DNA of 63,017 bases from NCBI GenBank assembly GCA_018971945.1, contig JAGWZH010000005.1, positions 1 to 63,017 of the forward strand, read 5' to 3'. Positions 1-63,017 of this stretch are shown here, piece by piece. Each line of letters begins with the position of its first letter. Position 1 is the stretch's first letter. Position numbers and translations under genes: made by a program. Origin of the DNA: Alphaproteobacteria bacterium. Its GTDB lineage: Bacteria; Pseudomonadota; Alphaproteobacteria; Caulobacterales; Aquidulcibacteraceae. Under the pieces are notes generated by a model. That model was not told the DNA's origin. It saw only the letters and a program-made list of their open reading frames with translations, and ran no database searches.

Positions 1-49
1 GGCGGCCTTTTGGGTAGGCGCAGAAGGTTTTCGGCGGTCTCAGGGGCGG

Positions 50-679
50 TCAAGCCGCGACGGCCTCACCCCAGGCGTTAAACCCTGCCCAGCGGGGCGC
101 GCCCGGCAGATACATGGTTTCGGTCCAGATCAGGCGGAAGCCCGCGGCCTCAATGAGGCTTGGGGCGTCCCTGGTCAGACGGCAGCCGCCGGCCAGGCGG
201 GACCAGAGGGGTTCCAGACGACGTTGGAAACGGGCGAGTCTCGGGTCGGGGGCCAGACCGTGTTCGCAGAACAAGAGCCTGCCGCCAGGCCTAAGGGCGC
301 GGCGGGCCGCGTTCAGGGCCGCGGTCGTATCCGAAACGGTGCATAACGCGTAGGTGAGAACCACCGTGTCGACGCTGGCGTCCGGCACAGAGAGGCGCTC
401 CGCGCTTTCAAGACGAACCTCAACCGGAACAGGGCTCGAAGCGATCGCCTTCTCGGCTTGGCTGATCATGCCCAAGCTCGGCTCGACGGCGATGACGCGG
501 GCGACTTTGGCGGGATCGTAAAATGGCAGATTCAGCCCCGAGCCAAAGCCCAACTCCAAGACGACGCCCTCGGCCTGCGGGGCGATCTTGGCGCGCTGTT
601 TGGCAATCGGCTTTGCGCCGCAGGCGCAGCCGATCAACCGGGGCAGAATATAGCGGTCGTAAAAACCCATCCGCTTCAT
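50..679 (-). CDS. Class I SAM-dependent methyltransferase
   Basis: This is a probable small-molecule or lipid methyltransferase using S-adenosylmethionine; the substrate cannot be read from sequence. The 209-residue protein has the Rossmann motif I near residues 40-48 (VLELGFGSG), an acidic motif II residue at about 66 (VIAVEPS), and the post-strand LRPGGRLLFCEHG segment near 129-141. The overall pattern resembles UbiE/METTL7-type methyltransferases, with an N-terminal FYDRYILPRL segment. Its start overlaps the stop of the upstream YjgR-like gene by four bases (ATGA), so the two are probably translationally coupled in one operon. A second ATG three codons in is an alternative start. The fold is well supported and the function is not. 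Confidence 0.85.
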   Translation of the reverse strand: MKRMGFYDRYILPRLIGCACGAKPIAKQRAKIAPQAEGVVLELGFGSGLNLPFYDPAKVARVIAVEPSLGMISQAEKAIASSPVPVEVRLESAERLSVPDASVDTVVLTYALCTVSDTTAALNAARRALRPGGRLLFCEHGLAPDPRLARFQRRLEPLWSRLAGGCRLTRDAPSLIEAAGFRLIWTETMYLPGAPRWAGFNAWGEAVAA

Positions 680-2205
680 CGCCGCCGACGGGTGTTGCCG
701 AAAATGCCCCGGACAATCTCGCGGGCTATGGCGGAGAAGACATTCGAGGCGATGCGCCCGCCCTGGCGCTCCAAGGCGCTGGCGCGAGACCGGCCGCCGC
801 CGCCGCGAGAGCCGCTGGAGCGGCTCCGCTCGCGCGCCTCTCGCTCTTTGTCCTGGGCGGCCTTCTGCTCGGCGCGAACGGCTTCGGCTTCGGCCTGGGC
901 CGCACGACGGGTCAAGATTTCGTGGGCGCTCTCGCGGTCGAGCGTTTGATCATATTTCGCGGAGTAACCGCTCTCGGCGATCAGGCGTCGGCGTTGGTCG
1001 GCAGAGACCGGACCAACTTTTGAGTTGGGCGGGCGCACCTTGGTGCGGGCCACAGGGGTCGGCGCACCCTTGTCATCAAGGGTTGAGACCAGCGCCTCGC
1101 CAACGCCGAGCTCTTGGATTTCCTTAGCGACATCCACGCCCGGATTGGCCCGGAACGAGGCGGCGGCGGCGCGGACCGCCTTCTGGTCGCTTGGGGTGTA
1201 AGCGCGAAGCGCGTGCTGCACGCGGTTGCCAAGCTGGGACAGCACGATGTCGGGCACATCCGCCGGGGATTGGGTGATGAAGTAGATGCCGACCCCTTTG
1301 GAGCGGATCAGACGGGCGACTTGTTCTATCCGATCCAGGAGCGATTTGGGCGCGTCTTTGAACAGCAGATGGGCTTCGTCGAAGAAAAAGACGAGCTTCG
1401 GTTTGTCGAGGTCGCCCGCCTCGGGCAGACCTTCCCAAAGCTCGGACAGGAGCCACAATAGAAACGTCGCATAAAGGCGCGGCTGTTGGATCAGCCGCTC
1501 GGCGGCGAGAAGATGGATAACGCCCCCGCCGCTCGGACCAGGCTTCAGCATGTCCTGGAGATCAAAGGCCGGCTCGCCGAAAAAATGATCCGCGCCGTCC
1601 ATCTCCATCTGCAAGAGTTTGCGCTGCAGCGCCGCCACGGTTTGAGGGGTGACGAGGCCATATTTCTTGCCGATCTCGTCAGCGTTTTCGCTGATATAAG
1701 TGAGCAGGGCGCGGAAATCCTTGAGATCAAGCAGCAGGTTGTCGCCGCCTGAGGGGGCTTTGGCCGAGGGCAGGCCTTCATCGGCGATCTTGTAGGCGAT
1801 GGTGATGGCGCCCTCCTGCGCCTCCGTGGCCTCAAGGATTCTGCTCATCAGAAGGGGGCCCATCTCAAACACCGTGGTCCGGATCGGGTGGCCGAGCTCT
1901 CCATAGACGTCCCACAGAACGCAGGTTTGGGCACCGGGCTTCAGGGCGACGCCGATCTCCTCGGCGCGCTTGACCGCCCAACCAGGGGGAGGATCGCCCG
2001 GGACGGCGCAGCCCGACAGATCGCCCTTCACATCGGCGGCGAAAACATTCACGCCCGCGGCGGCGAACTGCTCAGCCAGAACTTGAAGCGTGACGGTCTT
2101 GCCGGTGCCAGTGGCGCCAGCGATCAAGCCATGGCGATTGGCGCGTTTGAGCGTGATGGCCTGGGGACCATCGGGGCTGCCGCCAATCAGAATCGTCGCG
2201 CTCAT
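676..2205 (-). CDS. YjgR/HerA-like helicase-family ATPase (DUF853)
   Basis: This is a 509-residue P-loop ATPase of the DUF853/YjgR family, related to HerA-type DNA translocases; its cellular role is poorly defined. Walker A is GATGTGKT about 30 residues from the start, and Walker B with a DEAH-like box is LVFFFDEAHLLF. The C-terminus is Arg/Ser/Gly-rich (RERSRSSGSRGGGGRSRAS) and ends in basic residues, as in other family members. I chose the ATG at 2205 because the protein begins MSATILIGG, as family proteins do, and a GAGAAAG purine run lies just upstream. A longer open frame runs to 2502 through a hexamer repeat and would add about 100 residues with a long poly-Arg tract, which is unlikely to be native. 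It forms an operon with the downstream methyltransferase. Confidence 0.85.
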   Translation of the reverse strand: MSATILIGGSPDGPQAITLKRANRHGLIAGATGTGKTVTLQVLAEQFAAAGVNVFAADVKGDLSGCAVPGDPPPGWAVKRAEEIGVALKPGAQTCVLWDVYGELGHPIRTTVFEMGPLLMSRILEATEAQEGAITIAYKIADEGLPSAKAPSGGDNLLLDLKDFRALLTYISENADEIGKKYGLVTPQTVAALQRKLLQMEMDGADHFFGEPAFDLQDMLKPGPSGGGVIHLLAAERLIQQPRLYATFLLWLLSELWEGLPEAGDLDKPKLVFFFDEAHLLFKDAPKSLLDRIEQVARLIRSKGVGIYFITQSPADVPDIVLSQLGNRVQHALRAYTPSDQKAVRAAAASFRANPGVDVAKEIQELGVGEALVSTLDDKGAPTPVARTKVRPPNSKVGPVSADQRRRLIAESGYSAKYDQTLDRESAHEILTRRAAQAEAEAVRAEQKAAQDKEREARERSRSSGSRGGGGRSRASALERQGGRIASNVFSAIAREIVRGIFGNTRRRR

Positions 2206-2340
2206 GGCTTTCTCGTCCGTCGCAGTGTGAATCGCTAATCCCCCGACCATGGCGCAGAGCCGGCTGCGGCGCCACTCCGGATCGCGGAACCCGACCGACC
2301 AGGTGTGGCGTTTTGTCTCGGAACGCGGGATCCCTTTCCG

Positions 2341-2400
2341 TCTCCGTCTCCGTCTCCGTCTCCGTCTCCGTCTCCGTCTCCGTCTCCGTCTCCGTCTCCG
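2341..2400. repeat. Perfect hexanucleotide tandem repeat (TCTCCG)10
   Basis: Ten exact copies of TCTCCG lie head to tail, flanked by degenerate units (tttccg before, tttctg after). On the minus strand, the sense strand of the downstream yjgR-like gene, the repeat reads (CGGAGA)10. If transcribed, it would place ten GGAG Shine-Dalgarno-like cores about 135 bases upstream of that gene's start. The unit length is a multiple of three, so copy-number change cannot shift a frame. Confidence 0.97.
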
Positions 2401-2671
2401 TTTCTGGCGCGGTCGGGCGGCGATTGGCCGTTCAACGTCTGGTTGAACGACGTTCAGCGCTAGGGCATTAAATCGTTTCGTTTTCCGCTTGCGCGCTCGC
2501 ACCTCGAGTGCAAGATGGGTGGAAACTCAGGTTTCGTTTGTCTTTTGCGCGCAGCTTGCAGTAGGGTTAGAAATTACGGTTTCGCCAAGGTTCTAGCCCC
2601 TCCAGGGCCCCTGGCAGACGAGAACAGGCCTCCGCGTGCGTCCCCCACCCAGCCTGCGAGCGAGGCCTGCA

Positions 2672-2703
2672 GACGCCGCCGATGGTTCGCCATCGGCGGC
2701 GTC
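2672..2703 (-). terminator. Strong hairpin with TTCG tetraloop, terminator-like
   Basis: A 14-bp perfect stem (gacgccgccgatgg and its complement) is closed by a TTCG loop, about 80 bases downstream of the SDR stop and ahead of the yjgR-like gene. UUCG loops are exceptionally stable and common in bacterial terminators. No clean U-tract follows on the minus strand; the plus-strand side has a weak ttatt. It may therefore be a Rho-assisted terminator or RNA 3'-end stabilizer. Confidence 0.55.
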
Positions 2704-2781
2704 GCCTTATTCGCCCGCCTGCACGATCAGAGACCCAGGATGCTCGTCCCTGCAACGGGCCTCTGCCCCAGAAAGACGTCT

Positions 2782-3471
2782 TCACCAGGGAAGCTCAGCG
2801 CCCGTGTAGTCAAAGAATCGGCCGCTATCGGTCTTTGTTAGGCGTTGCAGCAAAGCGGCCTGGCCCGCGGCGGAGTCGCCGACATCGACGGGCGCGCGGG
2901 GCCCGCCCATGCGTGTTTTCACCCAGCCAGGATGAAGGGCGACGACGATGAAGCCCTCGTGGCCCAAGTCCAGCGCCAGGGACTTGGTGATCATGTTGAG
3001 GCCGGCTTTCGCTGCACGATAGGCGTAGAAACCTCCGGATCCGTTGTCAGCGATAGAGCCCATGCGGCTCGACTGATTGGCGATGATCTTGCGCGCGCCC
3101 CGCCGGAGATTGGGCAAGAGCGCCTGTGTCAGCAACAAAGGGGCAAGGGCGTCGACGCGGATGGTCGTCATAAACGCCTCCGGATCGATACCAGCCAGAG
3201 ACTGTTTCTCGCCGCCATAGATCCCAGCATTATTGAACACAAGATCCAGAGGTTTGTCTTGGAGGGCGGCGGCGATCCGATCTGGTGCGCCCAGGTCCTC
3301 GGCGTCGTAGGCGATCAGGTTGACCTGGCCGCTCTCAGCGAGAGGGGTTAATGCGTCAGCAGCGAGCGGGTCGCGCACGGCGGCGTAAACATGGCGCCCA
3401 GCGGCGGCGAAGCGCTTCACATGTTCAAGTCCGATGCCTCGATTCGCCCCTGATACAAAAACACTTTGCAT
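2782..3471 (-). CDS. Short-chain dehydrogenase/reductase (SDR)
   Basis: This is an NAD(P)-dependent oxidoreductase of the classical SDR family, probably a carbonyl or alcohol reductase of unknown substrate. Over 229 residues it shows the cofactor motif SGANRGIG (residues 7-14), the NNAG motif at 80-83, a serine cluster NQSSRMGS at 132-139 and the catalytic YxxxK at Tyr151-Lys155 (YRAAK). It then has the PGWVKT segment that usually follows beta-6. Length and layout match the sniffer/C-factor-like SDR group. It diverges from the glutamate dehydrogenase gene, with 129 bases between the two starts. A strong TTCG-loop hairpin follows its stop. It is complete, with nothing unusual. Confidence 0.88.
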   Translation of the reverse strand: MQSVFVSGANRGIGLEHVKRFAAAGRHVYAAVRDPLAADALTPLAESGQVNLIAYDAEDLGAPDRIAAALQDKPLDLVFNNAGIYGGEKQSLAGIDPEAFMTTIRVDALAPLLLTQALLPNLRRGARKIIANQSSRMGSIADNGSGGFYAYRAAKAGLNMITKSLALDLGHEGFIVVALHPGWVKTRMGGPRAPVDVGDSAAGQAALLQRLTKTDSGRFFDYTGAELPW

Positions 3472-3600
3472 TAATTTGCTCCCTCGTAGGATGAAATTGC
3501 CCTCTACCCCTGGCTATGGCGAAAACGGTCGCACGCCACCTCCAAGAGTTGCGCCCCGCGCCGGCGAGAGTAGGGTCGCGCCACTTTCTCGGAGGGCTGC

Positions 3601-6600
3601 ATGGACAGCGGCGAACACCAGTTCAAGGCGACGCGGGATGAGTTCCTGGCTCTGGCGGCGGCCGGACCCTATCCCGGTTTCAAGGACAAGTCGCTGCTGA
3701 CGGGGACGGCGCAAGCCTTTCTGCGAGACATGTACGATGACGCAGGGCCTGATGAAATCGTCGGATTGTCAGCGGATGATTTTTTGACGCTGGCCCATGA
3801 TTTCTGGATCTGGCGCGGCGAGGCCGCGAAAGGCGGGGTGCGGCTGCGGGCCGGGGTCGGGGCGCATGGGGCGGTCTTGGCTCGGGACATCCTGGAAATC
3901 GCCGGGCCAGACATGCCCTTCTTGGTCGACAGCGCCATGGGAGAACTCGCCGACCAGGGCCTTTCGGCTATCGCCATGTTCCACCCAGTCGTGGCGGAAG
4001 CGGAGGAGAAAGGCCGGCGCTCATTGATCCAAATCCACCTCCCGCCGCTTTCGCAAAGCATGGGCGAAGCGCTGGTCGCGGGCATGAAGGCCACGCTCGC
4101 GGACGTGCATGTCAGCGTCAAAGACTTTACCGCGATGAAGCGGCGCATGACCGATTGTGCGGACGAACTGGCGCGGTCGAAGGCTGGGGTGGACCGGGAG
4201 GACAGCGCAGAGGCGATCGCGCTTTTGCGGTGGTTGGCCGCAGACCGGTTCACGTTTCTGGGAGCGCGGGACTATGTCTATGCGCGGGACGCAGGCGGCG
4301 CGCTGACCCATGAAGAGCCGGAAATCCTTGCCGAAACCGGACTTGGCTTGCTGCGCGATCCCGAGCGATACGTGCTGAGGCGCTCGGCGGAGCCCTTCAT
4401 GCTGACCCAGGAGCTGCAACGGCTTGTTGATGAGAAGACGCCGTTGATCGTGTCGAAATCAACGCTCCGCTCCCGGGTGCATCGGCGGACGGCGGCCGAC
4501 TATATTGGGGTGAAGCGCTATAATGACGAGGGCGTATGCATCGGGGAAACGCGGTTTGTCGGGCTCTTCACCTCCGACGCCTATAACGAAATGACGCGAG
4601 AGATCCCCGTCCTGCGCCGCAAAGTCCAAGGCGTGATGGAGGAGGCGGGCTTCCCCGCAGGCAGCCATAATCAAAAAACGCTCGCAAACATCCTGGAAAC
4701 CTACCCAAGGGACGAGTTGTGGCAGATCGAGCAGCAGGATCTGACAAGGATCAGCCGCGGCATTCTGCACCTGATCGATCGGCCTCGGCCGCAATTGTTT
4801 TTGCGGCGCGATCGCTTCAATCGGTTCGTGTCCGCGCTCGCTTATCTGCCCAAGGACCGCTTCAACACGGCTTTGCGTGAAGCGGTGGGACGACGGATCG
4901 CCGAAGCCTTCGGCGGGGAAGTGGAGAGTTTCTTTCCAACCCTTAGCGATGGGCCTTTGGCGCGCGTGCATTTCACCATCGCCCATATCGATCGCAACCG
5001 GCCCGAGCCCGATCTGAAGGCGCTCGAAGCCGACATCGCCGCGCTCACCCGGACCTGGGACGACAGCCTCGATGAGGCGCTCGCTGCGGCCGCGCTTGAC
5101 GAGGCGACCAAAGACCTCTGGCGGCGACGCGCGCGCGGCGCGTTCACAGCGGGCTATCGCGAACGCTTCTCGGCGGATGAAGCCGTGCGTGATCTGACCG
5201 AAATCGCCCAGACCCCGGACAGCCTGCCCCTGCAGGTGCGGGCCTATCGCTGGGACGGGGATCCCCCCGCCGCGCTCCGCTGCAAGATCTACGCGCGCGG
5301 GAAGACGCTGCCTTTGTCGAGCGCCCTCCCAATCCTTGAAAATATGGGGCTTTTTGTCGATTCGGAGCTCAATTTCGCCGTGCGGCTCGGGGCTTTCGCC
5401 GAGCAAGCGGCGCTCTCCGTTTTCATCCATGATATCGAGATGCGATCCGCGAACGGCAAGCCGGTCGATTTCGCTGCGGTGGAACGGTCTTTCGAGGAGG
5501 CCTTCACCGCCATCTGGACAGGCAAGGCGGAAAACGACGGCTTCAACGCACTCATCCTGGCTTTGGGGGTCAGCTGGCGCGAAGCCGCCCTGATGCGGGC
5601 CCTGGCGCGCTACCGGATGCAGTCAGGCCTCGATCCCTCCCAGAAAGTGATCGAGGCGGCGCTCTCGGATCATCCCGAGATCACAGCGCAGATCTTGGCC
5701 TTGTTCCGGGTCCGGTTCGATCCGTCCCTGCCCGAACCGATCCCTGAGCGGAAGAATTGGGCCCTGCAGATCCAAGCCAAGATCGAGGCGGCGCTGAACG
5801 AGGTGGCGAGCCTCGATGCGGACCGGGTCCTCAGGCGGCTCGCAGCGCTCGTTATGGCGATCACCCGGACGAATTATTTCCAGTTGGGCGCGGACGGACA
5901 GCCCAAACCGGCGATGGCGTTCAAAATCGCCAGCCAGAGCCTTGAGGACTTGCCGCTGCCAAAGCCTTATCGGGAAATCTGGGTCGCTGGACCGGAAGTG
6001 GAGGGCGTCCATTTCCGCTTCGGCAAGGTGGCTCGGGGGGGGCTGCGATGGAGCGACCGGCGCGACGATTTCCGCACCGAAGTGCTTGATCTCGTGAAAG
6101 CGCAACAGGTGAAAAACGCGATCATCGTCCCTGTGGGCGCCAAAGGCGGCTTCTTTCCCAAGCAGTCGCCGCCGCGCGACCAGCGCGACGCCTATCAGGC
6201 GGCGGGAATCAGCGCCTACAAGACCTTCTTGAGGAGCCTGTTGGACATCACCGACAATATCACGCCGAAAGGCGTGCAGCCGCCGCAGCAGGTGGTGCGG
6301 TGGGATGAAGACGACCCCTATCTGGTGGTGGCGGCTGACAAAGGCACCGCGACCTTTTCCAATATCGCCAACGCCATATCAGAAGAGTACGGCCACTGGC
6401 TGGGGGACGCGTTCGCTTCAGGCGGGGCGCAGGGCTACGACCATAAGGGGATGGGGATCACCGCAAAGGGCGCCTGGGAGGCGGTGAAAAGGCATTTCCG
6501 AGAGATCGGCAAGGATATCCAGAACGAACCCTTCAGCGTGGTGGGCGTCGGGGACATGAGCGGCGACGTCTTCGGCAACGGGATGCTGCTTTCGCGGCGC

Positions 6601-8463
6601 ATCAAGCTCCTGGCCGCTTTTGATCACCGCGACATCTTCATCGACCCCACGCCCGACTGCGAAACAAGTTTCAAGGAACGCGCCCGTTTGTTTGGCCTGG
6701 AACGGTCAAGTTGGCAGGACTATGACAAAAGCCTGATCTCAGAGGGCGGCGGGGTCTTTTCGCGGGGGCTCAAATCGATCCCGCTTAGCCAGCAGATGAA
6801 GGATCTGACCGGCCTGCAGGGGCAGCAGGCGACGCCTTCGGCGCTGATGGCGGCGCTGCTTAAGACCGATGTGGAGCTCATGTGGTTCGGCGGCATCGGC
6901 GCCTTCGTCAAAGCGCGGTCCGAAACACACGCCCAGGCCGGCGATAAAGCCAATGACGCTCACCGCGTGGACGCGGAAGACCTTCGCGCCAAGGTGATCG
7001 GGGAAGGCGCCAATCTCGGCGTCACGCAGGCCGGACGGATCGCCTTCGCCCGCAAAGGCGGGCGGATCAATACCGACGCGGTGGACAATTCCGCCGGGGT
7101 GGACACCTCAGACCATGAGGTCAATATCAAGATCCTGCTGCAGGACGTGATGGCCACAGGCGGGCTGTCGCTGGAAGCGCGAAACGGCCTGCTCGCGGCC
7201 ATGACCGACGACGTCGCAGGATTGGTGCTCAAACATAATTATGATCAGACCTTGGCGCTGACGCTCGCGCAAGCGACGGCGGCGGCGGACCTTGACAGCC
7301 ATGAGCGTTTCATCGAGCGGTTGGAGGGTGCGGGCAAGCTTGTTCGATCGGTCGAGGGTCTGCCCAGCGCGGAAGATATAAGGGCCTTGCGCGAGGCGCG
7401 CCTGGGACTGACCCGGCCGGAACTCGCCAAACTGATCGCCTACGCCAAAATCGATCTGTTCGATGCGCTTGTGGATAGTTCCGTTCCGGATGATCCGCAT
7501 TTCGCGGACACGCTGCGCGCCTATTTCCCGCCGCAGCTCAGCCTCTACGAAACACAGATGGAGCGGCACCGCCTGCGGCGCGAGATCATCGCGACGCGAT
7601 TGGCGGACGCATTGATCAATTTCGGCGGACCGACCTTCATCGATCGGGTGCGCGACACAGTGCGGGCGAAACCGGTCCAGGTGGCGGCGGCGTTCGAGGC
7701 GGCACGGACAATTTTTCACTTCGATGCCCTCGCTGCGCGGATCAATGCGCTCGATGCAAAGATTCCCGCGGCGGCGCAGACTGGGCTCCATCTGGAGATC
7801 AGCGCCGCGCTGCGGCGGATCGTGGCTTATCTTGCGCGGCGCACGGGGCCTACCGGACAGGCCTTGGCGATCGGGCCGACCATCGCGCAGTACCAGGCGG
7901 CGGTGGAGGCGCAGCTTGAGGACGCCGCAGCATGCCTCACCGCGCAGGAGCTCGAGGGCTGCGCTGCCCGGCAGGCCGGTTTCGAAATGGCCGGCGCGCC
8001 CGCTGATCTTGCGCATGACGCGGCGCTCCTGCCTGTCATGATGGCGGCGCTGGATGTCGCAGATCTCGCGGCCAAAAGCGGCTGGCCCGTGCGGGCGGCG
8101 GCCCAGCTCTATCGGGCGGTCGGGGCGGCGTTCGGCCTCGATCGGCTTCGGGGCGCGGCGGCTGAATTCAAGCTGACCGAGCATTGGGACCGTCTGGCGG
8201 TCCGTCGCGCCGTGGAAGAGATCTATGAGGACCAAAGGGCGCTCGCGGAAGCGGCGATCGCGGCGACAGGAAACGCGCCGCTGACTGGCGACAAGGCCTG
8301 GGCCGAGACCGCCGCCAAAGCCTGGATGGACAAGCTCGGCGGCCAAGCCAGCTTGGCGCGCTCCACTTTCGCCGAGCTTGACGGGCACGGCGGCTGGACT
8401 TTCGCCAAGCTCATGATCGCTGCGGCCGAGTTCAACGCCCTCGCCAAAGCGGTCAGAGGCTGA
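3601..8463 (+). CDS. gdhZ: NAD-specific glutamate dehydrogenase, 180-kDa class
   Basis: This enzyme oxidatively deaminates glutamate to 2-oxoglutarate plus ammonia with NAD+, feeding amino-acid carbon into the TCA cycle. At 1620 residues it matches the large bacterial class (about 1600) rather than the 450-residue hexameric enzymes. Regulatory N-terminal ACT-like regions fill roughly residues 1-700. The catalytic part begins near 808 (KVARGGLRWSDRRDDF), followed by VPVGAKGGFF near 845, whose Lys lies in the substrate site, KGTATFSNIAN near 912, and the nucleotide-fold segment GVGDMSGDVFGNGM near 983. The ATG at 3601 has a ggagg site at 3591-3595. The Caulobacter homologue is called GdhZ; the symbol is by analogy. 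The 3' end overlaps the convergent hydrolase gene by 11 bases. Confidence 0.95.
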   Translation: MDSGEHQFKATRDEFLALAAAGPYPGFKDKSLLTGTAQAFLRDMYDDAGPDEIVGLSADDFLTLAHDFWIWRGEAAKGGVRLRAGVGAHGAVLARDILEIAGPDMPFLVDSAMGELADQGLSAIAMFHPVVAEAEEKGRRSLIQIHLPPLSQSMGEALVAGMKATLADVHVSVKDFTAMKRRMTDCADELARSKAGVDREDSAEAIALLRWLAADRFTFLGARDYVYARDAGGALTHEEPEILAETGLGLLRDPERYVLRRSAEPFMLTQELQRLVDEKTPLIVSKSTLRSRVHRRTAADYIGVKRYNDEGVCIGETRFVGLFTSDAYNEMTREIPVLRRKVQGVMEEAGFPAGSHNQKTLANILETYPRDELWQIEQQDLTRISRGILHLIDRPRPQLFLRRDRFNRFVSALAYLPKDRFNTALREAVGRRIAEAFGGEVESFFPTLSDGPLARVHFTIAHIDRNRPEPDLKALEADIAALTRTWDDSLDEALAAAALDEATKDLWRRRARGAFTAGYRERFSADEAVRDLTEIAQTPDSLPLQVRAYRWDGDPPAALRCKIYARGKTLPLSSALPILENMGLFVDSELNFAVRLGAFAEQAALSVFIHDIEMRSANGKPVDFAAVERSFEEAFTAIWTGKAENDGFNALILALGVSWREAALMRALARYRMQSGLDPSQKVIEAALSDHPEITAQILALFRVRFDPSLPEPIPERKNWALQIQAKIEAALNEVASLDADRVLRRLAALVMAITRTNYFQLGADGQPKPAMAFKIASQSLEDLPLPKPYREIWVAGPEVEGVHFRFGKVARGGLRWSDRRDDFRTEVLDLVKAQQVKNAIIVPVGAKGGFFPKQSPPRDQRDAYQAAGISAYKTFLRSLLDITDNITPKGVQPPQQVVRWDEDDPYLVVAADKGTATFSNIANAISEEYGHWLGDAFASGGAQGYDHKGMGITAKGAWEAVKRHFREIGKDIQNEPFSVVGVGDMSGDVFGNGMLLSRRIKLLAAFDHRDIFIDPTPDCETSFKERARLFGLERSSWQDYDKSLISEGGGVFSRGLKSIPLSQQMKDLTGLQGQQATPSALMAALLKTDVELMWFGGIGAFVKARSETHAQAGDKANDAHRVDAEDLRAKVIGEGANLGVTQAGRIAFARKGGRINTDAVDNSAGVDTSDHEVNIKILLQDVMATGGLSLEARNGLLAAMTDDVAGLVLKHNYDQTLALTLAQATAAADLDSHERFIERLEGAGKLVRSVEGLPSAEDIRALREARLGLTRPELAKLIAYAKIDLFDALVDSSVPDDPHFADTLRAYFPPQLSLYETQMERHRLRREIIATRLADALINFGGPTFIDRVRDTVRAKPVQVAAAFEAARTIFHFDALAARINALDAKIPAAAQTGLHLEISAALRRIVAYLARRTGPTGQALAIGPTIAQYQAAVEAQLEDAAACLTAQELEGCAARQAGFEMAGAPADLAHDAALLPVMMAALDVADLAAKSGWPVRAAAQLYRAVGAAFGLDRLRGAAAEFKLTEHWDRLAVRRAVEEIYEDQRALAEAAIAATGNAPLTGDKAWAETAAKAWMDKLGGQASLARSTFAELDGHGGWTFAKLMIAAAEFNALAKAVRG

Positions 8464-9238
8464 GCGCGCTCTCGATCAACAGCGCCCGGGTTTCTGCGGC
8501 GCGGCGGGGATTGAAGCGCATCCGAGGGTCTTTGATGTCCGGTTCGTCGAAGGCATGGGTCGCTTCAGGAAAGTGGATAAGCCCTATATCGGGGCTGCGT
8601 CGACGCAAGCCCTCGAGCACCGCTTTCGGCCGCCGTACCCCCACAACGCTGTCGCGGCCAGCGAGGATGGCCGTTGTTTTGGGGTAAAATCGCCACCCGT
8701 GACGGCCCGAAAGGCTCGCCGCCCCGCAATAGGGATAGACCAAGAAAGCGCCGGCCAATCCCGCCAAGGGCTCTGGCGGCGCATCTTCAAGACCTGTGAC
8801 GGCGGCGATACGCTCGTGCGGCAAAGCGAGCGCGTCCATGATTGTCCATGCGCCATGGCTCCACCCCGCAGCGAGGATGCGGCCGGGATCGGCCCAAGGC
8901 TGCAGGCGGACCCAGGGGTAGAGCGCGAATAGATCAGACGCCCGCTCGCTCCCCCATAGGCGCAATCCGGTGCAAACCAGGGCGTAGGCCTGCGCGGTCG
9001 AAATCCCGCGATGGGCGAAGCTGTCGATCACCACAGCGGCGACGCCCGCAGCGGCCAGGCTCTCGGCATAGGCTCTTTGAAAAGGTTTACACCCGCCGCA
9101 GCCATGCATCTGTAACACGACCGGAAATGGGCCCCGTCCTTCCGGTTTGACGATCTGGAGCGCGGGCAGAAGACGGGCTAAGTGGGTCTGCTGCAGCGAG
9201 CGGCGCGCGGCGGGCGCGGATAAGAAGACCCTGGCCAT
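8453..9238 (-). CDS. Dienelactone hydrolase-like alpha/beta hydrolase
   Basis: This is a 261-residue alpha/beta hydrolase of the dienelactone hydrolase family, probably cytoplasmic; the substrate is unknown. The nucleophile sits in GWSHGAW with Ser127, the acid is probably Asp196 (AGRDSV) and the base His228 (THAFDEPD), spaced as expected for the family. An HGCGG oxyanion-hole segment lies at residues 45-49. The classical dienelactone hydrolase uses Cys as nucleophile, so Ser here fits the esterase-like branch. The gene is convergent with the glutamate dehydrogenase gene and shares 11 bases with its end, so there is no room for a separate terminator. Confidence 0.83.
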   Translation of the reverse strand: MARVFLSAPAARRSLQQTHLARLLPALQIVKPEGRGPFPVVLQMHGCGGCKPFQRAYAESLAAAGVAAVVIDSFAHRGISTAQAYALVCTGLRLWGSERASDLFALYPWVRLQPWADPGRILAAGWSHGAWTIMDALALPHERIAAVTGLEDAPPEPLAGLAGAFLVYPYCGAASLSGRHGWRFYPKTTAILAGRDSVVGVRRPKAVLEGLRRRSPDIGLIHFPEATHAFDEPDIKDPRMRFNPRRAAETRALLIESALSL

Positions 9239-9366
9239 GAGACACGACCGCCTCCTTGCGGTCTCAGCATCATCTTGGCGGTCTTTTCAGAGGCTGAAAA
9301 CAGAGGGTGGCGCTGGGCCTCGGCTTGGGCCATCTTCTCAACGCCTTTTTGCGGAGCGACGCATCG

Positions 9367-9849
9367 ATGCGGTTTATGGGTTTTGCGGCTTTGGCGGTAT
9401 GGGCGGTGACGGCGTGCGGCGGCGCGCCGCCGGCAGGGAGCGATCCCGAGGCGGTCGTGGAGGCGCTCTACCAGCCTTATGTCAGCAACGCGGCGACTGT
9501 GCCGGCTTTGGAAAACGCAGCGCCCTGGACCGAGGATTTGCGCGCAATGCTTGTCCATACCGCCGATCATGTGGACGGCGGCTTGGGCTTTGACCCGCTC
9601 ATCGATGGGCAGGACTATGAAATCACAGATCTTCAGGTCAGCACGGCGGAGGGCCCAGCGGAAGGTCAGACCGTGGTGGACGCGCAATTCACCAATTTTG
9701 AAGACAAGGTCACCGTCAGTTTCGATTTCGTCGAGGCCGAAGACGGCTGGCGGATTGCAGATGTCCACACCGAGGAATGGACGCTGCGGGGCGTGCTTGC
9801 CAGCGCCGGGGTCACGCCCGCTTCGGCGGCGGCCGCATCGGGGGAGTGA
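9367..9849 (+). CDS. DUF3828-like lipoprotein
   Basis: This is a small predicted lipoprotein of 160 residues. The ATG at 9367 is chosen because it begins a lipoprotein signal peptide (MRFMGFAALAVWAVTACGG, with Cys17 as the lipidation site). A ggag lies at 9353-9356; an upstream GTG at 9307 would bury the signal. The mature part, with a VEALYQPY opening, FDPLIDGQDYEI and a closing beta-rich WRIADVHTEEW segment, resembles the DUF3828 family of periplasmic proteins of unknown function. It stands alone between two minus-strand genes. The family call is from memory and moderately sure; the lipoprotein call is firmer. Confidence 0.7.
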   Translation: MRFMGFAALAVWAVTACGGAPPAGSDPEAVVEALYQPYVSNAATVPALENAAPWTEDLRAMLVHTADHVDGGLGFDPLIDGQDYEITDLQVSTAEGPAEGQTVVDAQFTNFEDKVTVSFDFVEAEDGWRIADVHTEEWTLRGVLASAGVTPASAAAASGE

Positions 9850-10031
9850 GGCTCATCGTCGCCTGAACCCCGGGCCGCTTTTTTCGTCTTGCGCCCCTCG
9901 GAGCGAAGAGAACCGCCACCACGATCAGCCCGCGGCGACGGCCATGATCGATCTCACCGACACAAGCGCTCAAGGCTTGACCTCGCCTGTTATCAAAGGC
10001 CGGCTTGATGCAGATCCTGCGATGGGACGTG

Positions 10032-11615
10032 TCAATGTCTAAAGTGTCTTAGCCCGGTGAAGACCATCGCGAGCCCGGCTTGATCGGCGGCGGCGATCAC
10101 ATCTTTGTCACGGATTGACCCCCCGGGCTGGATGACGGCCCTCGCGCCGGCTTCCGCGGCCTGCAGCAGACCATCGGGGAACGGAAAGAAAGCGTCTGAG
10201 GCGCACACCGAGCCGATCGTGGCCGGCGCCTCGCCTTGAAGGCTTGCGTCTTCCGCCTTGCGGCGCGCGATGCGGGCGGAGTCCACGCGGCTCATTTGAC
10301 CCGCGCCGATCCCCACCGTCGCGCCCGCCTTGGCGTAGACGATGGCGTTGGACTTCACATGCTTGGCGACGCGGAACGCGAAAAGCATGTCGGTCAGCTC
10401 CTCAGGTGTGGGTTGGCGTTGGGTCACGACGCGGAGATCGCCCTCCAGGACGCGGCCATTATCGCGGCTTTGGACCAAAAGCCCGCCAGCCACGGACTTC
10501 ACCGAGAGGCCAGGCGCGGCGGGGTCGGGAAGACCGCCAGTGAGAAGAAGTCGGAGGTTCTTTTTCCGGGCGAAGACGGCCACGGCGTCTTCATCAGCGT
10601 CCGGCGCGACGACCACTTCTGTGAAGATATCGGCGATCGCTTCAGCGGCGGCCTTGTCAAGCCGGCGGTTGACGGCCACGACCCCGCCGAAGGCGGAGAC
10701 GGGATCGCAGGCGAGGGCGCGCTGATAGGCTTCGAGCAGAGAACCGCCCAGAGCGGCTCCGCAGGGATTGGCGTGCTTGATGATCGCGACGGCGGCTTTA
10801 TGGGCAGGCTCGAACTCAGCGACGAGCTCGATGGCGGCGTCGGTGTCGTTGAGGTTGTTGTAGGAGAGCTCTTTGCCTTGAATCTGACGGGCGGTGGCGA
10901 CGCCAAAGCGCTTTTCGTCGTTCAGATAGAGGGCGGCGGTTTGATGCGGGTTTTCGCCGTAGCGCAGAGGCTGGCTGAGCCTGCCGCCGAAGGCGCGCCA
11001 GGGCGGTGCGGGCTCTTGGAGCGCACTCGCCCACCAGGCGCTGATGGCGGCGTCATAGGCGGCGGTGCGTCCAAAGGTCTTGGCGGCGAGGCGCTTGCGC
11101 GTGGCCTCGGTCGTTCCGCCATGAGCGGCCAGCTCTTCAAGCACAGAGGCGAGGTCGCCCCCGTCGACGCACACGGCGACATAGCCGTAATTCTTCGCTG
11201 CGGCCCGGAGCATGGCGGGGCCGCCGATGTCGATGTTCTCGACGCACTCTTCGAAGCCCTTGCCGGCGGCGACTGTGGCTTCGAAAGGATAGAGATTGAC
11301 ATAAAGCAGATCGACGCCCTTGACGCCGTGATCGACCATGGCCTTGGCGTGGGCGGGATCGTCGCGAAGAGCCAAAAGCCCGCCATGCACCATCGGGTGA
11401 AGGGTCTTCACGCGGCCGTCCATCATTTCGGGGAAGCCGGTCAGCTCAGCCACATCGATGACGGGCAAGCCTTCCGCGGCGAGGACCGCTCTGGTCCCGC
11501 CGGTCGAGACAATCTCAACGCCAAAACCGATCAAGGCTTTGGCGTGGTCAATCAGGCCGGTCTTGTCAGACACCGATATGAGGGCGCGCTTGATTGGGCG
11601 CAAGGCAGTGTGCAT
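10032..11615 (-). CDS. purH: Bifunctional AICAR transformylase/IMP cyclohydrolase
   Basis: PurH catalyses the last two steps of IMP synthesis: formylation of AICAR with 10-formyl-THF, then ring closure. The 527-residue protein has an N-terminal MGS-like cyclohydrolase domain ([11 protein letters not shown] near residue 10, then STGGT and DGRVKTLHP) and a C-terminal transformylase domain with the signature KHANPCGAA. The ATG at 11615 is preferred over an upstream in-frame ATG at 11678, since family proteins begin a few residues before the ALISVSDK strand. A tctggag site precedes it. It is the last gene of a likely rpe-heparinase-purH operon, 59 bases after the heparinase-family stop. Confidence 0.96.
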
Positions 11616-11674
11616 CGGGGCGGCTCCAGAGCAAGCAGGCTCGTTAGAAGCGCCCGCGGACCGGGTCAACCAGG

Positions 11675-13360
11675 TCAATCCATCCGCGCCATGCTCCAGC
11701 GCACCCGATTGGTCTTCTCCCTCTCGTCCCCGCTTATCAGCGCGGCGCCACTGAGCACAATCTGCTGGGTCCGCTGCGGTTTGAGACTGCCGCCGAGATA
11801 AATGCTCTCTTCCAGGCGACAGTCCGCGTCACAATGAAACCTCCATCGCGCGCCATTGGTGGTCTCGATCAAAACCGTTCTGCTCTCGGCCTGTTCCGCG
11901 CGGCAGGTGGGGTGGAGATGAAAGCGAACCGCGAACGGGATGAGGCGGCTCCCGCGCCCCGCCTTCTGGTCCAAAGGCCGCCCAAGCTGGTCGTGACCTA
12001 TGATCTTGCGGCCTTCCCAATCCATGAAGATGATGCGGGTGGCCGTGAGGTTGAAAGCCTCCTTGTAGCCGTCGTGATGGCCTATGACCCATGTCCCGGT
12101 GTCGTCCTGGCTCCGCGTCGCATAAATATTCGGACCCGTCGGGTAGGCTGCGCCGCGGCCCCGCCTTGGTTGGCTGAAAGGGCTTGAGAGGCTGTCGGCC
12201 AAGATCAAGGTGGAGTGGGCCGCGGTGCCTCTGGCGGCGGCGCGCCACTCTGGGTCGAGCTCGCGGCCGGCGCCGACATTGACGAACACGCGGTCCTTGC
12301 CGCAGCTGAACTCGATGGCGAGCGCTCCGGCATGGGCGCGGCCCGCGAAGGCGGACGGCGGCGGGCGTCGCGCCACATCCATGAGCAGGGTCAGGTCGCC
12401 CGACCGCAAACGTTGATAGCCTGATTGGTTGGCGTAGTCGAAGCCGCGGGCCTCGCCGCCGGCGGCGGCCAACGCCCCGGCGACCGCCGCCGCGCCGCCC
12501 TCTCCGCCGCCCTGGAAACAGGCCAAGGCGCCGTCGCCAAGGCTCAAGAAACGCAACATATTGGCCATGCGTCCGATCGCCACCCGCAGATTGCGCGAAG
12601 GGGCGTTGTTGGCGCGGGTCAAGGCGGTTTCGGCGATGATCATCTCGCAAAGAGCGTTGAGAAGGGTCTCAGGGCTCCGGCTTTGGTGGCCGCCATCTGA
12701 AAGAATTTGGCTCGCCTCGGCCTCCAGCAGCATCTCCTCGCCCTGGTCGCGCAGTGGATCGGCCTCAGGCAGGCCTGCGGCCGAAGCAGCGACAAGGGCC
12801 GCACCGGCGGTGATGCGTGCGCTCGGCTCGCGGATGTCTTTCGCCGCAAACATGAGGTGCCGGGCCTGGCGGCCGAGCGATTGCAAGGCGGTGCTGGAGG
12901 CGGGGCCCCGCGACAAGGCCGGGCCGCCATGGCAGAGCCAAGCCAGCAGCCGCTCGGCCGTCAGCTCCGGCGCCCAAGCCGACGCGTGCCAGCGGCCGAA
13001 GCCTTCGACCCAGGTATCGATCAGCCGGACGACAGCCTCCGTGGCTCCAGGCGCCTGGGCGAGGTCCCGGAGCCAACCAAAGGCGTGGAGGCGGGCTGAG
13101 AAATAGGGAGAAGGAGCGGGTTCGCTCCACGGGACGGGATGGAGCCCACTCAAACGCTCCGCCCCCAATCGCCACATGCCGCGCAGCAGGTCAGCGCCAA
13201 GGACCGGGTCGCCTGGGCGCGGATCTTCGCTAATCAAGGCCACGCTTAGGGGGTCGGCGCCGCGGAGACCGATGCGGTAAAAGGGCGTGGAGCGCCACTC
13301 TTCGGCGGCGGCGCTCAACAAAGCGCGAAGGGGATTTTGCGGAGGGGTTGGATCGTTCAA
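11675..13360 (-). CDS. Heparinase II/III family protein
   Basis: This 561-residue protein of the heparinase II/III-like family is probably a polysaccharide lyase-fold protein acting on a uronic-acid polymer or on the cell's own envelope polysaccharide. The C-terminal half carries the beta-rich family domain (for example [27 protein letters not shown], abbreviated: FVNVGAG, then TAAHSTL), followed by a HHDGYKE segment. The N-terminal half is alpha-helical, with [10 protein letters not shown] and a LLAWLCHG motif. No clear signal peptide is visible. Its start overlaps the rpe stop by four bases (ATGA), so it is coupled to rpe. The placement between rpe and purH recurs in alphaproteobacteria. 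The true substrate is unknown. Confidence 0.85.
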
Positions 13361-14037
13361 AAGGCCCCCTGTCCGCCGCCGGCCCGCTTCAAAGCTTTGA
13401 TGTTGTCGGCGTAGGCCGCCGGCCCGCCTTTGAAGACGGCGGTGCCTGCGACCAAAGCTTGCGCGCCCGCCGCAAGGCAGGCCGGCGCGGTCTTGTCGGT
13501 GACGCCGCCGTCGACCTCCAGAAGAATATTCCGACCGGACGCGTCAATGCGACGGCGAACCTGTTCGATCTTGCGCAACTGGCTGTCAATAAAGGCCTGG
13601 CCGCCAAAGCCAGGATTGACGCTCATCACAAGCACGAGGTCGACAAGATCCATGACTGGCTCCAAGACCTCGACAGGGGTGCCGGGATTGAGCGACACGC
13701 CGGCCTTGGCCCCGCACGCGCGAATGGCCTGCAGCGTGCGATGGATATGAGGACCTGCCTCAGGGTGGACGGTCAGGATATCAGCGCCAGCGTCACGGAA
13801 GGCTCCGATAAAGGGATCGACCGGGGCGATCATCAAATGCACGTCCAATATGGTTTTCACATGAGGGCGCAAGGCTTTGACCACGGCCGGCCCGATCGTC
13901 AAATTCGGGACGAAATGGCCGTCCATGACATCGACATGGATCATGTCGGCGCCGGCCGTCTCCACAGCGGCGATTTCATCGCCCAGGCGCGCAAAATCCG
14001 CCGCCAGTATCGAGGGGGCAATCAGGGGGGGTGACAT
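13357..14037 (-). CDS. rpe: Ribulose-phosphate 3-epimerase
   Basis: This enzyme interconverts ribulose 5-phosphate and xylulose 5-phosphate in the pentose phosphate pathway. The 226-residue TIM barrel shows the family signatures PSILAADFARLG (residues 8-19), HVDVMDGHFVPNLTIGP near 34-50, DVHLMI near 65, and the VNPGFGGQ phosphate-binding loop in the C-terminal half. His and Asp metal ligands in HVDVMDG and DVHLM are intact. It is the first gene of the rpe-heparinase-purH cluster and overlaps the next gene by four bases. Confidence 0.96.
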   Translation of the reverse strand: MSPPLIAPSILAADFARLGDEIAAVETAGADMIHVDVMDGHFVPNLTIGPAVVKALRPHVKTILDVHLMIAPVDPFIGAFRDAGADILTVHPEAGPHIHRTLQAIRACGAKAGVSLNPGTPVEVLEPVMDLVDLVLVMSVNPGFGGQAFIDSQLRKIEQVRRRIDASGRNILLEVDGGVTDKTAPACLAAGAQALVAGTAVFKGGPAAYADNIKALKRAGGGQGAF

Positions 14038-14124
14038 GCCGCTCGCGGGTATCAGCCTCCGGCCTTCCGCGCAAGCGGCCGCGGATTGAGTGGCGGATTG
14101 AGCCGAAAGCGCTGCGAAGGGACC

Positions 14125-14589
14125 CTAGCGGGGGATTACCCGCGCACGGTCGCCATATTCGACATAAACCGCCGAGCCAGGCTCGATATAGAGGTCCGCG
14201 CCCTGGACGATATTGACGACCTGGCCGTTGGAGAGGCGCACAGTGTAGCCGAAGCCTTGGCGGCGGGTGACGCCCTCCTCGATCGCTGCGCCGGCGAGCC
14301 CGCCAAGGACCGCGCCGGCGATGGCGCCGATGGCTTGCTCTTCGTCGCCGCCGCCGATCTGGCTCCCGGCGACGCCGCCGACTGCGGCGCCGGCGGCCGG
14401 GCCCACGATCGTGCGGGTCCCCTCAATGCGCACGGGGCGGACCCTCAGCACCACGCCCTCCTCCACCCGGGTGACCTGGCCGACTTGGCCGCGAGAATAA
14501 TCTCCCGCGCCCACGCCTGAGGCGCAGGCGCCAAGCGCCGCCGCAAGGCCTAAAGCTGTCGCCGCCATCATCGCTTTCTGGATCGCCAT
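14125..14589 (-). CDS. Glycine-zipper outer-membrane lipoprotein (17-kDa antigen/SlyB type)
   Basis: This 154-residue lipoprotein is probably anchored in the outer membrane. The ATG at 14589 starts a lipoprotein signal peptide ending in the lipobox AALGAC, with the Cys near residue 22. An ATG seven codons upstream is an alternative, but only the inner one has a ggaga purine site in reach. Two glycine-zipper stretches follow (GPAAGAAVGGVAGSQIGGG and AIGAIAGAVLGGLAGAAIE), the hallmark of glycine-zipper 2TM domains. A beta-rich tail carries YTVRLSNGQVVNIVQG. Such proteins stabilise the envelope; the precise role here is unknown. Confidence 0.82.
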   Translation of the reverse strand: MAIQKAMMAATALGLAAALGACASGVGAGDYSRGQVGQVTRVEEGVVLRVRPVRIEGTRTIVGPAAGAAVGGVAGSQIGGGDEEQAIGAIAGAVLGGLAGAAIEEGVTRRQGFGYTVRLSNGQVVNIVQGADLYIEPGSAVYVEYGDRARVIPR

Positions 14590-14704
14590 GGTGCGTTGGT
14601 CTCCAAACATGGTCGTTCAGCGGGCTTATCCCGGGATCTTGGGGCGATCATAGGGCGGGGCGCCTGAACCGGGGATGAATTGGCTCTGGGCGCAGGCTTC
14701 AGGC

Positions 14705-15979
14705 TCAGGCTTTGATGAAGCGGGCGGCGAAAAAGCCGTCGACGCCGCCTTCCCCCCCATAATCGCTGGGGGTCGTGCGGAGCCAGCCTTGGGGCGTGAG
14801 CAAAGCGTTCGGGACCTCTTCGGTCGTGATCGGATGGGCGATCAAGCCTTCGGGCGGAGGCGAAGCGACGCCTTCGCCCTCTTCGGGTTCAAGCGAGCAG
14901 ACGGCGTAGACGAGGACCCCGCCAGGTTTGAGAAAGCTTGCGGCGCGAGCCAGGAGCTGTTTTTGGCGAAGAGCAAGCGCTTCGATATCGCTGGGGCGGC
15001 GCAGCCATGCCACGTCGGGGCGGCGTCTGAGGGTGCCGGTCGCGGTGCAAGGCGCGTCAAGCAGCACCGCGTCGGCGGAAGCCTTCGGGGTCCATGCGAG
15101 GACGTCGGCGGACACCACTTCGGCGTTGAGTTTTGTGCGTTCAAGATTGGCGCGAAGGCGCGCGAGGCGCGCCTCGTCGCAGTCGACGGCGGTCACCCGC
15201 GCGCCTGCGGCGGCGAGCTGCATGGTCTTGCCGCCTGGGGCGGCGCAGAGATCCAGGACCGACCTGGCTTCGACATCGCCCAAGAGCAGAGCAGGAAGGC
15301 TCGCCGCCGCATCCTGCACCCACCAGTCGCCGGCGGCGAAGCCAGGCAGGGAGGTCAGGTCCGCGCCGGGAGCAAGGCGGCCGGCGCCGAAAGGGCCCGG
15401 CCTCGCCTCAGAGGGCAGATCTGCGCCCGGTTTGGCGCGGAGGTCCAAAGGCGGCTCTTGGCTCAAGATCTGGGCGATCGCCTCGGCTTGGGCATCGCCA
15501 TAAGCCGCCCGCCAGCGATTGAAAAGCCAATCGGGCAAATTGGCCCCGGCAGGAAGCGCTGCGAAAAGATCCCGTCCTTCGCCCGCCACTTTGCGGAGCA
15601 CGGCGTTGATCAAACGTGCGAAGGGCTTTGCGGTGCGGGCGCTGTTGGCCAGATCGACCGCTGTCGAAACCGCGGCATGGGGGGCTGCGTTAAGCGCCAG
15701 GATTTGCGCCGCGCCAATGCGCAGAATGGCGCGAGGGGTTTCGGCGCCCTGTTGCAAAGGGCGCTGCATGAAGCGGGCGAGAACCGCATCAATGCGGCCC
15801 AAATGACGCAAGGCGGCGGATGCTATGGCCCGGGCGAAAGCCCGATCGCGCCCTTCCAAAGGCTGGAAAGACTTCACCGTCTCCAGCGCAGTCTCGAGGG
15901 TGCGGCCCTCATCGGTGACGGCGGCGAGAAGCGCCGCCGCAGCGCGACGAACAGGATCGAAAGATGCGGCATGGGCCAT
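14705..15979 (-). CDS. rsmB: 16S rRNA m5C methyltransferase RsmB (Fmu/Sun)
   Basis: This enzyme methylates a cytosine of 16S rRNA (C967 in E. coli numbering). The 424-residue protein has an N-terminal NusB-like RNA-binding domain (about residues 1-140) and a C-terminal NOL1/NOP2/Sun catalytic domain. The SAM motif is VLDLCAAPGGKT, the first catalytic-region Cys is Cys311 in DAPCTATG and the second is Cys361 in VCSLEPEE. Both cysteines of the two-cysteine mechanism are present. The gene lies upstream of htpX, a neighbourhood seen in other alphaproteobacteria, with 329 bases between them that contain a 14-bp tandem repeat. Confidence 0.94.
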   Translation of the reverse strand: MAHAASFDPVRRAAAALLAAVTDEGRTLETALETVKSFQPLEGRDRAFARAIASAALRHLGRIDAVLARFMQRPLQQGAETPRAILRIGAAQILALNAAPHAAVSTAVDLANSARTAKPFARLINAVLRKVAGEGRDLFAALPAGANLPDWLFNRWRAAYGDAQAEAIAQILSQEPPLDLRAKPGADLPSEARPGPFGAGRLAPGADLTSLPGFAAGDWWVQDAAASLPALLLGDVEARSVLDLCAAPGGKTMQLAAAGARVTAVDCDEARLARLRANLERTKLNAEVVSADVLAWTPKASADAVLLDAPCTATGTLRRRPDVAWLRRPSDIEALALRQKQLLARAASFLKPGGVLVYAVCSLEPEEGEGVASPPPEGLIAHPITTEEVPNALLTPQGWLRTTPSDYGGEGGVDGFFAARFIKA

Positions 15980-16308
15980 GGGCCCCTGATGCGCCCGCGG
16001 CGCCCTAGGAGCAAGTCGCTCAGGCAGGTTGTTTTGGCGAGGCCGTTTTGCCAGGTCGTTTAGGCCGGGTCGTTTAGGCCGGGTCGTTTAGGCCGGGTCG
16101 TTTCAGGCGGTTTGGGAGGGCGATGCTGAAGGCGTGGTCCTGGCCGCAGGCTCCAAGACCGAGGCGGTAGGGGGAACGGCCGAGCCCGCTTTGGAAATAA
16201 GGCGTCAGCGGCCGGTGGACATTCTTTCGAAGGCCTTGGCCGCGCCGAATTTCAGGGTCGCGTTTTAGGGGACGCGTTCAGCCGGCGGCGGACCGGTTTG
16301 GATCCGGG
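15980..16308. other. Intergenic region between htpX and rsmB
   Basis: This 329-base gap holds no supported gene. It contains a 14-bp direct tandem repeat at 16057-16103. The rsmB promoter is not expected here on strand grounds unless it lies immediately upstream of 15979. Confidence 0.5.
16057..16103. repeat. 14-bp tandem repeat CGTTTAGGCCGGGT, 3.4 copies
   Basis: Three exact copies at 16057-16070, 16071-16084 and 16085-16098 are followed by the first five bases of a fourth. A degenerate copy (cgttttgccaggt) precedes the array. It lies in non-coding DNA between htpX and rsmB. Confidence 0.95.
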
Positions 16309-17232
16309 CTAGACCATCGGGACGCTGGTGCGGCCGCCCTCGGCGGCGGGCGGGTTTGACCCGCCCAGCGGCCGCAGGCCCATCCCAGCGCCTAGCTTCA
16401 TCAGGGCCTCAATGCGGTTTTTGGTGTTGGGATGGGTGGAGAACAGATTGTCCGCGCCCCGACCCGCCAAAGGGTTGATGATGAACATATGGGCCGTCGC
16501 CGGATTGCGCTCGGCGTCGATGTTCAACTGGCCGCGCGCGTATCGCTCGATCTTGTCAAGGGCGCTCGCCAAACTCTGCGGGTCCCCAGCGATTTCGGCG
16601 CCCACGCGATCGGCCTCATATTCGCGCGAACGGGAGATGGCCATCTGGACAATGGAGGCCGCGATTGGGGCCAGCACCATGATCGCTATGCCTGCAATAG
16701 GATTGGAATTGCCGGCGCTGTCGCGGGGGCTGAAGAACATGGCGAAGTTCGCGAGCATGGCGACCGCGCCCGCAATCGTTGCGGTGACGGTCATGGTGAG
16801 CGTGTCGCGGTTTTTGACGTGGGCCAGTTCATGGGCCATCACGCCGCGGATTTCCTCACGGGTGAGGAGGCGCAACAGGCCCGTGGTGGCCGCCACGGCG
16901 GCGTTCTCGGGATTGCGGCCGGTGGCGAAGGCGTTCGGCTGCGGGTTGTCGATCACATAGATTTTCGGGACTGGCATAGCCGCGCGCTGCGCCAAAGCCA
17001 CCGTATCCTGGGCGTAATTGCGGATAAAGGCGTCGGGATGGTCAGGGCCGACCGCGACCGCCCGGAAGTGGCGCAACACCATTTTGTCCGCATTCCAGTA
17101 GGCAAAGGCGTTCATCGCGACCGCGACCCCGAGCGCGATGATCATGCCGCCAGCGCCGCCCACCCAAAAGCCCACGGCGCCGAACAGGGCCGTCAGGGCC
17201 GCCAACAGCATGAAGGTCTTGGTGTGGTTCAT
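16309..17232 (-). CDS. htpX: Membrane zinc metalloprotease HtpX
   Basis: HtpX is an inner-membrane M48 protease that degrades damaged membrane proteins, often under stress control. The protein has 307 residues from the ATG at 17232. Two N-terminal hydrophobic helices (residues about 6-20 and 24-45) are followed by the zinc-binding [10 protein letters not shown] at residues 134-143. Two more hydrophobic stretches follow (about 145-190), then the third zinc-ligand Glu in the SREYEADR segment. The upstream in-frame ATG at 17289 would add 19 hydrophilic residues not typical of the family. The gene is divergent from the DUF1674 gene, a pairing common in alphaproteobacteria. Confidence 0.95.
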
Positions 17233-17369
17233 GGCCTGGGAAAGTCCTTTTTCCTGACGAGCAGGGGATCGAAATACCCTGTCGCGCATGATATGGAATT
17301 ATGGTCGGTCGCCTTCAATATCTCAGGGGCCCTCTCCCCCAGGGCGATTGGCCCGATCAGGACCTTGTG

Positions 17370-17573
17370 ATGACCCTCGCTTCGTCTCCGCCCAACGCCT
17401 CTCCCGGCAAAACGCTCTCGCCAGAGGCGATCCGGGCTCTTCAGGAGGCCGCGGCGCGCCGGGCGCAGGCGGAGGCTGCAAGCGAGGGCGTCCGGGAGAT
17501 CGGCGGGCCCGCCGGCGAGGAGCCCACACGGTTCGGGGACTGGGAACGCAAAGGCCTGGCGGTGGATTTCTGA
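17370..17573 (+). CDS. DUF1674 protein (SDHAF4-like succinate dehydrogenase assembly factor)
   Basis: This 67-residue protein has the C-terminal DUF1674 signature: EIGGPAGEEPTRFGDWERKG, then LAVDF. The mitochondrial homologue SDHAF4 helps assemble the flavoprotein subunit of succinate dehydrogenase; that role is inferred here by family. The ATG at 17370 is preceded by caggacc, a usable ribosome site. A longer frame from 17301 would add a Leu/Pro/Gln-rich leader absent from the family. It is divergently placed next to htpX. Confidence 0.88.
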   Translation: MTLASSPPNASPGKTLSPEAIRALQEAAARRAQAEAASEGVREIGGPAGEEPTRFGDWERKGLAVDF

Positions 17574-17768
17574 CCCGTTTTGCAACAGCAGGGGGCGGGG
17601 CAGCGTTAAAATGCCCTATCCAAGCGAAGGCGGGCGCCGGCGGCGCCGTGCGTCCGGAGAAGGCGATTGAAGCATAGGTCTCTCGCCTCACAATCATGGC
17701 TGCGGCAAACGCCGAGGGATTGAACAGGGCGCGGCTCTGTCTTTTGATCTGATGGAAAAGGAGCGCCC

Positions 17769-18233
17769 ATGCGCGCGATGAGCATAGCCCTTGCAGCGCT
17801 GACTTTGCTGGCGACGCCCGTGATGGCGACCGCACCGGCGTTCGCCGACGGCGTGGAGCGGCCGGCGGCGCCTTCGCCAGCCCGCCAGCGGCCTCGTCCG
17901 CCTCGCCCCGCAGATCCTGCGCCTCCGCCGCCGCCAGCGATCACGGAGTCGCGGCCTGTTCCCCTGCTCCCTCCCGCGCCGCCGCCGCCGCCGCCGCCGG
18001 TCAGCAATGAGATGCGCCTTTCGGACGCCTTCTTCATGACGGGCCTCGCTGGCGGCGTGGGGGCGGGTGTCGGCGAGACGGTCGTTTATGGCGGCGGCCG
18101 GCTCATCATCAGGGGCGGGGGCGCCGCCTTCTCCGGCGCGGGCCGGGACCTGTCGATGTTCCGGTCGCATCGCCATAGTCATGGCCATGGCGGGTCCCAC
18201 CATGGCGGCGGCGGCGCGTGCCGTCGTTGCTGA
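17769..18233 (+). CDS. Exported Pro-rich protein with His/Gly-rich C-terminus
   Basis: I do not recognise this 154-residue protein. It has a clear signal peptide (MRAMSIALAALTLLATPVMA, then a likely cleavage near TAPAFA-DG), so it is exported. A Pro-rich stretch (residues about 30-78, with PPPPP runs) is followed by a hydrophobic Gly-rich segment (TGLAGGVGAGVGET, about residues 90-105). The tail alternates His with Gly and Ser (HRHSHGHGG, SHHGGGG) and ends in CRRC. The tail suggests metal binding, which is inference. The start has a strong aaaaggag site. Composition, including poly-Pro, is extreme compared with its neighbours. It is followed by a 347-base gap before kup. Confidence 0.72.
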   Translation: MRAMSIALAALTLLATPVMATAPAFADGVERPAAPSPARQRPRPPRPADPAPPPPPAITESRPVPLLPPAPPPPPPPVSNEMRLSDAFFMTGLAGGVGAGVGETVVYGGGRLIIRGGGAAFSGAGRDLSMFRSHRHSHGHGGSHHGGGGACRRC

Positions 18234-18580
18234 GGACAGGGTCTTCAAGGGCCAAGCCTTGAGGGCAGGCCGGGCTTAACGAAACCGGCCTGAGAGACGC
18301 CGCCCTGAAGAGATGGGGGTGTCCCAGACGGGCTCTCAGAGGACGCGGCCTTGGGGGAAGGAGGCTAGGGGAGGGCGCGGATCCATCGCAAAGGCTTCCT
18401 CCGCCTCAATCGGTCCCTCGCGCGGGGCCTCCCAGACTTTGTGATCGCTCTCTTCGGCCAACCGACCCCCTGAGAAACCAACCGATGAGAAGCCGTCCCC
18501 GCGCATTGCACGGCGTGGCGAAAGCAGCTATGCGGGCCGCCTTTCCCCGCACAAAGGTGCGGAGTTGCAGGGGCGACCTC
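18234..18580. other. Intergenic region upstream of kup
   Basis: This 347-base gap has no supported gene. It probably contains the kup promoter. Short inverted repeats are visible (ctgagag at 18290-18296 with ctctcag at 18333-18339, and an aagcc/ggctt pair near 18254-18279), but none is convincing as a named RNA element. Confidence 0.4.
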
Positions 18581-20545
18581 ATGGCGCAGGCCGGGTCCGG
18601 CGCGCCGTCTTCCGATGACGACGCATCCAAGAAGCACGACGGCGCGCCCAATGGCGCTGGGCACATGCAGGCGGGTTTCTGGACGCTGCTGATCGGGTCG
18701 ATCGGCGTCGTTTATGGCGATATCGGCACCAGTCCGCTCTACGCCTTCAAGGAGTCCTTGCACCATCTTTCTCTAGACGGATCAGAAGCCACCCGGGCGG
18801 AAGTGATGGGCATTATCAGCCTTATCTTCTGGGCGCTGATGATCGTGGTGACGCTGAAATACGTCATCTTGGTCCTTTCGATGGACAATAAAGGCGAAGG
18901 CGGGACCCTGTCGCTTATGGCGCTGGCCACAAGGGCTCTGGGCCGTCGAACCCCGTGGTTGTTCGTGGTAGGGGTCGTGGGAGCCTCCCTGTTTTACGGA
19001 GACGCCATCATCACGCCGGCGATTTCGGTCTTGTCGGCGGTGGAGGGCCTGAAGGAGATCGAGGCCTTTGAGAGCTTCATCACGCCTCAAATCGTTCTTG
19101 GGATCGCCTGCGGTATCCTCGTCGGGCTGTTTTTGATTCAAAGTCGGGGCACGGGCAGGATCGGCCGCTATTTCGGACCAATCACCACGGTTTGGTTCCT
19201 CACCATGGGGGCCCTCGGCGCTTACCACCTCGTCACCGACGATATCTCGATCCTTCAGGCGCTGTCTCCCCATCACGCCGCCCGGTTCATCCTGGACCAC
19301 CAATTCATGAGCTTTGTGGTGCTCGGGTCAGTGTTTCTGGCGGTGACGGGCGCTGAGGCGCTCTACGCCGACATGGGGCATTTCGGGCGCAAACCCATCC
19401 GCACTGCCTGGATGGGATTGGTCCTGCCTTGCCTGACATTGTGCTATCTGGGGCAAGGGGCGATGGTGCTGAAAGATCCCACAGCAGCGGAGAACCCCTT
19501 CTTCTTCCTCGCCCCGGACGGGCCTCTGCGGATCGGACTGGTGATCCTCGCCACGGCGGCGACGGTGATCGCCAGCCAGGCCGTCATCTCGGGCGCCTTC
19601 AGCCTCACCCAGCAGGCGATCCAACTCGGCCTGCTGCCGCGGATGGAAATCCGGCGCACCAACGAGACAGCCTTCGGCCAAATCTACATGCCGCAAGTGA
19701 ACTGGATGCTGATGGTGGGCGTGCTCATCTTGGTGTTGACCTTCCAAAGCTCAACGGCGCTCGCTGCGGCCTATGGCATCTCCATCACCGGGGAAATGAT
19801 GATGAGCACGCTGATGATGTTCATCGTGCTCTGGAAGCTTTGGAATCGTCCGTTGTGGATGGCGGTCGCCATCGTCATCCCCTTCTTCGCGATCGAGATG
19901 ATCTTCTTCTCTTCAAACATGTTGAAGATCGCTCATGGGGGCTATGTGCCGCTGCTCTTGGCCTTGGTCCTTGTGACGATCATGTGGACTTGGGTGCGAG
20001 GGTCTGCGCTGCTCTTGGAGAAATCCAAACGGGCCTTGTCCTTGGAAGGCTTTTTCGAGCTGATCGCGCTGGACCCCAATCCGCCAAACCGGGCCCGGGG
20101 CACCGCCATCTTCCTCACGGCGGACCCCGATACGGCGCCCGCAGCGCTCGAGCACAATCTCAAACACAACCAAGTCTTGCATGAAAAGATCATTCTCTTG
20201 ACCGTCAAGACCAGTCAGGCGCCGCGCGCGCCGGAGAGCGAACGGGTCAAGATCGAAGAGTTCCGGCCCGACGTGAAGCGTGTGACGCTGACCTTCGGCT
20301 TTATGGAAACGCCCAATGTCGTGAAGGCGCTGACCCAGTCGCGGAAGCTGGGCCTCAAGTTCGAGATCATGAAGACAAGTTTCTTCTTGAGCCGCCGGAC
20401 CGTCATGCCAAGCGAGAAGAGCGGCATGCCCTTGTGGCAGGACCACCTGTTCATCTTCCTCGCGCGCAACGCGACGAACGCAACGGACTTCTTCCATATT
20501 CCGAGCGGGCGGGCGGTGGAGTTGGGCAACCAAGTGATGGTGTGA
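18581..20545 (+). CDS. kup: Low-affinity K+ uptake transporter Kup
   Basis: Kup imports K+ across the inner membrane by proton symport. From the ATG at 18581 it has 654 residues, near the family length. The conserved opening VYGDIGTSPLYAFKE lies near residues 45-59, followed by about twelve hydrophobic helices to roughly residue 470 and a soluble C-terminal domain. The start was placed at MAQAGSG, preceded by aggggcg; an upstream in-frame ATG at 18485 would add an Arg-rich leader. An Asp/Lys-rich cytoplasmic N-terminus (SSDDDASKKHDG) precedes helix 1. No partner genes are adjacent. Confidence 0.95.
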   Translation: MAQAGSGAPSSDDDASKKHDGAPNGAGHMQAGFWTLLIGSIGVVYGDIGTSPLYAFKESLHHLSLDGSEATRAEVMGIISLIFWALMIVVTLKYVILVLSMDNKGEGGTLSLMALATRALGRRTPWLFVVGVVGASLFYGDAIITPAISVLSAVEGLKEIEAFESFITPQIVLGIACGILVGLFLIQSRGTGRIGRYFGPITTVWFLTMGALGAYHLVTDDISILQALSPHHAARFILDHQFMSFVVLGSVFLAVTGAEALYADMGHFGRKPIRTAWMGLVLPCLTLCYLGQGAMVLKDPTAAENPFFFLAPDGPLRIGLVILATAATVIASQAVISGAFSLTQQAIQLGLLPRMEIRRTNETAFGQIYMPQVNWMLMVGVLILVLTFQSSTALAAAYGISITGEMMMSTLMMFIVLWKLWNRPLWMAVAIVIPFFAIEMIFFSSNMLKIAHGGYVPLLLALVLVTIMWTWVRGSALLLEKSKRALSLEGFFELIALDPNPPNRARGTAIFLTADPDTAPAALEHNLKHNQVLHEKIILLTVKTSQAPRAPESERVKIEEFRPDVKRVTLTFGFMETPNVVKALTQSRKLGLKFEIMKTSFFLSRRTVMPSEKSGMPLWQDHLFIFLARNATNATDFFHIPSGRAVELGNQVMV

Positions 20546-20586
20546 GAATGCCGCCTCGTCCAGTCCTCGCGTGAGCGTGGGCGTTT

Positions 20587-21040
20587 TTGGCGACCGTATT
20601 TACCTGGTGGGCGTTGAGCGAACTTGCGGCTCTATTCTCGTTGAACTGGTGGAGACCGGGGCCTGAATTGGGGTGGTTCGCGCTCGCGACCGGCTTGTTG
20701 GCGCCAGTTTGGTTGCCGTTTGCCCGCCATCGCGGTTGGCGGCGGCCTTTCGCGGATATGTTGATCTTCGGCTGGGTCGCGCTTCTCTAGCCCTTGGGGG
20801 CGCTGGCCCTTGGGGGCGCTGGCCCTTGGGGGCGCTGGCCCTTGGGGGCGCTGGCCCTTGGGGGCGCTGGCTTTTGTCTTCGCCCAGGGCGACCTGGGGT
20901 CGCTTCCTTATGCTCCCGATCCGATGGGCTATGTGGCATCGCGACTTGAGCAGGGTGCTTATGTTTTTGTGGCCGGAGCCGGGTGTGGGCTGCTTTACTG
21001 GCCTTTTGCTGGCAGGCCGCGTCTGCCTTATGGGGCGTGA
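20587..21040 (+). pseudogene. Broken small membrane-protein gene, split by nonsense codon and 16-bp repeat
   Basis: Two hydrophobic, protein-like segments lie in different frames. Segment A (20587-20787, TTG start or earlier) includes WFALATGLLAPVWLPFARH and FADMLIFGWVALL and stops at TAG 20788-20790. Segment B ends at 21040 and includes FVFAQGDLGSLPYAPDP and AYVFVAGAGCGLLYWPFAG. Between them are five copies of a 16-bp unit. Counting bases, with a single copy (or four) the two segments fall into one frame and would give a protein of about 130 residues with three or four membrane helices, if the TAG were a sense codon. Damage therefore includes a repeat expansion and a nonsense codon. I do not recognise the family. 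Confidence 0.5.
20791..20870. repeat. Five exact copies of a 16-bp tandem repeat
   Basis: The unit CCCTTGGGGGCGCTGG is repeated five times without mismatch, starting right after the TAG at 20788-20790. Sixteen is not a multiple of three, so every gain or loss of one unit shifts all downstream frames. Each set of three units encodes a 16-residue Gly/Ala/Leu/Trp/Pro peptide period. Confidence 0.97.
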
Positions 21041-21094
21041 TCGAAGGCTGCCTCGCCGGTTCTCCGTCCCGGCGTCGTGTGCTAAACTCAAAGC

Positions 21095-21526
21095 ATGAGC
21101 AAGTCCTATGAGGCCGATTACTACAGCTGGGTGATTGAGCAGGCGGAGCTTGCCCGCACACGCTCGGCCAATCGGCTTGACTGGGAGCGGGTGGCGGAGG
21201 AGCTGCGGGCCTTGGGGGTGTCAGAGGAACGGGAGCTCGAAAGCTGCTATGTGGTGTTGCTCACGCATCTCCTGAAATGGATGTTTCAGCCAGATAAGCG
21301 GTCTCGGTCTTGGGCGACCACCATCACCGTCCAGCGGCGGGCGCTCGCCAAGCATCTCCGTCGTGATCCGGGCCTGAAGGCGATCGAGGCGGCTGAGTTC
21401 CTGGACGCCTATCAAACCGCCCGTCTGCAGGCTTCAGCTGAGACCGATCTGCCGCTGGAAACCTTTCCAGAGAAGCCGCCCTTCAGCATCGCCGACGCAA
21501 AAAACGAGAGCTTGACCCCTGCCTGA
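21095..21526 (+). CDS. DUF29 family protein
   Basis: This 143-residue protein matches the DUF29 family of bacterial and cyanobacterial proteins of unknown function. The opening YEADYYSWVIEQAELAR, a helical middle (DWERVAEELRALGVSEEREL) and the basic WMFQPDKRSRSWATTI segment are the family pattern. No enzyme motif is visible. The ATG at 21095 has no strong purine site. Its stop overlaps the start region of the next membrane-protein frame by eight bases, suggesting coupling. DUF29 genes are often mobile or present in many copies, but nothing here shows recent transfer. Confidence 0.85.
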   Translation: MSKSYEADYYSWVIEQAELARTRSANRLDWERVAEELRALGVSEERELESCYVVLLTHLLKWMFQPDKRSRSWATTITVQRRALAKHLRRDPGLKAIEAAEFLDAYQTARLQASAETDLPLETFPEKPPFSIADAKNESLTPA

Positions 21527-21947
21527 GGTACTCCGATCTCTCGGCGCGTGGTTTGTCGCCGCGCTGGCCGGCTCTGCGCTGGGCGCAGCCCTCTCGACGC
21601 TGCTCGTCCTGTCGCAAGGCCTTCCAGAGTGGGGGTTTCTGGCGCAACTCTGGTTTTGGCTGACCGTCGCGGGGTTTGCGCTCGCGTTTGTCGGCGGCGG
21701 GGTCGCAGCGGCGCTCGCGCTCTTTGCGGGCAAGCGGTTTAACCCGCCGAGACCGCTTGCGGACATGGCTGCCGGCGCGGTCACAGCGTTCATGATCCTT
21801 CTTTCCATCCGCGCCCTTGTTTTTGCGCAGATGGAAGAGGCGCTCACCATGCCCGATTTTGGACTGATCCTGATCGTGCCGCTGATCGCGGGGGCGGTCG
21901 CGGGGCTTGTCTATTGGCGGATGGCGCCGCGGGCCGCGCCTCATTAA
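21519..21947 (+). CDS. Four-helix membrane protein with possible CTG start
   Basis: A continuous frame from 21516 to the TAA at 21945-21947 encodes about 142 residues with four hydrophobic stretches. These include AWFVAALAGSALGAALSTLL, FLAQLWFWLTVAGFALAFVG, ADMAAGAVTAFMILLSIRAL and FGLILIVPLIAGAVAGLVYW. The frame has no ATG, GTG or TTG until the ATG at 21765, which would remove half the helices. A CTG at 21519 follows gagag (21505-21509) at usable spacing and overlaps the DUF29 stop. I therefore propose CTG initiation or a damaged start. The family is not recognised. It precedes the SdpR-like operon but has its own position upstream of that operon's operator. Confidence 0.5.
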   Translation: MPEVLRSLGAWFVAALAGSALGAALSTLLVLSQGLPEWGFLAQLWFWLTVAGFALAFVGGGVAAALALFAGKRFNPPRPLADMAAGAVTAFMILLSIRALVFAQMEEALTMPDFGLILIVPLIAGAVAGLVYWRMAPRAAPH

Positions 21948-21982
21948 TTAGGCTATTGGCTAATTAGCCTTCTTCCTATATT
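21944..21982 (+). promoter_or_regulatory. Promoter with palindromic operator for the ArsR/SdpR-like operon
   Basis: A perfect 12-bp palindrome GGCTAATTAGCC occupies 21958-21969. A partial copy lies upstream, giving direct TAATTAG repeats at 21945-21951 and 21961-21967. A TATATT -10-like box lies at 21977-21982 with TTGGCT as a possible -35 at 21956-21961, so the palindrome sits inside the promoter. The -10 lies only eight bases before the ATG at 21991, implying a leaderless or nearly leaderless transcript. Autorepression by the encoded ArsR-type protein is the likely logic. Confidence 0.6.
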
Positions 21983-21990
21983 CTCTTCGC

Positions 21991-22341
21991 ATGCCGGATG
22001 TGTTCAAAGCCCTCGCGCACCCTGTGCGCCGCGACATTCTCAAGCGGCTGCGGGCGGGGCCGCTGGCGGCCGGGGCCATTGCCGGGGCCTACAGCGTTTC
22101 TGCGCCGACCATGTCAGGGCATCTGGCCGCCTTGAAGGAGGCGGGTTTGATTGATGCGCAGCGCGACGGCGCCACCATCCGCTATCGGCTCAATGTGTCG
22201 GTGCTGGAAGAGGCGGCGGCGGCGTTGATGGCGATCATGCATGTGGGCCAATCATCAGAGGAGAAGGACGATGGTGCGCAAGGGGCTGACGTTCAGCGCG
22301 GGGATCGTGGCGGTGATGGCGGGTCTGGCCCTGTGGGCTGA
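21991..22341 (+). CDS. ArsR-family winged-helix regulator, SdpR-like autorepressor
   Basis: This is a 116-residue transcriptional repressor. The winged-helix core fills residues 1-80: VFKALAHPVRRDILKRLRAG opening, recognition-helix region SVSAPTMSGHLAALKEAGLI, then the wing RDGATIRYRLN. Metal-binding Cys residues of classical ArsR are absent, as in SdpR. The last 30 residues are read through the start of the following SdpI gene (overlap of 71 bases) and look non-native in composition (GAQGADVQRGDRGGDGG), so the tail may be an extension. A palindromic operator lies in its promoter. The SdpR-SdpI pair is a known arrangement in which the membrane protein signals to the repressor. Confidence 0.86.
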   Translation: MPDVFKALAHPVRRDILKRLRAGPLAAGAIAGAYSVSAPTMSGHLAALKEAGLIDAQRDGATIRYRLNVSVLEEAAAALMAIMHVGQSSEEKDDGAQGADVQRGDRGGDGGSGPVG

Positions 22342-22954
22342 GCGTGCGATCCCGAACGATGCCCGCGTGGCTTTGCACTATGGGCTTGATGGCGCGGTCA
22401 ATCGTTTTGGCGACAAGCGGGAAGCGATTTCAGTCCTGTGGCTGATGGTGGGGTTGGGCGTTTTCATCAGTGTGCTGATGGCTGTGATGGCGCGGCTTGA
22501 GCCGCGCCGGGCCAATCTTTCGCGTAGCCCGAGGACCTATCTGCTTGCCTGGATCGGCGGGCTTTTGACCCTGCTTTTGGTGTCTGCGTTGATGGCCACG
22601 AGTTTTGTGGGCGAGGCGCCGCAGGACCCGGATTTCGTTGTGCGCGTGATCCTTGGGGCGACCGGCTTTTTCATCCTTGTTCTGGGCAACGCCATGGGCA
22701 AGGTGCGGCCCAACTTCACAATGGGGGTGCGCACGCCTTGGACACTGTCCAGCGATATCGCCTGGGATAAGACGCACCGCCTTGCTGGGTGGGTGATGGT
22801 GGCGTGGGGCTTTGCGCAGATTGCGGCGGCGGCTTTGGCGCCCGCCCCTTGGGCGGTTGCTGCGCCCATGGCGGGCGGGGCTCTTGGGATGGGGTGTGTG
22901 GTGGTTGCTTCGTATTTTTACTGGCGCGACGCACCAGACAAAAAGCCGCGCTGA
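22271..22954 (+). CDS. SdpI family membrane protein (DUF1648)
   Basis: This 227-residue integral membrane protein of the SdpI/YhfL immunity family has an N-terminal DUF1648 segment with VALHYGLDGAVNRFGDK. Several hydrophobic helices follow, then the SdpI signature region GNAMGKVRPNFTMGVRTPW and WDKTHRLAGW. The ATG at 22271 has a gaggagaagg site and begins inside the regulator gene, so the two are coupled. In Bacillus, SdpI protects against the SdpC toxin and sequesters SdpR; in proteobacteria the ligand is unknown. No toxin gene is visible nearby, so a general envelope-sensing role is as likely as immunity. Confidence 0.85.
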   Translation: MVRKGLTFSAGIVAVMAGLALWAERAIPNDARVALHYGLDGAVNRFGDKREAISVLWLMVGLGVFISVLMAVMARLEPRRANLSRSPRTYLLAWIGGLLTLLLVSALMATSFVGEAPQDPDFVVRVILGATGFFILVLGNAMGKVRPNFTMGVRTPWTLSSDIAWDKTHRLAGWVMVAWGFAQIAAAALAPAPWAVAAPMAGGALGMGCVVVASYFYWRDAPDKKPR

Positions 22955-23037
22955 TCGCACGCCATCAAGTGTGGTCCTTGCATCGTTTCGCCGATGGTCT
23001 ATAGCGCGCGGTCTTCTGAGGTGAAGGGTTTGCGGTC

Positions 23038-24291
<1,254 letters not shown>

Positions 24292-24294
24292 CGG

Positions 24295-24977
24295 TTATGC
24301 GTCCTCCGGCGCCGTCCGGTTCGCCTGCAAGGAAAGCGCAGTCAGACCGATAGCGCCGATGAGGCCGTGGGCAATGACGAAGGGCCAGAGCGTTCCGAGC
24401 GTGACAAAGCCGGCGCCGAACACAAAGCCGATGACGCCGCTTTGAACCACGCTGGTCTTGCCCAGATAGGCACGCGGCAGGCCGAACAGCGCGGCTTGTG
24501 CGACCGCGATGGCGGCAAGGACGGCGGGCTCTGTGCCGAAGACGAGGCCAAAACCGTCGTGAGAAATGCCTTTAAAAACAGCTCTTCGAGAAAGGCGGCG
24601 TTGGTCCAGTTGTAGGCCATAGCCAGGGCGAATGTCCCAGGTCTGCCTTTGAAGCGCTTTGCAAAACGGCTCATGTCGGGCCGTGGCCAGCCGAGGCGCT
24701 GAACAAGCAGTCCGTAGACAGGAGACAATCCGAGGTCGGCGCAGACGAAGGCGCTGCATACGGCTTCTGGCATGCCCCACCATGGCCAATCGGTTGGCCA
24801 GGCGAGGCCGATCTCGGTCCAGCTGATGCTTTCATTGTGGACCGCGAAGGCAGCATACGCGGTCGCGGCCCATAGAACGGGACCCGGCGTATTGCGCTTT
24901 GTCAGCCATCACACCAGAGCCCATGCGCCAAACAACAATGCTATGGCGATTGCGATATGCCCGAGCACCGCCTGCAT
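24295..24977 (-). pseudogene. CPBP-family intramembrane protease pseudogene
   Basis: Reading the minus strand, the first half (WPTDWPWWGMPEAVCSAF, YNWTNAAFLEELFLKAFL) and second half (AVAQAALFGLPRAYLG, GTLWPFVIAHGLIGAI) of a CPBP/CAAX-type intramembrane protease lie in different frames. The EE motif, AFLEELFLKA, and the C-terminal AH motif are both present. One added T in the run complementary to A24550-24553 would fuse them into VFGLVFGTEP. An in-frame TGA at 24909-24911 (V-stop-W) also interrupts the N-terminal helix, readable as TGG. So at least one nonsense and one single-base deletion are present. It is third in a run of damaged minus-strand genes. Confidence 0.75.
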
Positions 24978-25293
24978 CTTTTTCGGCAGGCTCGCGCGGA
25001 TGAGCCGTTATGAGTGCTCCAGCCGCGCCTTCAGCTCTTCCTCGGGAATGTTCCAGTCGAGGTTCACCCAGGAGCGGTGCATGTAAGCGGCGCGGGTTGC
25101 GGCGCCCATCTCGATCAGGAGGCTCGCGGCCTCGATGCTGTCAGTCTTGATTGAAACGCCTGGGGTCATCGCGCCGACACAGGCAAACATCTTGCCGCCG
25201 ACCTTCCAGGCGTCGTGGCCCGCCGCCCCGGGGGTCTGAGACTTCGGCGCCGGGAAATCCGGCGCAGATGCGGTTGACGCGCTCGCGGCTCAC
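24957..25293 (-). pseudogene. MmcQ/YjbR family (DNA-binding-like) pseudogene
   Basis: A GTG at 25293 overlaps the patatin TGA (GTGA), opening MSRERVNRICAGFPGAEVSD. The frame then shifts at the five-base G run at 25230-25234 (C run in sense). Dropping one base restores SDPGAAGHDAWKVGGKMFAC, the family core, followed by VNLDWNIPEEELKARLEHS. A TAA at 25008-25010 then stops translation, yet the next codons (RLIRASLPKKMQAVLG) look like the usual family C-terminus, so the TAA probably replaced a Tyr codon. Two lesions are thus visible. MmcQ/YjbR proteins have a MmcQ-YjbR double-wing fold of unclear function. Confidence 0.72.
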
Positions 25294-26150
25294 CCAAGAA
25301 AGTCCCTAAGGCGTGCGGCCTCGCGGCGGCCCTGGGCGATGCCGGCTTCGGTGATAGCCGCGCGGTTGCGGCCGTCCATAAAGTTCATTGGGAAGGTCTG
25401 CAGCACCTCGGCGTCGGGTACGACCAAGGCGAGGCGGCCGCCGGCTTTTTCTACCGCCTCGGCCTCGCGCTTGGCCATGGCCCAGATGGCGGGGCCGGAC
25501 AAAGGCGTGTTTACGGCCAGGGTCACGACCCGGGCGTGGCCCGCGGCCGCGTCAGCGCTGGTGGGCGAGCGGCAGCCGCCGTCCATGAACACGCCATCGC
25601 CGATCCGGACCGGGGGAAAGACGCCGGGCACAGCGCAGCTCGCGGCGACGCCTTGGCGGAGGGGCGCGCCATGGGCTTGGCGGATCAGGGTGAAGGCGCC
25701 GCTGTCGACCTCTACGGCCGCTGCGGCGAAGTTGGTGGGCCAGGAGGCGTCCGGTTCGGCGACGCTTTCAAACACCGCCATGTAGAGATCTTAAGGGACC
25801 ACAGCGCCGGACTTTGAGAGGGCGCCGAACTCCTTCAACAGCTCCATGGGGGCCTCGGCGTCGACAGGCATTTTCATGTAGATCGCAACGAAGCGAGAGG
25901 GGTCCAGGTTCATGGCCGGGGGGCCGTCGCCCGCCTGCTCCAGACGGCCAGCGGCTATTTGGGCTTGGGCATAGCTTTCCGGATCCTGGCCTTGCGCCAT
26001 GGCGGCGCCGACAAACGAGCCGGCGGAGGTGCCGACGATCAGATCCCAAGCCGGCCAAACGCCTTCGGCGGCGAGACCCGCCAGCACGCCCGCCTCCCAG
26101 GCGATGCCCACCAAGCCGCCGCCGCCCAACACCAAGGCCTTGTCACTCAC
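25290..26150 (-). pseudogene. Patatin-like phospholipase, interrupted by nonsense codon
   Basis: A bacterial patatin-like lipid acyl hydrolase of 286 codons begins at the GTG at 26150, with a strong aaaggagag site. The oxyanion segment is GGGGLVGIAWEAG near residues 9-21, the nucleophile elbow is GTSAGS, and the catalytic Asp lies in FMDGGCRSPTSAD in the second half. One in-frame TAA at 25791-25793 (codon 120) interrupts an otherwise uninterrupted frame: SKSGAVVP-stop-DLYMAVFES. It lacks any frameshift, so a single substitution (for example from GAA) explains it. The 120-residue N-terminal product would lack the catalytic Asp. It heads the damaged three-gene run and overlaps the MmcQ gene by four bases. 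Confidence 0.78.
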
Positions 26151-26297
26151 GCCACTACTCTCCTTTTGCCGCGCCTTATCCAGTGAAGCGGGTTCCGCCG
26201 TGGCCGTCCAGCCGATCAGCGCAGAGTGTCGGTGACACGGGATATGTCCGGTTCTTCGTAGCAAGCGATTTGTCCGGTGTTGGCCGGAGGGATCGCA

Positions 26298-26750
26298 ATG
26301 CTTCAGGAGAAATGGATGGCCTGGATCGTTGAGGCGATTGATCGGTATAAGTCGGGCCCTCTTCGGCGTTGCGATCGGCGCAGCAGGGGGCTTGGCTGTC
26401 GCCCTGTTGCTCAGTTTTTCTTTGGTCTTGCGGGGGACGAGGTCACCGCCGACCGGGCGTCATTGGCCCCGTTCTTCGCCTGGCTCCTTGATGTGTTTGT
26501 GCCTTTTGGGATGATCTTCTCGATGGCCGCGGCTCCGTTTGCGGCCATGGCGGGGTCGCTCGCCTATGGGGTTTCTGGGCGGCAGGAACGGCAGTATCAG
26601 GCGCTTCTATCGGCGGGCCGCCAGGTCCCGCCTGGGGCTCGGGTTCTGACGAGGAAAGACTGGCTGCCCACGGTCGTTTTCTTTGCATTGATGGCGGCGC
26701 TGATCATAGGGGCCCTGGTGGCGGCCTATCGCGAGCCTGCGCCGCGCTAA
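26298..26750 (+). pseudogene. Small membrane protein with two compensating frameshifts
   Basis: The frame from the ATG at 26298 (site ggaggg at 26286-26291) to 26750 is open, but its middle (about 26355-26440) reads as Arg/Cys-rich non-membrane sequence. In the +1 frame the same bases encode a clean membrane helix, ALFGVAIGAAGGLAVALLLS. Removing one G near 26357-26359 and adding one G to the G run at 26432-26436 gives a coherent protein: MLQEKWMAWIVEAIDRYKSA, the helix, then RGDEVTADRASLAPFFAWL, a second helix near FGMIFSMAAAPFAAMAGSLA and a third at WLPTVVFFALMAALIIGAL. The family is not recognised. It is probably non-functional as read, but the restored length is about 150 residues. Confidence 0.5.
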
Positions 26751-27625
26751 GCCTTGGGCTTGGCCGTCTCGCCGGTGCTTTGTTCGGGCACGCCCAAGGC
26801 GTCCGCCAAACGCGCTTTGGCGCTGCCTGGAGCCAGAGGCTTTTGCTGGCTCTCGTGCGGCGCCCACCCGGTCAAGGTGATCAGCTCAAAGGTCGCAGGG
26901 ACGCGGCCGTCGGGGAAAGCGTATCGCTCCTGGTAAAGCTGCAGCGCGCGCATGACCACTTGTCGGCGGAGCGGCCGGACCGGACCGCAAAAGGCCGCGG
27001 TTTCGCCCATGGCGCGCAAGTCCTGCAAGAGGCGCCAGGGGTCGCGGTAGCGGACGGTCGTCACCTCTCGATCGGCCGCCGGCAGGGCGAAACCAGCGCG
27101 TTGCAAAAGGCCCGCCGCCTCCCGAAGATCAGGGAATGGCGCCACGCGCAGGGCCGCTCCGCCTGTGCCTTCGGCTTCGGCCTCCAAAAGCACCACGCGC
27201 AGCTCGCGAAGGGTCTCGGGACCAAAAAGCGTCGCCAAAAAAAGCCCATCTGGACGAAGGCTCAGACGCAGCTGAACCAAGGCGCCGGGGAGGTCGTTCA
27301 CCCAGCCCAAAGCCAAAGGCGCGACGATGAGGTCAAAGGCCTGCCGGGCGATGGGAAGGCGTTCAGGGTCCAACGCCAGATCCGATCCGCGCTCCATCAT
27401 GTCTGCATGGAGCGCAAACGCGGCGCCGGCGAAAGCTTTGCGAAGCCTCAGGCCGCCGCCAAGAGAGAACACTCTCGCAAAAGGCCGATGAATGGCCTCA
27501 AGCCGCTCCAGCAGGTCCTCGGCGGCGCGGATCTGAAGGAAACAGGCGTCGCGAAAGCCTGGACCCGCCGCAGCACGGCGCTTGCGCAGGCGATGCCGGC
27601 GGGGATCGAACGGGTGGTCCAGCAT
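26747..27625 (-). CDS. NDUFAF5/BioC-like SAM methyltransferase-fold protein
   Basis: This 292-residue protein resembles the alphaproteobacterial relatives of mitochondrial NDUFAF5, a complex I assembly factor. Conserved segments are ALGWVNDLPGALVQLR, LRPDGLFLATLFG, PFPDLREAAGLLQRAGFALP and VTTVRYRDPWRLLQDLRAMG. The SAM motif I region is degenerate: where DLGCGxG is expected it reads FSLGGGLRLRKAF. Cofactor binding is thus uncertain. It starts with MLDHPFDPRRHRLRKRRAA, typical of the family. Its 3' end overlaps the convergent membrane-protein frame by four bases. It is divergent from grxC, where many alphaproteobacteria carry a comF gene; none is visible here. Confidence 0.8.
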   Translation of the reverse strand: MLDHPFDPRRHRLRKRRAAAGPGFRDACFLQIRAAEDLLERLEAIHRPFARVFSLGGGLRLRKAFAGAAFALHADMMERGSDLALDPERLPIARQAFDLIVAPLALGWVNDLPGALVQLRLSLRPDGLFLATLFGPETLRELRVVLLEAEAEGTGGAALRVAPFPDLREAAGLLQRAGFALPAADREVTTVRYRDPWRLLQDLRAMGETAAFCGPVRPLRRQVVMRALQLYQERYAFPDGRVPATFELITLTGWAPHESQQKPLAPGSAKARLADALGVPEQSTGETAKPKA

Positions 27626-27927
27626 CCCGCCATTTGGAGCGCAGGCGCATGAAACACAAGGCGCTCAGGCGGCTTTTCGGCGTGGCGGCGGTCTTGGAAA
27701 AAAAATGATGCGGACGAGGAGATCTCTTCAAGACAGATTCGCTCCCAATGCCGCGCGTTTGGCACGCTCGGCTCTTGGGTCTGCGCAAGCCGTGCGCCCC
27801 AAAGGGCCGCCCCCGTCATCGCGATCGCTAAAGCTCGGACAGGACCCCTCCTTTGGACCCTCATGCAGGCGCCGGCGCGCGTTGTTGATCTTTGGGATGC
27901 GTCTATATGACAGAACGGAGTCGTTTC
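27626..27927. other. Divergent intergenic region upstream of grxC
   Basis: This 302-base spacer separates divergent starts and is the expected place for both promoters. No supported gene is seen. A long minus-strand frame across it reads a hydrophobic stretch (RALAIAMTGAALWGARLAQ) but has no family features and runs antisense through grxC. Confidence 0.4.
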
Positions 27928-28188
27928 ATGCCGCCGGTCACTGTCTACACAACGATCTTCTGCCCCTATTGCAGTCGGGCGCTGGACTTGCTCGCCCGAA
28001 AAGGCGTCCAAGTGACCGAAATCGCCGCGGGAACAGACCCTCGGCTTAAAGCGGAAATGATCACGCGTTCTGGCGGGAGGCGGACCTTCCCCCAAATCTT
28101 TATCGGCGACACCCATGTCGGCGGTTGCGACGACTTGCACGCGCTGGACGCCCGAGGCGGGCTTGATGCGCTCTTGAAGGGACCATGA
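27928..28188 (+). CDS. grxC: Glutaredoxin 3
   Basis: This small dithiol glutaredoxin reduces disulfides with glutathione. It has 86 residues with the active site CPYC at Cys12-Cys15, the TFPQIFI cis-Pro loop and the GGCDDLHALD glutathione-binding segment. The ATG at 27928 has a cggag site at 27915-27919; an ATG at 27907 is a weaker alternative. The stop overlaps the following nitrilase gene by four bases (ATGATGA), which in turn overlaps DUF1178, forming a tightly coupled three-gene operon. This order is common in alphaproteobacteria. Confidence 0.95.
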   Translation: MPPVTVYTTIFCPYCSRALDLLARKGVQVTEIAAGTDPRLKAEMITRSGGRRTFPQIFIGDTHVGGCDDLHALDARGGLDALLKGP

Positions 28189-29018
28189 TGAGCCGGACTT
28201 TGCGGGTGGGGGTGGCGCAGTTGCGCTCGGGGATCGAGCCAGCGGCGAACCGGGAGGCGGCGCTGCCGCTTCTTCGCCAGGCGGCGGCGGAAGGCGCGCG
28301 GTTGATCCTCACGCCGGAAAACACCCACAGAATGGACAAGGACCGCGCGCGCGCTCTGGCGGCTGCGGAGGCTGAGGATCAGCAAGCAGCTCTGAAGGCC
28401 TGGGGAAGGATCGCACGCGAGCTCGGGACATGGCTTTTGATGGGGTCGATGCCGGCCTGGGTCGGGGGCGGGAAAGTCGCCAACCGAAGCCTCTTGTTCG
28501 GGCCGGACGGTCTCGTTCGCGCACACTATGATAAGATTAATCTTTTCGATGTGGATCTCGGCGGAGGGGAGACTTATCGCGAGAGCGCCTCGGTCCAACC
28601 TGGCGCGCAGGCGGTTGTGGCCGAAGGACCCGGCGGGGCCATGCTTGGCATGACAGTGTGCTATGATCTGCGCTTTCCTGAACTTTTTCGGGCTCTGGCC
28701 GGCGCGGGCGCTGAGATTATCGCGGTCCCTGCGGCCTTCACCGTGCCGACGGGTCGGGCGCATTGGGAAACGCTCCTGCGCGCTCGAGCGATCGAAACCG
28801 GGGCCTTTGTGATCGCGCCGGCCCAAGGAGGCTTGCACGAGGACGGCCGCGCGACTTTTGGACATTCGCTGATCATCGACCCTTGGGGGCGGGTCATGGC
28901 GTCCAAGCCCGATGAGGCGCCGGGCGTGATCCTCGCCGATCTCGATCTTGGCCGCGTGGCCGAGGCGCGCGCGCAAATCCCCGCCTGGCGCGGGGGTGGG
29001 GAGTTTTCAGGACCATGA
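28185..29018 (+). CDS. Carbon-nitrogen hydrolase, Nit1-like (deaminated glutathione amidase type)
   Basis: This 277-residue nitrilase-superfamily amidase has the catalytic triad Glu45 (LTPENTHR), Lys117 (HYDKINLFDVDL) and Cys159 (VCYDLRFPELFR). The combination YDKINLFDVD plus VCYDLRFPELF is typical of Nit1-type enzymes that hydrolyse deaminated glutathione, a metabolite-repair role. Its position directly after grxC, with a four-base overlap, fits a glutathione link. The exact substrate is inferred from family only. Confidence 0.9.
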   Translation: MMSRTLRVGVAQLRSGIEPAANREAALPLLRQAAAEGARLILTPENTHRMDKDRARALAAAEAEDQQAALKAWGRIARELGTWLLMGSMPAWVGGGKVANRSLLFGPDGLVRAHYDKINLFDVDLGGGETYRESASVQPGAQAVVAEGPGGAMLGMTVCYDLRFPELFRALAGAGAEIIAVPAAFTVPTGRAHWETLLRARAIETGAFVIAPAQGGLHEDGRATFGHSLIIDPWGRVMASKPDEAPGVILADLDLGRVAEARAQIPAWRGGGEFSGP

Positions 29019-29437
29019 TCCGCTATGAGTTGGAATGCGCTGATGGCGACCGGTTCGAGGCTTGGTTCCGGAACAGCGCAGACTATGACGATCAGGCAGC
29101 CAAGGGCCTCTTGATGTGCCCGCATTGCGGCGTGGCCAAAGTGGGCAAGGCCGTGATGGCGCCGGCAGTGCTGCGGGGTGCGGGGAAAGAGCGTGAGGCG
29201 CGGGCGGCCCTGCAGGCGCTGGCGGCGAAATCGCGGGAGCACATCGCCAAGAACTACGCCTATGTCGGGGACAAATTCGCCGAAGAGGTGCGCGCCATGA
29301 CAGAGGGCGAGGCCGAAGAGCGCCTGATCTGGGGCGAGGCCAAGCCCGACGATGCGAAAGCGCTGATTGAAGAGGGCGCGCCAGTGGCGCCGATTCCCCC
29401 TGGCTTCGCGCCTCCAAAACCCGATCAGGTGAACTGA
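29015..29437 (+). CDS. DUF1178 family protein
   Basis: This 140-residue DUF1178 protein, of unknown function, is widespread in alphaproteobacteria. It opens MIRYELECADGDRFEAWFRN, followed by a CPHCG pair (Cys35, Cys38) that may bind metal. A helical middle with AYVGDKFAEEVRAMTEGEAE and a Pro-rich C-terminus (PIPPGFAPPKP) follow. All are typical family features. It is the third gene of the grxC operon, with a four-base overlap, and ends six bases from the convergent ubiG stop. Confidence 0.9.
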   Translation: MIRYELECADGDRFEAWFRNSADYDDQAAKGLLMCPHCGVAKVGKAVMAPAVLRGAGKEREARAALQALAAKSREHIAKNYAYVGDKFAEEVRAMTEGEAEERLIWGEAKPDDAKALIEEGAPVAPIPPGFAPPKPDQVN

Positions 29438-29442
29438 GCCGA

Positions 29443-30195
29443 TCAGCCGGGGCGGGCGCCCGCGAGCAGGTAATTCATGCTGACATCCGCGCTCAGTCGC
29501 CAGGAGCGGTCCAAAACGCTGTAGCTCATGCCGACAGGCTTTTCCCAGGCAAAGCCCGGCAGGGCGCTCGTGATTTCCTCCGGTTTCACAAGCTTCTCGA
29601 ACTCATGGGTCCCCTCAGGCGCCCATCGCAGAAGGCGTTCGGCGGCCATAATCGCCAGCGCCCGCGCCTTCGCGGTGCGGTTGATGGAGGAGAGGATCAG
29701 TAATCCCCCCGGTCGGACAAGGGCTTCTATGGCCTCCAGAAAACTCCGCAGGTCGGCGACATGCTCGATGATCTCAAGGGCTATGACGAGATCGGCGGGC
29801 TTGGCGCCGCGGGCGGCCATGGCCTCCACGGCGTCGACGGAAAAGACCGCCGGCAATCCTAGCGCTGCGGCCTGGGCTCTGGCGGCGCCAATGGCTTCTG
29901 GGCTCGCGTCGATGCCTTCGACAGCGGCGCCAAGACGGGCGAGAGGCAAGCTCGCCAAGCCGCCGCCGCAGCCGATATCATAGGCGGTCAGACCGTCTAG
30001 GGGTCGGCGGCCCTGGGGCCTCTGGAAATGCGACATGGCTCGGTCTCGGACAAAGCCCATGCGCACCGGGCTCATCCGGTGCAGCGCAGCAAAAGCGCCG
30101 TCGGGGGCCCACCACTCGGCCGCCAAGGCGGCGAATTTGGCGAGTTCGGCCGGGTCTATGCTGGGGGATTGGAGGGGCGCCTTTTCCTGCGTCAT
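29443..30195 (-). CDS. ubiG: Ubiquinone biosynthesis O-methyltransferase
   Basis: UbiG performs both O-methylation steps of ubiquinone synthesis. The 250-residue protein opens with the family segment PAELAKFAALAAEWWAPDGA and LHRMSPVRMGFVRDR. SAM motif I is YDIGCGGGLASLPLARLG at about residues 72-89, and a GLLILSSINRTAKA segment follows strand 5. It implies an aerobic ubiquinone-based respiratory chain. The gene is convergent with the grxC operon and divergent from lysC. Confidence 0.94.
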   Translation of the reverse strand: MTQEKAPLQSPSIDPAELAKFAALAAEWWAPDGAFAALHRMSPVRMGFVRDRAMSHFQRPQGRRPLDGLTAYDIGCGGGLASLPLARLGAAVEGIDASPEAIGAARAQAAALGLPAVFSVDAVEAMAARGAKPADLVIALEIIEHVADLRSFLEAIEALVRPGGLLILSSINRTAKARALAIMAAERLLRWAPEGTHEFEKLVKPEEITSALPGFAWEKPVGMSYSVLDRSWRLSADVSMNYLLAGARPG

Positions 30196-30349
30196 GGGTT
30201 AGTCAGCCTTGCCTCTGCAATGGTCAACGCCTGGGACAGACGCGCCGCTCCCTCTTATAGATCAAGACGGGTTTTGGCGATCTTCGGCGGATCGTCTATG
30301 AGGCGGGTCGGTGCGACGGCGAGCCGGCGCGAGAGGAGTTTTTGTCAGC

Positions 30350-31639
30350 ATGGCGCGGCTGGTCATGAAGTTTGGCGGCACCTCGGTGGCGGATCCGGAC
30401 CGGATCGCCCGGGTCGCGCGGCTTGTCGCGGCGGAGCGACAGGCGGGCTGCCGGACGGCGGTCGTCGTCAGCGCCCAGTCAGGGGAGACCGACCGGCTGG
30501 TGAGGCTTGCGCGGGCTTGTGGGGGGGAGGAATTGGGGCCCGGTTTCGACGACGAGTACGATGTCGTGGTGGCCGCCGGCGAACAAGTCACGACAGGGCT
30601 TTTGGCTCTGGCGCTGCGGAAGATGGGCGTGCCCGCCCGGAGCTGGCAGAATTGGCAGATCCCGATCCGCTCGGACGCGGCGCATGCGAAGGCCCGGATC
30701 GAGGACATCGACGCTGGGCCCCTGGGCGCCGCCATCGACGCGGGCGAAGTGGCCGTGATCCCAGGCTTTCAGGCGATCACCGCGGGGCAGCGGATCACAA
30801 CCCTGGGGAGGGGCGGTTCGGATACCTCGGCAGTGGCGGTCGCTGCGGCGTTGGGGGCTCTGCGCTGCGATATCTATACCGATGTCGACGGCGTTTATAC
30901 GACAGATCCACGGATCGTGCGCTACGGCGAGGAGAACGCCCTGCCTGGCGACCCCGCCATGCGGCACCGGGCCCGGCGGCTTGAGAAGATCTCCTACGAG
31001 GAAATGCTGGAGATGGCCTCGCTCGGCGCCAAAGTGCTGCAGACGCGCTCGGTGGAGCTCGCCATGGCCAAGGGGGTCCGGGTGCGGGTCTTGAGCAGTT
31101 TCGTGGAGCCAGGGGATCCTAATCCCGGCACAATTGTCTGCGACGAGGACGAAATCGTGGAAAAACAAGTCGTCTCGGGCGTCGCGTATTCGCGCGACGA
31201 AGCCAAACTCACACTCCTCGGCGTCGCAGACACCCCGGGGGTCGCTGCGGAGATTTTCGGGCGGCTGGCGGAGGCGGCGATCAATGTGGATATGATCGTG
31301 CAAAGCCAGTCTCGCGCGGAAGGACGACAGAATATCGTGTTCACCTGTCCCGACCGGGACGCCGGCCGGGCGCGGGACGTGCTCCTTTCCGGGACGCCGA
31401 AGCTGGACTTGGAACAAGTCCAGGTCCGCCGCGACGTGGCGAAGGTCAGCGTGATCGGGATCGGCATGAAGAGCCAGGTGGGCGTGGCGCGCACCATGTT
31501 CGCGGCCCTGGCGGCCAAGGGCATCAATATCGAAGCGATCGCCACCTCGGAGATCAAGATTTCCGTTTTGATCGACGCGCAGTACACAGAACTGGCCGTG
31601 CGCGCGCTGCACACGGCCTACGGACTGGACGCGGCCTAA
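30350..31639 (+). CDS. lysC: Aspartate kinase
   Basis: LysC phosphorylates aspartate, the committed step to lysine, threonine, methionine and diaminopimelate. The 429-residue protein starts at the ATG at 30350, with a gagaggag site. It has the KFGGTSVAD motif at residues 7-15, the GRGGSDTSAVA loop and the TDVDGVYTTDPR motif. The C-terminal third holds two ACT domains (VADTPGVAAEIFGRLAEAAI and IGIGMKSQVGVARTMFAALA) that normally give feedback control by lysine or threonine. An upstream in-frame start at 30311 would add an Arg-rich leader. It is followed 25 bases later by ptsP. Confidence 0.96.
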   Translation: MARLVMKFGGTSVADPDRIARVARLVAAERQAGCRTAVVVSAQSGETDRLVRLARACGGEELGPGFDDEYDVVVAAGEQVTTGLLALALRKMGVPARSWQNWQIPIRSDAAHAKARIEDIDAGPLGAAIDAGEVAVIPGFQAITAGQRITTLGRGGSDTSAVAVAAALGALRCDIYTDVDGVYTTDPRIVRYGEENALPGDPAMRHRARRLEKISYEEMLEMASLGAKVLQTRSVELAMAKGVRVRVLSSFVEPGDPNPGTIVCDEDEIVEKQVVSGVAYSRDEAKLTLLGVADTPGVAAEIFGRLAEAAINVDMIVQSQSRAEGRQNIVFTCPDRDAGRARDVLLSGTPKLDLEQVQVRRDVAKVSVIGIGMKSQVGVARTMFAALAAKGINIEAIATSEIKISVLIDAQYTELAVRALHTAYGLDAA

Positions 31640-31664
31640 GCCGCAGGGGGGAGGCCAAGGCCCG

Positions 31665-33926
31665 ATGGCGACAGCCGGCGGCATCGGCGGATCGCGGATT
31701 CTCTTGCGGCGCTTGCGAGAGATCATGGCGGCGGGCGGTCCAGCGCAGGAACGCCTAGATCGGCTCGTCCAAACGATCGCCTCCACGACGGTGGCCGATG
31801 TCTGCTCCATTTATCTGAAGCGGGGGCGGGTGCTTGAGCTGTTCGCCACCGAAGGCCTGAAGCCGGAGGCCGTGCATCGCACGCAGCTCGCAGAAGGCGA
31901 AGGCCTTGTGGGCCTGGTGGCCGAGACCGGGCGGCCCTTGAGCCTTGCGGATGCGCCACATCATCCACGCTTTTCTTACAGGCCCGAAACGGGAGAAGAC
32001 CCTTTCCAAAGCTTTCTCGGCGTGCCGATCGTGCGCGCAGAGCGGGTCTTCGGCGTCATGGTGGTGCAAAACCGCGTGGCGCGCGTCTATGGCGAGGACG
32101 AGGTCGAAGCCCTGCAGACCATCGCCATGGTGCTGGCCGAAATCACAGCCTCCGGCGCTTTGGGCGACCTCTCGGGCCTTACGGAGGTGGAGGCCAAGCC
32201 GTCACGGCCGGACCGCCTGACAGGGAAAGCCTTCAGCGACGGGCTCGCGGTAGGGGTCGCTTTCCTGCACGAGCCACATGCGCCTTTGGGCCGGCTGATC
32301 GCGGATGATCCGGTTGCGGAAGAAGTGCGCCTGATGGACGCCATGGGGCAAGTGCGGGCCGATCTCGACCGGATGTTGGAGGGGGAAGGGGGTCGTCTCT
32401 CTGGGGTTTCGGCCGAGGTCCTCGAGACCTTCCGCCTGATGGTGGACGACGAAGGCTTTGTGGGCCGGCTCAAGGCCGGCATCCAGGCGGGATTGTCCGC
32501 GGACGCCGCCGTCGAGCGGGTGCGGGCGGAACACCGGACGCGGATGCAGGCGGCGAAAGACCCCTATCTGCGCGAGCGGCTCAATGATCTGGAAGACCTC
32601 GATAATCGCATCCTGAGGACGCTCGCGGGCAAGACCCGGATCACAGACCTGCCGGACAGAACGATCCTGTTCGCGCGCGATTTGGGCCCGGCGGAGCTTC
32701 TGGATTATCCGTCCAGCAAGCTCGCCGGGGTCGCTTTGGAGGAGGGCGGCGCAGCCTCGCACGCCGTGATCGTGGCGAGGGCGCTCGGCGTGCCGATGGT
32801 GGGCCGCATGCCTGGCCTGTTGTCGCGGGTCGAGCCAGGCGACAAAGTCGTTCTGGACGGTGAACGGGGAGAGACTTGGCTGCGGCCTGAGCCAGCAGTG
32901 CTCGCCGCTTTCGAAGAAAGGGCCAAGTTGCGCCTGGCGCGGGAGGAGGCCTATGCGCGGCTGAAAGATAAGCCGGCGGTCACTCTGGACGGCGTGAAAG
33001 TCACGCTTTTGCTGAACGCAGGCCTCGCGCTTGATGTGCAACATCTGGATGAGCTTGGGGCGGATGGGGTGGGCCTGTTCCGCACCGAGTTTCAATTCAT
33101 GGTGTCTGAGGCGCTGCCGAAACTGAAAGCGCAGACCGCGCTCTATGAGACTATTCTCGACGCGGCGAAAGACCGGCCCGTCACCTTCCGAACCCTGGAT
33201 ATCGGCGGGGATAAGCTTTTGCCTTATCTGTCGACCCAAAGGGAGGAAAACCCAGCTTTGGGCTGGCGCGCCTTGCGGATAGGGCTCGATCGACCGGCGC
33301 TCTTGCGCTACCAGCTGCGGGCGCTCATCCAGGCGGCGGCCGGCCGGCGGCTGCGGATCATGTTTCCGCTGGTGGCGAGCGCGGCGGAGTTCGAGGCGGC
33401 GCGGGCCTATGTCGACCGCGAGCTCGATTGGGCCAGGGCGCGCTCCGGCATGGAGCCCTCGCTCATCGAGGTCGGGGCGATGCTGGAAGCGCCGTCCCTG
33501 GCTTTCTGCCTCGACCAGCTCAAAGGGAAGGCCGATTTTCTCTCGATCGGCACCAATGATCTCATGCAGTATTTCTTCGCCGCCGACCGAGGCAACGCCC
33601 GCGTCGCGGACCGCTATGATTTGTTGAGCGCGCCTGCCTTGCGTTTTCTGAAAGCCATCCGCGAGCAAGCCGACGCTCTGGCCCTGCCGCTGTCGATCTG
33701 TGGGGAGGCCGCAGGGAGACCTTTGGAGGCCATGGCCCTGATAGGGCTTGGGTTCCGGAGCCTGTCGATGCCTGCGACAGGGATCGGGCTCGTCAAGGCG
33801 ATGATCAGATCCATGGATGCAGGCGCAGCCGCGGCCATGTTGGAAGGCGTCTTGAGCGACAGCCGTCCGAGCCTGCGAGGGGCGCTTGCAGCCTATGCGC
33901 GGGAGGCGGAGATCGCGCTTGGCTGA
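31665..33926 (+). CDS. ptsP: PTS(Ntr) enzyme I, PtsP (GAF-EI)
   Basis: PtsP transfers phosphate from PEP to the nitrogen-type HPr (NPr/PtsH), a regulatory rather than sugar-transporting relay. The 753-residue protein has an N-terminal GAF domain (about residues 20-160), an HPr-binding helical domain and the swivelling phosphohistidine domain with GGAASHAVIVARALG (His366). The TIM-barrel PEP domain has LFRTEFQFM, LDIGGDKLLPYL, IGTNDLMQY and the catalytic Cys679 in LSICGEAAG. All catalytic residues are intact. lysC-ptsP adjacency is typical for the class. Confidence 0.95.
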   Translation: MATAGGIGGSRILLRRLREIMAAGGPAQERLDRLVQTIASTTVADVCSIYLKRGRVLELFATEGLKPEAVHRTQLAEGEGLVGLVAETGRPLSLADAPHHPRFSYRPETGEDPFQSFLGVPIVRAERVFGVMVVQNRVARVYGEDEVEALQTIAMVLAEITASGALGDLSGLTEVEAKPSRPDRLTGKAFSDGLAVGVAFLHEPHAPLGRLIADDPVAEEVRLMDAMGQVRADLDRMLEGEGGRLSGVSAEVLETFRLMVDDEGFVGRLKAGIQAGLSADAAVERVRAEHRTRMQAAKDPYLRERLNDLEDLDNRILRTLAGKTRITDLPDRTILFARDLGPAELLDYPSSKLAGVALEEGGAASHAVIVARALGVPMVGRMPGLLSRVEPGDKVVLDGERGETWLRPEPAVLAAFEERAKLRLAREEAYARLKDKPAVTLDGVKVTLLLNAGLALDVQHLDELGADGVGLFRTEFQFMVSEALPKLKAQTALYETILDAAKDRPVTFRTLDIGGDKLLPYLSTQREENPALGWRALRIGLDRPALLRYQLRALIQAAAGRRLRIMFPLVASAAEFEAARAYVDRELDWARARSGMEPSLIEVGAMLEAPSLAFCLDQLKGKADFLSIGTNDLMQYFFAADRGNARVADRYDLLSAPALRFLKAIREQADALALPLSICGEAAGRPLEAMALIGLGFRSLSMPATGIGLVKAMIRSMDAGAAAAMLEGVLSDSRPSLRGALAAYAREAEIALG

Positions 33927-34101
33927 GGATCCGCAGCGGGCGCGACGGATCAGATTCCCGTTGGGTGAATCAGCGCGCGCGCATGGGGTATTTCATTGAG
34001 CTGCGGGCGATTCGGCCCTAAATGTTTCTGGCGCGAAGGTTGCAGTAAAGAGTCCTCGATCGAGGCGGCGCCGCCTCCGCGCATGAGGGCTTGGTTTAGT
34101 T

Positions 34102-35088
34102 ATGGCGGACGTGTTCCAGCCTCCTTCCACCGCGACCAAACGAGGCGGAGCAGCTTCCCCTGCCGATCAGGGCTCGCCTGCGCCAGAAGTGGGGCCAGCG
34201 CAAGCGCTGGAGATTGAGACGCATCCGGAGACACGGATCGAGACGGCAATAGAGACGGGCGCAGAGACGGGGGGCGAAAAGGGCGCCGAGAAGGAGCCAG
34301 GCGCCTCTGCGCTTTGGTCGGGTCTGGATCCGCGCTGGTCAGCGGGGCGCAAACTGAGCGAAGCCCGGGCCAAGCGCGGTTGGAGCCTTGAGGAGGCTTC
34401 GGCCCGCACCAAAATCCGGACCGGCTATCTGGAAGCGATCGAAGCGATGGACGCCAAGATGCTGCCGGGGCGGGCCTACGCGATCGCGTATCTGCGCAAT
34501 TATTGCCGTGCCCTTGGTTTGCCTGAAGACGCGCTCATCGCCCAATATCAAACCGAAAGCGCGCTCTCGCGGGAAGACGCCCGGCCGCAGATTCGCGGGC
34601 CCCAATCCCGCCCCTCTCGGGAGCGGCCCTGGCTCGCCGCAGTCCTGCTCGGCCTCGTCGCCGGCGGTTTTGTGACATGGCGGGCCCTTGGCCCTGAAGC
34701 CGCAAGCCTGACCCCCGCAGAGGAGCGGTTCACCCTCGACCCTGCCCTGGCGGCGCAACCGTCGCCGGAGGCGCTGGCGCTCAGGACCCTTGAAATCAGG
34801 GCCCTTGGGGAAGCGAAACTCGAGGTGCGTGGGGCGGACGGCACCGTGTTCTTTTATGGGACGCTCCAGCCGGGACAGGCGTACCGGCCCGACCCGGCGC
34901 CGGACTGGACCATCCACGCAAGGGACGGGGGAGCGTTCAGCCTCGCCATCCAGGGCCAAGACGTAGGCCTTCTGGGAGAAGCCGGGAAGCCAGTGCTCGG
35001 AAGGCTTGTCAGTTCGATCCCGCTGCCGGCCCCCCTGGGGCAGGTGGCGGCCGGGTCTGCTCCCGCTGCGGCGCCGCGGCTGCGCTAA
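34102..35088 (+). CDS. RodZ-like HTH/DUF4115 membrane protein
   Basis: This 328-residue protein has the RodZ layout, a family linking MreB to the cell wall. An N-terminal cytoplasmic Cro/C1-type helix-turn-helix lies near residues 80-145 (GRKLSEARAKRGWSLEEASA). A basic stretch and a single membrane helix follow near 176-193 (PWLAAVLLGLVAGGFVTW), then a periplasmic DUF4115-like beta domain (LEIRALGEAKLEVRGADG). The first 70 residues form a low-complexity Glu/Thr-rich leader (ETHPETRIETAIETGAETGG) unusual for the family and encoded by repeated gagac units. It sits just upstream of ispG, an arrangement common in proteobacteria. Confidence 0.85.
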   Translation: MADVFQPPSTATKRGGAASPADQGSPAPEVGPAQALEIETHPETRIETAIETGAETGGEKGAEKEPGASALWSGLDPRWSAGRKLSEARAKRGWSLEEASARTKIRTGYLEAIEAMDAKMLPGRAYAIAYLRNYCRALGLPEDALIAQYQTESALSREDARPQIRGPQSRPSRERPWLAAVLLGLVAGGFVTWRALGPEAASLTPAEERFTLDPALAAQPSPEALALRTLEIRALGEAKLEVRGADGTVFFYGTLQPGQAYRPDPAPDWTIHARDGGAFSLAIQGQDVGLLGEAGKPVLGRLVSSIPLPAPLGQVAAGSAPAAAPRLR

Positions 35089-35130
35089 GCCCGCTCGCGA
35101 GGCGCGCAAGGGCGCGCTATAGACAGATCC

Positions 35131-36300
35131 ATGACGTCACAACCGCAGCATCTTCACGATATCCGCCCTTGGCGCCGCATCGACCGCCGGCGAAGCCGCC
35201 AGATCATGGTGGGACCGGTTCCTGTGGGGGGAGGCGCGCCAATCTCTGTGCAGTCCATGACCAACACCAAGACCCCGGACGTGAAGGCGACGGTGGCGCA
35301 AATCCAGGCCATGGAGGACGCGGGGGCGGACATCGTGCGGGTGTCCTGTCCGGATGAGGACTCCACTGCAGCCTTCGCTCAGATCGTCCGCGCGGTGAAG
35401 GTTCCGCTGGTGGCCGATATTCATTTCCATTATCGCCGCGGCATCGAAGCCGCCATGGCGGGAGCGGCATGCCTGCGGATCAATCCCGGCAATATCGGAT
35501 CTGCGGGGCGGGTGCGGGATGTGGTGCAGGCGGCGAAAGACCATGGCTGCGCCATCCGCATCGGTGTCAATGCGGGGTCTTTGGAACCGTCTTTATTGGA
35601 GAAATATGGAGAACCCTGCCCCGAGGCGATGGTGGAGAGCGCGCTCTTCCACGCCGCGCTTTTGGAAGAGCATGATTTCCGGAACTATAAAATCAGCGTG
35701 AAGGCCAGCGATGTGTTTTTGACCGTGGCGGCCTATTCCGCACTCGCTGAGGCGACCGACGCGCCGTTGCATCTTGGGGTCACAGAGGCTGGCGCGCTGC
35801 GCACAGGGACGGTGAAAAGCGCGATCGGGATCGGAAACCTGCTCTGGGCCGGGATCGGGGACACGATCCGGGTGTCGCTTGCTGCGGACCCGGTGGAAGA
35901 GGTGCGGGTCGGACATGATGTCTTAAAGTCGCTCGGTCTGCGGCAGCGGGGGGTCAATATCATTGCCTGCCCGAGTTGCGCCCGGCAGGGCTTCGACGTG
36001 ATCAAAACGGTGGAGACCCTCGAGGCCCGTCTCGCCCACATCGCCGAACCGATTTCGCTCTCGATCATCGGATGCGTCGTCAACGGGCCAGGAGAGGCGC
36101 TCATGACCGATCTCGGCTTCACCGGCGGCGGCAAGGGCGCCGGCATGGTGTATGTGGGGGGCCGGCCTGACCACAAGGTCGATAACGACGCCATGATCGC
36201 CCACATCGTCGCGCTGGTGGAGGCGAAAGCGCAGCAGATGAAAGGGCAGGCGCCTGACCCGCCAAGGAAGCTGGCGTCGACCTCGACCGACTTGGCCTAG
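35131..36300 (+). CDS. ispG: 4-hydroxy-3-methylbut-2-enyl diphosphate synthase (flavodoxin)
   Basis: IspG (GcpE) is the [4Fe-4S] enzyme of the methylerythritol phosphate isoprenoid pathway. The 389-residue protein has the TIM-barrel opening [24 protein letters not shown], and the cluster-binding cysteines in [12 protein letters not shown] and [10 protein letters not shown]. Its length is that of the short bacterial form without the plant insert. The start ATG at 35131 is followed by the usual RRxSRQIMVG segment. It lies 42 bases after the RodZ-like gene. Confidence 0.96.
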
Positions 36301-36597
36301 GCGCTCGCCTCGCTCCCTCCTTGACGGCGTTGGGCTTTACAGGACGCATCACTGCGGCGCAGGCTCGCCCGCTGCTTCAGCGCTCAAGCGGGCCACCCTG
36401 GCCAGGGCCCGAAGCGGCTTTATCGAGACCGAGGGCCCTCAAGGCCCCTGGCCTTTCGCCCGCCGCGATAGCGGGGGGCGCATGGGAGGGGGCGCATGGG
36501 GGGAGCGCATCGACAAGCGCGCCAGGATAGCCCATATCGACAGCTTGCTTCTCCCCCTTTTTGGAAAGGGCGGCGCCTTAAGCGTCGCGGTTGGTCC

Positions 36598-37029
36598 ATG
36601 TCGCTTTTGGAAGACCATCTCCATGACACCTACCAATATTTGTTCGACGTGGCGCACGAGGGCCTGAAGGCCAATATCTCGTTCCTGCCGGTGGGGGCGG
36701 CGGTGCGGAAGACAGGGGAGCAAATCAGGACCCAGCTCGATCTCGATTGGCGCTCCAGCGCGCCGCAAGACCATATTTCGGGGCTCTTGGCTGCGTTTCG
36801 GAAGGACGACAAAGTCTCAGGGTTGATGGCTGTGGGACTGGTGTTTGACGCTGCGGCAGGGGCTGACCGTCTGGATGAGCGGGCTTTGGTGTTTCACCTC
36901 GAGGCCGCCAATGGGCGAGCGTTGCAGGTGGTTGTGCCCTATGCGCGATTGGCGGAGGGGCTCGCTTTCGCCGAACCGCAGCTGAGCGAGATCCCGGCGG
37001 AAGTCTTCACCTCCGTGCTGCCGGAGTGA
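36598..37029 (+). CDS. Hypothetical 143-residue protein
   Basis: I do not recognise this gene. From the ATG at 36598 it encodes 143 residues beginning [20 protein letters not shown]. The middle has alternating hydrophobic strands ([36 protein letters not shown]) that suggest a mixed alpha/beta soluble domain. No signal peptide, membrane helix or metal motif is seen. No strong ribosome site precedes it, but the codon pattern is coding-like and the frame ends 16 bases before prfA, so it may be co-transcribed with prfA-prmC. In many relatives this interval holds hisS or nothing. Confidence 0.65.
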
Positions 37030-37045
37030 GACTGGGATTGCGACC

Positions 37046-38134
37046 ATGGTAAGCTTGAGCCGACTTGAGCCGCGCCTGCGGGCGGCGGCGGATCGCTTTC
37101 AGCAAGTGGAAGCGCGCATGGCCGCGGCCACCGATGGGGCGGAGCTCGTGCGCCTGGCGCGCGAGCACGCCGAACTGAAAGCGCTGGCGGATATCGTGGA
37201 AGGCCTTTCACAGGCGCGGTCGGACGTTGCCAGCCTTGAGGCGCTGCTGGCGGAGACTCCCGCAGGCGACGAGATGGCGGCGTTGGCCGAAGAAGAGCTC
37301 AAAACAGCCCAGGAGCGGCTCGCCGCCTTCGAGCATCAGGCGCAGCGGGCGCTGTTGCCGAAGCGGGAGGAAGACGACGCCTCAGCGATCCTGGAGGTGC
37401 GCGCCGGCACGGGTGGCGAAGAGGCGGCGCTGTTCGCGGGAGATCTCGTGCGCATGTATCAACGCTTCGCCTCCTTGAAGGGGTGGCGGTTCGAAGTGGA
37501 AGACGCCAACGAAACCGGCCTTGGGGGCTATAAACAACTGACAGCCACGATTACGGGGCCAGGCGCCTATGGCGTGCTCCGCTACGAAAGCGGGGTGCAC
37601 CGGGTGCAGCGGGTTCCCGAGACTGAGGCTGGCGGTCGGGTGCATACGAGCGCCGCCACGGTGGCGGTCCTGCCCGAGCCCGAAGACGTCGCCATCGAGA
37701 TCGACGACAAGGATCTGAGGATCGATACGATGCGCGCCTCCGGCGCGGGGGGCCAACACGTCAACAAGACCGACAGCGCGGTGCGCATCACCCACCTGCC
37801 CACCGGGATCATGGTGGTGAGCCAGGAGAAGTCCCAGCATCAGAACCGGGCGCGGGCGATGAAGATCCTGAAGGCCAAGCTGCTTGAGATGGAACAGGAC
37901 AAAGCGCAGGCGGCGCGGGCGGCGGACCGGGCGGCGCAAATAGGATCAGGGGACCGCAGCGAACGCATCCGCACCTATAATTTCCCGCAAGGACGGGTGA
38001 CCGACCATCGGATCAATCTGACCCTCTATAATCTGGACGACATCCTGTCAGGGCCCGGCCTTGCCCCCATCATCGAGGCGCTCATGGCGGAAGACGAGGC
38101 GGCGCGGCTTTTGGCCCTGCAGGAGGAGGCGTGA
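37046..38134 (+). CDS. prfA: Peptide chain release factor 1
   Basis: RF1 terminates translation at UAA and UAG. The 362-residue protein has the N-terminal helical domain, the universal GGQ at residues 235-237 ([14 protein letters not shown]) that triggers peptidyl-tRNA hydrolysis, and the [15 protein letters not shown]-terminal segment of class I factors. The start is at MVSLSRLEP. The stop TGA overlaps the prmC ATG by one base (TGATG), coupling RF1 to the enzyme that methylates its GGQ glutamine. Confidence 0.96.
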
Positions 38135-39048
38135 TGGCGGAGACCCTGGTTTCCGCCTGGGGCAAGGGGCGGGACGCGCTCAAGGCCGCCGGCGTTGCAA
38201 GCCCGGTCTTGGACGCGCGGCTCCTTCTGGAAAAGGCCGCGGGGATCGGCCGGACGACGATCATTACCGATCCCCATCAGACATTGACCCAGGACGCGTG
38301 GGCGGCGTTTGAAGCATTGATCGAAAGACGCCGTGCGCGAGAGCCCGTCAGCCATATTCTAGGTCGCAAGGCCTTTTGGACCTTGGAGTTCGAGGTCTCG
38401 TCCGCTGTCCTCGCACCGCGCCCGGAGACGGAGTTTGTGGTCGAGGCGGTCTTGGCCGAAACCCACAAGGACGCGGCTCTGTCGATTCTTGATTTCGGCA
38501 GCGGATCCGGGGCGATCCTTTTGTCCTTGTTGGCCATGCGCCCTCTGGCCACTGGGCTCGGGATCGATGTGTCCGATGCGGCGGTCGCGGTCGCGAAGGC
38601 CAATGCCGAGGCCCTGGGTCTTTCCAGCCGGGCGCGGTTCGAGGTCGGGTCCTGGGACGAGAAGCTTTCGGGCCGGTTCGACGTGATCGTCTCCAACCCC
38701 CCCTATATCGCGAGCGGAGATATCGCGGGGCTCGACCCCGAGGTGCGAGACTATGAGCCGCGCCTGGCCCTGGACGGAGGGGCTGACGGGCTCGACGCCT
38801 ACAGGGCCCTCGCCCCGGCGATCAAAGACCTGCTCGCATCTGGGGGCGTTGCCGCGCTCGAGTTTGGCATGGGCCAAGCGGACGCCGTGGCAGGGCTGCT
38901 TGAAACGGTTTCGCTTGAACCGGTGCGGCTCATCCAGGACCTTGGCGGCCGCCCTCGGGTCTGGGTGGCGCGGCATGCGCAAGGGCCTGACTGCAAGAGT
39001 TTGCAGGCCGGTAAAAAAACCCTTGGAAATAATGGCTCGCAACGCTAG
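38134..39048 (+). CDS. prmC: Release factor glutamine methyltransferase
   Basis: PrmC (HemK) methylates the glutamine of the GGQ motif of RF1 and RF2. The 304-residue protein has the helical N-terminal domain with PVSHILGRKAFW, the SAM motif ILDFGSGSGAILLSLL and the NPPY active-site motif (VSNPPYIASGDI). The LALDGGADGLDAYR segment then follows. It begins in the prfA stop codon. The C-terminal 20 residues (QAGKKTLGNNGSQR) are a basic tail beyond the usual family end. Confidence 0.94.
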   Translation: MAETLVSAWGKGRDALKAAGVASPVLDARLLLEKAAGIGRTTIITDPHQTLTQDAWAAFEALIERRRAREPVSHILGRKAFWTLEFEVSSAVLAPRPETEFVVEAVLAETHKDAALSILDFGSGSGAILLSLLAMRPLATGLGIDVSDAAVAVAKANAEALGLSSRARFEVGSWDEKLSGRFDVIVSNPPYIASGDIAGLDPEVRDYEPRLALDGGADGLDAYRALAPAIKDLLASGGVAALEFGMGQADAVAGLLETVSLEPVRLIQDLGGRPRVWVARHAQGPDCKSLQAGKKTLGNNGSQR

Positions 39049-39287
39049 TTTAAGACCGACTCGCGAAGAGTGATGCACGGGGCGACGGATTCGCGGGTCT
39101 CGGGGGCGAAAAAGGGCCCCGTTTTCGTAAGCGTGCTGGTTGGTCCTTCGGCCTTTTTACAAAGGGGTTCGGACGCCGGCTTGGTTTGCGGCCCCGCCGC
39201 GGCGCCTCAGGGCTTGAGGCGCATCAGGGGTCGAAGGCGCGCCGCTTGCGGCTCTCATTTTTGGATCAACTCGTTGGTGAAACGGCG

Positions 39288-40067
39288 ATGAAGCGTCAAC
39301 GCGGCCGGGGTCGTAAGCCCGGCGGACACCACCAGCCCAACCGCAGCTTTGAAAGCACGGGGCCGGATGTGAAAGTGCGCGGCAACGCCGCCACAATCTA
39401 CGAAAAATATCTGCAACTGGCCCGGGACGCGAGTTCCTCGGGCGACCGCGTGATGGCGGAGAGTTATCTGCAACACGCCGAACATTATTTCCGCGTGATG
39501 CGGGCCATGCAGCCCGCGCAGCCGCCGCCTCAAGTCTTTGATCGTTTCGGCCATACCTATGAGTCCGAAGACGAAGACGACGGCGGCGACGAAGCGGAGG
39601 CCGACGCCGAGACCGGCGTAGAAGCCGGCGCGGAGGCGGGCAGGGGACCCCAGCCCTATCAGCAGAGAGAGCCAAGGGACCATCGCGGAGACCGTGGCGA
39701 TCGTGGCGGGGACAGGCCGCGGCGGTTTGATCGTGATCGCGAGCCGCGCGAGGCGCGTGAGCCCCGCGAGTTCCGGGAGCCGCGGGAGCCGCGGGAGCCG
39801 CGGCCAGAGGGCGCGGAAGGCGAAGACCGCGCCGGGGATGACCGGGAGTTTCGCCGTGGGCGCGGCCGAAGGGGCCGCTATCGGCCCGACGGCGAGCGCG
39901 AGGGATTTCGTGATGCGCCCCGCGACGCGCAGCGCGACGGGCCACGCGACGCCGCTCGGGCGGACCGCAGCGACCGGCCTGAACGGGCACCACGGCCTGA
40001 GCGTACGGAACGCGAGCCGGTTGAAGGCTTTGGCGACGGGCTGCCGGCGTTCCTGGCCGGGGAATAA
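39288..40067 (+). CDS. DUF4167 family protein
   Basis: This 259-residue alphaproteobacterial DUF4167 protein opens MKRQRGRGRKPGGHHQPNRS. It has the family core VRGNAATIYEKYLQLARDAS and RVMAESYLQHAEHYFRVM at residues about 25-70. The rest is disordered and strongly charged, with Arg/Glu/Pro repeats (EPREPREPR pattern) and Asp/Arg runs, consistent with RNA or ribosome association, which is inference. The ATG at 39288 is chosen by homology of the basic opening; an upstream frame from 39186 lacks it. The position between prmC and clpB is the usual one in the class. Confidence 0.88.
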   Translation: MKRQRGRGRKPGGHHQPNRSFESTGPDVKVRGNAATIYEKYLQLARDASSSGDRVMAESYLQHAEHYFRVMRAMQPAQPPPQVFDRFGHTYESEDEDDGGDEAEADAETGVEAGAEAGRGPQPYQQREPRDHRGDRGDRGGDRPRRFDRDREPREAREPREFREPREPREPRPEGAEGEDRAGDDREFRRGRGRRGRYRPDGEREGFRDAPRDAQRDGPRDAARADRSDRPERAPRPERTEREPVEGFGDGLPAFLAGE

Positions 40068-40167
40068 CGCGATCGCGCCCTCCGTGTGCGATCCTTCAGC
40101 GGACGTCGGCGCCGCTCCCCTCGTCTGCGGCGCCGCTCGCCACCCGCTTCCCTTGTCCCTGTCGCCC

Positions 40168-40196
40168 CTTGTGTGACTTCTGGGCAACACCTACGT
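40168..40196 (+). promoter_or_regulatory. Candidate RpoH (sigma-32) promoter of clpB
   Basis: CTTG at 40168-40171 is followed after exactly 18 bases by CCTACGT at 40190-40196. The alphaproteobacterial heat-shock consensus is about CTTG, 17-18 bases, then CYTATNT; only one position of the second box departs from it. Transcription would begin about 30 bases before the clpB start at 40236. No CIRCE (HrcA) inverted repeat is seen. Confidence 0.5.
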
Positions 40197-40235
40197 GAAG
40201 GGCTTCAGCCCACTCACATGGCGGGGATGGCCCAA

Positions 40236-42827
40236 ATGGACATTGAGAAATTCACCGACCGCGCCAAAGGCTTTGTCCAGGCGGCGCAGACGATCGCGCT
40301 GCGGGAGAGCCATCAACAGATCGAAACACAGCATTTGGCGAAGGCGCTTTTGGACGACCCGCAGGGCATGGCTGCGGGCCTGATGCAGGCGGCGGGCGCA
40401 AATCCTCGGGCCGCCAAAGCCGATGTCGACGCGCTCGTGGCGAGCCTGCCCAAAGTCAGCGGCGGCGGAGACAAGCTCTATATGTCCGCCGGGATCGCCC
40501 GGGCGCTCGATGCGGCCCAGCAGGCAGCCTCTAAAGCCGGAGACGCCTATGTGACGGTCGAGCGATTGCTTTTGGCGCTTGCTTTGCAGGCCGACAAAAC
40601 CGGCGACGCCTTGAAAAAGGCAGGGCTGACGCCACAAGGGCTGGAGCAGGCGATCCAGGAACTGCGCAAGGGCAAGACCGCCCAGAGCGCGGGAGCGGAA
40701 GATCAGTACGAGGCGCTCAAAAAATATGCGCGGGACCTGACGGCGGACGCGCGGCAGGGCAAGCTTGATCCGGTCATCGGACGCGACGAAGAAATCCGGC
40801 GGACGATCCAGGTCCTGAGCCGCAGAACAAAGAATAATCCAGTGCTGATCGGCGAACCCGGGGTCGGCAAAACCGCGATCGCGGAAGGGCTCGCTTTGCG
40901 CATCGTCAACGGCGACGTGCCGGAGAGCTTGAAAGACAAGAGGCTCATGGCGCTCGACATGGGCGCGCTGATCGCAGGCGCCAAATATCGCGGCGAGTTC
41001 GAAGAACGGCTGAAGGCGGTGCTGACGGAGGTGACCTCCTCGGAAGGCGGGGTGATCCTTTTTATCGACGAAATGCACACGCTTGTGGGCGCGGGCAAAT
41101 CGGAAGGGGCGATGGATGCGTCCAATCTCTTGAAGCCGGCGCTGGCCCGCGGCGAACTCCATTGTGTCGGCGCCACCACGCTTGATGAATACCGCAAGCA
41201 TGTTGAGAAAGACGCAGCCTTGGCGCGCCGGTTCCAGCCGGTGTTCGTGGACGAGCCGACAGTGGAAGATACGATCTCGATCCTACGCGGCTTGAAAGAA
41301 AAATACGAAGTGCACCACGGCGTGCGGATCGCCGATACCGCCATCGTGGCCGCCGCCCAACTTTCGAACCGCTACATCACCGACCGGTTCCTGCCGGACA
41401 AGGCGATCGACCTCATGGACGAGGCCGCCTCGCGGTTGCGGATGCAAGTGGACTCAAAGCCTGAAGAACTCGACGAAATGGATCGGCGGCTCATGCAGCT
41501 ACGGATCGAGGCGGAGGCCCTCAAAAAAGAGTCCGATCCCGGATCAAAAGATCGTTTGGCGCGAATCGGCGAGGAAACCGCGAAGCTTGAGACACGGAGC
41601 GCCGAGCTGACGGCCAATTGGCAGGCGGAAAAGGCCAAGCTCGCCGGCGCCACCAAGGCCAAAGAAGAACTCGAGCGCGCCTTGCAGGAACTGGCCGAGG
41701 CCCAGCGCCGGGCCGACTACGCCAAGGCCGGGGAACTCCAATATGGACTGATCCCACAATTGGAGAAGCGCATCGCGGAGGCCGAGCAGCAGGGCGGCGG
41801 GCTCATGAAAGAGGTGGTGGACGCCGAAGCCATCGCGGGCGTCGTGTCACGCTGGACCGGGGTGCCTGTTGAGAAGATGCTGGAGGGCGAAAAGGCGAAG
41901 CTTCTGGCCATGGAAGACGCTCTGCGGCAGCGGGTCATCGGGCAGGAAGAGGCCTTGGCCGCCGTCTCGGACGCTGTGCGCCGGGCGAGAGCGGGGCTGC
42001 AGGACCCGAACCGACCCATCGGGTCGTTCATGTTCCTGGGGCCCACAGGGGTGGGCAAAACAGAACTCACCAAGGCTTTGGCGGCTTTCCTTTTCAATGA
42101 CGATACGGCCATGACGCGGATCGACATGAGCGAGTTCATGGAGAAGCACTCCGTCTCGCGGTTGATCGGCGCGCCTCCCGGCTATGTCGGGTACGAGGAA
42201 GGGGGCGTGCTGACGGAATCGGTGCGCCGCCGCCCCTACCAGGTCGTGCTTTTCGATGAAATCGAGAAGGCCCACCCGGACGTCTTCAATGTGCTTTTGC
42301 AGGTCTTGGACGACGGACGGCTGACCGACGGACAGGGCCGGACGGTCGACTTCAAGAATGTCATCCTGATCATGACGTCCAACGCTGGCGCCCATTATCT
42401 GGCGGAACAGCCCGACGGGGCGGATGTGGAGGACGTGCGTGATCTTGTCCTGGGTGAAGTGCGGTCGCGCTTCCGGCCGGAGTTCCTCAACCGGATCGAC
42501 GAGATCATCCTGTTCCGCCGTCTGCAGGAAGCGCAAATGGGCGAGATTGTCCGCATCCAGCTGAAAAGGCTGGAGGGGCTGCTCGCCGAGCGCAGTATCA
42601 CGCTCCTGGTCGATGAACGAGCGAAAGCAGCGCTTGCAAAGCTCGGTTACGACCCGAGCTATGGGGCGCGGCCGCTGAAGCGGGTGATCCAAAAAAGGGT
42701 GCAGGACCCGCTGGCGCGCGCCATCCTGGAAGGCGTCATCAAGGACAGCGACGCGGTCGCGGTCAGCCATGATGGCAACGACTTCACCTTTAATGGTCGG
42801 GCGCACGCTGACCGGCGGGCCGCCTGA
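40236..42827 (+). CDS. clpB: ClpB disaggregase (Hsp100)
   Basis: ClpB is a hexameric AAA+ ATPase that, with DnaK, resolubilises aggregated proteins after heat stress. The chosen ATG at 40236 gives [18 protein letters not shown] and 863 residues, the family length; ATGs at 40227 and 40218 are alternatives. Order: N-domain (1-150), first AAA+ module with GEPGVGKT at 206-213 and DEMHTLVG, a coiled-coil middle domain (about 410-530, [20 protein letters not shown]), then the second AAA+ module with GPTGVGKT at 602-609, the GYVGYEEGG pore loop and [11 protein letters not shown] strong terminator hairpin follows. Confidence 0.96.
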
Positions 42828-42901
42828 CGAAGAGCGCTGAGAAGCGGATCCATGAGAGGCTCATGCCCGCGGCCTGTCCGACCTGAACGGCGGTCGAGGC
42901 G

Positions 42902-42939
42902 AAAAAAAGGGGCCGCCGGAGCGATCCGGCGGCCCTTCT
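42902..42939. terminator. Bidirectional intrinsic terminator between clpB and TonB receptor
   Basis: An 11-bp perfect stem (GGGCCGCCGGA at 42910-42920 with its complement at 42925-42935) has a GCGA (GNRA) loop. It is preceded by seven A residues (42902-42908) and followed by cttct. On the minus strand, after the TonB-receptor stop, the hairpin is followed by a seven-base U-tract, a textbook terminator. It can also end clpB transcripts. Confidence 0.88.
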
Positions 42940-42959
42940 GCGTTGGCAGGGCTCAGCCC

Positions 42960-45506
42960 TTACCAGTCGTAAGCGACCCGCGCGTAGACATAACGCCCAG
43001 ACCGACCGAACGGCGAGTAGTTCGAGAACGGTGTGTTGGACGTGGTGTTCAGAGCGGGAGGGGTTTGGGTCGGATATTCGTCGGTGAGGTTGTCCGCGCC
43101 CACCGCAAACCGCGCGCCAGTGTCAAAAAGGTCCACACGGCCCTCGATGTCGATCAGGGTCCGCGGCTGAAGCACCAGGTCGTTCGCCGCCGTGGTCCCC
43201 GGAGACAGGACTTCCCCATAGCGGGTAGCCCGGAACGTGGCGCCGAAGAGCCCGTATTCCCAATCGGCTGAGAAGGCGTATTTATCCTTTGGCGTGCCCT
43301 CTTCGAAGGTCAGCACATTGATCCGATCGAACAGGACTGGCGCCGGCGACAGCGCGGAGAGCTGGGATGTCCGCGGCACGCGGGTGACGTCGGTGGAGTT
43401 CCAGTTGGCGCCCAGCGTGAAGTCGAAATCGCCCAGGGCGGTTTCCTCGATCGACCAGTTCGCCACCACGTCCACACCTTCGGTGGTGGTGTCGACGCCA
43501 TTGATGAAGAAACGCCCGCCGCCGATCCCGGGGAAGCCGTTCGCCGTCAAGAAGGCGCGCACATTGGCCGCCGTGAGGTTTTCAGACAAGACGATCCGGT
43601 CGGTGACTTCAATGCGATAGCCGTCGACCGTGACGTTCAATCCGCCGACCCGCAGCACAGCGCCCAAAGCAAAATTGGTGCTCTCTTCGGCTTTGAGCGG
43701 TTGAGCCCCGAGCGCACGCGCCACCGGATCGCTCACCGGGAAGGTGGTGATGTCGAAGGGCACGCCGTTGATGAAGTTGGTGCTGGTGGCGGTGAAGAAT
43801 TGTTGCTGCAGCGAAGGCGCCCGGAAACCGTTCTGCACCGAGCCGCGCAAGGCGAAGTTCTCGGTGAAGTCGTAGCGTGCGGACAAGCGGCCCGTCAGGG
43901 TTTCGCCGAAGTCGGAATAGCTCTCAGCCCGCACCGCGCCGCCGACCAAAAGCCGCTCGCTCAGATTGGTTTCGACGTCGACATAAAAACCAACGGCGTT
44001 GCGGTCCTGGTCAGTGACGTTGGACGGACGGAAGCCCGGGAACACCTGGGCGCCGGAAGCTGTGGCGCAGCCGCCGGCGGTGGTTTGCGCTGGCGTCGGG
44101 GCGGTGCAGCCAACCGCGCCAAGGGCCAAGAGCACGCCGCCGTTGCGGTAGCTGTCGGGCTCGCCGGCGTTGATCGCGTAGCCTTCCTGGCGGGCTTCAA
44201 CGCCCACCGCCAAGGTCACAGGGAAAGCCAGACCGGTCTCGAAGCTGCGCACTCCGCCGAAATTGAAGGTCAGCTGGTCATACTCAAACCCGCCGGCGTC
44301 AAACACGGTCTTGGAGGCCGGTCCCAAAGACCGGTTGAGCGTGTTGCGGATGGTGAAGTCCATGGTGTTGCGGCCATAGACGAGGGAGGAATCCATATCC
44401 CATCCGCCCATGTCCCAGCGCACGCCCCCGGCCGCGGAGAGATCGATCACTTCGGGATTGATCAGCGGCAGGAAGCCGTTGGGATAGATTTGGACGACGT
44501 TGCGTTCGTCGAAGGCGCGGCGGAAGAAGCCGGCGGAGGTGGAATCGCGGTTCTGATAGCTCGCCCAACCATAGAGCTCGGCGCCGCCGGCGAGGTCGTA
44601 GCCGGCATTGGCGAAGAGCGTGTACTGGGTGATCTCGGGTTCGCCGTACCAGGCGTTCAACCGGTTGATCGTCAGTTCACGGGCGTCGAACGGGGCCCCA
44701 GCGGTGTACTGGGAGCGCCAGTCCGGCGCGGTGCGGACCGTCTTCTGCTGGTCGAGATATTCCGCTGACAGCGTCAGATAGCCTTGATCGCCGATCGGAA
44801 AGCCAATCCAGCCGCTGAGGGTGGCGGTCTCGCCGTCGGTCACCTCGCGAGAGGCGAGGTTCGCCACAGACCACGTCGCCCCAGTCGGCACCGCGCCCAC
44901 CAGGGTTTCCACGGTGGTGTTGCGCTGGCCGTAGCTCAACGTGATCCCGCCGCCAGACGATGCTTCCCGCAGCCGCACATTGATCACGCCGGCAATGGCG
45001 TCAGACCCGTAAAGCGCGGAGGCCCCGTCGCGGAGCACCTCGATCGAGCCTACGGCGGCGGACGGAATGGTGTTCATGTCCACAGCCGAAGAGCCGCGGC
45101 CGACTGTGCCGTTTACGTTCACCAGCGACGCGGCATGCCGGCGCTTGGAGTTGAGCAACACAAGGGTCTGATCGGGGGCGAGGCCGCGAAGCGTCGCCGG
45201 CCTCACCGTGTCGGTGCCGTCGGCGAGACCTGGACGGGGGAAGGTGAAGGACGGCAGGGCCACCGAAAGGGCCTGGTTGAGCTCGGTCACGCCGCCCTCG
45301 CTCAAGTCGTCGGCGCTGATCACATCCACCGGCGCTGCAGTCTCGAGGGCGGAGCGGTTCGCCGCCCGGTTGCCTGTGACCACGATCGGGTCATCGTCGG
45401 AGGCCTCTTGAGCCAACGCGGGCGCAGCCCAAGGCGTCAAAGCCGTCGCGGCCATCAAAGCTGTGAAGCTCAGGCCGAACCGGCCAATAAAAGTCGATGC
45501 GCTCAT
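42960..45506 (-). CDS. TonB-dependent outer-membrane receptor
   Basis: This 848-residue outer-membrane transporter uses TonB energy. A signal peptide covers residues 1-33 (ending APALAQ). A TonB box-like DDDPIVVTG is followed by the plug domain (PVDVISADDLSEGG, RGLAPDQTLVLLNSKRR, IEVLRDGASALYGSDAIAGV), then a 22-strand beta-barrel ending in the aromatic YDW required for outer-membrane insertion. A long extracellular loop holds a Cys pair in GCTAPTPAQTTAGGC. The substrate is unknown; the plug resembles receptors for complex organic ligands more than siderophores, which is inference. It is followed by a strong terminator. Confidence 0.92.
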   Translation of the reverse strand: MSASTFIGRFGLSFTALMAATALTPWAAPALAQEASDDDPIVVTGNRAANRSALETAAPVDVISADDLSEGGVTELNQALSVALPSFTFPRPGLADGTDTVRPATLRGLAPDQTLVLLNSKRRHAASLVNVNGTVGRGSSAVDMNTIPSAAVGSIEVLRDGASALYGSDAIAGVINVRLREASSGGGITLSYGQRNTTVETLVGAVPTGATWSVANLASREVTDGETATLSGWIGFPIGDQGYLTLSAEYLDQQKTVRTAPDWRSQYTAGAPFDARELTINRLNAWYGEPEITQYTLFANAGYDLAGGAELYGWASYQNRDSTSAGFFRRAFDERNVVQIYPNGFLPLINPEVIDLSAAGGVRWDMGGWDMDSSLVYGRNTMDFTIRNTLNRSLGPASKTVFDAGGFEYDQLTFNFGGVRSFETGLAFPVTLAVGVEARQEGYAINAGEPDSYRNGGVLLALGAVGCTAPTPAQTTAGGCATASGAQVFPGFRPSNVTDQDRNAVGFYVDVETNLSERLLVGGAVRAESYSDFGETLTGRLSARYDFTENFALRGSVQNGFRAPSLQQQFFTATSTNFINGVPFDITTFPVSDPVARALGAQPLKAEESTNFALGAVLRVGGLNVTVDGYRIEVTDRIVLSENLTAANVRAFLTANGFPGIGGGRFFINGVDTTTEGVDVVANWSIEETALGDFDFTLGANWNSTDVTRVPRTSQLSALSPAPVLFDRINVLTFEEGTPKDKYAFSADWEYGLFGATFRATRYGEVLSPGTTAANDLVLQPRTLIDIEGRVDLFDTGARFAVGADNLTDEYPTQTPPALNTTSNTPFSNYSPFGRSGRYVYARVAYDW

Positions 45507-46279
45507 AATTTCATTTCCCCAATTCCCGCACGCGCCTCAGGCGCGACACGCCGTTATGCGTCTTAGATTGGTCACAAACAAGGGCTGGCTAGGGGGATTC
45601 GTCTAAATGCTTTGTGAAGCGTGGCTTGCGCGCACTCGTCGCCGCTTGTTTGGGCGCCTCCTGTTGCGGCGCTGCTCCCTAAGCGTTCTGGCGCTGCGCG
45701 CGCAGCTGCTGCTCCGTCTTGGTGGCGAGCCCTCCAGGCGTTGACCCTGTTTTCATGCCGGCAAATTGATCAGTCTATGTAAAGTGATTGTATTTGCTCC
45801 TCAATATGCCCTTTTATGCGATTTTTAAGCAGTTCGGTCTTGAATAATCTCTTCATCTCTCTTGTGATTATGCTCTCTTTTATATCGGCTGCATTGAAAG
45901 TCCGCGCGAGGAGCATTGTTTTTGGAGGCGCGTGGCGCTTTCAACGGCGTCTCAGTTTCTAAACCCTCTGAGGGTTGCGCAATGACACGCGCGTTCTTCA
46001 CCGAGCCATACGTCGCGCCATAAGGACGGCGAGGGGTCTTGCGCGCCCGGCGGCCTTTCATCGGTCCTGCGCGGGGCGGAAGACCACAGCGTCAGCGTCG
46101 GTTCGGCGCCTGGGCGAGGGCGATCTTAGCGAGCCCCCTTCAGTCAGGCTCCGCCTCGGATCGGTTCTGCGGCGCAAGGGACAATGGCTTCATAGCGATC
46201 GCGGAAACAGCGCTTCTCAAGGGCGGCGCAATCGGGTAGGAGCCGGCTTGCCTGGGATTGCGCAAAAAAGGGGCAGAGC
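45507..46279. other. Non-coding region with AT-rich stretch upstream of TonB receptor
   Basis: This 773-base gap has no supported gene. About 45755-45900 is strikingly AT-rich relative to the surroundings, and 45962-45976 holds the short inverted repeat AACCCTCTGAGGGTT. The receptor promoter (minus strand) probably lies just above 45530. Nothing like a tRNA or known RNA was recognised. Confidence 0.45.
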
Positions 46280-46360
46280 ATGGCCGCGCTCACCACCATC
46301 ATCGTCTTTATCATCGTCGTTCTGGCGCTGAACATCTTGGACTATGGACGGGTCGACTAA
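46280..46360 (+). CDS. 26-residue single-helix membrane peptide
   Basis: An ATG at 46280 with an upstream aggggcag encodes 26 residues ending TAA at 46358-46360. It consists of a single hydrophobic helix (IIVFIIVVLALNIL) followed by a short polar end DYGRVD. Very small alphaproteobacterial membrane proteins with a closing N-[IL]-[IL]-[ED]-[FY]-[GK]-R-x-D motif are known to me as unannotated conserved peptides, and this fits. Function is unknown. It lies 245 bases from the end of pgsA on the opposite strand. An antisense frame with a signal-like sequence overlaps it and is considered less likely. Confidence 0.5.
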   Translation: MAALTTIIVFIIVVLALNILDYGRVD

Positions 46361-46605
46361 CCTGCTCGCTCAGGCAACGCTTCGCAGACGGCCCGGGGCA
46401 GGCGTTGCGGCTTCAATCAATCTTGAGACGAAAGCGTCTCCGGGGTCCTTAGGGAGCTTGCTCTTCCCAAGGATGGGCCCCGTCCTTAGGATTGGGCGGC
46501 TTTTGGGCGATCGCGGAAAGCGCCCAATCGGCGAGGGGCCCCGAGGGCCGTGCAGCGTCCCGGAGCGCTTTTCGAGGCCTTTGTCTTCAGCGCCAGATCT
46601 CCCTG

Positions 46606-47262
46606 CTAGGGACCGGGCGAAGCCTTTGGCGACGCCGCCTCTTTGAGGTAAAAGACGGCGCTCATGATCGCCAAAGCGGCGGCCGTCCAAAGCCCTGCGT
46701 GGCTGATCAATCCGAGAACGCGAAGGGCCTCTGCCCGCCAGCCAAAGGCGCCGGCGACGGCCTCGGCGAGGACGGCGAGGATCCCGATCATCGCTGCCGC
46801 GGCTTTCGCCTTGCCGGCGACGGCGACGGCTGGACCTGCGCCGCTCAACCCCTCGCGGAGCCCTGCGATCAGGAAGTCCCTGCCGATCAAAATCAAAGCG
46901 GCCACAACCAGAGGCAAGGGGAGCACGGCGTAGGCCAAAGCGATCAAAACAAGGCTTGTCAGCACCTTGTCGGCGGCGTGGTCGAGGGCCGCGCCGAGGG
47001 GCGAGGTCGCGCCCGCGCGGCGCGCCAGGGCCCCGTCGGCCCAGTCACTGAGGGCGGCGAGGACGAACACGGCCAAAGCCGCCGCGTAAAGCGTTCCCAT
47101 GGCCGCAGCGCCTTTGGTAAACGCGACGTGATGCCCCCAAAGGATCAAACCCGCCGCCAGCGGCGCGGCGACAAAGCGCGCGATCGTCAAGCCCATCGCC
47201 AGTTTTGCGAGGCGTTGGTCAGGGCGTGGGCCGCTTTCAGGCGTCGGGGTGGAAATGGTCAT
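46606..47262 (-). CDS. pgsA: CDP-diacylglycerol--glycerol-3-phosphate 3-phosphatidyltransferase
   Basis: PgsA makes phosphatidylglycerol phosphate for phosphatidylglycerol and cardiolipin in the inner membrane. The 218-residue protein has four to six membrane helices and the CDP-alcohol phosphotransferase signature: [12 protein letters not shown], a gap, then [10 protein letters not shown], giving the D-x2-DG-x2-AR-x8-G-x3-D-x3-D pattern with all four Asp intact. The ATG at 47262 lies inside the end of uvrC (26-base overlap). uvrC-pgsA is a conserved order in proteobacteria. Confidence 0.93.
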
Positions 47263-49354
47263 AGATGCGTCTCGCCAGCTCCGCGTTGACGCCCTCGACA
47301 TCAAGCAGTTCGGCGATGGCGGCGCGCCCCACTGCTTTGGCGGAACCGAAGCGCGCCAGCAAGGCCCGCTTCCGCGCGGGACCGACGCCTTGGATCTCGT
47401 CGAGGGGGTTCTTGGTCAGATCGGCTTTGCGCTTTTGTCTGTGGGCCCCGATGGCGAAGCGGTGCGCCTCGTCGCGGAGGCGCTGCAGATAATAAAGAAC
47501 GGGGCTGTTTTCGGGCAGACGAAATGGCGCGCGCCCCTGAATGAAGAATCGTTCCCGGCCCGCGTCGCGGTCCGGGCCCTTGGCGACGCCTATCACCGTG
47601 GTCCGCCCCGCAAGGCCCAAGCCGGCGATCGCTTCAAGGGCGGCCTTGAGCTGGCCCTCGCCGCCGTCGATCACGACCAGATCAGGCCAGGCCCCGAACT
47701 TGTCGTCCTTGAGCGCGGCTTCGTCGTCGGTCTCTTTGGAGAAATCCACACCGCCCTCCGCCGCTTTCGACGACGCCCTCGAGGCTGATTTTGAAGGGGC
47801 GCGGGCATGGGGCTGCGCCTGCTCGATCAGCGCCGAGCAGGGCGCCTCTAAGGGGGCGGTGTCGTCTTGAAAAGCGGGAAGGCCTCCCCTCCCGCCGACG
47901 CTTGCAGACAACGGCGCGCCCAAACGCGCGAAACGGCGTTGGACCACTTGGCGCATCATGGCGTAGTCGTCCCCAGGCGTGAGCTCGCCAGGGCGGATGG
48001 CGAATTTGCGATACTGGTTCTTTAAGAAGCCTTCGGGGCCAGCCACGATCATCGCGCCGACAGCGTTCGTTCCCTGAATGTGGGAATTGTCGTAAACCTC
48101 GATCCGTTCAGGCGGCGCAGTCAACCCAAAGGCTTCGGCTACCCCATCGAGAAGCTTGGCGATGGAGCCCTGCTCGGCCATCCGGCGCGCCAGAGCTTCG
48201 CGCGCGTTCAGAACCGCCTGATCCATGATGTCCTTTTTTTCCCCGCGCTGGGGGCAATGAATGTCGACGCGGCGGCCAGCCTTCAATGAGAAAGCCGCTT
48301 CCAAAAGAGCAGCGCCCGTCGTCTCTGCGGAAGCCAGGATCAGGGCTGGAGGCTCCTTGTCGTCGTAGAATTGCGCCATGAAGCTTTCCAGCACCTCCGC
48401 GAGGGGCAGTTCGGCTTCATGCTTTGGAAAATAGGCGCGGTTTCCCCAGTTTTGGCCGCCGCGAAAGAAGAAGACCTGAATGCAGGAAAACCCTCCCTCC
48501 ATGTGGATGGCGAAAAGGTCTGCTTCGTCGAATGTCTGGGGGTTCACCCCTTGAGACGCCCGGATCGCCGCCAGGGCTCGAATGCGGTTTCTTAGACGGG
48601 CTGCGCGCTCAAACTCGAGCTTTTCGGCGGCTTGGCGCATGTCTTCGGCAAGCCGATCCTGGAGAGCTGCGGATTTGCCCTTCAAGAACTGCGCTGCGTC
48701 TTCAACGAGCCCAAGATATTCCTCGCTCTTAACCAAGTTCACGCAAGGGCCCGCGCAACGCTTGATCTGATACAACATGCAAGGCCGTGTTCGGCTCGAG
48801 AAAACGCTGTCGGAACAGGTCCGCAGCAAAAACGCCTTCTGCAGCGTGTTAAGGGTGCGGTTGACGGCGCTGGCGGACGCGAAAGGACCGAAAAACAAGC
48901 CTTTGAAGCTCTTGGCGCCGCGATGCTTTTGCAAGGCGGCGGCAGGATGGTCGGTGCGAATGGCGATGAAGGGGAAGCTCTTGTCGTCGCGCATGATCAC
49001 ATTGAAACGCGGCCGCAGCCGCTTGATCATGTTGGCTTCCAACAGAAGAGCCTCGGTCTCGGTTTTGGTGACGATGAACTCCATCGCCGCCACCAGCGTG
49101 ATCATCCGGGCGATGCGGTTGGCATGGACGCGGCCTTGCGCGTATTGACTGACGCGGGCCTTGAGGCTCTTGGCTTTGCCCACATAAAGAACCTCGCCGT
49201 CATGGCCCAACATCCGGTACACGCCGGGCTTGGGCGGGAGAAGCTTGAGCTGCTCTTTGACGACCTCCACGCCGCGCACAAGCGCTTTGCCGGGGGCGGC
49301 CTCCTCAGGCAGGGCGGCGAGGTCAGGAACGAGGGGCTTGTCGGCGGGGGACAT
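47237..49354 (-). CDS. uvrC: Excinuclease ABC subunit UvrC
   Basis: UvrC makes both incisions in nucleotide excision repair. The 705-residue protein has the N-terminal GIY-YIG nuclease ([20 protein letters not shown] near 41-60), the Cys-rich [19 protein letters not shown] region, a UVR motif, and the C-terminal RNase H-like nuclease with [15 protein letters not shown] helix-hairpin-helix end ([13 protein letters not shown]) closes the protein. At about residues 490-540 it carries an extra, Ser/Ala/Lys-rich insert ([16 protein letters not shown]) not found in the 610-residue core of most homologues. It is divergent from rpmI and overlaps pgsA. Confidence 0.96.
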
Positions 49355-49520
49355 GGATGTCTTCCATAGGCGCTTCGGGCTTGAGCAGGGAAGGCCCCTA
49401 TGCTACTAGCCCGCCCTTCCGAAAACGGGCGGACCGGCGATACGGCATGCCGCGGCTGCCCCCAGGATAAACGGCTCATGCCGCGAGGCTGCGCGGTTGA
49501 CGCCGACAAAGGAGACCGAA

Positions 49521-49724
49521 ATGCCGAAACTGAAGACCAAGAGCGGCGTGAAAAAGCGCTTCAAGCTCACCGCGACCGGCAAACTGAAGCACGGCGTGGC
49601 GGGCAAACGGCACCGCCTGATCAGCCATAATGGCAAATATATCCGGCAAAACCGGGGCACCGACGTGCTGAGCCACGCCGACACAGCCCGGGTGAAAGCC
49701 TGGATCCCTTATGGTTTGGACTGA
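49521..49724 (+). CDS. rpmI: 50S ribosomal protein L35
   Basis: This small basic ribosomal protein of 67 residues has the L35 pattern MPKLKTKSGVKKRFKLT, GKRHRLISHNGKYIRQNRGT and a hydrophobic end. The ATG at 49521 has a perfect aaaggag site six bases upstream, which decides it against an upstream in-frame ATG at 49497. It is first of rpmI-rplT-pheS. infC, often upstream, is not adjacent here. Confidence 0.97.
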   Translation: MPKLKTKSGVKKRFKLTATGKLKHGVAGKRHRLISHNGKYIRQNRGTDVLSHADTARVKAWIPYGLD

Positions 49725-49744
49725 TCAGAGCAGGAGCGTAAAGA

Positions 49745-50101
49745 ATGGCCCGCGTTAAAGGGGGCGTGACCGCTCACGCCCGGCACAAGAAAATCCTCAA
49801 GAAGGCCAAAGGTTATTTCGGCCGCCGCAAGAACACTTTCCGCACGGCGAACGCCGCGGTCGAAAAGGCCGGCCTCTACGCCTATATCGGCCGCAAACAG
49901 AAAAAGCGGAATTTCCGCGCCCTCTGGATCCAACGGATCAACGCCGCCGTCCGGGAAGAGGGCATGGTCTATTCCCGCTTCATCGACGGGCTGAACAAAG
50001 CCGGGATCGATATGGACCGGCGGGCGCTGGCGGATCTCGCCATGAACCAGCCGGCGGTGTTCAAGGCTGTGATCGCGCAGGCGAAGGCGGCGCTGGCTTA
50101 A
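49745..50101 (+). CDS. rplT: 50S ribosomal protein L20
   Basis: This 118-residue early-assembly ribosomal protein binds 23S rRNA. It shows the family segments [40 protein letters not shown] and [15 protein letters not shown]. It follows rpmI by 20 bases and is followed by a strong intrinsic terminator before pheS. L20 represses its own operon in some bacteria; no recognisable L20-binding leader was identified here. Confidence 0.97.
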
Positions 50102-50130
50102 GCCTTTTCGATGTCCTTTTGGACCAAGAC

Positions 50131-50168
50131 AAGCCGGCCGGAGCGCGCTCCGGCCGGCTTTTGCTTTT
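50131..50168 (+). terminator. Strong intrinsic terminator between rplT and pheS
   Basis: A perfect 30-bp palindrome at 50131-50160 (aagccggccggagcg and its complement) forms a long GC hairpin and is followed by ttttgctttt. It lies 30 bases after rplT and 48 bases before the pheS start, so it can either insulate the two or act as an attenuator. Confidence 0.9.
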
Positions 50169-50215
50169 CGCCGCGCATCGCGTAGAAGCCTGCAGCGAGA
50201 CCACAGAGACTTGCC

Positions 50216-51304
50216 ATGGACACCCAGACCACCGACCTCGCCGCCCTGGAGAGCGACTTCTCCGCCCGTATCGCCGCCGCTGCTGACGAGGCTGCGGTGG
50301 AGGCCCTGCGCGTTGAGGCCCTCGGCAAGCAGGGCGCGGTCTCAGGCCTGATGAAGACCTTGGGTTCGATGAGCCCCGATCAGCGCCAGGTGATGGGGCC
50401 GAAGCTCAATGGGCTCAAAGATCGGCTGGGTGAGGCGCTGACGGTGCGCAAGGCGCAGCTTGCGGAGGCGGCGCTTGACGCGCGGCTGATGGCGGAAACG
50501 ATGGACGTGAGCCTGCCGCCGCGTCCCGGGCGCGCGGGCTCGATCCATCCGATCTCGATGGTGATGGAGGAGCTGTCGGCGATCTTCGGCCAGATGGGCT
50601 TTGCGCTCGAAGAAGGCCCGGACATCGAGACCGACTTCAACAACTTCACCGCGCTGAATTTCCCGCCGGAGCACCCCGCGCGGGACATGCATGACACGTT
50701 CTTCTTCCACCCCAACGCCAAGGGCGATCGGAAGGTGCTGCGGACGCATACCAGCCCCGTGCAGGTGCGGACGATGCTCAAGCAGAAGCCGCCGATCCGG
50801 ATGATCTGCATGGGCCGGACCTATCGCTGCGACAGCGACGCGACGCACACGCCGATGTTCCACCAGATCGAGGGGCTGGTGATCGACGAGACCACAACGA
50901 TGGCGGACCTGAAGGGCGTCCTGATGGCGTTCATTCGCGCCTATTTCGAGGTGGACGACGTGGAGGTGCGCTTCCGGCCGCACCACTTCCCGTTCACGGA
51001 GCCGTCGGCTGAGATGGATGTGCGGTGCGATCGGTCGGTCCCGGGGCAGCTGAAGATCGGCGCAGGGAACGATTGGCTGGAGATTTTGGGCTGCGGGATG
51101 GTGCACCCGAACGTGATCAGGGCTTGCGGCCTCGATCCGGACAAGCACCAGGGTTACGCCTTCGGCATGGGCGTCGATCGGCTGGCGATGCTGAAATACG
51201 GCATCCCGGATCTTCGGGACATGTTCGCTGCCGACACCCGCTGGCTGAAGCATTACGGGTTCTCGCCGTTCCTGTCGCCGGGGTTGGCGGCGGGCGTGGG
51301 GTGA
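50216..51304 (+). CDS. pheS: Phenylalanyl-tRNA synthetase alpha subunit
   Basis: PheS is the catalytic alpha subunit of the (alpha-beta)2 enzyme charging tRNA-Phe. The 362-residue protein has an N-terminal coiled-coil, then class II motif 1 ([19 protein letters not shown]), motif 2 ([33 protein letters not shown]) and motif 3 ([18 protein letters not shown]). All active-site segments are intact. In most bacteria pheT follows directly; here pheT starts about 2.9 kb downstream. Confidence 0.97.
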
Positions 51305-51307
51305 GGG

Positions 51308-51748
51308 GTGGATCTGCCGCGGATCATCTTCGGTTCCAGCCCCGCGATGGCCGAGCGGTTGGCGACGCTGATCGTTACGGCGCGGAAAACAGCCTCCGTC
51401 GGCTCGGTCGCGGCGTCGCCAGAGCCTCATGCTCGGCCGGCATGCGGTGGATCGTGGAAGCCGCTCCTGGCCCAGGCGTGTGCGTCATCGAGACCAGGGA
51501 CGTAACGCAGCGGCGCTTCTGCGATCTGGACGCCGCCTGCGCCGCCGAAGAGGGCGAGCGGTCTTTGTCTCTCGCTTGGCGGCGCAGAGACCACGAGCGG
51601 TGTTTCTGGGAAGAGGGGATCTTTGCGCCCGACATGCTGGCGTGGTGCGGGCTATTCCTGGTTGTCGAGATTTTTGGACGAGGCGTTTGCCGCCCAGGCC
51701 CCGGCGTCCATCGCGGCGGCAATCGCTGGGGCTGCGGGTGAGCCCTAG
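51308..51748 (+). pseudogene. ASCH-domain protein pseudogene
   Basis: A GTG at 51308 begins LPRIIFGSSPAMAERLATLI, the opening of an ASCH (PUA-like) domain protein. The frame then shifts. Adding one G at 51439-51440 continues as HARPGMRWIVEAAPGPGVCV and leads into VIETRDVTQRRFCDLDAACA and CFWEEGIFAPDMLAW, the family core. A second shift after VVEIF (one extra base near 51675) gives a natural end DEAFAAQAPASIAAAIAG and the TAG at 51746-51748. Two single-base indels thus disable it. It follows pheS by three bases and overlaps the end of the convergent nitroreductase gene. Confidence 0.72.
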
Positions 51749-52416
51749 AACCCCACAAACACCGCGGCTTCCTCGACGCTTTTCCGCTCCGACACGACCT
51801 GATTGGCGGGGAAGGCTTCATCAGGCCAGCCGAGAGCAATCGCGATCATAATCACCTGATCCTCGGGGATGCCGGCGTGCTCGCGGACAACCGGGCTTTG
51901 CATGATGCCCTGGCTGTTGATGACGCAGCCCAGGCCGCGGCTCCAGGCGGCGTTGACGAGGGCTGTGGCGAGACCGCCGCAATCGAAGGGCGCGACATCG
52001 CCGCCGACCAGGTCTTTGTCATAGGTGATGATGACGGACACCGGCGCGTCGAACTGACGGAAGCCGCGCATGACCCAATCTTGGCGCGCTTCCATGTCAT
52101 GGCGGGCGATGCCCATGGCGCCGAAGAGTTGTTTGGCGACGGCGATTTGGCGCTCTCGGTGGATGCCCGCGTACTCGCCATGGACCCGTACCTCGCGCGA
52201 GGGGGGAACGCCCGCCAGGTTGCGCTCGACATTGCCGGCGCGGATACGGTCCAGGGGCTCGCCCGCGATCACGTATAGCCGCCAGGGCTGGGTGTTGTAG
52301 GAGGATGGCGCCCGGATCGCCAAGGCGATCACCTCTTTTAGAAGCGCCTGGGGGACCGGTTTTTTCAGGAAGCCGCGGATCGACCGACGGCCAAGCAGCA
52401 CATCGTCAAATCGCAC
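51745..52416 (-). CDS. Nitroreductase family protein
   Basis: This 223-residue FMN-dependent NAD(P)H nitroreductase-like oxidoreductase is probably soluble. Family features: the Arg/Ser FMN phosphate contacts in GRRSIRGF (residues 9-16), APSSYNTQPW near 35-44, and the closing GLGCVINSQG and IPEDQVIMIAIALGWPD segments. The actual substrate (nitroarene, quinone or enone) is unknown. It follows the secreted dioxygenase gene by four bases on the same strand, so the two are probably one operon, inserted in reverse orientation between pheS and pheT. Confidence 0.88.
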   Translation of the reverse strand: MRFDDVLLGRRSIRGFLKKPVPQALLKEVIALAIRAPSSYNTQPWRLYVIAGEPLDRIRAGNVERNLAGVPPSREVRVHGEYAGIHRERQIAVAKQLFGAMGIARHDMEARQDWVMRGFRQFDAPVSVIITYDKDLVGGDVAPFDCGGLATALVNAAWSRGLGCVINSQGIMQSPVVREHAGIPEDQVIMIAIALGWPDEAFPANQVVSERKSVEEAAVFVGF

Positions 52417-52420
52417 GGGA

Positions 52421-53074
52421 TCAACCTGTCAGCAGAATGATGTCGAAAGCGAAGCGCGGAACGCCGTCCGCCCGGGGGTCGAGGGCGCGGGCGATGACGT
52501 CGGCTTGCCGGTCCGCAGGGACCCGGCCCAGAACGGTGTCGGTCGCGTTGTAGGGCTCGTCAGGGAACATCATTTGGGTGGTGATGCGGTCATTCTGGCC
52601 GGTCACGAGCCAATGCAGATGCGGCGGGCGCCAGCGACCGCCAGACCGATCCGCCGGGTAGGCTCCGGGCTTGATGGTCAGGAGACGGAAGGCGCCGTCG
52701 CGATCCGTCCTGAGACGCGCGAAACCTTGGAAATTGTCGTCCAGAGCGGCAACGTTGGGGTCGCCGGGGTGGGTATAACGGCCGCGGGCGTTGGCCTGCC
52801 ACACATCCAGTTCGGCCCGGACGGCGGGTTCGCCGCGGACATTCAAGACCCGGCCCGCCACCTCGATAACTTCGCCCTCGGCCCTTCCGCGACGGCCGCG
52901 AAGCCGGGTCAAGTCTGTGTCCACATCCCGGGGATGCACAACCGGATAAAATGGTCCCAGCGTGATCTGCGGCGTGGGGCTCAAGACTTCGTCGGCCTGG
53001 GCCCGGGGGACCAGACCCGCGATGGCGGCCCCAGTAGCGGCCGCCAAAAATCGGCGGCGCGGCATGGAATCCAT
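52421..53074 (-). CDS. Exported intradiol ring-cleavage dioxygenase-like protein
   Basis: This 217-residue protein of the protocatechuate 3,4-dioxygenase-beta/intradiol family cleaves catechol-type rings in characterised members. The N-terminus is a twin-arginine-type signal (MPRRRFLAAATGAAIAG), so it is exported, probably folded with its iron. The non-haem Fe(III) ligands are visible as Tyr in RGRYTHPGD, Tyr in PGAYPADR, and two His in RPPHLHW. The family beta-sandwich begins with TLGPFYPVVHPRDVD. Exported members are less studied than the cytoplasmic aromatic-degradation enzymes. It is paired with the nitroreductase. Confidence 0.85.
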   Translation of the reverse strand: MDSMPRRRFLAAATGAAIAGLVPRAQADEVLSPTPQITLGPFYPVVHPRDVDTDLTRLRGRRGRAEGEVIEVAGRVLNVRGEPAVRAELDVWQANARGRYTHPGDPNVAALDDNFQGFARLRTDRDGAFRLLTIKPGAYPADRSGGRWRPPHLHWLVTGQNDRITTQMMFPDEPYNATDTVLGRVPADRQADVIARALDPRADGVPRFAFDIILLTG

Positions 53075-53287
53075 GATGTCCTCCCCTCATGATGAAAGAC
53101 GGTACCCCTCGAGGCCCGCGGCGCCAAGGTGGTAGGCAAGGCGTTGCTAAGCCGGGGTTGCGCCGTCTTTTCTTCAGGGCCAAAAAAGGGGTGGGGTTTG
53201 CAGGATTTCACCTTGACCGTTTTGCCTCCGCCGCAAGCCGTGTCCGCCGTGCCGGACAACCCGCTGTCGCTGTCTTCCAGCGTGCGG

Positions 53288-53686
53288 ATGCAGATCACAG
53301 GGTGTCCCGACACGCCGGCGCTGATGGAGGCGCCGACAAAGAAGGACATCAGCCCAGCGGAGTGGATGCACCACCGGCTGGCGCAGGCGATCGCGGCGTT
53401 TGAAAAGAACCTCGATGATGAGCAAGAGGTGGCTTTCAGCCTTGTGTCGGCCGGGGGTGGGCGAATGCTGCACGCCGACAATATCGGCTACTGGGCGCCA
53501 GACCTGATCGTTTTCATGGGGCGCAATGATCAGGGCTTGCCGATCCAGATGTTTCAGCATGTGAGCCAGGTGAACATGCTTCTGGCTGCGGCTCGGAAAC
53601 AGTCGCCCGAACCGCCGAAGCTGACCGGGTTCGAGGTGTTGAAGGCAGTCGAAGGGGCCGCTGATGAGGAGCTAGCCAAGACATGA
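53288..53686 (+). CDS. DUF6173 family protein
   Basis: This 132-residue protein from the ATG at 53288 matches the DUF6173 family, of unknown function. Its core reads AAFEKNLDDEQEVAFSLVSA, MLHADNIGYWAPDLIVFMG, and LPIQMFQHVSQVNMLLAAAR. The start is uncertain: a TTG at 53213 (preceded by aggatttcacc) and a GTG at 53129 are in frame and would add a Pro-rich leader. It overlaps the following membrane-protein gene by four bases. No catalytic motif is apparent. It is probably part of a two-gene unit inserted between pheS and pheT. Confidence 0.75.
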   Translation: MQITGCPDTPALMEAPTKKDISPAEWMHHRLAQAIAAFEKNLDDEQEVAFSLVSAGGGRMLHADNIGYWAPDLIVFMGRNDQGLPIQMFQHVSQVNMLLAAARKQSPEPPKLTGFEVLKAVEGAADEELAKT

Positions 53687-54171
53687 ACACGGAGGAGCCG
53701 GGGTCTATCATTGCTCTTTTGAGCGGGGTGTCCGGCACCTTGGCCGGGGCGCTCATCGGCGGGGCCGTAACGCTGTTTGTCGGCTGGTTGAACAACCGGC
53801 GGGAACGGCGGCTGAACCTGACCTTGGCGTTGTTTGCAGAGTTTCACTCTCCGGCGTTCAACCAGATCCGGATCCGGGCCTATGAGGTCCTGCAGCGGGG
53901 CCGGGCGGAGACGTTTGACGTCACCTATGAAGCGTCCAGCCTGGAAGAGCGGGCGGATTTGTCTTCGATTTTGCACTTCTTTGAAAAGGTGGCGCTTTTG
54001 ATGAGGGCGGGGGCGGTGGATCCACGGCTCATGGCGCGGTTTTTACGGCAATATGCGGCGTGGTGGCGGCCGTTGCTTTGTCCCGCCGGCTCCGCAGCGT
54101 TCAATCACCCCGAATGGGGCGCCACCCTAAGGGATGTGGATTGGCTGTTCGCCCGGTTGGGGCGGCGCTAG
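53683..54171 (+). CDS. Single-pass membrane protein, DUF4760-like
   Basis: This 162-residue protein has one N-terminal membrane helix (about residues 8-36: LLSGVSGTLAGALIGGAVTL) followed by a basic stop RRERR and a cytoplasmic helical domain (LTLALFAEFHSPAFNQIRIR, LSSILHFFEKVALLMRAGAV). The layout recalls DUF4760-type proteins, but the match is loose. It overlaps the DUF6173 gene by four bases and ends 40 bases before pheT. Function is unknown. Confidence 0.75.
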   Translation: MNTEEPGSIIALLSGVSGTLAGALIGGAVTLFVGWLNNRRERRLNLTLALFAEFHSPAFNQIRIRAYEVLQRGRAETFDVTYEASSLEERADLSSILHFFEKVALLMRAGAVDPRLMARFLRQYAAWWRPLLCPAGSAAFNHPEWGATLRDVDWLFARLGRR

Positions 54172-54211
54172 GCTCTTGCGCGGCTTCCGCGGTTGGGGCT
54201 AACCCGACGCC

Positions 54212-56686
54212 ATGAAATTCACGCTCTCCTGGCTCAAAGACCATCTCGACACCAAAGCGTCTCTTCCCGAGATCGTGGACGCCATGACCATGGCGGGGCT
54301 GGAGGTGGAAGAGGTCATCGATCCTTCCGCGGCGCTTTCGCAGTTTTCGGTAGCGCGGATCGTGTCGGCAGCGCAGCACCCGAACGCGGACAAGCTGCAG
54401 GTTTGTCAGGTGGACACAAAAGACGGCCGCAAGGAGATCGTCTGTGGGGCGCTGAACGCGCGAGCGGGCCTGGTGACGGCTTATGCGCCAATCGGGGCTT
54501 ACATCCCCGGCAGCGGCATCACGCTGGAGCCCAAGCCCGTGCGGGGCGTGGTCAGCCACGGAATGCTGTGCTCGGAAACCGAGATGCAGATCGCTGATGA
54601 CGCGTTCGGCCTGCGGGCGGGGCGCTTTGACGCCTGGAAGGGGCGTGCCGCGGCTCTGGGGTTGGCGGAGGACAAAGCCCGCGCCGAGGGCGGGATCATG
54701 GAGCTGCCGGACGAGGCGACCGTTGGTCAGGCGATGGCGGCGTTGTTGGGTCTGGATGACCCGGTGATCGACTTTGAGGTGACGCCGAACCGGCCCGATT
54801 GGCTGGGGGTCGCTGGCATCGCGCGGGATCTGGCCGCGGCGGGCGTCGGCACGCTGAAAGCCAAGCCTGTTATCGCGGTGAAAGGCGGTTTCGAGAGCCC
54901 GATCGCTGTGGCCACGAATGATGCGGAGGCCTGCCCCGTGTTCGCCGCCACCCTGATCCGGGGGCTGAAGAACGGCCCGTCGCCCGCCTGGCTGCAGGAC
55001 CGGCTGCGGGCGATCGGGATCAAGCCGCGGAACATCCTCGTGGATGTCACCAATTATATCTCCTACGATCGGGCTCGTCCGCTGCACGTTTATGATGCGG
55101 CCAAACTTGAAGGGACCGTCCGTGCGCGGATGGGCCGCGAAGGGGAGAGCTTCAAGGCGCTCGATGGGCAGACCTATGTCGTCACCCCGGCGATGTGCGT
55201 CATCGCGGATGATTCTGGGGTTCTCGGTCTTGGCGGGGTGATGGGGGGAGAAGAGAGCGGCTCTTCAGACGCTACGACCGAGGTGCTTGTCGAGAGCGCG
55301 TGGTTTGACCCCAACCGCACGTTCAAGACCGGACGGGCGACGGGGATCACATCCGACGCACAGTATCGCTTCGCCCGGGGCGTGGACCCAGGCTTTGTGG
55401 TCGAAGGTCTGCATCTGGCGGTCTCCATGATCCTGGAGATGGCGGGCGGGGAGGCGTCCAAGCCCATGGTCGCGGGCGCTGTTCCTGCGCCGCCGAAGGC
55501 TGTGGCGTTCAACCCAGAGCGGGTGCGGACGCTCGCGGGGCTCGATGTGACCCCGGCGCGAAGTCAGGCGATCTTGGAAGGCCTAGGCTTTGCGGTGGCG
55601 GGTCAAGGCGAGGCCTGGACAGTGACCCCGCCGTCGTGGCGCCGGGATGTCGAGGGGCCGGCGGATCTTGTGGAGGAAATCGCGCGGATCGAGGGTTTCG
55701 ATAAGCTCCCTGAAGCGCCGCCGCCACGGGCTGCAGGCCTGCGGCCTCCGGCGGCGGGCGTCGCCGAAAGCCGGGGCCGGGTCGCGCGGCGGGCGCTGGC
55801 GGCGGCGGGCTATCAGGAGGCGGTGACCTGGAGCTTCCTGCCGGAGCGGGAGGCCGCGTTGTTCGGTCTCAACCAGTCGCAGGTCGCTTTGGTGAAGCTC
55901 GCCAATCCGATCGCGTCTGATCTCGACACGATGCGGCCTTCGGCTTTACCGAACCTGCTCAAAGCGGCGCAGCGCAATCTTGATCGTGGGTTTGGCGACG
56001 CGCGGCTCTTCGAGGTTGGGCCGGTCTATAGCGGCGACGGGGAGAGGGATCAGCGGCGGACGGTTTCGGCGGTGATCCAGCCTCGGTCGGCGCGGCACTG
56101 GGCAGGCGCGGAAGCGGTGGATGTTTTCGCAGTGAAGCGGGACTGCTTGGCGGTGCTGGAGGCTGTGGGCGCGCCGGTGAGCGCGTTGCAGTCGGTTGTG
56201 GCGGAGACATCCTGGTTGCATCCGGGGCGCGGCGGGGCCTTCAAGATTGGGCCCAAGTTTGTGGCTTTGTTTGGGGAGCTGCATCCCAAGACGCTCGCGG
56301 CTTTGGATGTGTCTGGGCCGGCGCTGGCTTTTGAGATCGACCTTGATGCGATCCCCGCGCCGCGGGCGAAGGGTCGGGCGCGGCCGGTGTTCGAAAAGCG
56401 GGACCTGATGCCCTTGAGCCGCGACTTCGCGTTCATCGTGGATGAGGGCAAGGCGGCGGCGGACCTCGTGAGCGCGGCGCTTCGGGCGGACAAAACCCTT
56501 ATCGCCGACGTGACGCTGTTTGACGTTTATCGTGGCCCCGGCGTGCCGGAGGGTAAAAAGAGCCTCGCGATCGCGGTGACGCTGCAACCCATCGAAAAGA
56601 CGCTCACCGAAGGCGAGATCGAAGCGGTGTCGGCGAAAGTGATCGCAGCGGCTGACAAGGCCGTGGGCGGGGTGCTGCGAGGCTAA
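54212..56686 (+). CDS. pheT: Phenylalanyl-tRNA synthetase beta subunit
   Basis: PheT carries the editing site and tRNA-binding modules of the phenylalanyl-tRNA synthetase. The 824-residue protein opens [14 protein letters not shown]. It has an OB-fold tRNA-binding domain ([29 protein letters not shown]), B3/4 editing domain ([20 protein letters not shown]), B5 domain and the C-terminal FDX-ACB domain ([20 protein letters not shown]). All are typical of bacterial PheT. It is separated from pheS by five intervening genes. Confidence 0.97.
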
Positions 56687-57269
56687 TGGCCCCCTTGGCT
56701 TGCGCCGGCGGCGGTCAAGGGTATGGCCGGCGGATTGTCGCTCAAAGGGCGTGCGTCTGCGCCATGACCGTCCGGGCGAGGGCGGACACTATCCAAGGCG
56801 ATTTCTTCTTGCCGGCCAGGCTTTGATTGCAAAGCGGCCCATCGAGGCCGGCTACGAACCCTCAAAGCGCGCCATGGAGGCGAAGGCGCGGTCTCGCGGG
56901 CCCAGGCTTGTTGCGGTTGAGCGTTTCGAAGACGGACTTTTCGACGTGTGGCAGGGCCTGAGGAGAAAGCCCGTCGTCGCGGTCTTAAAGATCGTTGTCT
57001 TGGGGCGAGGGCGGGTGGCGCGCCCTGACGCCCAAACGCCCAGACGCCCTGGCGCTCTGGCGCCCTGGCCCTATGATGCGCTGATGCGCTGACGCCTGGA
57101 GCGCTGCGGCCTCTTTTTGTGGCGGCATGGCCTCATGCGCCAAGGTTTTGGGATGCGGCCCCTCTCAACAAACGCCTCCCGGCCCAGCGTCCTTGGACGG
57201 TTGCGCCGCCCTTCCGCTTTCGACTGTCTCTGGGTTAGAATTTTCCCGCCTTGGCATAGGGGAATCGCT
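56687..57269. other. Non-coding region between pheT and ion channel gene
   Basis: This 583-base gap has no supported gene. It includes a low-complexity stretch near 57026-57090 rich in repeated gcgc/ccctgg/gacgcc words. Open frames crossing it are Arg-rich and lack family features. The promoter of the K+ channel gene is expected near its 3' end. Confidence 0.45.
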
Positions 57270-58073
57270 ATGATTGGCGCTGCGGAAAAGTCCAGAGTCT
57301 GGCTCTATCGGATGCTTGAGCCCGAGGCTTGGGGGCGGCCAGGCTTGTCCCCCCTCAACGGCGTTCTTGTGATGCTGGTGGTGTTCAGTTTCATCACCCT
57401 GGCTTTGGAGACCGAGCCCACGATCCCCGCCGAAGCGCTCGGCGCGCTCGGCCATGTCAATGTCGGGATCATCTCGGTGTTCGCGCTCGAATACGCGGCT
57501 CGGGTTTGGGCTGCGGGCGAAGACCCGCGCTATCGCGGCTTTGCGGGTCGGCTGCGCTACATGGCGAGCTTTTATGCGCTCGCCGACCTGATGGCGTTTT
57601 TGCCCGAAGCTGTTTTGATCGCGCAAGGCGGGCACATGAGCGGTCAGCAGGTCGCGTTTTTGAAGGCGCTGCGGCTTTTGCGTCTGTTCAAGATCGCTCG
57701 CTATGCGCCGGCGTTTGAGGTGTTTTTGGCGGCGATCAAGCGCAGCTGGAGCCAGCTTGGGGTGGCCTTGGCGTTGGCTCTGGCGTTCGTTTATGTCGGC
57801 GCGCTTTTGCTCTATTTCGTCGAAGGGCCCCTTGACCCTGTGAATTTCGGCTCGATCCCCAGAGCGATCTGGTGGGCGGTGGTGACCCTCACCACGGTGG
57901 GGTACGGCGACGTCTATCCGCACTCCGCGCCAGGCCGCGCGGCCGCCATGATGATCTCGCTCGCGGGGATCGGGATCGTGGCTCTGCCGGCGGGGATTTT
58001 AGCGTCCGCTTTCTCCGACGAATTGCGAGAACGACAGGCTGCGATCTCTGACCGCTCGAAGAGCCCGTCCTGA
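57270..58073 (+). CDS. Voltage-gated potassium channel (6TM ion transporter)
   Basis: This 267-residue inner-membrane K+ channel of the KvAP/Kch-like ion transporter family has six hydrophobic segments. S4 is Arg-rich in LKALRLLRLFKIARYAP, and the pore helix and selectivity filter read WWAVVTLTTVGYGDVYP, with TVGYGD near residues 209-214. The long S6 segment follows as AAAMMISLAGIGIVALPAGI. The ATG at 57270 has an aggggaa site. A short cytoplasmic tail ends the protein; there is no RCK/TrkA domain. Together with kup it indicates active control of K+ flux. Confidence 0.92.
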   Translation: MIGAAEKSRVWLYRMLEPEAWGRPGLSPLNGVLVMLVVFSFITLALETEPTIPAEALGALGHVNVGIISVFALEYAARVWAAGEDPRYRGFAGRLRYMASFYALADLMAFLPEAVLIAQGGHMSGQQVAFLKALRLLRLFKIARYAPAFEVFLAAIKRSWSQLGVALALALAFVYVGALLLYFVEGPLDPVNFGSIPRAIWWAVVTLTTVGYGDVYPHSAPGRAAAMMISLAGIGIVALPAGILASAFSDELRERQAAISDRSKSPS

Positions 58074-58262
58074 CCGTAGGGAGAAGGCCTTCGCCCCATG
58101 GGCTCGCTGCGAGAACGGTCTTTGACGCCAGACGCTCGGACCCTCTGGCGGCGGGTTTCTGAATCTTAAAATCGCAGAAGGACGCGGTTTCGGTTTGCTC
58201 AAACCAGACACGCGCCCCAATCGCAGAGCCCTTGCTTGCGAAGCCCTGGCTCCATAAAGGCT

Positions 58263-58838
58263 CTAAAAGGGTAGGATATTGCGTCGGGGCGAATAAGCCA
58301 AATAACCGATATTGGCGCCGGCCCGCAGACCGACCCCGAAACGCATGGGGGCTAAAGTGATCCCGTCGGCCCGCTGATAATTCAGACCCACGCCGCCGAT
58401 GAAGTAGGCGGCGCCCTCTACTCCGGGAAAGCGGCGGAAAATCTGACGAGGTTCGGTCATTCCGTAGATCAACGTGAAAACCTTGGCGGCGTTGCCGCCG
58501 GAGTCGAATCCCACCGAAGGGCCTTGCCAATAGACCCGCATGCCGTTGCGGCTGCGGCGGAAAAATTGCCTACCCTCGCCATAGCGCAGGCCTATGCCGA
58601 TCGCGGCGGCGGCCTCTGTGCCTTCGATGTAACCGACAGGCCGACCATTGTCTGCGAAGGCGCGCTCCATCATCGCAGCTAAGCCGCTGGCCCCCGCGCC
58701 GAAAAAGGCGTCCGCAGCCTGGGTCATCTCCTCGATGGTGTATTCGCCAGCGTTTTGGGCTTCCGCCGTTCCGAAGGGGGCGAGAACAGCGCCAGCGGCG
58801 AGGCCGGACAGGGCGGCGCGACGGGTCAATGGGGTCAT
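58263..58838 (-). CDS. DUF1134 (EipA-type) periplasmic envelope protein
   Basis: This 191-residue exported protein has a twin-arginine-like signal (MTPLTRRAALSGLAAGAVLA, cleaved after AEAQ). The DUF1134 family core is complete: GYIEGTEAAAAIGIGLRYGE, VYWQGPSVGFDSGGNAAKVF, FPGVEGAAYFIGGVGLNYQ and APMRFGVGLRAGANIGYLAY. The Brucella member EipA is a small SYLF-like beta-barrel needed for envelope integrity; that role is inferred. The ATG at 58838 is preferred to one ten codons upstream because it starts the signal peptide. The family is characteristic of alphaproteobacteria. Confidence 0.9.
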   Translation of the reverse strand: MTPLTRRAALSGLAAGAVLAPFGTAEAQNAGEYTIEEMTQAADAFFGAGASGLAAMMERAFADNGRPVGYIEGTEAAAAIGIGLRYGEGRQFFRRSRNGMRVYWQGPSVGFDSGGNAAKVFTLIYGMTEPRQIFRRFPGVEGAAYFIGGVGLNYQRADGITLAPMRFGVGLRAGANIGYLAYSPRRNILPF

Positions 58839-58961
58839 GGCGCAAAGTGTCTCCAAAGAAGGGCGCAAACAAGGCCTCGCTTGAAGATGTGGCGCCCCCC
58901 TCGCGCTAGGTCGGCCCAGCCCCGACGCTCGTTGAGCGCCCTTCCGCTTGACCGCTGTGAT

Positions 58962-58974
58962 GTTATCTTATAAC
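58962..58974 (+). promoter_or_regulatory. Zur-box-like operator upstream of the ZnuD-like receptor
   Basis: The inverted repeat GTTAT-CTT-ATAAC lies 28 bases before the receptor ATG at 59003 and overlaps the -10 region of a plausible promoter (TTGACC at 58948-58953). Zur boxes of proteobacteria share the GTTAT...ATAAC arms with a short spacer. Together with the zinc-receptor features of the downstream protein, zinc-dependent repression by Zur is likely. Confidence 0.62.
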
Positions 58975-59002
58975 CTTCTTAATAACCTATGGGGATCAAT
59001 CA

Positions 59003-61063
59003 ATGAAAACCGCGACGACAGTTTCCTCGCTGGCTTTGGCCGCGTCGATGGCGCTCGCGGCGCCGTGCCTGGCGCAGACCAGCGCTTCCGGAGACGAACC
59101 TATTATTGTCACGGCGACGGCCCTGAACGATGCGCAGGACGAGGCGCTGCAAGGGGTGACGATGCTTGATCGGAATGCGTTGATCGATCAGCTCGGAGCA
59201 GGTCTCGGTGAAACTCTCGACAGCCAGCCAGGGGTGGCGAGCACGTCTTTCGGGCGGGGCGCGAGCCGGCCAATCATCCGCGGCTTGGGAGAAGACCGGA
59301 TCCGGTTGCTGAGCAATGGTACGGCCCAGATCGACGCGAGTTCCATAAGCCCAGACCACGCGGTGGCGTCGGAAGGCCTTGAGGCGCAGACCATCGAAGT
59401 GCTGCGGGGCTCGGCGGCCTTAGCCTATGGCGGCAATGCGGTGGGCGGGGTGGTCAATGTGCTCGACGGCCGCATTTTGGAAGCCGCTCCCGGGAGCGCT
59501 TTCAGCGGCGAGGCGCTGGCGTCAAACGCTTTAGGCTTTGACGAGACCCAGGCTGCGGGGGCTCTCGCCTTCGCCAATGACCGTTTCGCCGTCCGCGTGG
59601 ACGGATTTATCCGGGACGCTGGCGATTTCGAAATCCCTGGTTTTGCTTATTCGGCGGCCAAGCGAGAAGAAGAAATCGAAGAGGCGCTTGCGGAGGGCGA
59701 GACGCCGGAGGACTTCGCAGAAGGGGCTGCGGAAAACAGCTTCTCAGAGGCTGAGGGCCTCGGCGTCGGGGTCTCGCGCTATGGCGGCTGGGGCTTCGCC
59801 GGGATCTCTGTGCGGCGGCTCGAGAGCTCCTATGGCATCCCCAAGGCGCACGCCCACGGCGGGGACGAAGAGGAGGAGGAAGAGATCTTCCCTGGCCCCT
59901 TCATCGACCTTGAGCAAACCCGCTATGAGGCGCGGCTGGGCCTGACCCAAGGCTTCGGCGTCATCGACGCGGTCCAAGCGGAGGCGGCGCTCGTCGATTA
60001 TGCCCATTCTGAGATCGAAGAAAGCGGGGAGATTGGGACGAGGTTCAGCAATGAAGGCTTCGACGCGCGGATCGAGGCGTTCCACACGCTGGGGGCCCTT
60101 CAAGGGGTCGCCGGCATCAGCGGTTCGGCGGTGGCGTTCTCCGCCCTCGGAGAAGAGGCGTTCGTCACCCCGACAGACATTCGTGATCTCGGCATGTTCG
60201 TCGTCGAGCGGCTGGAAACGGGAGCCTGGTCCTTCGACGGCGGCCTCCGCTACGAGCAACGCGCCTATGACAACGAGGTCTATGGCGAGCGCTCGTTTGA
60301 CCTCTGGAGCGCATCGCTTGGCGTCGGGTATCGGCCGAGCGAGGCCATCACCTTGGGCCTGAGCCTCAGCCGGACCGAACGGGCGCCGACAGAAATCGAG
60401 CTGTTCGCCGATGGGGCCCACCTCGCCACTTCCACCTTCGAGGAAGGAGACCCTGGGCTTGGAACCGAAACGGCGCTTTCGATTGAGGGGACGGCGCGGT
60501 GGACATCAGACCGGCTGCAGCTTCAGGCCAATGTTTTCCATATCGCCTTTGAAGACTACACTGCCTTCTTCGACACAGGCCTTGAAGATGTGGACAGCGA
60601 ACTGCCGATCTTTTCCGCAAGGCAGGAAGACGCGACCTTCACAGGCGGTGAAGTGAGCGCCTCGGCGCGCTTGTTCGCCCGCGGTGATTGGGCCTTCAGG
60701 GCTGACGCCACGGCCGACATTGTGCGGGCGGAGCTCGACGCTGGGGGCAATGCGCCCCGGATCCCGCCGCGGAGCTTCACGCTTGGGTTCACCGGAGAGA
60801 CGGGGCGCTTCAGCAGCCGCGTTGAATGGGTGAGTGTCGCGGAGGCGGAAGATCTGGCCGACTTTGAGACGGTCACGGAAGGCTATGACCTCTTCAACGC
60901 TCATATTTCGTTCCGTCCGGTTGCGGAGAGCGACAGGCTGGTCGTCCGGCTGGATGGGCGCAATCTGACGGACGAAGAGGCGCGGGTGCATTCCTCCTTT
61001 GTGAAGGATCTTTTGCCTCGACCCGGGCGGAGCATGCGTTTGGCGCTGAGTTCGCGTTTCTAA
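59003..61063 (+). CDS. ZnuD-like TonB-dependent receptor, probable zinc receptor
   Basis: This 686-residue TonB-dependent outer-membrane receptor has a signal peptide ending APCLAQ, the short box PIIVTATALND, and a plug domain with RGASRPIIRGLGEDRIRLLS and VLRGSAALAYGGNAVGGVVN. The barrel ends in the aromatic SSRF. A long extracellular loop near residues 215-300 is acidic and carries AHAHGG next to six consecutive Glu, then PFIDLEQTRYEARLG. This is the layout of ZnuD-type zinc receptors. A Zur-box-like operator precedes the gene. Zinc is therefore the likely cargo, though other divalent metals or haem cannot be excluded. Confidence 0.85.
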   Translation: MKTATTVSSLALAASMALAAPCLAQTSASGDEPIIVTATALNDAQDEALQGVTMLDRNALIDQLGAGLGETLDSQPGVASTSFGRGASRPIIRGLGEDRIRLLSNGTAQIDASSISPDHAVASEGLEAQTIEVLRGSAALAYGGNAVGGVVNVLDGRILEAAPGSAFSGEALASNALGFDETQAAGALAFANDRFAVRVDGFIRDAGDFEIPGFAYSAAKREEEIEEALAEGETPEDFAEGAAENSFSEAEGLGVGVSRYGGWGFAGISVRRLESSYGIPKAHAHGGDEEEEEEIFPGPFIDLEQTRYEARLGLTQGFGVIDAVQAEAALVDYAHSEIEESGEIGTRFSNEGFDARIEAFHTLGALQGVAGISGSAVAFSALGEEAFVTPTDIRDLGMFVVERLETGAWSFDGGLRYEQRAYDNEVYGERSFDLWSASLGVGYRPSEAITLGLSLSRTERAPTEIELFADGAHLATSTFEEGDPGLGTETALSIEGTARWTSDRLQLQANVFHIAFEDYTAFFDTGLEDVDSELPIFSARQEDATFTGGEVSASARLFARGDWAFRADATADIVRAELDAGGNAPRIPPRSFTLGFTGETGRFSSRVEWVSVAEAEDLADFETVTEGYDLFNAHISFRPVAESDRLVVRLDGRNLTDEEARVHSSFVKDLLPRPGRSMRLALSSRF

Positions 61064-61598
61064 GACGCTGTGCGCAAAGCTTGGGGGAGAGCGCATTCTA
61101 CGCCCGCGCCACGGGGCCATGGCTCTGGCGGTCGCCGCCGCCACGAGAGCTGAGGCGGGGATCAATACGCCTCGCCTTCCGCAGTCTGAGCCGCCTTCGG
61201 CGCGCCCGTGCGGTATCCTCGCCGCTTAGACAAAGGCCGATCGGCAAGGGCGGCAGACGCCGCCGCCGCTGACCGACTTATTGACGCGCAGCGTCAATCA
61301 ACGCTTGCCAGCGACAATCTCACCGAGACACTATCCCTGAACCGGCCACTCGTCTCATCCAGATTGTCGCGCTACAGCAAAGTTTGTTTGGTCGAGACCG
61401 GACCCCTCGATCACCCCAAACCGCATGCCTGGCTCTTGCAGCCCAGGACCTCCGCCGCAGCCGTCGGCGGGCCATGATGGCTGCAGTCGCGCTCTTTCGG
61501 TTCGGTCGGGGAGGGCGTCTGGAGCCCCCTTGCGCTGGCGCTGCCCATCTGAGACCTGCCCCTTCCCGCGGCGCAGCAAGCACGCTACCTCAAAGCCC
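61064..61598. other. Non-coding region between ZnuD-like receptor and lepA
   Basis: This 535-base gap contains no supported gene. It has an 8-bp-arm inverted repeat at 61280-61298, listed separately. A 36-residue frame at 61119-61229 with a signal-like start was judged too weak. The lepA promoter should lie in the last 200 bases. Confidence 0.45.
61280..61298. promoter_or_regulatory. Operator-like inverted repeat ATTGACGC-GCA-GCGTCAAT
   Basis: Perfect 8-bp arms surround a 3-base spacer. The symmetric, short-spaced form is typical of dimeric repressor sites, but no regulator gene is adjacent and the nearest starts are lepA (about 300 bases on) and the end of the ZnuD-like gene. Confidence 0.35.
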
Positions 61599-63017
61599 AT
61601 GAGAACCGCCCGAGACCTGATCCGTAATTTCTCCATCGTGGCCCATATCGACCACGGCAAATCCACCCTGTCGGACCGGCTGATCCAGTTCACAGGAGGA
61701 CTATCCGACCGGGAAATGACCGAGCAAGTGCTCGACAATATGGACATCGAGCGCGAGCGCGGGATCACGATCAAAGCCCAGACCGTGCGGCTCGACTACA
61801 AGGCCAAGGACGGCAAGACCTATGTCCTCAACCTGATGGACACGCCCGGGCATGTGGATTTCGCCTATGAGGTGAGCCGGAGCCTTGCGGCCTGCGAGGG
61901 GGCGCTCTTGGTGGTGGACGCCTCGCAAGGGGTCGAAGCGCAGACACTCGCCAATGTCTATCAAGCGCTCGACAATAATCTCGAAATCGTCCCGGTTCTG
62001 AACAAGGTCGATCTTCCGGCTGCCGAGCCCGAACGGGTGAAGGAACAGATCGAAGAGGTGATCGGATTGGACGCCTCCTTCGCTGTGCCCATCAGCGCCA
62101 AGACCGGGCTCAATATCGATCAGGTGCTCGAGGCCGTCGTCACCCGCCTGCCGCCGCCCAAGGAAGGCGACCCGACCCAGCCGCTCAAGGCTCTGCTCGT
62201 GGACGCCTGGTACGACGCCTATCTTGGCGTGGTCGTCCTGGTGAGGGTCATCGACGGGGTCCTGAAAAAAGGCTCGCGGATCAAGATGATGGCCACAGGC
62301 GCGCTTTACGGCGTGGACAAGGTCGGCGTGTTCAGGCCGAAAGCCAGCGATGTGGAGAGTCTCGGTCCTGGCGAAATCGGGTTTTTGACCGCCTCGATCA
62401 AGGAAGTGGCGGACGCGCGGGTCGGGGACACGATCACTTCTGAAAAAGGAGGCGTCACCCAGGCGCTTCCGGGCTTCAAGCCCGCCCAGCCGGTGGTTTT
62501 CTGCGGGCTGTTCCCCACGGACGCGGCGGCGTTTGAAGATTTGCGCGCGGCGATGGGCAGGCTGCGCCTGAATGACGCCAGCTTCTCCTTCGAGATGGAG
62601 ACGAGCGCGGCTTTGGGCTTTGGTTTCCGTTGCGGGTTCTTGGGCCTTTTGCACCTCGAAATCATCCAGGAGCGGCTCAGCCGGGAGTTTAATCTCGACC
62701 TGATCGCCACCGCGCCGTCGGTGATCTATCACATGCACCTCAAGGACGGGTCGGTGCTGGAACTGCACAACCCTGCCGACATGCCGGATGTGATGAAGAT
62801 CGAGGAGATCCACGAGCCGTGGATCAAGGCGACGATTTTGACCCCCGATGAGTATCTCGGCGGGATCTTGAAGCTCTGCCAGGACCGGCGCGGGGTGCAG
62901 GTGGAGCTCAGTTATGTCGGCGCGCGGGCGATGCTTGTTTATGAGCTGCCGCTCAACGAAGTCGTGTTCGACTTCTACGACCGGCTGAAAAGCGTGTCGA
63001 AGGGCTATGCCAGTTTC
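61599..63017 (+). CDS. lepA: Elongation factor 4 (LepA), 3' end outside window
   Basis: LepA is a ribosome-associated GTPase. The window holds the first 473 residues; no stop is reached, so the gene is cut by the window edge. It opens [20 protein letters not shown] with G1 AHIDHGKST at residues 15-23, G3 DTPGHVDF, G4 NKVD and G5 SAKTG. The EF-Tu-like domain II follows, with the LepA-type [14 protein letters not shown] and [16 protein letters not shown] segments. No strong purine site is visible before the ATG at 61599. The family length is near 600, so about 125 residues are missing. Confidence 0.97.

Follow-up and report, generated by a model that had tools for sequence, protein, structure and literature searches.

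Bacterial minisatellites, or VNTR loci, arise by replication slippage (short-homology-dependent illegitimate recombination; e.g. PMC2884548), and the array described here resembles them in its perfect short units, its few copies and its consistency with slippage. The gene in which it lies is comparable with singleton pseudogenes in the sense of PMC3711429, being disrupted in one lineage by multiple lesions, having intact orthologues elsewhere and belonging to a dispensable kind. The locus is read here, with a probability of about 0.85, as a pseudogene: a gene behind kup for a dispensable small membrane protein, struck by the lineage's tendency towards array formation.

The window, that is the whole stretch of DNA that was analysed, has 63,017 nucleotides, and all genes of the locus are on its forward strand. 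The upstream neighbour is an intact kup gene for a K+ uptake permease (18485-20545; Pfam K_trans, 1.6e-172, and K_trans_C, 2.6e-48), with 76 % identity to its nearest match in the family. The pseudogene of a small protein with multiple transmembrane segments follows, from an ATG to its original stop TGA (20548-21040), identified from its intact syntenic orthologue in genome G009. The downstream neighbour is an intact gene with a DUF29 domain (21095-21526; Pfam, 7.7e-40). Further on, at 21525-21944, there is an ORF for a second multi-transmembrane protein, possibly a paralogue, which can be aligned with the kup-linked family at its C-terminal motif, GLVYW. This ORF has no in-frame ATG, GTG or TTG before 21765, and it may start at CTG or may be damaged as well.

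Three-frame translation divided the pseudogene into an N-terminal half in frame 1 (segment A, 20575-20787), which ends in VALL at 20787, and a C-terminal part in frame 2 (segment B, 20870-21040), which begins AFVFAQGDLG and ends GLLYWPFAGRPRLPYGA before the stop at 21038-21040. Between them is a minisatellite at 20790-20871, which was found by TRF as 5.1 head-to-tail copies of a 16-bp unit, GCCCTTGGGGGCGCTG, with 100 % identity and a score of 164, the units thus exceeding 9 bp. An in-frame TAG (20788-20790) stands at the upstream edge of the array, and its G doubles as the array's first base. The self-match at period 16 extends over 66 bases, compared with a maximum of 13 at any period of 10-29 in 20 shuffles of the window, and a search of the 3.4-Mb draft assembly that allowed at most one mismatch found the 16-mer nowhere else. 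Relative to a single unit the array has a net gain of 64 bp and shifts the frame; as 16 leaves a remainder of one on division by three, segments A and B share a frame with one, four or seven units and not with five. The first-pass annotation, which had described a membrane-protein gene interrupted by a fivefold 16-bp repeat and a TAG and had given one or four units as the numbers that join the segments, agrees with the TRF result and the three-frame translation in these respects. Elsewhere in the window, at 2337-2401, a perfect 6-bp repeat, TCCGTC, is present in 10.8 copies.

The two segments were compared with proteins of related genomes. The first query was a conceptual protein that carried an X in place of the stop and a single array unit; the search was then repeated with segments A and B separately. 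Among 60 genomes of the same family there was one clear relative (G009:C3), with 45 % identity over query residues 29-128 and an open frame. This orthologue (L065:3965-4474, minus strand; 169 amino acids) is intact and lies directly behind kup in the order htpX, kup, gene and argG region, a neighbourhood that matches that of the window. Genome G010 provided an independent second match, an intact protein of 140 amino acids encoded directly behind kup. The separate segments were searched with phmmer against ORFs located immediately behind 30 kup genes from the family, together with two further loci. With E-values that apply to a database of ten sequences, segment A matched residues 50-86 of the G009 protein (4.3e-15) and residues 43-81 of the G010 protein (full-sequence 1.6e-5), and segment B matched residues 118-157 (1.5e-8) and 102-128 (1.2e-5), respectively. 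Since each segment alone matches the same intact proteins, and the order is kept, A and B are parts of a single gene. Both segments are hydrophobic and coding-like, as had been noted, and the syntenic G009 and G010 proteins join the two segments, the feature whose absence from relatives had been named beforehand as evidence against one gene. The G009 orthologue, approximately 45-49 % identical, is from another genus and is the sole close orthologue found; it has no repeat at the site corresponding to the array.

More divergent genes with a YWxxAG-like C-terminus are also found behind kup in G016, G074, G078, G063 and G015, and the majority of the kup loci examined in the family are without a recognisable copy of the gene. 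The unnamed small membrane-protein genes downstream of kup in this alphaproteobacterial family have their position and hydrophobic segments in common with the window gene, and share with it a C-terminal motif like (G)xxYWxxAGRPxxPY, as judged by eye and from a MAFFT alignment. Because orthologues are present behind some kup genes and none is recognisable at most others, the kup-linked gene is, from these comparisons, real, variable or fast-evolving, and dispensable. No Pfam family reached the cut-off for it and no NCBIfam match was obtained, and an AlphaFold2 model of the one orthologue was poor (pLDDT 54, mostly helices). A scan of genome contigs matched the G009 record alone (a MAG of an uncultured alphaproteobacterium). 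Two further matches were dropped: a weak one in G005, to an ORF of 149 amino acids amid YeeE/YedE-like genes and away from kup, and one in G006, which falls in low-complexity sequence at the 3' end of a helicase-like gene. Genome G009 also has, between argG and the orthologue, two adjacent small ORFs (L065:3376-4010) which resemble a toxin-antitoxin pair of the ParD/RelE type.

The alignment with the G009 orthologue affected both the extent of the gene and the count of its lesions. Homology reaches upstream of the TTG at 20587, at which the gene had first been placed to start, as far as AWAF at 20575, and the ATG at 20548, two bases past the kup stop and in the frame of segment A, aligns with the orthologue's start, MP. 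The predicted original start is thus this ATG, whereas the annotated end at 21040 was retained. A second in-frame stop, TGA at 20572-20574 (codon 9 of the gene), had been overlooked beside the TAG, which does block the frame as was first described; the AWA of the orthologue resumes directly past this TGA. If translation began late, at TTG 20587, the TGA could be bypassed but not the TAG. With the frameshifting array the lesions total three, and a full-length product is blocked. Segment B has a GC3 of 0.54, compared with 0.74-0.81 in kup, the DUF29 gene, argG, the sdpI-like gene and the downstream ORF. Identity to the orthologue, a single and distant one, is lowest at third codon positions, chiefly in segment B, which shows that selection acted on the gene in the past; since this constraint is still visible, the gene loss is probably not ancient.

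The frequency of similar arrays was assessed by TRF (periods 10-20) in 356 kb of stretches, a sample of this genome, and in 200 kb each of G009, G013, G015 and G063. Twenty-one arrays were found here and six in the 800 kb of the four relatives (1, 0, 4 and 1, respectively), i.e. 5.9 per 100 kb compared with 0.5, 0, 2.0 and 0.5. The binomial p value of the excess was approximately 7e-7, or 1e-5 when the three loci that prompted the sampling were left out. Eleven arrays here, and none in the relatives, have periods that are not divisible by three (p approximately 2e-6). Most arrays of the genome have units of 12-18 bp in approximately 2.5-8.5 copies. ORFs, by crude calls, take up 81 % of the sequence, yet 12 of the 21 arrays lie outside them and 9 within, and one of those called within an ORF lies, on inspection, upstream of a glyoxalase-like gene, making it the 13th non-genic array. 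That array is one of the three frame-breaking arrays (of 11) called within ORFs, the other two being at contig ends; in the 356-kb sample none of the 11 was seen within a gene shown to be intact.

Three arrays, with periods of 15, 16 and 17, have a core like TTGGGGGCGCTGGC, whereas most other units are unrelated. A 17-bp array with a unit like GCTGACTGGGGGCGCTG and the core of the window array is found at L135:19920-20000 (end of G000:C68) and at L068:1-90 (start of C52), possibly a single array at which the assembly broke. A 15-bp unit with a related core, GGCCTGGGGGCCGCT, is repeated 8.5 times at L141:14983-15110 (G000:C79:54983-55110). Loss of MutS, MutL, RecJ or XseA (exonuclease VII) was rejected as the cause of the array excess, because mutS, mutL, recJ and xseA are all present with open frames. 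A burst of short-unit minisatellites in the lineage (mostly 12-18 bp), many of them unrelated and independent, in which the window gene was caught and which some alteration of replication or repair, apart from loss of these four, brought about, is a tentative explanation, to which somewhat less than an even chance is given.

Intact homologues in relatives and a disrupted copy here argue for the pseudogene. Its ancestor would have encoded a membrane protein of approximately 140-170 residues with several transmembrane helices directly behind kup, with which it seemingly formed one operon. The frame would have been lost in this lineage through the stops at 20572 and 20788, and a single 16-bp stretch would have become five tandem copies, presumably by replication slippage; we infer this mechanism, the precedence of the stops over the expansion, and the lack of function. 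The array is one among many short arrays accumulated by the genome, largely in untranslated DNA. As the genomic background of similar arrays is high, it needs no special explanation; in all likelihood it is a side effect of a mutational tendency of the whole lineage, which here struck a gene already subject to little or no selection.

The first-pass annotation had favoured a phase-variable contingency locus, in which the number of units toggles the frame and which is now stably off. The gene is indeed broken and off, and the perfect units of a length not divisible by three, their position within a membrane-protein gene and the joining of the segments by one or four units would suit such an origin. 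This reading is not supported, however, as a change in unit number alone would leave two in-frame stops. The orthologue lacks the repeat, comparable arrays occur across the genome and mostly outside genes, and no other unit number was found at the site in relatives, all of which are of other genera, so that a contingency origin is considered very improbable. A little less probable again is that the array works as RNA or DNA in the interval from kup to the DUF29 gene, for example by forming a hairpin that terminates or attenuates transcription past kup. Adjacent units can pair, giving a stem of 12 pairs (20838-20865) with GCTGGCTTTT after it, but terminator-like matches were at the level of chance (2 found, 1.3 expected), the array DNA folded no better than shuffles (z approximately -0.3 to -0.4) and the array is not conserved in relatives. 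An assembly error in the stops or the unit count is the least probable explanation, for although the assembly is a draft of 233 contigs with arrays at contig ends (the start of C52 and the end of C68), an ordinary short read is longer than the 82-bp array, assemblers are more prone to collapse arrays than to create perfect copies, and the error would have to extend to two separate stops.

The pseudogene with its array resembles phase-variable contingency loci in that a repeat with a unit length not divisible by three lies inside a membrane-protein gene, and is unlike them in its two further stops, its repeat-free orthologue and the lack of any known unit-number variant or phase-variable relative. 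An intragenic repeat of this kind should accordingly not be taken as evidence of phase variation until the array background of the genome has been counted. Unlike the frameshift pseudogenes of PMC3711429, the frameshift here is a tandem array and not an indel of one or two bases. The locus alone is ordinary, one more pseudogene; the array-rich genome is of more interest. Its arrays lie mostly outside genes, as in bacterial minisatellites and VNTR loci (PMC2884548), but it differs from these in that the window array is known from a single genome and in an array density ten or more times as high as in three of the four relatives, a high background which makes this genome a good place to ask why short tandem arrays proliferate in certain bacteria.
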